A stretch of 27,367 nt of DNA, taken from a virus. The position numbers were made by a program, and so were the translations under genes. This document shows positions 1 through 27,367 of the stretch, piece by piece. The first letter of the stretch is position 1; the number at the start of each line of letters is the position of its first letter. The notes beneath the pieces are model-generated. The model did not search any database and was not told the origin of the DNA. It saw nothing but the letters and a program-made list of their open reading frames with translations. The stretch covers positions 1 through 27,367 of IMG/VR virus record IMGVR_UViG_3300049483_000150; one strand, 5' to 3'.

Positions 1-48
1 GCATGTCCAGTTGTTATTGCCGGTTACGGTGAAGTTATTCTGCGACAT
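1..48 (-). CDS. Start of an unidentified late gene (partial)
   Basis: Only the first 16 codons are inside the window, reading MSQNNFTVTGNNNWTC. The ATG at 46-48 overlaps the TAA of the upstream gene (TAATG), and an AAGG ribosome site lies about 10 bases upstream, so it is translationally coupled as the next gene of the late operon. The residues are polar and Asn/Thr-rich, which fits a beta-structured virion or surface protein like its neighbours. The family cannot be determined from this fragment. Confidence 0.6.
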   Translation of the reverse strand, partial: MSQNNFTVTGNNNWTC

Positions 49-1364
49 TAATTAACAACCTTAATCCAGGTTGAAGAAGTTGACTTTTTATATTCAAGCT
101 GAAATTGGGTGGAACTTACATCTCCCGTGGTGTTTATCAGAAAACGAATGCGCTTATTAACCCCTGCTGGCGCCGTAAGCCCCGTATCTTGATCGGCCGC
201 AAAAGAGGCCGCTGATTCGCTGCCGTCATCGTTAATGAAACGGTATCCCTCTTGTTCGCTGGTTGCAGTGACCGCTGACGGTTTAAGTACTACAGCACAG
301 ATTCCTCCGTCCGCAACGTCTGTCCAGGCAGATACGCCGACAGACGTGTTACCTGATGGGCTACCCTCAGCCCATGAACCTACCGCACTTCTATAGGTCG
401 TACCATAGGTAGTTACCTCTGAAATATTCTGGAACGTGGGGCTACCAACCGAAGCAGATCCAGTATATCCAAATACCCACCCGACAATCATATCACCAGA
501 CGATGCAGTTAGCGTTTTTGTGTCATAAGAGCCCGGCGATCCGGCCTGTACTCCATCTGTATCTCGTACGGCAGACGCCGTATCAATACCCTTGTAAAAC
601 CCATATACAATTTTTGCTCCATCGCCGCTTGATGTGCACGTTAAAGCTAATGTTTGACTTCCAGTTGCCGGAGAAACTTTGTAAAACAATGAGCCCTGGA
701 AATAGCTTGTACTGCCATCTCCGGCAATTTTTGTTAAGGCAGCTCCACCAATAGAACCGCTGGTAGCAATATTTCCGGCCGCGCTGTTATAACCTACAAT
801 TCCAACTATAATTATTTCTGCATCTGACGGTACGGTAATCGTTCCTGAATATCCAAATGGAATAGATCCAATATTAACTTCTATTTGAGTTAGGCTGCCT
901 ATGCGTTCTATTGCCATCGGGGACCCTCCAACATAAGACAGTCCAAACCTGCCGCCGCTCGCCGGGCTGATACTTTGTGAAGGTCCCTTGGCCCATACTG
1001 CCTCGTTGCTGTAAGGGCTTTCCAGATCGTAGTAAATATACTCATACTCATAACACGCTGTAGCATCGTTTGGGCATTTAGCGCCATGCACAAAAGCTTT
1101 TGCTGCAAAGTAGTAATTTCCAGAGGGCCACGTATCCGGCAACGACCACGATAATGAAGCACCGACATCAACCTGCTCCGTATAGCTTCCGCTTGCAGCG
1201 CCATAATATATCCTATACCCGGTAGGCGGGCAGCACCCATCGCATCCTGTGCAATTTCCAGCATCACAGCACACTTGATTTACAGGAGACGGCCCCCAAA
1301 CGAGAGTCGCTCCCGACGCTGCTGTTGCTATCAATAAAAATATTAGAACCAGTAAGCGGAGCAT
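48..1364 (-). CDS. Exported beta-rich protein with N-terminal fibronectin III-like region
   Basis: This encodes 438 residues. Residues 1-18 form a classical signal peptide (MLRLLVLIFLLIATAASG, then ATLVWG). Residues 20-120 resemble a fibronectin type III fold, with the GYRIYYG-type strand, and carry a Cys-rich insert (CCDAGNCTGCDGCC) around residues 32-45. The middle is Gly/Ser/Thr-rich and beta-predicted. The last 70 residues (GYRFINDDGSESAAS...RIRFLINTTGD...QFQLEYKKS) look like a repeat domain seen in phage and bacterial surface proteins. It follows another signal-peptide gene at the distal end of the tail cluster. A virion or adhesion role is inferred; a signal peptide is odd for a virion component, so it may act in the envelope of the infected cell. 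The ribosome site is weak and the start is close to the upstream TAG, suggesting coupling. Confidence 0.8.
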   Translation of the reverse strand: MLRLLVLIFLLIATAASGATLVWGPSPVNQVCCDAGNCTGCDGCCPPTGYRIYYGAASGSYTEQVDVGASLSWSLPDTWPSGNYYFAAKAFVHGAKCPNDATACYEYEYIYYDLESPYSNEAVWAKGPSQSISPASGGRFGLSYVGGSPMAIERIGSLTQIEVNIGSIPFGYSGTITVPSDAEIIIVGIVGYNSAAGNIATSGSIGGAALTKIAGDGSTSYFQGSLFYKVSPATGSQTLALTCTSSGDGAKIVYGFYKGIDTASAVRDTDGVQAGSPGSYDTKTLTASSGDMIVGWVFGYTGSASVGSPTFQNISEVTTYGTTYRSAVGSWAEGSPSGNTSVGVSAWTDVADGGICAVVLKPSAVTATSEQEGYRFINDDGSESAASFAADQDTGLTAPAGVNKRIRFLINTTGDVSSTQFQLEYKKSTSSTWIKVVN

Positions 1365-1368
1365 ACAT

Positions 1369-1713
1369 CTACGGCACCCAAATAACCGTCACGGTTCCGC
1401 CACTCGACGGGGCAATTTGCGCGTTGAGAACTGGGCCGGTGTAGGTTGCCACGTTTCCTGCAGTCCCGGCAGCGTCATAGGATTTTACAATAATCGCCTG
1501 ACCGAACGGGCCACCAACGGGCAAGTCAAAAGCGCATGTCGCAGGTGAAGCAGCCGCTAGGTCGCAACGTTGCGTCCCTGCCGGGTACTCGATCACCTCA
1601 TGATTGAGGTTTGGGCCGGGACTCTTGGTATAAGTGAAAGTAACATGCCAGTTTGCCGCATACGCCGGAAGCGCCATTGCCATAACTGCCAGAATAAAAA
1701 ACAGTTTTTTCAT
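1369..1713 (-). CDS. Small exported beta-rich protein
   Basis: This encodes 114 residues, starting at the ATG at 1713, which has AAGGAG about 10 bases upstream; a longer open frame to 1845 would overlap the preceding gene and lacks that site. Residues 1-18 are a signal peptide (MKKLFFILAVMAMALPAYA, cut before ANWHV). The mature part alternates hydrophobic and polar residues and carries two cysteines (RCDLAAASPATC) that could form a disulfide in the periplasm. The layout resembles a single fibronectin III-like domain. It sits 4 bases upstream of the larger signal-peptide gene at 48-1364, so the two may work together outside the cytoplasm. The function is unknown. Confidence 0.75.
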   Translation of the reverse strand: MKKLFFILAVMAMALPAYAANWHVTFTYTKSPGPNLNHEVIEYPAGTQRCDLAAASPATCAFDLPVGGPFGQAIIVKSYDAAGTAGNVATYTGPVLNAQIAPSSGGTVTVIWVP

Positions 1714-1726
1714 TGTTCTAATCTCC

Positions 1727-2149
1727 TTATGCCGGCGTCCCGTTAGACATCGCAAACTTAGGCTGAATCGTAATCGTGTCGCCGTTATTTGTCGGGGTAA
1801 AGTTGCTGGCAAAGCGCTCGCCCCAAATAACAGTATTCGCCGCATCGGTTACAAAATACCCAAAGCACGCGGCATTTCCGGTCAAGTTACTGGTAAACGT
1901 GAAAGTCTGGTTCGCGTAAATCGCATCGCTTGGGTCGTTTGCGGGAGTTACCGTCCAGCTGTTCAGCGCCAACGTTAGCGCCGCATAACCGCCGCCAGCC
2001 GCATCTGTAAAATTGGTGTTGTTGCTGGTCTGCAACGGCGTATAGTCGTTCGTGAACAGCCTCAACGTCAGGTTGTTACCGGCCCGCACCCCGTTGAAAT
2101 AGGTCTTCAAAAACTCGTCACATCCGATGTCAGTAAATACGATTGCCAT
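1727..2149 (-). CDS. Predicted virion protein, beta-rich
   Basis: This encodes 140 residues starting at ATG 2149, with AGGAGGT in front that also spells the last Gly-Gly codons of the upstream gene. The sequence has the pattern LTLRLFTNDYTP...GYAALTLALNSWTV...QTFTFTSN...GYFVTDAANTVIWGERF, which I recognise as a recurring small phage structural protein type found near tail genes. It has no signal peptide, so it is probably assembled into particles in the cytoplasm. The exact role (fibre, decoration or tail-associated) is not determined by the sequence. Confidence 0.75.
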   Translation of the reverse strand: MAIVFTDIGCDEFLKTYFNGVRAGNNLTLRLFTNDYTPLQTSNNTNFTDAAGGGYAALTLALNSWTVTPANDPSDAIYANQTFTFTSNLTGNAACFGYFVTDAANTVIWGERFASNFTPTNNGDTITIQPKFAMSNGTPA

Positions 2150-2151
2150 TT

Positions 2152-2640
2152 TTAACCTCCTACCTGTTCGATAATTACTTCCTGGATTAGTTTTGTCTGA
2201 TAGTTTCTGTCAGGGGTCATCTTCCATTTTTTGGGCTTTGTTAAAACTGCAATGATTTCGTCATTCGATTTAATTACTCTTTCGGTTTGACGAGAAATTT
2301 CGGTTGATACTTTATTTAAAGAAACGACAATCGTATTCGATAGCGCGCTGACCGATTCTCTAACCGATTCCATGATGGGTTTCATGTCGTCCGGTTCCTT
2401 TTCGTTCTCATTCGAAAGCATTTTGATGTCTTCGAGAACTTTAGACATAGACGACGAAAACGCATCTGACGCTTCCTTTAGTGCGCTTGGTATTTCTCTC
2501 GGAACGGACTGGATAACCTCTATCATTCGAGTTTGGTTTTTCTCGATCGCATCAAGAAAAACGAGCCCCGCTCTACCAAATTTATGGTCATTTTCAACAG
2601 AGTCTATAATCTTTTCTATCAACTTAGCCCGCTCGCTCAT
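2152..2640 (-). CDS. Alpha-helical coiled-coil protein, unknown function
   Basis: This encodes 162 residues with no recognised family. The protein is almost entirely helical, with heptad-like spacing from residue 1 to 135 (for example KLIEKIIDSVENDHKF and VSTEISRQTERVIKSNDEI), and no membrane segment or cysteines. AGGAG precedes the ATG at 2640. The gene is visibly more AT-rich than the tail genes on either side, and its lysine/asparagine-rich composition differs from theirs, which suggests a later insertion into the structural operon. It could be a chaperone for a neighbouring fibre, a minor virion protein, or an accessory gene unrelated to the particle. Confidence 0.7.
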   Translation of the reverse strand: MSERAKLIEKIIDSVENDHKFGRAGLVFLDAIEKNQTRMIEVIQSVPREIPSALKEASDAFSSSMSKVLEDIKMLSNENEKEPDDMKPIMESVRESVSALSNTIVVSLNKVSTEISRQTERVIKSNDEIIAVLTKPKKWKMTPDRNYQTKLIQEVIIEQVGG

Positions 2641-2674
2641 TAGAGGCTCCTGTTATTGTGCCGGCACATGACTT

Positions 2675-3208
2675 TCATCTGTCTAATAACCCATAATATC
2701 TAGACCTATTATAGGAAGGCTTTTCTAACAACGATGTTGATGTTGACTTTTCATCCGTGGTATTGAACCATCCCTCGCGTGTCCCGTAATTCATCCCGGT
2801 ATTAAGCAGCGAACCGAAAGCGCGCTGGTTAAGACCGGCGGCCACACCCTGCCCTTGCGCCATAGCCATCGTTCCCGCAGTCCTCAACCTGAGATTTTCT
2901 ATACCGCCGGACATCCGCAACAGAGCAACGTCAATCTCGCCCTGCATCTCAGTGTCGATCTCAAGTTCCGCCGAGTCCCCGGCCTGAAAACCACTCGCCG
3001 CCGTAGCTGCCCTTTGCGCCGATTTTGTCCGCGCCACACCGCTCTTTACCCTTTCAACGTTGATTTCGTTCAAGGCGCTCTGATAGTCGGCCTGGTAGCG
3101 CAAAATATCGCGCTGGTATCGGCTCTGCTTCAGGGCTTGACGTGCCCCGAACGCACTACCACCCGCCTGCATTGCGCTCCCGGCCAGCATTATTACCATC
3201 GGCCACAT
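2675..3208 (-). CDS. Internal virion protein, T7 gp14-like
   Basis: This encodes 177 residues. The N-terminus is a hydrophobic Gly/Ala-rich segment (MWPMVIMLAGSAMQAGGSAFGARQA), followed by a long helix rich in Arg, Gln and Ala (YQRDILRYQADYQSALNEINVERVKSG) and an alanine-rich stretch. This pattern is typical of podoviral ejected internal (core/pilot) proteins that help build the trans-envelope channel during DNA entry. Its place directly after the two tail tube genes matches the T7-like order. The GAGGTGGAA that serves as its ribosome site is inside the last codons of the tail tube B gene. The larger internal core proteins expected in T7-like phages are not seen in this window. Confidence 0.7.
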   Translation of the reverse strand: MWPMVIMLAGSAMQAGGSAFGARQALKQSRYQRDILRYQADYQSALNEINVERVKSGVARTKSAQRAATAASGFQAGDSAELEIDTEMQGEIDVALLRMSGGIENLRLRTAGTMAMAQGQGVAAGLNQRAFGSLLNTGMNYGTREGWFNTTDEKSTSTSLLEKPSYNRSRYYGLLDR

Positions 3209-3211
3209 AGG

Positions 3212-4921
3212 CTATTCCACCTCAATTTCCATTCCTACCGCGTCGATGTTTAATGGTAGCGGGTCGGATTGACGTATGAAAACAGTTTTCTCGGTCGAGC
3301 TCGAGTTGTTGCCCTCTCTGCGCGACAAATTCACGACATGGCCGTCCGTCAACGTGTTATTGGCAAACAACGGCGAGAGATAGTTGCTGTCCGGCCCATA
3401 GCTTCCGCCGGCGCTGTTGCGGCACCGGACCTGGATCTCGGTTATGCGCTTCGTCTTGAACATCGAATCTCCGGACTTTAACTCAGGCGAAACCGGCATG
3501 GTCTCAAGATCCGAAGTGTACCCAAGTCCCGCACGGGCCGCACCCGTCGGCGGCACTGATATATTGCCACTCGTAACCGTCGCCTGCCCTATCGATTCTC
3601 CGGCCACGTACTGCACTATCTCACCCTCAAGGTGTGATACACTCATCGATGTAAAGTTTCCGGCCGAAGTCGCTAAAATATGCGAATCCATGAAATCGGA
3701 ATTAGCAAAAGTCTTGTCGTGGAATCCCGCAAGACGTTCCATATAGGTTGCCGTGTTCCCTGAAATAACGCGGTCTATGGCCGCCCATAATTCGGTTTCG
3801 TAGGTTCCGGGGATGGTAGCAACCGATTGAATATTGCCGCTTGCCTGCCTGCTCCATGCGACGACCTTGTGCTCCTGCATGTAGGTCAAGGCTGCGATAG
3901 TCCCATCCGAAAGCCTGCACCACACAATTTCAAAAGGAGATTGCTGATAGGCGAGCTGGGTGACTGTCTTTTGGTTGAACAAGTGTTCGGATAGGATAGA
4001 AAGCTCACCGCTCTTATAGTCTCCCATGTCGTTCGGAGTAAGCTCACGCATTTTGGATGCCGGGTTGCCGGGATAGATGATTGTATCTCCGAGCTTCGCA
4101 GGCATGACGGCGGAGCTTCCGAAATAGCTTATCTTGTCTGCCTTCTTGTTTGTAGGTGATAGGGCAGTCGTGGCCCCGGTAGCTGCGGTAATCTGCCAGA
4201 TACCGGAATCGGCTCCCACAAGAATAGCCTTTGCCGACGCCAGCCAGTAAATAACATCAGACGTGCCGGACAAGAGATTGAGCGTCATGCCGTCAGAATC
4301 GTTCGTGCCGCTGGTCATGTCGGTATAGTTTCCGACTTTTGAAATCCACAAACGCGACGGGAAAAGGGTGGATGACGCATAGCATAAACGATCCTGGTAA
4401 AAGGCGCCCGTACGCGGATAGCCGTTGTTCGAACTCCATTCGGCCGGCGCGTTGTTGAAACTGACGTTGTTGCAGGTCCAGTTGTTATGCGCCGTACGCG
4501 TGATCTGTCTCGGAAAATAATTTTGATGGAAAACGAAAAGCGTGTCGTAGCTCTGAGTATATTGGAGATAGGGCAGATCGTTTGCGGCCCATGGGGTGGA
4601 CAATTCATAAGCATTATTGCCTGCCCCGAGTACGACACCGCCATCCTTGTAAACCCGCATCGTGCCGTTCTGGTGAGAGAGAATGTAGGCTTGCGTTTGA
4701 GAGAACTGGAACGGAATCAGTCTGGTTGTGACGTTATTATTCTTGCAGCTTCCGATAAACTCGAACCCAGGACGGCGCTGAACGCCCCCTTGAGGAAGCG
4801 GCACGAAGTTCAGCATGGTCTTGCACCCGCTCTTGTGTTTATCGATGTCCGTGCGCGTGTAGACCTTGGGGGAAAGTTCACCCGCGTTGAACACGTTTTT
4901 AACTGTGGGTATCGTGCCCAC
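3212..4921 (-). CDS. Tail tubular protein B (T7 gp12-like nozzle)
   Basis: This encodes 569 residues and forms the distal nozzle of the short tail in T7-like phages. The N-terminus carries the signature NVFNAGELSPKVYTRTDIDKHK followed by GC, NFVPLPQGGVQRRPGFEF and a run of beta strands (IPFQFSQTQAYILSHQNGTMRVYKDGG), which is characteristic of this family. A middle stretch YPGNPASKMRELTPNDMGDYKS...LSEHLF is also typical. It is shorter than the roughly 700-800 residues of T7 and many relatives. The start is GTG at 4921, directly next to the TAA of tail tubular protein A, with GGAGGA 9 bases upstream inside that gene. It should sit between the gp11-like ring and the fibres. Confidence 0.88.
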   Translation of the reverse strand: MGTIPTVKNVFNAGELSPKVYTRTDIDKHKSGCKTMLNFVPLPQGGVQRRPGFEFIGSCKNNNVTTRLIPFQFSQTQAYILSHQNGTMRVYKDGGVVLGAGNNAYELSTPWAANDLPYLQYTQSYDTLFVFHQNYFPRQITRTAHNNWTCNNVSFNNAPAEWSSNNGYPRTGAFYQDRLCYASSTLFPSRLWISKVGNYTDMTSGTNDSDGMTLNLLSGTSDVIYWLASAKAILVGADSGIWQITAATGATTALSPTNKKADKISYFGSSAVMPAKLGDTIIYPGNPASKMRELTPNDMGDYKSGELSILSEHLFNQKTVTQLAYQQSPFEIVWCRLSDGTIAALTYMQEHKVVAWSRQASGNIQSVATIPGTYETELWAAIDRVISGNTATYMERLAGFHDKTFANSDFMDSHILATSAGNFTSMSVSHLEGEIVQYVAGESIGQATVTSGNISVPPTGAARAGLGYTSDLETMPVSPELKSGDSMFKTKRITEIQVRCRNSAGGSYGPDSNYLSPLFANNTLTDGHVVNLSRREGNNSSSTEKTVFIRQSDPLPLNIDAVGMEIEVE

Positions 4922-5842
4922 TTATTCCCATCCTCCATCTCGTAAAGTCGGAGACGTGTTACGCACCAAATGAGCCGGGTCCGCTTGGCGTGCATCGCTT
5001 CGCTTGGTCTCGTTCAAGACCTGAGAATACCACTGCGCCATGTCCTTGATTGCTGCGTTTTTCTTTTGCAGTGGGTTGGCAAGCTCCATGGCAATGCGAG
5101 CCGCCCAGCACCGGGCGAAATGGTTCGGCATGTCCGCCACGACTGAAAAATCGCTGACATACTCAAGCACTGGGGCCGTTGATGTGCACAAGATGCGCCG
5201 GTCGTCGCCGGCCCCTACCACTTCAAACTGCGGGTTTCCAATAACCGAAACAGGGCGCAGCATATCCTCTGGCACGCGATATACATAGCCGTTCTGGTAA
5301 TCCGTAACCGCTTCATACCGCACCACCTTTCCGCCGCTTCCGTAGGCCGTAAAGTTTGTCCCGTTAAGTCCATAACATTCGAAAGTGTTGACTGCCTTAT
5401 TTGCAACTCGGACGACCATTCCGTTGATCTCGGTCATGCCGGTGACATCGTAAATTCTGACCAGCCACCCGTTCAGGAAACCATGAGACGCGGCAGTTAC
5501 GACAACCGGGTCCGCCGCGGTTATGCCGGTGATGGTTTTAAGGTTGGTCGTCTGGTTGTAATCGGAATCCTCGGTCCCATCATCGAGCGATAACTGCTGA
5601 TGACGCTTGGCGAACTGCCAATTGTGGTCTTCCAGGACGGCTTTCCGACAGGTGTCGTAAACGACATTGCACAATACTTCCTCTTTTTTACTGGTGCTGG
5701 TAATCGTCCCGACGTTATCCAGAGCGTCCGGGTCGGCCCCCAGCCATGTCATGGCCAACTTACACACGGCGAGCTCGGTATTAAGACCGCTTCCCGAAGC
5801 CGATATGACGCCAGCACTCGATGCCCAAAATACAGGAGACAT
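4922..5842 (-). CDS. Tail tubular protein A (T7 gp11-like adaptor)
   Basis: This encodes 306 residues. The segment ELAVCKLAMTWLGAD...SKKEEVLCNVVYDTCRKAVLEDHNW at roughly residues 23-77 is the hallmark of the gp11/gp4-type head-tail adaptor: a helical hairpin in which alternating residues contact the portal ring. Unlike the shortest gp11 proteins, it has a beta-rich insert at about residues 100-190 (VDPVVVTAASHGFLNGWLVRIYDVTG), a Gly-rich strand repeat also seen in longer relatives. The C-terminal part (FARCWAARIAMELANPLQKKNAAIKDMAQWYSQVLNETKRSDARQ) is again helical and typical. The gene follows the tailspike by 2 bases; the start is ATG 5842 with AGGA upstream. Confidence 0.87.
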   Translation of the reverse strand: MSPVFWASSAGVISASGSGLNTELAVCKLAMTWLGADPDALDNVGTITSTSKKEEVLCNVVYDTCRKAVLEDHNWQFAKRHQQLSLDDGTEDSDYNQTTNLKTITGITAADPVVVTAASHGFLNGWLVRIYDVTGMTEINGMVVRVANKAVNTFECYGLNGTNFTAYGSGGKVVRYEAVTDYQNGYVYRVPEDMLRPVSVIGNPQFEVVGAGDDRRILCTSTAPVLEYVSDFSVVADMPNHFARCWAARIAMELANPLQKKNAAIKDMAQWYSQVLNETKRSDARQADPAHLVRNTSPTLRDGGWE

Positions 5843-5844
5843 TT

Positions 5845-7182
5845 TTAGTATCCTATTGCGATAACTTCCGCATTGGTGTTATTGGCCGACGCCGCAAGGG
5901 ATGCGTTGGATGCCGAGTGAGTCCCGCAAAAAATAGTTTGAGTTGATGCTGACGAGGCTGACGCAGTTACCCGCAGGACCGCTGTTGGGAATGGGATCGG
6001 GAAACTATACGCGCCAAAGGATGTTCCCACCGTTGGTTTTAGCCATTGTATTATCAGCCCGCCCGGCAACGTTGCATAACCATTGCCGGCATAACTGCGT
6101 GGTAAAGCTGCGCCGGCTATAATCATGCTGTTGTTTCCGAAGTTGCTCGTACCGCCTACCTGAGTTTTTACCGTTCCCTGGAAATCGCACTGGATCGTAT
6201 TATTCGAAAATACAAGGGTGTCTACCAGTCCAGAAAAATGCGAATCGACAGTTTCGGAAACGTACAATTGATCCAAACAGGTCAAGTTTACCTTGGCGTC
6301 TGTCGTGCGGGTGAGGTTATTCCCGGCCCCTCCCGTAACTACCACTGTACCATTGACCCACAAATCGGATGACATTAGATTCGTGGCATTGATGAAACGA
6401 CAACATTCACTGTGAGTATTCCCATGAAACAAAAAACACCTTCGCGCATTGAAATCGCGCAACCCCTGAGACCCGCTGACCGCATTCAGAACCCCGTCGA
6501 CCAATAGCGCACGATGATATGTTCCGGTATTGGTGTACGTCACAACCACCCCGTCAATGTAATGATAGCCGCACACATCGTTGGCTCCGGTTGTAAAAAC
6601 CAGCATGGAGCCGTTGGTCGTTCCGTTTCCGGCCCTGATCTGGCATCGCTCTATACCCCCGCCATTCGACAGGTTGCCGCTCCACGTAAGAAAGCCTTCG
6701 TTATTATTGGACGCGTTGTAATTGCGCGTGAACGTGGTTTGGCTCATGCCCTGACCACAGAGCACCACCCCCTTGTTTATGTTTGCCGGCTTCGAGTTGA
6801 AAACGTAGGTGCCAGTGTCGAACTCTATCCGTACTGCTTTCAAACTGCTTATGTCGCTAATCATTTGGTCAAAAGCAGACTTCATGTCGGAGCCGTTGCT
6901 CAGAACTCCAAAATCCTCGGCCTTTACGACGTCCGTTGAAATGGGTCTGCCGTAGTCTGATAAAACCCAGCGCTTGGTTCCGGCGTTCGAATCCGGTGAA
7001 ATAACATTGGGAGAAGATTCCGAGGCTCCGCTATCTTCATCCAGGGTATAGGTGTAGGTTATTCCCGAAGTCGTAATCACAACCGCGCCATCGCCGTTTT
7101 TCAACAGCGATCCATCGAGAGAATCAAGCGACTCTGCATCACCACCCGTCAATTTGGTGTAAGGATAAAAAAAATAGTCCAT
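5845..7182 (-). CDS. Tailspike / tail fibre with right-handed beta-helix
   Basis: This encodes 445 residues. Residues 1-80 are a small head-binding-like beta domain. Residues 86-150 (VVKAEDFGVLSNGSDMKSAFDQMISDI...IEFDTGTYVFNSKPANINKGVVLCGQG) are the usual opening of a pectate-lyase-like beta-helix spike: an amphipathic entry helix followed by the first rungs. Long beta-rungs follow to about residue 370. The C-terminus (PGGLIIQWLKPTVGTSFGAYSFPIPFPTAVLRVTASASS) matches the gp53-like or H-type C-terminal domain found on tail fibres. It should bind, and perhaps cut, a host surface glycan; catalytic residues cannot be assigned by eye. It is unusual that the spike is encoded before the tail tube genes. 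Confidence 0.82.
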   Translation of the reverse strand: MDYFFYPYTKLTGGDAESLDSLDGSLLKNGDGAVVITTSGITYTYTLDEDSGASESSPNVISPDSNAGTKRWVLSDYGRPISTDVVKAEDFGVLSNGSDMKSAFDQMISDISSLKAVRIEFDTGTYVFNSKPANINKGVVLCGQGMSQTTFTRNYNASNNNEGFLTWSGNLSNGGGIERCQIRAGNGTTNGSMLVFTTGANDVCGYHYIDGVVVTYTNTGTYHRALLVDGVLNAVSGSQGLRDFNARRCFLFHGNTHSECCRFINATNLMSSDLWVNGTVVVTGGAGNNLTRTTDAKVNLTCLDQLYVSETVDSHFSGLVDTLVFSNNTIQCDFQGTVKTQVGGTSNFGNNSMIIAGAALPRSYAGNGYATLPGGLIIQWLKPTVGTSFGAYSFPIPFPTAVLRVTASASSASTQTIFCGTHSASNASLAASANNTNAEVIAIGY

Positions 7183-7183
7183 A

Positions 7184-7549
7184 TCAATCCTTGTTTAGGG
7201 CAGGTCGTCCCGGCTTTCTTGGCCCGGTGTCCGTCTTGGATTCTGCCATTTCACGGCGTTTGAGTTCCATCCAAATCCTTTTTCGGTTCCAGTCCTTCGG
7301 CACTTCCATAAACCGCGATAGTTCTTCGATCAAAACAGCCGAAGATCTCGTGTCATCCGCGGCAGAGTAAACCGTCCTCTTTTCCTTCTGTTGCTCGTAG
7401 ACCTTATCCTCGTATTCCGACTCAAGCACGAAATACTCAGGTTGCGGGGGATACTTTGCTTTGATCCATTCGGCCGGAAACCAGTCCCCTTTTTTAAAGT
7501 GCTTCTTGTAAGCAAAACACTCCCTGTAACATCGATACTTTATAGCCAT
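7184..7549 (-). CDS. Hypothetical late protein, basic C-terminus
   Basis: This encodes 121 residues from the ATG at 7549, which has AAAGGGG upstream; a frame extending to 7624 would run into the preceding gene and is not needed. The protein begins with an aromatic/Cys stretch (MAIKYRCYRECFAYKKHFKKGDWFPAEWI), a pattern found in small capsid-region proteins that may fold as a short beta barrel, then a charged helical part and a Lys/Arg/Pro tail (GPRKPGRPALNKD). No family is recognised. Its place between the capsid and tail genes suggests a head-completion or assembly role. The AAGGA of its final codons is the ribosome site of the tailspike gene. Confidence 0.65.
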   Translation of the reverse strand: MAIKYRCYRECFAYKKHFKKGDWFPAEWIKAKYPPQPEYFVLESEYEDKVYEQQKEKRTVYSAADDTRSSAVLIEELSRFMEVPKDWNRKRIWMELKRREMAESKTDTGPRKPGRPALNKD

Positions 7550-7610
7550 CGTCGGCCCCTTTCTGGTAGGTGGCGTATAGACCATGCGCGGCCGCACGGT
7601 CCGGTTGAGT

Positions 7611-7844
7611 TTAGGTCCCGTCAACGATCGTGATGGTCAGAGTGTCAGCGGACACCAAGCCAGTGCTGCCATTCATCGCTTTGTTGGTGTAAAGAATACC
7701 CTCAATATGATTATTGGCGGCAGTTGAACTTGACCGGAAGTGATACTTGTGCATCAGGTCCGGTTTGATGTTCAACCGCTGCGCCGTATTCTGAGCGTGC
7801 GGCACACCTTTTCCCTTGTAGGCATTTACTGCATAGTTTGCCAT
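7611..7844 (-). CDS. Small hypothetical structural-region protein
   Basis: This encodes 77 residues starting at ATG 7844 with AAGGAG in front. It lies just after the capsid cement gene and a strong intergenic hairpin. The sequence is rich in Asn, Thr, Ser and Ala with beta-like stretches (IEGILYTNK and ADTLTITIVDG), and it has no cysteines or membrane segment. Such small beta proteins next to capsid genes are often minor capsid or decoration proteins; that is inference only. No family is recognised. Confidence 0.65.
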   Translation of the reverse strand: MANYAVNAYKGKGVPHAQNTAQRLNIKPDLMHKYHFRSSSTAANNHIEGILYTNKAMNGSTGLVSADTLTITIVDGT

Positions 7845-7864
7845 CTATCATTCTCCTTGAATTT

Positions 7865-7888
7865 GCCGGGGGTTTTGAGGCCCCCGGC
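7865..7888 (-). terminator. GC-rich hairpin after the capsid genes
   Basis: A perfect 8-bp stem, GCCGGGGG / CCCCCGGC, encloses an 8-base loop. It lies 9 bases past the stop of the cement gene. There is no U-run after it on either strand, so it is more likely a transcript-stabilising, RNase-processing or partial-termination hairpin than a full intrinsic terminator. It would cap the highly expressed capsid-cement message. Confidence 0.6.
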
Positions 7889-7897
7889 GTCATTTTG

Positions 7898-8335
7898 TTA
7901 GTCCGTCTTCTCGCCCTTATCGGCGGTAAGCCAGCAACACAGATTACCAGCGGAAACGTTGCCAATGGTCGTAGCAATCGCTCCCAGGTACTTCAGCCGT
8001 TCTGTCCCGTGCGGAACCATCGCCTTGTACTTGGTTCCAGCGGCCGCGTTGTTCGCAACCGTAACCGAGCAAATCGTGGTGCCGGTCGCGTTCAGGTTGT
8101 TGGTGGCCGCGGTCTTGAGGCTGACCGTAGCACCGCCGGCCGTATAAGCGGTTGAAACCACCACAACAAAGGTCATCCCGCCAATTTGCGCGTTGATATT
8201 GGCATTGTTTCCCGGGAAAGCGCCCTTGTTGGTGGCCGCATTGTTCTTCTGACTCACAATCGCGCCGATCGTGGTGGCATTGTTGCCGGTCATGGCCTCG
8301 TTATCCATGAATTCAAGTTCGTATTGAACTGCCAT
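7898..8335 (-). CDS. Capsid cement/decoration protein, Bbp16-like
   Basis: This encodes 145 residues. The pattern MTFVVVVSTAYTAGGATVSLKTAATNN in the middle and MVPHGTERLKYLGAIATTIGNVSAGNLCCWLTAD at the end matches the Bbp16-type capsid cement proteins of Bordetella phage BPP-1-like podoviruses, where trimers bind the outside of the shell and stabilise it. Its place immediately downstream of the major capsid gene supports this. The start is ATG 8335 with AAGGAG about 12 bases upstream. The CC pair near the C-terminus (residues 134-135) is unusual for a virion protein but not diagnostic. The assignment rests on remembered family patterns, not an alignment. Confidence 0.78.
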   Translation of the reverse strand: MAVQYELEFMDNEAMTGNNATTIGAIVSQKNNAATNKGAFPGNNANINAQIGGMTFVVVVSTAYTAGGATVSLKTAATNNLNATGTTICSVTVANNAAAGTKYKAMVPHGTERLKYLGAIATTIGNVSAGNLCCWLTADKGEKTD

Positions 8336-8369
8336 TGCTATCGTTCTCCTTCGCCTAAGCGGTTAAAAG

Positions 8370-9335
8370 TTAGGTAATCGCGGTCTCGGTATCAAGGATC
8401 TGCTGCACCTTGCGGACCGGAAAACCATTGAAGCGCAGCACCGGGCCTCCGCCGTCAAGACCCGCCTCCCTCGTGAAGTACACGTTGGTCTTGTCCTTCA
8501 GGCGGATCTGCATCTGCGTCAGCATTTCGATACCGGCGTAAATGCGCGTGCCAGGGCCTACAACCATGCGGTTGATAAGGCGAATCAGTTCATCCTCGTC
8601 AAAGGTTGTCGTGGTCCCGGTGGGCTCCAGGTTCGCGTAACGGGCGATGCACCGTTGATTCTTGACCACCATGCCGGCGTCCCACTGGAACAGGTCAACG
8701 TAAGCCCTAAATTTGTTGCTGCTGGAATCAAAGGCATCCTGCACACCAAGATCCTTGTGCACCAAGCCTGCGCTCGACCCTCTCGGATAGGCCATGAAAA
8801 CGCTGTTCGGACCCCAGGTGACAACGTAAATCGAGGTCAGCGTGGTCGAACCGCCTCCGCCGATCACGTTCTCGCCCGCTGCCAGACCATCAAGCCGCGG
8901 TGCCAGCCCCGTGAATTCCTCGGGAGCCACCAGCGCGTTTCCGTAAATCATCTTCGAGGCCATGTTCTGACTCAGCCCTTCGATGAAGGCCATGCTCTCA
9001 TCCATGCGGGCCTGCTGCGGGTTGGGGAAGCTGTTGATCAACTTCTCGTCGTTCTCGGCGCGGGCTTCCAGCAACCCGATCGTATCGATGATCTCGATCG
9101 TATCGCTGGACTCGGGGGCCGTGCCGCGATTGAGCTTACGGAAAGCTCCGGTCGGCAGGGACGAACGCCGCACCGTCTTGTTGCTGAAAATGTCGTTGCC
9201 TTCTTTCCACACAGCGTCAGCAACGATGTCGTTTGTTTGCGCCAGCACCTCGGCGATAGTCGCCAGGTTGCCGTTAGGATCAATACGCTTGACCACTTCC
9301 ACGAGGCCAAGCCTGCTGTCAGCAATGTCTGCCAT
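8370..9335 (-). CDS. Major capsid protein (HK97-fold type, Bbp17-like)
   Basis: This encodes 321 residues that should form the icosahedral shell. The opening ADSRLGLVEVVKRIDPNGNLATIAEVLAQTNDIVADAVWKEGND, followed by NKTVRRSSLPTGAFRKLNRG and DTIEIIDTIGLLEARAENDEKLI, is characteristic of the major capsid family found in BPP-1-like and many environmental podoviruses. The downstream part (TSIYVVTWGPNSVFMAYPRGSSAGLVHKDLG, VDLFQWDAGMVVKNQRCIARYANL) fits the peripheral and axial domains. There is no N-terminal protease-cleaved scaffold region, and a separate scaffold gene lies directly upstream. AAGGAG precedes ATG 9335. This is one of the most secure calls in the window. Confidence 0.9.
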   Translation of the reverse strand: MADIADSRLGLVEVVKRIDPNGNLATIAEVLAQTNDIVADAVWKEGNDIFSNKTVRRSSLPTGAFRKLNRGTAPESSDTIEIIDTIGLLEARAENDEKLINSFPNPQQARMDESMAFIEGLSQNMASKMIYGNALVAPEEFTGLAPRLDGLAAGENVIGGGGSTTLTSIYVVTWGPNSVFMAYPRGSSAGLVHKDLGVQDAFDSSSNKFRAYVDLFQWDAGMVVKNQRCIARYANLEPTGTTTTFDEDELIRLINRMVVGPGTRIYAGIEMLTQMQIRLKDKTNVYFTREAGLDGGGPVLRFNGFPVRKVQQILDTETAIT

Positions 9336-9348
9336 TTAGTAAGTCTCC

Positions 9349-10032
9349 TTATGTGCGCTGACCCGGTCCGGGTGTCGTCTTGCTGTAGTCCAGCATCGGA
9401 CGCCCATCCAGTCCAAGTGGACGGGCATCGGCTCCCGATCCGGTTCCGCTTTTTAGTGTGTCTTCAGTAAGCTTTTCAGCTATTTTGAACAGGCCGCGAA
9501 TAACAACGGTGTTGTTTGTCAACGCCTCGTTGGTAAACGCATCTTTACCGAAAAAAATCTCGGCGGCCTTATTCACCTTTGCCAGGTTTGCGTCGAACTT
9601 CTGAGGACCTCCCCATTCCTTGACTAGTTCTGCCTTTGCACTTTCGCTCTTGGCGGCCACTTCCTCGGCTGCGCGGGCGTATTCTGCGATGGAATGCTTT
9701 TGCAATCCCTCCCATTGCGCCTGCGTCAGCCCGAGGTTCTTGGCGGCCTCTTTCTCAAGTTTCAAGGCGGCTTCGTCCACGGGGAATTCTTTGGGAAACT
9801 CGAAGCTATAGTCTTCGGCTTTCGCCGGAACTACCGGAATTTGCTTTACAGTCTCGGCGTACTTGGTTGCCAGCCCGTTTACATCAAAGGTCTTCGCGCC
9901 GTCCTTCTCGATGAAGAATGGCTTGTAGGTATCGACCTCGACCCACTCCGCGGGGGCCTGAAAGCCTACTTGCGCCGCTGCGCCGTTGTCGCCGCTATTC
10001 CCCGCGTCCGGGGTGCCTGCTGTTTCTGCCAT
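9349..10032 (-). CDS. Capsid scaffold protein
   Basis: This encodes 227 residues, immediately upstream of the major capsid gene (13 bases). The N-terminus is disordered and Gly/Ala/Asp-rich, the centre (about residues 80-135: DEAALKLEKEAAKNLGLTQAQWEGLQKHSIAEYARAAEEVAAKSESAKAEL) is a long charged helix, and the C-terminus is Gly/Pro-rich. Composition, position and size fit a podoviral scaffolding protein that co-assembles with the capsid protein and leaves before or during packaging. No protease domain is visible. AAAGGAG lies 9 bases before ATG 10032. Confidence 0.82.
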   Translation of the reverse strand: MAETAGTPDAGNSGDNGAAAQVGFQAPAEWVEVDTYKPFFIEKDGAKTFDVNGLATKYAETVKQIPVVPAKAEDYSFEFPKEFPVDEAALKLEKEAAKNLGLTQAQWEGLQKHSIAEYARAAEEVAAKSESAKAELVKEWGGPQKFDANLAKVNKAAEIFFGKDAFTNEALTNNTVVIRGLFKIAEKLTEDTLKSGTGSGADARPLGLDGRPMLDYSKTTPGPGQRT

Positions 10033-10054
10033 GGTGTGTTACTCCTTTCGATGG

Positions 10055-10258
10055 TTAAGCTATTTCTTCTTCCTGTACCAACACTTTGTAATAGCCAATT
10101 TCATCAAATGTATATACGATGTTTGATGCTATTCTAACATCACTATAAATTTGTCTATTTTCTTCGATAGCTTTTTTTCTTCTTTCAGAATTCATAAAAT
10201 TTAAAGTGTCTACTAAATCAGACATTGTGCCTGCTGATATAAGGTTATATTTTATCAT
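10055..10258 (-). CDS. Small AT-rich hypothetical gene
   Basis: This encodes 67 residues (begins MIKYNLISAGTMSDLVDTL), mostly helical with an acidic tail, and no recognised family. Its ATG overlaps the stop of the upstream Bbp19-like gene (ATGA) and has AGGAAA upstream. It is strikingly more AT-rich than the scaffold and portal genes around it, using AT-ending codons where neighbours use GC-ending ones, which points to a recently acquired accessory gene placed inside the head operon. It is unlikely to be a core structural gene. Confidence 0.65.
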   Translation of the reverse strand: MIKYNLISAGTMSDLVDTLNFMNSERRKKAIEENRQIYSDVRIASNIVYTFDEIGYYKVLVQEEEIA

Positions 10259-10578
10259 TCTGATTTCCTTTCAATCCGATTGCGTTCCTCAATCCTAACC
10301 GCCTCGGCCTGCCTGCGCCTGCGGTCAAGGATTGCGTGAATGATCGCCATATCCGCTATACAAATCTGATTGAATATCAATCGCCCAATCTCGAACTTGC
10401 CTATCTGTCGTTCACTATCCATTGTCCCGCGCCAGTAGCCGCATACATCGTTCAGAAGCCACTCAAGCACGTCAAGACCCTCGGAGCTCTTGAACACCAG
10501 CCGCAGCGCGTTGTAATGGTTTTCCTCCTCCATCAACGCTGCCCGGCGCTCATTAAGTTGTTTCTCGTCGTCCATCAT
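10255..10578 (-). CDS. Bbp19-like small head-region protein
   Basis: This encodes 107 residues. The core (roughly residues 28-90: FKSSEGLDVLEWLLNDVCGYWRGTMDSERQIGKFEIGRLIFNQI) resembles the Bbp19 family of BPP-1-like phages: a short helical protein with a conserved VLEWLL...F/G motif encoded between portal and scaffold genes. Its role is unknown; it may assist procapsid assembly. The ATG at 10578 overlaps the stop of the preceding cysteine-rich gene (ATGATG arrangement; an ATG at 10575 is a second possibility), and there is only a weak ribosome site, so coupling is likely. Confidence 0.7.
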   Translation of the reverse strand: MMDDEKQLNERRAALMEEENHYNALRLVFKSSEGLDVLEWLLNDVCGYWRGTMDSERQIGKFEIGRLIFNQICIADMAIIHAILDRRRRQAEAVRIEERNRIERKSE

Positions 10579-10784
10579 TCAGACTTGCGCTTGAACTCAC
10601 CGCACCATGCGGTAAACTCCACCTTCTCGAATCGTCCACCAAGCGGAGGGAAGCGGCGGCAGTAGCCTAAAAAATAGAACAGGCATACACCACATAGTTC
10701 ACGCTTCTCCGCCTTCGGTTTCGGCTTCGAGTTTGCCGAGGGCTGTGTCTTCTCCTGCCGGAGTGTTGCCGAGTTTGCTGACAT
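10575..10784 (-). CDS. Small cysteine-rich protein overlapping the portal gene
   Basis: This encodes 69 residues. The ATG at 10784 has AGGGAG 6 bases upstream, all inside the portal gene but in another frame, so the first 29 codons are dual-coding. The non-overlapping part holds CGVCLFYFLGYCRR, then FPP and a final WCGEFKRK, a Cys-x2-Cys-x7-Cys-PP-WCGEF pattern I recognise from small phage proteins likely to bind zinc or iron. The overlapped part is low-complexity (Ser/Asn/Lys/Pro), as expected when the other frame dictates the codons. The alternative is a non-standard start nearer the cysteines, but no ATG, GTG or TTG exists there in frame. It ends overlapping the Bbp19-like gene. Confidence 0.72.
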   Translation of the reverse strand: MSANSATLRQEKTQPSANSKPKPKAEKRELCGVCLFYFLGYCRRFPPLGGRFEKVEFTAWCGEFKRKSE

Positions 10785-12411
10785 TCTCAACTCCCTGTGC
10801 CATGGCCATCTGTTGCTGCTCTGCGGCCCGCTGTTCGGCCAACTGTTGGCGGATAGCGCCAACCTCGTCTTCGGTCCTAACAACCTTCGAAGGCAAGCTG
10901 ACCATATCGGCCGATTCTTCCAGAAAAGTGTCCCAATTTGTCTTGGTGACGCTCCCCGGATCAACCGCGGCAACCCGCTCAGCCAACCCGAGGTAGCTCT
11001 GCATCGCCTGTGCGCCTATCAGCTTTTGCGCCTGAGCAAGCAGGCTGACGAAATCGATCTTGTATTCTACGTTCTGCAACTCAGCCGGCGGCGGCGGCAG
11101 CTGCCCCTGCCTTGCAAGGATGGCAAACACGCGCTCAACTATCGGTGAAAGATATTCATATTCAAGGCGTTCGATGGTCGGTCCAACCATCAACATTTTT
11201 TCTTCTTTGCGCGCCAAAACCTCGGTCGCCGTCATCTTGGCCGGGTCTTCGCTCGCAATCATTAGGAATAGCTCGTTGTGGAAATTGCGCCGGATCTTGG
11301 CCTCGACACGCGCTATCTTGCTTTCGTATGAGTCCAGCACCGCGGGGTTGATCTCGACCATGCGCTGAATCTTGGCGTTGGCCTCGTCGTATGTGTTCTT
11401 ACCGCCAGGTGACAAATCCAACATGCGGTCTTTCATTGACGATGGAAGCGCCAAAGGAGGGTCCAGCATCTTGTCCGAGGCCATAAAAGACTGCCGCTCC
11501 ATCCTCTGAATAGCCTTGGCGAGCCCTATCGACTCAAGACCCGGACCCCAACCGTACGCCTCGTTGCTCAACGCCTGCCAACGCGGGGTCACAACCGGCA
11601 TTTCCTCGTAGCCCTTATCCGATAGTCTGGCCTCAGACTCCTTGACCTCGAAATAGATTGAACTGAACGGCTTGGAGTCCATCTTTTCAGGGTTGTAATC
11701 GGCATTCGGCTCGATGCAGTGCATGATCTCAACCCATTCGTAGGGATTGCTTTCAAGTAGCCGCTTAACCTTGTCTGAAATGGCTTCCTTGCCGAAAAAC
11801 TGCTCTACCTGTACGGCCTGCATCTTGAATTTACGATAGAAACAGTGCGTCCGGCCGTCAACCTTGATTGCGAATCGGTAATCTCCCACCGTGAAATAAT
11901 GAAACAACAGGCCATGCTCGGGCGAATCGTCCACCATCATCGCCCCGGTGCCGAACCCGCCTATTTCCTCGTAAATATTGTGAATAATTCCATAAAAATT
12001 AGACCGCTTGAACGCCGCATACATGCGCTTTTCGCAATCATCGAGCCACGATCGGTAGGCCGAAAACTTGTTCATGGCCTCATCGGTGAAACCAAGCTGA
12101 AACCACGGCCGCGCCGGGCTGGACAGACCGCCATGCAGCCCCGCTCCGAGCATGTGAAGGGCGTCGGTCGCCGTATTGTTGATCACCTTCGAAGCGGCCT
12201 GAGACTTCTGGTTGGCGATGTTACCGGCCTCATTGAGAAAGCGCCCGCGGCCAAGGGCTATGTAATCGGCAACCTCAACGTATTTAGCCTGCCACACCGA
12301 GTACTGGCTATCAAGCTGCTTATAGTTACGCCGGTAGCGGTCGTTACGGTTGACGAACGCCCCGCCGTTGCGCGTCTGGTTGCTTTCTTCTTCGAGGTTC
12401 GAGACTGGCAT
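10699..12411 (-). CDS. Portal (head-tail connector) protein
   Basis: This encodes 570 residues of the podoviral Head_tail_con type. Early markers are NYKQLDSQYSVWQAKYVEVADYIALGRGRF and the ATDALHMLGAGLHGGLSSPARPWFQLGF stretch at about residues 83-110. The YAAFKRSNFYGIIHNIYEEIGGFGTGAMMVDD segment is typical of the core, and ATEVLARKEEKMLMVGPTIERLEYEYLSPIVERVFAILARQGQLP at about residues 395-440 is the crown/stem region signature. The C-terminus is Gln/Ala/Glu-rich. The portal ring occupies one capsid vertex, binds the terminase and then the gp11-like adaptor. A GGGGT weak ribosome site precedes ATG 12411. Its 3' end overlaps the cysteine-rich gene by 86 bases. Confidence 0.9.
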   Translation of the reverse strand: MPVSNLEEESNQTRNGGAFVNRNDRYRRNYKQLDSQYSVWQAKYVEVADYIALGRGRFLNEAGNIANQKSQAASKVINNTATDALHMLGAGLHGGLSSPARPWFQLGFTDEAMNKFSAYRSWLDDCEKRMYAAFKRSNFYGIIHNIYEEIGGFGTGAMMVDDSPEHGLLFHYFTVGDYRFAIKVDGRTHCFYRKFKMQAVQVEQFFGKEAISDKVKRLLESNPYEWVEIMHCIEPNADYNPEKMDSKPFSSIYFEVKESEARLSDKGYEEMPVVTPRWQALSNEAYGWGPGLESIGLAKAIQRMERQSFMASDKMLDPPLALPSSMKDRMLDLSPGGKNTYDEANAKIQRMVEINPAVLDSYESKIARVEAKIRRNFHNELFLMIASEDPAKMTATEVLARKEEKMLMVGPTIERLEYEYLSPIVERVFAILARQGQLPPPPAELQNVEYKIDFVSLLAQAQKLIGAQAMQSYLGLAERVAAVDPGSVTKTNWDTFLEESADMVSLPSKVVRTEDEVGAIRQQLAEQRAAEQQQMAMAQGVENVSKLGNTPAGEDTALGKLEAETEGGEA

Positions 12412-12414
12412 GGT

Positions 12415-12804
12415 TTACCCCAATGTACCGCGAGATGTGCCAGTACGACCAGGAAGGCCAAGATACGAATTGATCAACGTCGAAGGCGTCTGCGTACCTT
12501 GCAATGCCAGCCGGCGCTTGCGTTCTTCCTCGGTCTCCGCAATCTTGCGCGCCGTAGCCTCGGCTGCGGCCTGCTCTGCGGCATACTGCGCCGCGGCGTC
12601 GTCCCGGGCCTGCTTCGACTGCTTGGTGGCCTCTACCTGGTTGATATAACCTCCGCTAACAAGGTTCCCGACGCCCTTGTGGATGTCCTGAACGATGTCC
12701 TTGCCCTTGTCGGTCATCATGATTTCAGCAAAGCCGGGCAGAAGACCTCCGGACCCAGCACCCACAAGAATCTGCTTCCATTTCTTTTTGAATGAAAATC
12801 CCAT
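12415..12804 (-). CDS. Small protein between terminase and portal
   Basis: This encodes 129 residues from ATG 12804, with AAAGGAG 8 bases upstream; a GTG three codons earlier is too close to that site. Residues 1-30 form an amphipathic basic/Gly-rich start (MGFSFKKKWKQILVGAGSGG), residues 55-95 are an Ala/Glu/Gln helical coil, and the C-terminus reads RRLALQGTQTPSTLINSYLGLPGRTG. This last TPSTLI...LGLPG-type tail is a pattern common in small podoviral proteins encoded next to the portal or internal virion genes. A minor virion or ejection role is plausible. The stop of terminase lies 1 base before its ATG. Confidence 0.7.
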   Translation of the reverse strand: MGFSFKKKWKQILVGAGSGGLLPGFAEIMMTDKGKDIVQDIHKGVGNLVSGGYINQVEATKQSKQARDDAAAQYAAEQAAAEATARKIAETEEERKRRLALQGTQTPSTLINSYLGLPGRTGTSRGTLG

Positions 12805-12805
12805 C

Positions 12806-14122
12806 TTAAACACTCCTTTGGTCCTGGAGCACTGCCCAGGGGTCCCATGGTTTCTTTACGCTTAAAAACTCTGGACGGCGCTTAGTCACCGGCTGAGAGA
12901 ATGTTAGAGCCAAGGCATCGGCAATGTCTGGCGAATTCTCACGTCGCGCCTTCATGTCTTCTTTCTTTTCGAGCTTGATTCTATTGGCAACGTCATACGA
13001 ATAAAGCGGTGTTACAAGCTCAAGTCGAAGCTCAGGGTCTTCAGGTATAGAACCGCCCGCCTCAAACCATTCTCGCATCCTCCACCAGACTTCAGCCCGC
13101 TTGTTTACGAACTGAGCCTCGTTCGAAGGGCGGCTGCCGCCATTGATTCCAGTCACTTCATAGTTCTTGTGTTTGAGCATGTCCACCACCCCGGCACCCA
13201 AGCCCACCACATCGACAAATACGCCATCGGGCTTGTGCTCGTTGATGGAGTGCATGACGTTTTCCGAAAACTGGTACAAATCAATGCCATGAAACTTCCT
13301 AATCTGAAGTGTAGCCAATCCTTGGCGCACATAGATTATGCTCTTGTCATCACCGAATCGGGCTACATCAACACCGATCACAATCGGCGCTGATTTGTAC
13401 ATAGACTCGTGAATTATTTTTCCGTAGGCCGCTGAAACCAAGTCGATAGAAATAAGAGCATCCTCAACCGAAGCGGCAAAGTCGCACATATACTCTTGCC
13501 GGAACTTGTTCGGGGGCATGATGCTTCGCTGTAGCTCTATTTCTTCAGTCTCAAGGGCGTCTGTTGCTGTGACATCGAATAAGGCTGCGTACCATTCGGG
13601 GTCTTTTAGTGCGGACTGGTAAATCTCGAAGAACTTGTTCATGCCCTTTGGCGTACCGATAAACACCGCAAAACCTTTGCGATCGGCCAACGCCGGGAGC
13701 AAGATTTCATCCCACACATCGGGCTTCATCTGTGCCACTTCGTCAAGGATTGCACCGTCGAAGTACATTCCACGCAGGGCATCAGGATTGTCAGCACCGA
13801 ATATGCGAATGACCGCTTTGTTGGGAAGTGTTACAGTTAGGTCGGACTCGTTTGCTTTTGTCCCTGGTATTGGTGCTGTAAAGCGTTTGAGATAATCCCA
13901 GGCAATTAATTTAGCCTGTTCCCGGAAGGGAGCAATGTATCCGAACCGCGGGCTTACTTTGGTGCAAAGGCAGGCTTGTTTTATGAGATGATTTACAACC
14001 GCAAGTGTTTTACCGAATCGACGATGGGCCACAATAACAGAAAAGCGGTGCGACTCAATTCCTGAGTGCATCCGCTTTTGTAATTCGCGGGGAGAGTATG
14101 GTATTACGATTTCTCTTGCCAA
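12806..14122 (-). CDS. terL: Terminase large subunit
   Basis: This encodes 438 residues: the packaging motor ATPase and nuclease. The N-terminal ATPase has a deviant Walker A at residues 32-39 (AHRRFGKT), the phage-typical RRxGKT form; Walker B with catalytic Glu at 123-128 (GAILDE); and the FIGTPKGMNKFFEIY coupling segment. The C-terminal RNase H-like nuclease has GVDVARFGDDKS (first Asp), VFVDVVGLGAGVVD (second) and the late SPDIADALALTF (third). The start is TTG at 14122 with GAGGA just upstream; the first in-frame ATG would cut off part of the fold before Walker A, so TTG is preferred. It overlaps terS by 19 bases. Confidence 0.93.
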   Translation of the reverse strand: MAREIVIPYSPRELQKRMHSGIESHRFSVIVAHRRFGKTLAVVNHLIKQACLCTKVSPRFGYIAPFREQAKLIAWDYLKRFTAPIPGTKANESDLTVTLPNKAVIRIFGADNPDALRGMYFDGAILDEVAQMKPDVWDEILLPALADRKGFAVFIGTPKGMNKFFEIYQSALKDPEWYAALFDVTATDALETEEIELQRSIMPPNKFRQEYMCDFAASVEDALISIDLVSAAYGKIIHESMYKSAPIVIGVDVARFGDDKSIIYVRQGLATLQIRKFHGIDLYQFSENVMHSINEHKPDGVFVDVVGLGAGVVDMLKHKNYEVTGINGGSRPSNEAQFVNKRAEVWWRMREWFEAGGSIPEDPELRLELVTPLYSYDVANRIKLEKKEDMKARRENSPDIADALALTFSQPVTKRRPEFLSVKKPWDPWAVLQDQRSV

Positions 14123-14364
14123 GATATCCTCAAGTCCCCGTCAACCTGCACATTCACATCTTTTGGGATTACGGCTCTTGTGAATATCGAATGATACCAC
14201 TTAGGATCTTGCTCTGCGCAATCTTTCAACCCTTTCCCTTGTTTATCCAAGTCAGCGTTGATTGAAAGTATCTGTTCAACTATATTTCTTGAAACTTTAT
14301 TTTTGCAGCCTTTTGGTTTACCGGCTGGGTTATTTGATTTTCCTTTTCCTGGTCCGCGTGGCAT
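14104..14364 (-). CDS. Probable terminase small subunit-like protein
   Basis: This encodes 86 residues directly upstream of, and overlapping, the large terminase. The N-terminus (PRGPGKGKSNNPAGKPKGCKNKVSRNIVEQIL) is the basic Gly/Pro/Lys start common to small podoviral terminase-associated proteins, followed by a helical part and a last segment DVNVQVDGDLRISWQE, resembling beta-strand tails of those proteins. It is shorter than typical terS proteins of 150-200 residues, so it might be only the DNA-binding part or an adaptor. There is no good ribosome site; the leader upstream is structured. It is the first gene of the late operon by position. Confidence 0.62.
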   Translation of the reverse strand: MPRGPGKGKSNNPAGKPKGCKNKVSRNIVEQILSINADLDKQGKGLKDCAEQDPKWYHSIFTRAVIPKDVNVQVDGDLRISWQEKS

Positions 14365-14397
14365 TTGATTTTAATTGCACTTTTCAAATAGGTTTAT

Positions 14398-14429
14398 GCC
14401 GGAGGCCAGTCCGTGCACTGACCCCCGGC
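14398..14429 (-). promoter_or_regulatory. Hairpin in the late leader upstream of terS
   Basis: On the minus strand a 13-bp stem (GCCGGGGGTCAGT / ACTGGCCTCCGGC) closes on a 6-base loop. Two pairs are G-U, which would be A-C mismatches on the plus strand, so the fold favours minus-strand RNA. It is not followed by a U-run. A second small stem (GCGGG / CCCGC) lies just upstream at about 14443-14461. Together they form a structured 5' leader for the packaging genes. Confidence 0.6.
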
Positions 14430-14469
14430 GGTGGCGGTGAAGGCGGGTGGAGGAAGCCCGCATGGGATA

Positions 14470-14498
14470 ATCAAAGCATAATCTATATGTTGTGTCAA
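14470..14498 (-). promoter_or_regulatory. Candidate sigma70-type promoter for the late operon
   Basis: On the minus strand a perfect -35 TTGACA (14493-14498) is followed after 17 bases by TTTGAT (14470-14475), a 4-of-6 match to the -10 consensus. It is in the 143-base gap between the secreted-protein gene and terS, the longest gene-free stretch near the packaging genes. Transcription would start near 14463 and read through the leader hairpins into terS and terL. No phage RNA polymerase gene is visible, which fits use of host polymerase. Confidence 0.5.
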
Positions 14499-14507
14499 GG
14501 ATTATTT

Positions 14508-14801
14508 TCACTCCGACTTGATATCATATCCCCCGAGGGATTTAGGGTATACATGCAACTGGTAGCCTGTATTGAAGTCATAGGCTCTTGTAGTTTCTCC
14601 GTAACCTGGTCGAACATGGATATTCACATCAGGAGATTGGTATTGTCTTATGGGTTGCTGATATGGTTGCGGTTCAAACGATCGCGGAGTTCCGAGGGTG
14701 CTGGTATGCTGCCGCGGTTGAAATGGCTGATAGGTTGATTGCCCAAAGGCTGCGAATGGACCAAATAGTAACGCAAGAATTGAAATTATCAGTGTTTTCA
14801 T
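14508..14801 (-). CDS. Small secreted Pro/Gln/Tyr-rich protein
   Basis: This encodes 97 residues starting at ATG 14801 with AAAGGAGGT immediately upstream; a longer frame to 14939 overlaps the previous gene and is rejected. Residues 1-20 are a signal peptide (MKTLIISILALLFGPFAAFG, cut before QSTYQ). The mature 77 residues are rich in Pro, Gln, Tyr and Arg (QPFQPRQHTSTLG, PYQQPIRQYQSPD) and probably extended or disordered, with a short beta-like end. No cysteines are present, so it is not a lipoprotein. It sits at the replication/late boundary, a place often occupied by host-modifying morons. Function unknown. Confidence 0.72.
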   Translation of the reverse strand: MKTLIISILALLFGPFAAFGQSTYQPFQPRQHTSTLGTPRSFEPQPYQQPIRQYQSPDVNIHVRPGYGETTRAYDFNTGYQLHVYPKSLGGYDIKSE

Positions 14802-14811
14802 ACAACCTCCT

Positions 14812-15036
14812 TTATGGCCGCGTCGAGATCCTAACAACAGCGGCGTAACGGTTGAACGCGCTTCCGTCGTCCAGGCCCGACATGCGCTTTGAAACCTCGG
14901 GCAGACAGCCGGCGCAAAATTTCCTTGGAGTTCCCACACCGGACCAGAATATTTTCATCCGGTGCCGCTTGTCACATCTTGGGCAGATTGCCTCTGTCAT
15001 ACGTTCGGCGGATCTATTCTTGTGATTGTATGGCAT
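14812..15036 (-). CDS. Small zinc-binding protein
   Basis: This encodes 74 residues starting at ATG 15036 with AAAGGAG upstream. Two CxxC knuckles are visible, CPRCDKRHRMKIF (about residues 18-21) and FCAGCLPEV (about residues 41-44), separated by about 20 residues, which is a zinc-ribbon layout. The C-terminus (NRYAAVVRISTRP) is basic. Such proteins in phages often act as DNA- or RNA-polymerase-binding regulators, but no family is identified. It sits downstream of the VRR-NUC nuclease with 16 bases between. Confidence 0.65.
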   Translation of the reverse strand: MPYNHKNRSAERMTEAICPRCDKRHRMKIFWSGVGTPRKFCAGCLPEVSKRMSGLDDGSAFNRYAAVVRISTRP

Positions 15037-15052
15037 TGTGGGCTCCTTTCCC

Positions 15053-15481
15053 CTAAATTCCTAAATATCTCTTGATTTCCGCTATAGCGTGGGCTGCGCC
15101 CCTACAAACGATTGCCTTGTATCCCAGCGATTGCAAATCGCCTATCATTATGGCCTGATCCGACGATACCGTGCCGCCCTTGACGCGCTTTAGTTCGATG
15201 TAAAGCCCGCAGTACGGGACCGGGTAGCGTTGTGGGACTGAGAGAAACAGGTCCGGCCACGCTTTTTTAATCACGCCGGCCCGTTTCAGCTTCATCAGGT
15301 TTCCCATCGTAAGCCTTGCACCGGAGGCCGACCCTACCAAAAACCGCAGGCGCGGCTCTTGCCTGGTTTCAACCATGAGATTAGCCCACTCCAGGACCGC
15401 GCATTGCTCTTCCCATTCGGTAGGGCATAGTGGGGTACCCTTTCGATACGATCTCTTAACCTTGGGCTTTTTAGGTGGCAT
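15053..15481 (-). CDS. VRR-NUC domain nuclease
   Basis: This encodes 142 residues from ATG 15481, which has GAGAGGG upstream; an upstream TTG at 15535 would add 18 residues but its ribosome site is too close. The PD-(D/E)XK core is clear: WPDLFLSV with the catalytic Asp at about residue 77, then GLYIELKRVKGGTVSSDQ with Glu97-x-Lys99, and a C-terminal helix region GYKAIVCRGAAHAIAEIKRYL. The VRR-NUC family includes stand-alone phage nucleases thought to resolve branched or Holliday-like DNA. Its place downstream of the replication genes supports a role in processing replication or packaging intermediates. Confidence 0.88.
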   Translation of the reverse strand: MPPKKPKVKRSYRKGTPLCPTEWEEQCAVLEWANLMVETRQEPRLRFLVGSASGARLTMGNLMKLKRAGVIKKAWPDLFLSVPQRYPVPYCGLYIELKRVKGGTVSSDQAIMIGDLQSLGYKAIVCRGAAHAIAEIKRYLGI

Positions 15482-15531
15482 TTTCGGCCCTCTCTGAGTC
15501 AGTTTTAAGGGGTCTGTAGGGGAATATTCGA

Positions 15532-16044
15532 TCAATCTCCAAACTCACGGTATGGAATTATATCCGGCCTGTTTTTTTTAGGGTTCAGCCTTATCCCAAT
15601 TTCCGGCATTTTAGGCTGTGTCTCATGGGCTTTGCAAACACGGTGCTTGTTTTCAACCCGGTCGCGGTCGGTCTTGGGCATACCAACCTGATCGCAAAAA
15701 TAGACGTAAGCGGGATAATCCTTGGTGCTTAGAATTACAAACGCCTGCTGCATTAGACTTACCGGGAAACGCGGATCATCGTCTTTATTGTACTTGATGC
15801 CTACCCCTGCATGGCCGGCGTCGCGCCTCCATAGCTCGTAGATCTCCTTTACGGCCTTGGTCCAGTTACGGGGCCAGCCCTCCCACTGGTCAACGGCCAG
15901 CTTCACCATAGGCTTCCAGGCGTGCAATGGAACGTGTCCAAGGTATTGATATCCAAAGTCAACTTTGAGTTGTACCTTGGCCCATTCCTTATCGAAATTG
16001 CGAGCCATATCTGCACAGAAGTCTTTATATTCCTTTGCAATCAT
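15532..16044 (-). CDS. Unknown protein next to the replication initiator
   Basis: This encodes 170 residues. The start is ATG 16044 with AGGGAG upstream and a 4-base overlap with the O-like gene. The protein is mixed helical with aromatic motifs (VDFGYQYLGHVPLHAWKPMVKLAVDQWEGWPRNWTKAVKEIYELW). I know of no named family, although similar small proteins occur downstream of phage replication initiators. The O-then-P arrangement of lambdoid phages suggests it could recruit the host helicase, but no helicase-loader motif or ATPase is visible, so this is only a hypothesis. It has two cysteines and no zinc pattern. Confidence 0.7.
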   Translation of the reverse strand: MIAKEYKDFCADMARNFDKEWAKVQLKVDFGYQYLGHVPLHAWKPMVKLAVDQWEGWPRNWTKAVKEIYELWRRDAGHAGVGIKYNKDDDPRFPVSLMQQAFVILSTKDYPAYVYFCDQVGMPKTDRDRVENKHRVCKAHETQPKMPEIGIRLNPKKNRPDIIPYREFGD

Positions 16045-16742
16045 TGATATTTCTCCCTATCAAATCCGTATTGGCAATCGTCGCGGTTGCCTTTGACATG
16101 AAAAACACCCCTCCATCCCCGAGTGATACTCTGGTTAATGACCGCAACAGGGTCGCTGCCTTCCTCCCGCAGTTTTTCAAGTTCTGTGATTATGTTCTTG
16201 GTTGCCCGATCGGTGAGTGGTGCCTTGATGCGGATTCTAAATTCTTTGAAGTCTGCCCACAGGTCTTTTGGTATCCATTCTGGAATTCCATTCGACCCCG
16301 AAACACCTCTCTCTTCTTTTTTCTTTATATTCTTATATTCTTTATATTCTTGTTTGTTGTTAGTTGCTTGTTGGTTGCTTGTTAGTCGATTGTTAAGTTG
16401 CTTGTTGTCTATTTTTTCTGTTTGTTGGTATATATCCCAATTTATTATTGATATTATACTGAATTTGTTTGTTGATTTCTTTGTTAGATTTCCGAGTTTT
16501 TCGAGTGACGAAACGCAAGTCCTTATCTGCTGCGGGCTGGCGGAGATTGCGCGCGCCGCTTTGTGTATGCCAAATACGAATTGGCCAGGTTCGAGTTGAA
16601 CCTTTTGAAAACCGACCATCTGCTCTTTTGGTTTATGGGTAGCCTTCAAAAGACACCAGCACCAAAAACACCAAAGCACATGGTTTGATAGCCATTCGTT
16701 TTCGAGGCTCTTGCGCCAGAGTTTTACATATCCCCTATCCAT
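16041..16742 (-). CDS. O-like replication initiator
   Basis: This encodes 233 residues. The N-terminal part (residues 1-105: YVKLWRKSLENEWLSNHVLWCFWCWCLLKATHK...LEPGQFVFGIHKAARAISASPQQIRTCVSSLEKLGNLTKKSTNKFSIISIINWDIYQ) is the winged-helix DNA-binding domain of phage replisome organisers. Residues about 108-145 form an Asn/Gln/Lys-rich linker. The C-terminal domain (WADFKEFRIRIKAPLTDRATKNIITELEKLREEGSDPVAVINQSITRGWRGVF) is the common DnaD/DUF4373-type ending of such initiators. The linker DNA carries an iteron array and AT-rich repeats, as in the lambda O gene, suggesting the origin lies inside. The upstream gene's stop overlaps its start. Confidence 0.86.
   Translation of the reverse strand: MDRGYVKLWRKSLENEWLSNHVLWCFWCWCLLKATHKPKEQMVGFQKVQLEPGQFVFGIHKAARAISASPQQIRTCVSSLEKLGNLTKKSTNKFSIISIINWDIYQQTEKIDNKQLNNRLTSNQQATNNKQEYKEYKNIKKKEERGVSGSNGIPEWIPKDLWADFKEFRIRIKAPLTDRATKNIITELEKLREEGSDPVAVINQSITRGWRGVFHVKGNRDDCQYGFDREKYQ
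16315..16351. other. AT-rich repeat stretch, candidate DNA-unwinding element
   Basis: A pyrimidine-on-plus AT-rich tract contains three copies of TTATATTC at 16325-16332, 16333-16340 and 16342-16349. It lies inside the replication initiator gene directly next to the iteron-like array. The arrangement of initiator-binding repeats beside an easily melted AT-rich block is the classical layout of theta-type phage origins such as lambda. Its role is inferred from that layout. Confidence 0.55.
16352..16406. repeat. Iteron-like array, candidate replication origin
   Basis: The unit GTTGCTTGTT occurs exactly at 16363-16372, 16374-16383 and 16397-16406, with 8-of-10 matches at 16352-16361 and 16385-16394. 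Starts are spaced 11, 11, 11 and 12 bases, about one helical turn. Because 11 is not a multiple of 3, the DNA repeat is not explained by a repeated peptide: the encoded linker is irregular. This points to selection at the DNA level for binding by the protein encoded around it. Confidence 0.65.
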
Positions 16743-16899
16743 TTTCAGGTTTTACCCTGTCCGCCTCCCGGCGTTTCTTGAGTTCGAGAAGTGCCGGCAA
16801 GATTAGGTGATCTGTGTGTGCATCACCAACATCATGCCGCCAATCATTTATCAGGTGGTTAAGATCATCATCGCTGACGTGCTGCTCGTTCGTTTTCAT
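16735..16899 (-). CDS. Small protein upstream of the replication initiator
   Basis: This encodes 54 residues (begins MKTNEQHVSDDDLNHLIND). The ATG at 16899 has AGGGGTG upstream, and its TAG overlaps the ATG of the O-like gene by 3 bases, so the two are translationally coupled. The sequence is acidic/His-rich at the start and helical and basic at the end (LPALLELKKRREADRVK), with no recognised family. It is the first full gene after the terminator-like structure at 16911-16990, which ends only 11 bases before its ATG, so its expression should depend on read-through of that structure. Confidence 0.65.
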   Translation of the reverse strand: MKTNEQHVSDDDLNHLINDWRHDVGDAHTDHLILPALLELKKRREADRVKPENG

Positions 16900-17017
16900 G
16901 CGCCACCCCTAAAATTAAAAAGCCCGACACAACCGCTGTCTGATGAGGAAAAGGGCCTATGGCGCTTTGCTCAAACGGCTGTGCCGGGCTAATCGGATTG
17001 TCATTGGTTGATGCCAT
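16868..17017 (-). CDS. Possible leader ORF crossing the terminator
   Basis: This 49-codon frame starts at ATG 17017, about 27 bases downstream of the predicted transcription start, with AGGG 8 bases before it. It reads MASTNDNPISPAQPFEQSA, crosses the whole terminator stem, and ends inside the following gene in another frame. Ribosomes on it would open the terminator stem, a plausible coupling of translation to read-through. No family is recognised and it may be chance, as the codons inside the stem are constrained by the hairpin. Confidence 0.3.
   Translation of the reverse strand: MASTNDNPISPAQPFEQSAIGPFPHQTAVVSGFLILGVAHENERAARQR
16911..16990 (-). terminator. Long-stem intrinsic terminator or attenuator
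   Basis: On the minus strand the arms AGCCCGGCACAGCCG and CGGTTGTGTCGGGCT form a 15-bp stem with two G-U pairs, followed at once by TTTTAATTTT. The 40-base loop can itself fold into an imperfect hairpin (GAG...AAA...GGC side). The G-U pairs would be A-C mismatches on the other strand, so the structure belongs to minus-strand RNA. It lies about 55 bases downstream of the predicted start of transcription and 11 bases before the next ATG, a position typical of attenuation rather than the end of an operon. Confidence 0.72.
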
Positions 17018-17050
17018 AAAAAAGACCCTGCTCCACCATCAGACACCGAC

Positions 17051-17079
17051 ATCTTACCACCACTCCCCCGCCATGTCAA
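17051..17079 (-). promoter_or_regulatory. Sigma70-type promoter ahead of the replication genes
   Basis: TTGACA (17074-17079) and TAAGAT (17051-17056) are separated by exactly 17 bases on the minus strand. The -35 is perfect and the -10 matches 4 of 6. Transcription would start near 17044, run through the leader ORF and terminator-like structure, then reach the replication operon. The 17000-17104 stretch holds no other gene. Confidence 0.6.
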
Positions 17080-17104
17080 TCACGTTTTAGGCCCATGTAG
17101 GCTT

Positions 17105-17563
17105 TTATGAATTCCGTTGCTTGCGGCGCGACGATAAATATTTTAATGCTGATTCAAGAATTACTGTTGAATCTTTTGCATAGCCAAGCATCTGATTACA
17201 CGGTGAACACAATAATCCTCTGATCACTCCAGTTTTATGACAGTGATCAACATGAAAACGCTTTGAATTTCCAACTGGCACTTCAGAGCTACAAATTGCA
17301 CATTTTCCATTTTGATCCGAAAGAAGATTTTTATATTCTTCTGGAGACATCCCGTATTTTCTCGCAATATGATTATGCCACCTATCAGTTTTAAACCATC
17401 TATCTCGATCATATTCTCTTAAATGCTCACGATTTTTTGACCTCCATACTTTATGACGCTCAGTATCGCATTTTTTGCAATTAGCCCTTTTAGAAACCCT
17501 ACCTGTTTCATTTCTAAACTCAGATTCATTCTTTTCGGCTTTGCAAAAGCTACAGACTTTCAT
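17105..17563 (-). CDS. Endonuclease VII-type HNH nuclease
   Basis: This encodes 152 residues. The N-terminus has a zinc knuckle pair (C4-x2-C7 and C29-x2-C32). The C-terminal domain carries CAIC (88-91), the HVDHCHKTG active-site motif (about 104-112), and GLLCSPCNQMLGYAKDS (CxxC at 119-122 plus the Asn), which together define the recombination endonuclease VII/HNH family. In phages such genes either resolve DNA junctions or are free-standing homing endonucleases. The gene is clearly more AT-rich than the GC-rich methyltransferase it follows and overlaps by 14 bases, with a GGAG ribosome site inside it, consistent with a mobile gene. The promoter for the replication genes starts 26 bases downstream. 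Confidence 0.88.
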   Translation of the reverse strand: MKVCSFCKAEKNESEFRNETGRVSKRANCKKCDTERHKVWRSKNREHLREYDRDRWFKTDRWHNHIARKYGMSPEEYKNLLSDQNGKCAICSSEVPVGNSKRFHVDHCHKTGVIRGLLCSPCNQMLGYAKDSTVILESALKYLSSRRKQRNS

Positions 17564-18632
17564 CTTTGATCTCCATAAATGCTTTAATAAATGCAGTCGC
17601 AGCAGGAGCCACTATCGCATTTCCGTAGCCCCTGAGCCTGCCTACCCTTGCTTCCGCCGTGTTTTGCGGGTCGATTTCATCAGCCTGTGCGCCTTGATCG
17701 CCGCTATGCACCACTCTGGCGGGAGCCCCATCAACCAACGGGAAAGTGCCGGGTTCAAATGGCCGCGCTTTGCCGTCCCGGCAGGGGAGCCACTCGGCGT
17801 TGTGCCAGAATCCGTTAGTTGGGCCTGGTTGGGGAGTTCGTCCTTGCCCACGCCCGCACTTCCCCTGCCGTCTGCCTTCATCGGAGTCGCCCAGGACGCC
17901 AGCGTTGCCACCGCTTGTAGATCCCCGCCGCCGCTCTCCGTTCTCCCCAATTCCTGTTTCCGTTCCGCGCTCTCCGGCCCACCTGTGGGCGTCTTCGGCG
18001 TCGGCCACGCGGCGAGTTGGGCAACCATCTGGATGTCCGATAGGCAAATTCCCATCGTGCTGCCCTTCGCCACCGCGTTGCGCTTCCGTTGCAGGAACGC
18101 CTCCGGTGTCCCGTTGGCGGGTTCCGAAACAGGAGTGGGCCACCCAGTACAACCTTTGTCTGATGTGCGGAGCCCCAACGCTACAAGCCGGAAAACCAAC
18201 CGACCCCACGGCGTAGCCGATTCCTTCCAGCGATAGCGCCACATGGTCGAGCCAGTCATGCTTAATTGCTGCCTCAACTTGTTCCCCAAAGATGACGTTA
18301 GGGCGGCACTCTCTGATAAGCCACTCGAACGCAGGCCACAAATGTCTCTCGTCAGTAGTCCCGCCTCCCTTGCCTGCCGCGCTGAAAGGCTGGCACGGAC
18401 AGCTTCCGGTCCAGACTCGCCTATCGTCTTGCCATCCTGCTTGTCTGAATGCGTGGGACCAGACTCCGATTCCGGCGAAGAAATGGCATTGGGTGTATTC
18501 CATAAGGTCGCTTGGTATGACATCCTCGATCGATCTTTCATCGACTTCACCATCGGCGATCATGCCGGCCTTGATAAGTTCCCGCAGCCATGCGGCGGCA
18601 AACGGGTCTATTTCGTTGTAGTACACGGCCAT
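17550..18632 (-). CDS. DNA (cytosine-5) methyltransferase
   Basis: This encodes 360 residues from ATG 18632, 8 bases after AGGGCG; a GTG at 18641 is too close to that site. Conserved motifs: I, FFAGIG (51-56, SAM binding); IV, SCPCQPFS with catalytic Cys80; VI, GEQV (116-119) where most enzymes have ENV; VIII, HIRQRLYW (about 156-162); X, GRLRGYGNAIVAPAATAFI near the C-terminus. The region between VIII and X (about 165-300) is Gly/Arg-rich and variable, as expected for the target-recognition part. It probably protects phage DNA from restriction. No partner endonuclease is seen. The gene is distinctly GC-rich, and a second long frame is open inside it (see findings). Confidence 0.9.
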   Translation of the reverse strand: MAVYYNEIDPFAAAWLRELIKAGMIADGEVDERSIEDVIPSDLMEYTQCHFFAGIGVWSHAFRQAGWQDDRRVWTGSCPCQPFSAAGKGGGTTDERHLWPAFEWLIRECRPNVIFGEQVEAAIKHDWLDHVALSLEGIGYAVGSVGFPACSVGAPHIRQRLYWVAHSCFGTRQRDTGGVPATEAQRGGEGQHDGNLPIGHPDGCPTRRVADAEDAHRWAGERGTETGIGENGERRRGSTSGGNAGVLGDSDEGRRQGKCGRGQGRTPQPGPTNGFWHNAEWLPCRDGKARPFEPGTFPLVDGAPARVVHSGDQGAQADEIDPQNTAEARVGRLRGYGNAIVAPAATAFIKAFMEIKDESL

Positions 18633-18644
18633 GTCAAGCACGCC

Positions 18645-18881
18645 CTATTCCGCGTTAAATGCGTCCATGAATTTTTTAGTGCGCTCGTCCTGCTCCCGGA
18701 GCTCGCGCAGCTCTTTGCGTAGCGTCTCGACGTGGTTGGTAAGCACCTCAACGCAGACTGATGATCTCAATGACGGGTCGGTGCCTATGGCCTCTCCTGC
18801 CAAGTCTATCATGGCCTTGTTTTCGGAGCGGAGTTCGCGCAGCTCGACGAGGGCGGTGCGGAGTTTTTCGTTATCATCCAT
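18645..18881 (-). CDS. Small coiled-coil protein
   Basis: This encodes 78 residues starting at ATG 18881 with GGGGGAG upstream; the longer frame to 18950 overlaps the neighbour. It is nearly all charged helix (LRTALVELRELRSENKAMIDLAGE, then LTNHVETLRKELRELREQDERTKKFMDAF), so a coiled-coil dimer or trimer is likely. It is one of three adjacent small helical proteins here. Function unknown. Confidence 0.65.
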   Translation of the reverse strand: MDDNEKLRTALVELRELRSENKAMIDLAGEAIGTDPSLRSSVCVEVLTNHVETLRKELRELREQDERTKKFMDAFNAE

Positions 18882-18882
18882 T

Positions 18883-19077
18883 TCACTCCCCCTTCGCGTT
18901 GCGCGCCATGACATAGGCCGAAAATTTAGCGTAAAGTTTGCCCAGTTCAAGGTGCAGCGTATTCAGGTTGTCGAGTCGTTTCATGTCTTCCTCAAACAAC
19001 CACTTCAGGTATCCCACGCTTGACCACGTTTGATATGGGTATTTCGGTTCACCGTACTCGGTTTGGGTTTCGCTCAT
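18883..19077 (-). CDS. Small hypothetical protein
   Basis: This encodes 64 residues. The ATG at 19077 overlaps the stop of the gene upstream (ATGA), and GGGGGAG lies about 10 bases before it, inside that gene. It begins with an aromatic patch (YGEPKYPYQTWSSVGYLKWLFEE) followed by a helical part. No known family. A longer frame to 19113 lacks a ribosome site. Confidence 0.62.
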   Translation of the reverse strand: MSETQTEYGEPKYPYQTWSSVGYLKWLFEEDMKRLDNLNTLHLELGKLYAKFSAYVMARNAKGE

Positions 19078-19400
19078 CGCACTTTTTCTCCCCCGATTGG
19101 ATAGGTTTGACACGTATGCAAGTTTTTCTCCAGATCCTTTATTTGCTCCTTTAGACCCTCCACGTAACTTTCGGTTGCCGACGAAAATGGCGATAGTTTT
19201 TCTTTTAGATTTACATTTTCTTCCTTCATAATTTCTAACGCAGATTCAAATCCAGCGATTGTTTCCTCGTGCCGGTCGCACTTGTCTTGTAATTTGGAGA
19301 GGGTATCCACCATCTCCGAGATACGCTCTACTAATGCTTGTAATTCATATTCAGTTATCCATGCTGCTCCTGTCGCGGAAATTTCTGCTATCGTTCTCAT
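19074..19400 (-). CDS. Coiled-coil protein, unknown
   Basis: This encodes 108 residues starting at ATG 19400, with GGAGGTGA 6 bases upstream inside the preceding gene; a GTG just before is too near to the ribosome site. The sequence is mainly heptad-patterned helix (about residues 22-95: LQALVERISEMVDTLSKLQDKCDRHEETIAGFESALEIMKEENVNLKEKL, then VEGLKEQIKDLEKNL). No family is recognised. It shares coil style with the gene at 18645-18881, but they do not look like duplicates. It may be a scaffold for host-directed or replication proteins, without evidence. Confidence 0.65.
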   Translation of the reverse strand: MRTIAEISATGAAWITEYELQALVERISEMVDTLSKLQDKCDRHEETIAGFESALEIMKEENVNLKEKLSPFSSATESYVEGLKEQIKDLEKNLHTCQTYPIGGEKVR

Positions 19401-19579
19401 CACTTCACCTCCACGAACGGCGCGAGGGCCGCTTTAAGTTCATCCCAAGCACTTGGGCCACTAAAACATGGGTCATAGTGTTTTATTACAAAACGTGCCG
19501 CCTTTACCAGCCGCTTGACATCTTCATCGTCCGTCAGCCTTGAGTCCATCCCGACGTGCTCGGAATATTTCTTTATCAT
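19400..19579 (-). CDS. Small hypothetical protein with SD-coding tail
   Basis: This encodes 59 residues (begins MIKKYSEHVGMDSRLTDDED). The start is ATG 19579 with GGGAGGTGAA in front. Its stop overlaps the next start (TGATG). The C-terminus ends in PFVEVK, whose codons are the ribosome site of the downstream coiled-coil gene. The body is helical with one Cys (HYDPCFSGPSAWDELKAAL). No family is recognised; the clean signals on both ends make it a credible gene despite its size. Confidence 0.62.
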   Translation of the reverse strand: MIKKYSEHVGMDSRLTDDEDVKRLVKAARFVIKHYDPCFSGPSAWDELKAALAPFVEVK

Positions 19580-19908
19580 TTCACCTCCCCATCCCTTATC
19601 AACATTAATTTTGGCTTTTTATTTTCCTCGACACCTAATGCTTCTGAAACTATCTTATCAAAGTCCACAGCAAACCAGGTAATTCGATGGATAATTTTTT
19701 CTTTACTCTTAGCATATTCAATCTCAGCAACGAACGGAAACCTTGGAACACCCTCGCCTCTATTTGCTTGGCTACGCCAGTTTTCAACCCTGATTATCAT
19801 ATCACATATCGGACAGTACCAAGCGACATGGCTTTTTCCGGCCTTTATCCCTTCACAGTCATGATACTTTAGTTTTTTAGGTTTCTTTTTAAACCTTGAG
19901 AGGTTCAT
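19576..19908 (-). CDS. Hypothetical protein with a CxxC knuckle
   Basis: This encodes 110 residues. It starts with a basic segment (MNLSRFKKKPKKLKYHDCEGI), then HVAWYCPICDMIIRVENWRSQ, a CxxC that with Cys18 and a His could form a zinc site, then a helical acidic part. The end is GEVK. The ATG at 19908 lies inside the end of the upstream gene, whose EVNHEP codons provide GAGGTGAACC as its ribosome site, a 20-base overlap. A nucleic-acid-binding role is plausible from the basic and zinc-like content but not shown. Confidence 0.65.
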   Translation of the reverse strand: MNLSRFKKKPKKLKYHDCEGIKAGKSHVAWYCPICDMIIRVENWRSQANRGEGVPRFPFVAEIEYAKSKEKIIHRITWFAVDFDKIVSEALGVEENKKPKLMLIRDGEVK

Positions 19909-20347
19909 GGTTCACCTCCGCGAGTGCGGCCTTTAGTCCTCGTTCAATGTCTTGTATTGTGCTCATGTCTGCCCTGCCTTGCAGGATAGCAAGCGCAATG
20001 CCATAGGCTACCTGCACCTTGAACACCATCGCCGTGTGGCGGGCGCGGAGTTGTTCAACCAATTCAGGAACTTTAGCGCATAGAATGTCTTGTTGAATAC
20101 TGCCATCATCCGATATGTAGGCATCTGCCCCGAAATGCTTACCGATTTCCTGAACAAGCCCACGATAATAGTCTTCATTGCGTAGGTGTTGTGCTGCTGT
20201 TTCATTCCAGCCTTCTTTCTCGGCCTCAAGCTCATGGACGCGGGATTCAAGAAGCTGGTAATCATCGTACAAAACATAGTCACCTTCAGTTTGTTTACCA
20301 ACGCTAATATCATATTCTCCAACAAGATCGTATCTGTCAACACTCAC
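19889..20347 (-). CDS. Hypothetical protein, helical N-terminal half
   Basis: This encodes 152 residues. The start is a GTG at 20347 that overlaps the upstream stop (GTGA), with GGAGGTGA before it. Residues about 28-60 form a coiled coil (YDDYQLLESRVHELEAEKEGWNETAAQHLRNEDYY), followed by a middle region (GLVQEIGKHFGADAYISDDGS) and a C-terminal helical half with a small hydrophobic helix (HTAMVFKVQVAYGIALAILQG). This layout is common in small phage proteins annotated as hypothetical. No enzymatic motif is visible. Confidence 0.68.
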   Translation of the reverse strand: MSVDRYDLVGEYDISVGKQTEGDYVLYDDYQLLESRVHELEAEKEGWNETAAQHLRNEDYYRGLVQEIGKHFGADAYISDDGSIQQDILCAKVPELVEQLRARHTAMVFKVQVAYGIALAILQGRADMSTIQDIERGLKAALAEVNHEPLKV

Positions 20348-20547
20348 GGTTTCACCTCCATGGCCGCAATGGCAGCATTGCGATAAGCCTGCATTAGTCG
20401 CTTGTATGCAAACTCATCATATGCCACTTCTGCATGTGGCTCGTAGTCTCTAATGGCTTTCAGTGCATCCTCCATCACCGTTATGCGCTCTATATATTCA
20501 TCGCAAACGCCCTTAGTCACATTTTTAGGATACCATTCCTTGGTCAT
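20344..20547 (-). CDS. Small hypothetical protein
   Basis: This encodes 67 residues starting at ATG 20547 with AAGGAGGGCGA upstream, a ribosome-site module shared with the next gene upstream. The start (MTKEWYPKNVTKGVCDEYIERITVM) leads to a helical end, NAAIAAMEVKP, whose last codons form the GGAGGTGAA ribosome site of the downstream gene. No family is recognised. Confidence 0.65.
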   Translation of the reverse strand: MTKEWYPKNVTKGVCDEYIERITVMEDALKAIRDYEPHAEVAYDEFAYKRLMQAYRNAAIAAMEVKP

Positions 20548-20574
20548 TCGCCCTCCTTGATTACTAAATCAATT

Positions 20575-20754
20575 TTACCACCCTGTAAATTCGGGAAGTT
20601 TTTTATATTCTTCTTCGGACATTTCAATGGCCGAAACCGTGATTGCGTTGCCTTCTTCTCCTGGGTTCAGCTCGGCGTCCAGGGCAGATAGCAACTCGTC
20701 CGCCATTTGAATGTAACTGCCAATGTATGGTCTGGTTATTTTATAGTATTTCAT
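20575..20754 (-). CDS. Small acidic hypothetical protein
   Basis: This encodes 59 residues (begins MKYYKITRPYIGSYIQMADE), ending NAITVSAIEMSEEEYKKLPEFTGW. ATG 20754 has AAGGAGGGCGAA upstream, within a 12-base segment also found before the next gene. The pattern of a short YKITRP beta start followed by a SxxEMSEEEYKKLPEF end is common in small phage proteins of unknown function. It was below a 60-residue ORF cutoff. Confidence 0.65.
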   Translation of the reverse strand: MKYYKITRPYIGSYIQMADELLSALDAELNPGEEGNAITVSAIEMSEEEYKKLPEFTGW

Positions 20755-20759
20755 TTCGC

Positions 20760-20778
20760 CCTCCTTGATTGCGCCGGT
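20760..20778. repeat. 19-bp direct repeat, left copy
   Basis: CCTCCTTGATTGCGCCGGT (plus strand) is identical to 20983-21001. It covers the ribosome site before 20575-20754 and the last base of the gene at 20778-20978. A 12-base part (CCTCCTTGATTA) is also found at 20552-20563. The two copies flank one gene exactly, suggesting a cassette gained or lost by recombination between them. Confidence 0.7.
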
Positions 20779-20978
20779 TAATCGTTAAACATAAACAGAG
20801 AGCAATCGTCTTCATCTCGCGGGTCGTATTCTTCCCAATCAGTTGCCGTTTTATCTATATCTGGTATTCTATCTAAAAGTGGTACGGTATGGTTTTTGTA
20901 GTACCTGAGTCTTGGATTGCTCTTACGATATATTGCCGAGCGTACATGACACATATCAATAGCTTTATAAATATTCAC
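20778..20978 (-). CDS. Small hypothetical protein between direct repeats
   Basis: This encodes 66 residues starting at GTG 20978 with AAGGAGGAAAC upstream. It reads as a basic, Tyr/Arg-rich first half (MNIYKAIDMCHVRSAIYRKSNPRLRYY) followed by an acidic end (DWEEYDPRDEDDCSLFMFND). No family is recognised. The gene sits exactly between two identical 19-bp repeats and immediately downstream of the branched structure at 20992-21091, so it looks like an exchangeable accessory cassette. Confidence 0.62.
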   Translation of the reverse strand: MNIYKAIDMCHVRSAIYRKSNPRLRYYKNHTVPLLDRIPDIDKTATDWEEYDPRDEDDCSLFMFND

Positions 20979-20982
20979 GTTT

Positions 20983-21001
20983 CCTCCTTGATTGCGCCGG
21001 T
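20983..21001. repeat. 19-bp direct repeat, right copy
   Basis: This is identical to 20760-20778. It includes the AAGGAGG ribosome site of the gene at 20778-20978 and overlaps the first arm of the 12-bp inverted repeat at 20992-21003. Confidence 0.7.
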
Positions 21002-21091
21002 GGCCCCCTATCCTCTATTTAAGTCCCAACCCGCTTCATGCGAAGCACACCAGCCTGGATTGTCCAGACCCGCGGGACACCACCGGCGCAA
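20992..21091 (-). ncRNA. Candidate branched structured RNA in intergenic leader
   Basis: This 100-base element lies between the SSB-like gene and the small gene at 20778-20978. Perfect 12-bp closing arms (TTGCGCCGGTGG at 20992-21003 and CCACCGGCGCAA at 21080-21091) enclose a second stem GTCCC/GGGAC (21023-21027, 21074-21078) and two hairpins: GCTTC-ATGC-GAAGC (21033-21046) and CTGGA-TTG-TCCAG (21055-21067). Together they make a multi-branched fold. No U-run follows, and on the minus strand the closing stem ends about 3 bases before the AAGGAGG ribosome site, so a translation switch, processing site or small RNA is more likely than a terminator. It lacks tRNA arms. No known RNA family was matched by eye. 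Confidence 0.5.
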
Positions 21092-21103
21092 ACTGTTTAA
21101 GGT

Positions 21104-21718
21104 TTAAAATGGAATTCCGTCATCCTCTGCCTGTTTCTGCGGTTGCTTCTCAGGTGAAGGTAGGTTTTCGGTGTTCACCTCTGCCGACTTATGGATGATT
21201 TCAACAACCCACTCAGGAAGGCTCTCAGGGATCTCCATGCCATCATCGAAGCTGAAATATTGCGCCTCATTTTCAGCCTTGCGCTTGGGTACACCCTTGC
21301 CCAATGGCATGACTGCGGCCACTTTGGCAGAGGTCTTGTTCTGTCCCGCCTTCTGGTAGGTTTCATGGACCACGGAAAGTTGGCAGTTAGCTCCTATGAT
21401 GGTCTTGAGGTCAAAGCCTTCGAGCTCCTTCTCCGTGAAGGCCCTGGAGCGCCACGACTCCAGAATGGCCCGCAGGGTGGCCTTAGAGTTAAGGCTCAGG
21501 GTAAACCTGCGCGAAATGGCTCTCGGAAGGTCTTTGCCGTCGATGGTAATGCGTTCGTCGGGCAGTTCCCAAATAATCAAAACCTTGCGAGAGTCGTTAT
21601 TGTAAAGCTCTGAATATTGTGTTCCCAAATCGATGACACCGTAACAAATGGCATGATGAACGCCTGCCGGTATCATTTCAAAATTGCCGCCGCCCTTGTC
21701 TTTAGCAATGAGTCCCAT
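21104..21718 (-). CDS. SSB-like single-stranded DNA-binding protein
   Basis: This encodes 204 residues. It begins with a beta-rich region (MIPAGVHHAICYGVIDLGTQYSELYNNDSRKVLIIWELPDE...ISRRFTLSLN) typical of phage replication proteins of the DUF669/SSB-like group, then a helical and a disordered Gln/Pro-rich part. It ends in EDDGIPF, the acidic Phe-terminated tip by which bacterial SSB proteins recruit replication and repair partners (compare DDDIPF). GGGAGGTG precedes ATG 21718, and the start overlaps the stop of the nuclease gene (TAATG). Together with the adjacent nuclease and helicase it probably handles single-stranded DNA in recombination or replication. Confidence 0.75.
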   Translation of the reverse strand: MGLIAKDKGGGNFEMIPAGVHHAICYGVIDLGTQYSELYNNDSRKVLIIWELPDERITIDGKDLPRAISRRFTLSLNSKATLRAILESWRSRAFTEKELEGFDLKTIIGANCQLSVVHETYQKAGQNKTSAKVAAVMPLGKGVPKRKAENEAQYFSFDDGMEIPESLPEWVVEIIHKSAEVNTENLPSPEKQPQKQAEDDGIPF

Positions 21719-22458
21719 TACACACCTCCCTTTTGTTTTACGATCCGTTTAGACACGTTGGGGTGGCTTGCGTACCACAAGTCCACCAGTATGTTGAACA
21801 CCCTTAAATCTGATTCGTATGTCAAAGATGTGTCTCTCCAATTTGGATAACCAGTTGTTTTATGCAGATACAATATGCCACATCCAACTATATCTGGCAC
21901 GCACGACCTGTATGCTGCCACCTGATAACGATGCTCTGGATAGGCCGCTGAATCCTCTGCAACATTAGTAGTTTTAAAGTCAATCAAATATTGCTTTCCG
22001 TCAAGTTCACATATTAAATCGCACGTTCCGGCGAACCTATCACCGTAAATTGTTTGCTCAGTAGTAATACTTTTGAAGTGATGTTTGTCTTGCCATTCCA
22101 AAAAACTAAGGAATCCGGCCTCTACTTCATCACCCGGCTTGAACGGTTCTCGTCCTGTATTAAGATATTGTTCTATGGCATCATGTACCCGAGAACCTAT
22201 ATCCATGGCCTTTTTACTGACATTGCGAAAGTTTTTACGGGCGGACTCAACTAACAATGAAATGTCTTCGATTCTTACCAATGTTCCAGCGGGGTTGTCT
22301 GGAAGTTCTGAATTAGTAATTGAATCCATGTTTTCAAGTATGTAATCAGCACAACAATTTACGGCCCAATACATCAAAGCCGGTTTGTCTAACTGACCGC
22401 ATATTGTAGTAACCGAAGGCTTGTCTACTCCATTGTGCTTATAGTATCTAGACATCAT
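21718..22458 (-). CDS. PD-(D/E)XK exonuclease, RecB/Cas4-type
   Basis: This encodes 246 residues. The nuclease motifs occur in the expected order: IGSRVHDAIE with His92; TTEQTIYG with Glu134; AGTCDLICELDGKQYLIDFKTTN with Asp147 and the catalytic D160-x-K162; and RYQVAAYR with Gln179. No FeS cysteine cluster is visible, which distinguishes it from Cas4. These stand-alone phage nucleases typically process DNA ends for recombination together with an SSB/annealing protein, consistent with the SSB-like gene right after it. Starts at 22458 and 22455 are both ATG; the second has the better ribosome spacing. Confidence 0.88.
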   Translation of the reverse strand: MMSRYYKHNGVDKPSVTTICGQLDKPALMYWAVNCCADYILENMDSITNSELPDNPAGTLVRIEDISLLVESARKNFRNVSKKAMDIGSRVHDAIEQYLNTGREPFKPGDEVEAGFLSFLEWQDKHHFKSITTEQTIYGDRFAGTCDLICELDGKQYLIDFKTTNVAEDSAAYPEHRYQVAAYRSCVPDIVGCGILYLHKTTGYPNWRDTSLTYESDLRVFNILVDLWYASHPNVSKRIVKQKGGV

Positions 22459-22473
22459 TCCTCCCCTTGAATC

Positions 22474-22498
22474 GGGCCGGAGCCATCAACTCCGGCCC
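22474..22498. other. GC-rich intergenic hairpin
   Basis: A perfect 9-bp stem GGGCCGGAG / CTCCGGCCC with a 7-base loop lies in the 70-base gap between the DUF1937-like gene and the nuclease gene. No U-run follows on either strand, so an mRNA-processing or stabilising hairpin is more likely than a terminator. The rest of the gap holds a TTGAC-T-GTCAA palindrome but no convincing -10. Confidence 0.55.
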
Positions 22499-22528
22499 TT
22501 GACAGTCAACCGCTTCTGCCGCAACGAG

Positions 22529-22879
22529 TCATCGATCACCCCCTTCCACTGCTTCTATGTAAATTATCGGTGCTGTTTTCCCGATGCGCTCCCACTCTGC
22601 AATTTCAAGCGCAATGCCCTTGCTCTTTGTCCATCCGTCAGTACAAAGCACCGCAAGCCAATCGGCCCACTCCATGAAAGCGAAGTCCTGTTTCAGCCAG
22701 AAGTCATGCGATAAATGATTCCCGATGTGGTGCGCTATAGGGTGGCTGTGGCTGATAGGGCTGAACACGACATGGCCCTGTTCCATGAGGCCCGCCGCTA
22801 TCTTGTTTGCCTGGATGAAACGGGCCTCGCGTTCTTCTGCCGTTGGCGCTGAATATGGCGCGCATAGATAGATTTTCAT
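22529..22879 (-). CDS. DUF1937-like, nucleoside deoxyribosyltransferase-fold protein
   Basis: This encodes 116 residues. The pattern MKIYLCAPYSAP...REARFIQANKIAAGLMEQGHVVFSPISHSHPIA, then DFWLKQDFAFMEWADWLAVLCTDGWTKSKGIALEIAEWERIGK, is the DUF1937 (nucleoside 2-deoxyribosyltransferase-like) fold, with the sugar/base pocket residues of the family in the D-F...GWTKSKG stretch. In phages such proteins are thought to take part in nucleotide salvage or base modification. It follows the SPPF methyltransferase with a 4-base overlap (ATGA), suggesting they act in one DNA-modification cassette. The catalytic Glu is likely the one in IALEIAEW. Confidence 0.78.
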   Translation of the reverse strand: MKIYLCAPYSAPTAEEREARFIQANKIAAGLMEQGHVVFSPISHSHPIAHHIGNHLSHDFWLKQDFAFMEWADWLAVLCTDGWTKSKGIALEIAEWERIGKTAPIIYIEAVEGGDR

Positions 22880-23832
22880 GAGAATAGCTCCGTCTGCTTT
22901 GGTTTGTCGATAAAGGCCGCGTTGATGTTTTTGATCGATTGCCGGTAGTATGACGGTTTCAATTCAACTCCCATCCCGCGGCGGTTATTTATAAGCGCAC
23001 CATAAACTTCCGAGCCGACACCCATGAACGGTGTGAATACAGTTTCATTTTCATTCGACCACAAAATGACGGCCCGCTCAATAACATCTAATTGCAACGG
23101 GTGGACGTGCTTTTCGTCGTCCTGGTCACGGCTTTCTTTGAACGGAAGTACGTTTGAAATTCTTATATCGTCCCAAAAGCATGAAGCGTACTGACGCCAA
23201 ATCCAATGTGAGTAGCGGTTTTCAATCTGGTTTCCGGTATATCCACGGTATCGAATCAAATCGGACGGAATGGGACGCTCACCGGCATATTCCATCAAAC
23301 CATGCGGGTGGATAACAGGTATCGGGTTCTTGCCTTTCTTGCGAAATGGTATAAGGTAGTCGGCACCGGCCACGTTAGTTAGGGTTGAGTCATCGACTAT
23401 CTGACGGTGTGCCAGGGCCTTGCTCATAGTGCGATTGCGAACTCCCAATGGCTCTTTCCAAATACAAATGCGCGGGCTGTATTCGAAATCGTACTTCTCG
23501 TGCAGACGGATAATGTCTCCAGGGAAGTCATAATGCCCGCAAATGTTCGCGCCTGCTTTTGGAACATCCATGCAATGAACTGCACTGATCCGGCCCGGCA
23601 TGGTGATCCTTGAAATCTCTTTGACCACAAACTCGTAATGCTCAAAAAATGATTCGTAGCTTATGCAGTTCGATAGGTCGCGGTCGCTGCTTGAGTAGTG
23701 ATACAATCCCCCGAACGGCGGAGAGTAAATAGATAGCGCAATCTTTCCATCCGGTATCATTGGCATAACTTCAAGACAATCTCCCAAATAAATAGCGTAG
23801 CGGTCCTCAATCTGTTGTTCTGTTACAGCCAT
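22876..23832 (-). CDS. Beta-type DNA methyltransferase (SPPF, N4-cytosine or N6-adenine)
   Basis: This encodes 318 residues. Motif IV is SPPF at 37-40, following IYLGDCLEVMPMIPDGKIALSIY, and the SAM-binding motif is at the C-terminus (FTPFMGVGSEVYGALINNRRGMGVELK, FMGVGS at 269-274), so the domain order is circularly permuted as in the beta class. SPPF is used by N4-cytosine and some N6-adenine enzymes. The middle (about 80-200) is the target-recognition part, with WKEPLGVRNRTMSKALAHRQI. It overlaps the SF2 helicase by 10 bases and precedes DUF1937. It would protect phage DNA or mark it. ATG 23832 has AAGGAT before it. Confidence 0.88.
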   Translation of the reverse strand: MAVTEQQIEDRYAIYLGDCLEVMPMIPDGKIALSIYSPPFGGLYHYSSSDRDLSNCISYESFFEHYEFVVKEISRITMPGRISAVHCMDVPKAGANICGHYDFPGDIIRLHEKYDFEYSPRICIWKEPLGVRNRTMSKALAHRQIVDDSTLTNVAGADYLIPFRKKGKNPIPVIHPHGLMEYAGERPIPSDLIRYRGYTGNQIENRYSHWIWRQYASCFWDDIRISNVLPFKESRDQDDEKHVHPLQLDVIERAVILWSNENETVFTPFMGVGSEVYGALINNRRGMGVELKPSYYRQSIKNINAAFIDKPKQTELFS

Positions 23833-25196
23833 TGTGGTATCCTTTCCTTTTTGTCGTATGTCCTGGAACTGTCAACCGATAGCGCATGGTTCATATATCC
23901 AACCAGTTTAGAAAACATTTGATCTGCCTGCGCCGCCTTGCGTTGTAGGTTTTTCAGAACGTCTATCTCGCCTTTAGTTGTGATGATGTCCACCACCACC
24001 TTATTTATTTGTCCGAAGCGCCACATGCGGCGAATACCCTGGTAGTATTGCTCGTATGAATGTGAAGGGAAAAACGTAGTGTGATGGCAGTTTTGAAAGT
24101 TAAGTCCAAACCCTGATATTTTTGCCTTGGTGATAAGTACCCTGATTTTATTTTCTGCAAACGCTAAAAGCCTTTCCTCTTTTTCCTCGTCAGTGTGCTT
24201 TCCGGCCACCTGGACCGCATCCGGTATCAACTGTTCCAACAGGTCGCCCTCGTCGTTAAGATTGCACCACACAAGCGCCACGCTGTTAGAATTGACTTTC
24301 TCGGCCACCATCTCGCACCGCTCTTTTAACGTAGCGCGGCGTTCTTCCCGTTGCTCTTTTAATCCAACGGCCGGTTCTACAAACAACCGCCCCGGCAACG
24401 GCCTGGAGCAATCAACTATGGTTTCACGCTCGATCAATTCAGGTAGGACAAAATTGGTATCATCGAATCCCATGTCGGATGGACGGCGAACGGCCCGCGC
24501 CCATGAGCAAACCCAACGCCAGAACGGTTCCTCGGCGTGTTTCTTAAAGCGCCACTTAGCCGCCATATTGTATCTATTTTTGTGCGCCTTGATGTCGGAC
24601 GTGTTTTGATCGTTCTTAAAAAACCGATTGAGCATGTCCATATAGCCCATGACACCAAGGGCCTCGGCGCTGGTTCCAAGTTCGATGTAATCGTTAGGGG
24701 CTGCGGTTGCTGTCCACAAACTGCGGTATGGTAGCTTTTTCATAAACTCGGTAATCTGAGACTTGCGAACACCGTCAAAGTTTTTCAGGATGCTCGACTC
24801 GTCGCAGGCAACCCCGATAAAATCGTTTGGGCTGAAATGCTCAAGTTGTTCGTAGTTCGTGATGATGATATTTTTTGTAAATCTGCCATGGCTGCGTTCA
24901 ACTTCTATCCCAAATTTTTCGGCCTCGCGCGTGGTCTGATAAGAAACGGCCAGCGGGGTAAGGATGAGCACCCGCTTCCCGGTTTTTCGGACAATGTTCT
25001 CAGCCCACACAAGTTCCATCGGCGTCTTACCAAGGCCGCAATCAGCGAATACAGCGGCGCGACCCTTGGTCACGGACCATTCTATTAGTGCCTTTTGGAA
25101 ATCAAATAGAAATTCTGGGATCCACAATGGCGCAAACCCGCAATCGTGTCCGTACTGAGATTTTTTTTCTAAAAAATTTGAATATGAAACATTCAT
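23823..25196 (-). CDS. SF2 DEAD/DEAH-type helicase
   Basis: This encodes 457 residues from ATG 25196, with GAGGTG 6 bases upstream inside the preceding gene's end; a GTG at 25205 overlaps that site and is rejected. Motifs: Walker A ADCGLGKT (51-58), Walker B with DESS (132-135), motif III TATAAP (162-167), and motif VI QGIRRMWRFGQ (386-396). Part of the middle contains a long insert rich in Trp/Arg (AKWRFKKHAEEPFWRWVCSWARAVRRPS). Such helicases are often encoded next to phage methyltransferases and could unwind DNA in replication, recombination or restriction-evasion. It is the largest protein of the early block. Confidence 0.88.
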   Translation of the reverse strand: MNVSYSNFLEKKSQYGHDCGFAPLWIPEFLFDFQKALIEWSVTKGRAAVFADCGLGKTPMELVWAENIVRKTGKRVLILTPLAVSYQTTREAEKFGIEVERSHGRFTKNIIITNYEQLEHFSPNDFIGVACDESSILKNFDGVRKSQITEFMKKLPYRSLWTATAAPNDYIELGTSAEALGVMGYMDMLNRFFKNDQNTSDIKAHKNRYNMAAKWRFKKHAEEPFWRWVCSWARAVRRPSDMGFDDTNFVLPELIERETIVDCSRPLPGRLFVEPAVGLKEQREERRATLKERCEMVAEKVNSNSVALVWCNLNDEGDLLEQLIPDAVQVAGKHTDEEKEERLLAFAENKIRVLITKAKISGFGLNFQNCHHTTFFPSHSYEQYYQGIRRMWRFGQINKVVVDIITTKGEIDVLKNLQRKAAQADQMFSKLVGYMNHALSVDSSRTYDKKERIPQWL

Positions 25197-25201
25197 CTGT
25201 A

Positions 25202-25537
25202 TCACCTCGCCTTAAACCCGCTGTTAAGAAAAGCCTGCCCCTGTAGGTCTGAATTGACGTTCCGCAGTTTAGCCAGCAGCTTGGTATTCTCACCGTACAA
25301 CTGGTTCCGCTGGCGTTCGACCGTCGCAAGCCTCTCGCTCGTCGCCTGCAATTCTCTCCGGCACAGGTCAAGAGATTCCCGGCACTTGATAAGCGCCTGG
25401 TCGGTCTCGCAGATGGCGCAGGGGGCATCAACCTGGTGCTCGTCACCGCGCTTTGCTGCGGCCATGAGAGCCGCTACGAAGAAACCGATGAAGGCTGAAA
25501 CGGGGATTGCATAAAGTAGGTGCATCCATGAAATCAT
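25202..25537 (-). CDS. Membrane-anchored coiled-coil protein (spanin-like possibility)
   Basis: This encodes 111 residues. Residues about 5-28 form a single transmembrane helix (MHLLYAIPVSAFIGFFVAALMAAA), then a short basic part with two Cys (CAICE), and a long coiled coil (about residues 50-100). The N-in, coil-out arrangement is the same as inner-membrane spanins (Rz) of Gram-negative phages, but no outer-membrane partner, holin or endolysin is seen nearby, and its position in the early block is unusual for lysis genes. AGGAGG precedes ATG 25537. Other possibilities are a superinfection-exclusion or membrane-tether protein. Confidence 0.7.
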   Translation of the reverse strand: MISWMHLLYAIPVSAFIGFFVAALMAAAKRGDEHQVDAPCAICETDQALIKCRESLDLCRRELQATSERLATVERQRNQLYGENTKLLAKLRNVNSDLQGQAFLNSGFKAR

Positions 25538-25561
25538 TTTGGCCTCCTATATCTTTAAAAG

Positions 25562-25882
25562 TTAAACATACCCAAATATATTTTGGTTCATCCTTGCACA
25601 CTCATAGCAGACAACTGAGCATCCATTTGAATCTTTATATACAGGATCATTAATTTGCAACCATCCAGAAACAGACCAAATCTCCTTTCTTTTGCATATT
25701 TGGCAAACATGGCTTGACTTAATAAAAGAGATTGCTATTTCAAATAAATTTCTCCGTTTGTGCTTCAACTTTCGCGGATTGCCGATTGGATACCGTACCA
25801 TCCCAAATGTAAGATAACTTCCATTGTCAAAATCTGTTTTGAATCCTATAAGTTTTTCGTCGTTTATTTCTGTTGTTTTCAT
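25562..25882 (-). CDS. AT-rich hypothetical protein with a zinc-like site
   Basis: This encodes 106 residues starting at ATG 25882 with AGGAGG upstream. The second half has CQICKRKEIW and CYECARMNQN, two CxxC pairs about 30 residues apart, a likely zinc ribbon. The first half is a mixture of beta and basic stretches (DNGSYLTFGMVRYPIGNPRKLKHKRRNLFEIAI). The gene is visibly more AT-rich than its neighbours, suggesting later acquisition. No family is recognised. Confidence 0.65.
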   Translation of the reverse strand: MKTTEINDEKLIGFKTDFDNGSYLTFGMVRYPIGNPRKLKHKRRNLFEIAISFIKSSHVCQICKRKEIWSVSGWLQINDPVYKDSNGCSVVCYECARMNQNIFGYV

Positions 25883-25894
25883 AATTGCCTCCTA

Positions 25895-25978
25895 TTATTT
25901 CCAATTTTCTGATCGACGTTTTTGCATGAAGAACGAAAACACGGCGATAAAAACAATCAGTGGGATTGCAATGTTCAT
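25895..25978 (-). CDS. Tiny single-pass membrane peptide
   Basis: This encodes 27 residues: a single hydrophobic helix (MNIAIPLIVFIAVFSFFMQ) followed by a basic tail (KRRSENWK), i.e. N-out/C-in by the positive-inside rule. Its ATG (25978) overlaps the stop of the upstream membrane gene (ATGA). It is too short for standard ORF calling, but the coupling and the clean hydrophobic profile support it. It could assist the neighbouring membrane protein or act in lysis timing; no family is known. Confidence 0.5.
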   Translation of the reverse strand: MNIAIPLIVFIAVFSFFMQKRRSENWK

Positions 25979-26259
25979 CGCTTAACCCTTTCGCTCGCGT
26001 CCTGAAACATCTTCGTCTTAGGGGTCGCCAAGTCCTGCGGCTGCGGCCGGGATGGAATAGAAACATCGGGCGCGGATCGGTATAAGATGCTCTCGATGTG
26101 ATGGGCCATCTTGCGTTCGTCGTTTTCCAGTTCTTTTACGAGGGCTTCGGCGAAAAACCACGCCAGCGGGAAAAGTATCGCAACCGCTAATATCCAAGTC
26201 CATATGGTTTCTGCCCATGACGGGCGCGGCTTGTGGTGTATGCCTTGTACGATGTTCAT
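25975..26259 (-). CDS. Small membrane protein
   Basis: This encodes 94 residues. A transmembrane helix lies at about residues 19-41 (IWTWILAVAILFPLAWFFAEALV), followed by a charged cytoplasmic or periplasmic part with a Pro-rich segment (SIPSRPQPQDL). The ribosome site AAGGAGGA is made from the last three codons of the gene upstream. The following 27-residue gene is also a single-pass membrane peptide, so they may form a small membrane module. No holin family is recognised with confidence. Confidence 0.65.
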   Translation of the reverse strand: MNIVQGIHHKPRPSWAETIWTWILAVAILFPLAWFFAEALVKELENDERKMAHHIESILYRSAPDVSIPSRPQPQDLATPKTKMFQDASERVKR

Positions 26260-26421
26260 TTAATCCTCCTTCGCGGCCGCCGACGCCGGCTTGATCGACT
26301 CGCACACCGTGCAGCGCCAGCCACCTGACTTGTTGTTAGCGCAGTAGTTATGCACGCGGTTATCTTTCCCGTATTTCTGATCCTGATATTCATGCTCACA
26401 CGAACACTTTATAATAGCCAT
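26260..26421 (-). CDS. Small Cys-rich zinc-ribbon protein
   Basis: This encodes 53 residues (begins MAIIKCSCEHEYQDQKYGK) with CxCxH near the start, NYC in the middle and RCTVCES at the end. The pattern KCxCxHExQDxxYGK...YRCTVC is one I recognise from many phages as a small conserved protein, probably a zinc-bound regulator of unknown target. The start overlaps the stop of the gene at 26421-26561 (TAATG). Its last codons (KED) form the AAGGAGGA site for the next gene. Confidence 0.72.
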   Translation of the reverse strand: MAIIKCSCEHEYQDQKYGKDNRVHNYCANNKSGGWRCTVCESIKPASAAAKED

Positions 26422-26561
26422 TATTCCTCCTTTTCGGTTTCAAAAAAACCATCAGCCTCATCGGTCCTTCGAGCACGTTCTCCGCGCAGCCGGAGCTCTT
26501 GCTCGTCCAGGAAATCGTCGTAGGTCGAATCCGGCTCGCTCTCCCAGTCGTAGTGCCTCAT
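26421..26561 (-). CDS. Very small acidic protein
   Basis: This encodes 46 residues (begins MRHYDWESEPDSTYDDFLDE), helical and acidic/arginine-rich, ending FFETEKEE. The ATG at 26561 overlaps the upstream stop (ATGA), and its own stop overlaps the next start (TAATG). The KEE codons are the AAGGAGGAA ribosome site of the following gene. Small proteins opening MRHYDWxE are common in phage early regions. No function is known. Confidence 0.6.
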   Translation of the reverse strand: MRHYDWESEPDSTYDDFLDEQELRLRGERARRTDEADGFFETEKEE

Positions 26562-26767
26562 TCTTTAACATCCTCAATTACAAGGCGCGTGTTCCAGGCA
26601 TCGATTGCGACTTTTCTATTAGCACCCCACGGGCCGTAGTATTCGCAAGTTGAACAATAGACAGCGTATCCATATTTTATTTCATACTTATCTTTCTGAA
26701 CTCTTGGCATAGGATTTTCGTATGGTAGGTTCCCGCAAAACGGGCAGGGAAGGACTTTTTCGTTCAT
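26558..26767 (-). CDS. Lar-like zinc-ribbon protein
   Basis: This encodes 69 residues. PCPFCGNLPYENP near the start and YCSTCEYYGPWG later form the two knuckles of a zinc ribbon, followed by AIDAWNTR, the pattern of Lar-like/restriction-alleviation family proteins encoded by many phages and prophages. Lar-type proteins can reduce host restriction; that activity is not assured for this diverged member. GGAGGTGA in front of ATG 26767 is provided by the upstream gene's MEVT codons. It fits with the methyltransferases nearby as a possible anti-restriction set. Confidence 0.72.
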   Translation of the reverse strand: MNEKVLPCPFCGNLPYENPMPRVQKDKYEIKYGYAVYCSTCEYYGPWGANRKVAIDAWNTRLVIEDVKE

Positions 26768-26937
26768 CGCGTCACCTCCATTTTCCTACGGTCCATATCG
26801 TCGCACATTGCGTCAACCTTCGCCCGCACCGCCGGGAAGCACTCGGGGCAATAGCCGTGAGAGTCGCGGATCTCTGGCCGTCCGTCATACTTGGTTTTGT
26901 AGCACTTGCCGCACACCATGCAGATAACTCGGATCAT
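26764..26937 (-). CDS. Small Cys-rich protein with four cysteine clusters
   Basis: This encodes 57 residues (begins MIRVICMVCGKCYKTKYDGR, then HGYCPECFPA). Cys pairs are ICMVCGKC and CPEC, suggesting a treble-clef or rubredoxin-like zinc knuckle. It continues to DDMDRRKMEVTR, whose codons carry the GGAGGTGA ribosome site for the following Lar-like gene. The ATG at 26937 overlaps the upstream pentapeptide gene's stop (ATGA). It was shorter than a 60-residue cutoff. Function unknown. Confidence 0.65.
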   Translation of the reverse strand: MIRVICMVCGKCYKTKYDGRPEIRDSHGYCPECFPAVRAKVDAMCDDMDRRKMEVTR

Positions 26938-27367
26938 TTGACACCGCCTTTGATTTTCGGGAATTCACGCGAAATGATTCGATGAAACTCGTTCGCCCAC
27001 GCTGCTTGTTCCGGCGTCGGACAGAAAAAATCACGAGCCGCGTGCATCGCATGTGCCATAAGTTGCCGCGCCTGTTTCTCATCTATTTTTACGTTAGATG
27101 ATCCGCACCAGAGAGGCCAGCAAGAAAAATCTATATTGGCCCCGCTCAGGTCGCTGCCGCGCAGGTTGCTGCCGCGCAGGTTGCTGCCGCGCAGGTCGCT
27201 GTAGCTCAGGTCGCTGTCGCGCAGGTTGCTGCCGCTCAGGTTGCTGCCGCTCAGGTCGCTGAAGCTCAGGTCGCTGTCGCGCAGGTTGCTGAAGCTCAGG
27301 TCGCTGCCGCTCAGGTCGCTGTAGCTCAGGTCGCTGTAGCGCAGGTTGCTGCCGCGCAGGTTGCTGC
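26934..27367 (-). CDS. Pentapeptide-repeat protein (C-terminal part)
   Basis: The N-terminus is outside the window; 143 residues are visible. The first 75 visible residues are 15 tandem units of the type (S)(D/N)L(R/S)(X), matching the A/S-D/N-L-x-x pentapeptide consensus that folds as a right-handed quadrilateral beta-helix. After them comes ANIDFSCWPLWCGSS, then NVKIDEKQARQLMAHAMHAA, a C-terminal pattern I recognise from other phage pentapeptide proteins. Some such proteins mimic DNA and block gyrase or similar enzymes; here the target is unknown. The stop overlaps the next gene's start (ATGA). Confidence 0.85.
   Translation of the reverse strand, partial: SNLRGSNLRYSDLSYSDLSGSDLSFSNLRDSDLSFSDLSGSNLSGSNLRDSDLSYSDLRGSNLRGSNLRGSDLSGANIDFSCWPLWCGSSNVKIDEKQARQLMAHAMHAARDFFCPTPEQAAWANEFHRIISREFPKIKGGVK
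27141..27365. repeat. 15-bp tandem repeats inside the pentapeptide gene
   Basis: There are exactly 15 head-to-tail units of 15 bp, for example GCCGCGCAGGTTGCT on the plus strand. Only three codon positions vary: GAC/AAC, AGC/CGC and the last codon (GGC/GGG, TAC, TTC, GAC); all other bases are the same in every unit. This is much stronger nucleotide identity than protein-level selection requires, suggesting recent expansion by slippage or recombination. The array continues out of the window. Confidence 0.85.

Follow-up and report, generated by a model that had tools for sequence, protein, structure and literature searches.

The window (the whole stretch of 27,367 nt analysed here, positions 1–27,367 of the IMG/VR virus record IMGVR_UViG_3300049483_000150) very probably carries a phage replication origin inside its own initiator gene. 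At this origin, 11-bp iterons would be bound by the initiator, an AT-rich stretch would open and the helicase would be brought in. Origins inside initiator genes are a known kind, and the family-wide regularity of the 11-bp spacing is the interesting part. The features of such an embedded origin that were found in the window are an initiator gene, tandem repeats selected as DNA and an adjacent, easily melted AT-rich stretch. We infer that initiator binding, unwinding, helicase loading and the start of replication take place at the array.

The iteron array is located at 16351–16406 on the minus strand, with the consensus ACTAACAAGCA on the coding strand. It comprises five 11-bp units, whose starts are 12, 11, 11 and 11 bp apart. 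Read on the coding (minus) strand, these are unit 1 (AACAAGCAACTT, 16406–16395), unit 2 (AACAATCGACT, 16394–16384), unit 3 (AACAAGCAACC, 16383–16373), unit 4 (AACAAGCAACT, 16372–16362) and unit 5 (AACAACAAACA, 16361–16351). TRF run on the window reported a period of 11 with 4.5 copies at 16357–16406, and the period of the array is out of frame with the codons. The lag-11 tandem score of the initiator gene was 18.0, compared with 6.7 ± 2.2 in 5,000 synonymous-codon shuffles, in which the encoded protein was kept and the score was recomputed. None of the 5,000 shuffles reached 18.0; the repeats therefore exceed what the peptide requires, and the array is selected as DNA beyond that need. An earlier note on this DNA had described five units with an 11–12 bp period, out of frame with the codons and not a by-product of repeated peptides, within the linker of an O-like initiator. 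The unit starts, the TRF period and the shuffles agree with this description, and so do the disordered linker and the PHROG matches described below.

The initiator gene (16041–16742, minus strand) encodes a protein of 233 aa, in which PHROG matches and AlphaFold indicate an N-terminal winged helix, a disordered linker and a helical C-domain. The protein matched PHROG 2514 (DnaD-like helicase loader; 7.7e-30, residues 1–143) and PHROG 678 (O-like initiator; 8.4e-26, residues 65–221), and the gene was annotated on these matches as an O-like/DnaD-like initiator. The AlphaFold model had a mean pLDDT of 77. The N-terminal winged helix is confidently modelled and includes a helix (residues 70–82) and a wing (residues 86–99). 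The linker (residues 110–149) has a pLDDT below 50 and spans the codons that carry the repeats, and the C-domain is helical at residues 159–208. The predicted recognition helix (residues about 70–80) is encoded at 16503–16535 on the minus strand; this assignment is based on the model helix 70–82 and on the covariation of residues 69–77 with the iterons. Foldseek on the model returned generic winged helices, including 4pt7 and 5kbj (titled as an initiator or Rep–DNA complex), with no E-value below 0.001. A sequence search of solved structures with the initiator gave no significant match, and no relatives of it were confirmed in bacterial genomes. Nothing relevant came from searches for RNA families or tRNAs, or for promoter sites nearby.

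AT-rich DNA flanks the array on both sides. The stretch at 16319–16348, which contains copies of TTATATTC (GAATATAA), is the proposed unwinding element. A second stretch at 16429–16458, on the far side of the array, is a possible second unwinding or flank element. By nearest-neighbour stability, the first is the weakest 30 bp in the window and the second ranks next, and both flanks also rank lowest window-wide at 50 bp. Three copies of TTATATTC lie next to the array at 16325–16332, 16333–16340 and 16342–16349, and the whole window contains seven against 0.86 expected. The AT-rich block with three repeats abutting the array had been pointed out before, and it is indeed where the window is least stable; the stretch on the far side is added here. 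Cumulative GC skew, which had been proposed as a check, was uninformative. It was negative almost throughout the window, where almost all genes share one strand, and showed no turn and no origin signal at 16.3 kb. A AAGAATRTAAAGAA-like sequence was also seen directly past the array, at 16319–16352 in the window and in many relatives, and it lies in two different reading frames among the relatives. This candidate conserved element was picked post hoc and was mostly not significant against synonymous shuffles, and we make no claim for it.

The closest relative phage found was L014, whose terminase is 86% identical to that of the window. The two initiators share 39% identity overall; the C-domain (55%) is better conserved than the winged helix (31%). 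The linker of the L014 initiator contains the units AACCCAACTAAG, AACCCAGATAAG, AACCAAGCCCT, AACCCAACTCC and AACCCAACTCA, with starts 12, 12, 11 and 11 bp apart. Both phages have five units with nearly conserved phasing, and the unit sequence and the linker peptide differ between them, as had been predicted for an alignment of relatives. Three further AACCCA units were observed in L014 (4833–4868, plus strand), with an exact 12-bp spacing and one codon phase, in the part of the gene that encodes the wing.

The 11-bp spacing, with varying unit sequences, recurs across many related phages. The lag statistic was computed for 29 initiators picked by protein similarity (the window and 28 relatives), as Z against synonymous shuffles at lags 5 to 25. 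The hosts in this set were staphylococci, listeriae, lactobacilli, vibrios, pseudomonads and others. Loci L054–L087, which were found by a tandem-unit pattern, were excluded because they had been selected on the repeat. Lag 11 had a mean Z of 5.16 and lag 22 one of 3.88; no other lag exceeded 1.06. The top lag was 11 or 22 in 21 of the 29 initiators. As a control, 68 further ORFs from these loci had a mean Z of 0.03 at lag 11, with none above 4, and the test applied to lambda O picked up its established iterons, at lags 20 and 23. Among the relatives, a clear lag-11 array was absent in three Paenibacillus phages, in jenny 12G5 and in two phages that have only the C-domain in common with the others. 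Two podoviruses (terminases 43% and 42% identical) have other initiator N-terminal domains and a related C-domain, and their lag-11 Z values were 6.7 and 3.9. HK022 O (annotated as similar to P22 gp18) and CobraSix showed 11-bp repeats in the lag test. Their linkers (L099 and L100, respectively) each carry a short module with 11-bp spacing in two separate copies and no single continuous array. The record of L095 (Dulem virus 31) is classed as Microviridae, yet it is 35.8 kb long with tailed-phage genes, and its taxonomy line looks wrong.

IMG/VR was scanned for two tandem units with the pattern AACAAGCAACNAACAAGCAAC, which yielded 34 loci. As read from the translations, 32 of the 34, some of them identical copies, fall within the linker of this type of initiator. 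The remaining two are L087, in a structural-looking protein, and L086, outside any open frame. The L086 array consists of 11-bp units (ACCAACAAGCA / ACCAACGAGTA) on the minus strand, at reverse-complement position about 3222, between two genes, and is possibly an orphan origin array or a decoy. The sequence AACAAGCAA was found in codon phases 0, 1 and 2 in 42, 27 and 26 cases, respectively. Covariation between iterons and protein was analysed in 22 array-bearing initiators from the protein-based selection. Mantel tests on these 22 arrays, whose p-values are indicative only for such related sequences, gave r 0.35 (p 0.001) between unit similarity and the recognition-helix stretch (residues 68–81), and r 0.18 (p 0.06) for the rest of the winged helix. 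The stretch 68–81 was picked before the model was viewed, and the model helix spans residues 70–82. In a scan of all 9-residue windows, the maximum r of 0.40 was at residues 69–77; the other high windows were neighbours of these residues and the linker, which is itself encoded by the repeats.

The repeats might be a by-product of the low-complexity Asn/Gln/Lys/Thr linker, with no role as DNA. In favour of this, the model shows the linker as disordered, its composition is of low complexity, and several relatives have a similar linker peptide. However, a lag of 11 is out of the codon frame and its score was never reached by the shuffles, the mean Z at lags 9 and 12, where peptide repeats would be expected, was only about 1 in the 29 initiators, and AACAAGCAA occupies all three codon phases. 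The shuffles and the spread over codon phases lead us to reject this explanation, which is largely refuted and very unlikely to be correct. The initiator could also bind the array mainly for autoregulation or copy control, with the origin elsewhere. In iteron plasmids, iterons can have a role in control besides initiation, and the origin activity of the array is a prediction. The record lacks end repeats and is probably a fragment, so another origin may lie outside the window. We nevertheless consider a mainly regulatory array unlikely: it lies inside the gene and away from the start, the gene gave no sigma-70-like site, and the array adjoins the window's least stable DNA. In phage 80alpha, moreover, the initiator gene, which belongs to another PHROG, could not be complemented in trans, and the authors inferred an embedded origin (PMC5499656).

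A site for another protein, such as a host nucleoid, recombination or partition protein, is the third explanation for the array. Partition sites can consist of short-repeat arrays, and the 11-bp array of L086 is outside any open frame. The location of 32 of the 34 tandem-unit loci in initiator genes, and the fact that the unit sequence tracks the initiator's own recognition helix, make this explanation extremely improbable.

The iterons of phage lambda are 18 bp long, are spaced 20–24 bp apart (about two helical turns) and lie inside gene O. In lambda as in the window, the iterons adjoin an AT-rich stretch midway along the initiator gene, and the gene that follows (P in lambda, the 170-aa orphan in the window) overlaps the initiator gene by 4 nt. 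The units differ, being 11 bp and one turn long in the window. The description of this locus as lambda-like holds for iterons beside AT-rich DNA within an initiator gene, but not for unit length and spacing. Lambda O and the initiator of the window gave no significant BLASTP match, and they matched different parts of PHROGs 2514 and 678.

Gene 18 of the P22-like phage L contains six imprecise 11-bp repeats that were proposed as the likely origin (PMC8022706). The window shares with phage L the direct 11-bp repeats in an O-like initiator gene and the proposed origin, whereas the phage L unit is TGTCCAACGGA and its initiator is more distant. With several direct 11-bp repeats within the initiator gene, the window array is of the same iteron type as that of phage L. 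For ORF13 of the lactococcal phage TP901-1 and ORF16 of Tuc2009, PMC8965321 describes a replisome organizer that binds direct repeats in its own gene, which are the origin. The direct repeats inside the initiator gene are common to these phages and the window, and for the former the binding and the origin are experimentally demonstrated. The record of Staphylococcus phage 80alpha likewise annotates a putative origin in the initiator gene (gp20), but this initiator is of the family PHROG 428 and has no lag-11 signal. The earlier note suggested an origin undescribed for this phage group; as a type it is not new, since lambda, TP901-1/Tuc2009 (PMC8965321), 80alpha (PMC5499656) and phage L (PMC8022706) precede it.

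For the origin proposed in the initiator gene of the window, the winged-helix domain of the initiator would bind the 11-bp iterons, probably with one domain per unit. Because such a unit is one turn of DNA, the bound domains would be aligned along nearly one face of the helix. The complex of initiator and array would then open the AT-rich stretch at 16319–16348, and the C-domain, together with the product of the next gene or a host protein, would bring in the replicative helicase. It is possible, though slightly less likely than not, that this is a widespread origin class in phages of Gram-positive and Gram-negative hosts. In this class, one-turn 11-bp iterons would each be bound by one winged helix, the unit would be readable from the recognition helix (around residues 69–80), and the specificities of origin and initiator would diverge together. 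The generality of the 11-bp spacing and its link to the recognition helix may be new, or may have been described, as our literature search drew mostly on papers open without subscription. The analysis assigns a likely origin to an uncultured phage from its sequence alone, and lag-11 repeats beyond codon need may be a simple marker for origins in many phages with such initiators. If the covariation holds, origin specificity would be predictable from the protein, and the matching of initiator and origin would be explained by both being the same piece of DNA.

The gene downstream of the initiator (15532–16044, minus strand) encodes the 170-aa orphan with the 4-nt overlap, and by its position it is a candidate helicase loader. 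Searches of Pfam, PHROGs, NCBIfam, phages and IMG/VR returned nothing for it, and the genes searched yielded neither a replicative helicase nor a known loader. A loader or helicase gene follows the initiator in L106, L107, L012, L088 and lambda, and in L106 and L107 this gene encodes a DnaC-like loader. A replicative helicase is next to the initiator in several other relatives, and L014 has a primase/helicase. At the end of the window, about 15 copies of a 15-bp tandem repeat (27142–27367) run off the end of the record, and similar repeats are present at one end of L016.
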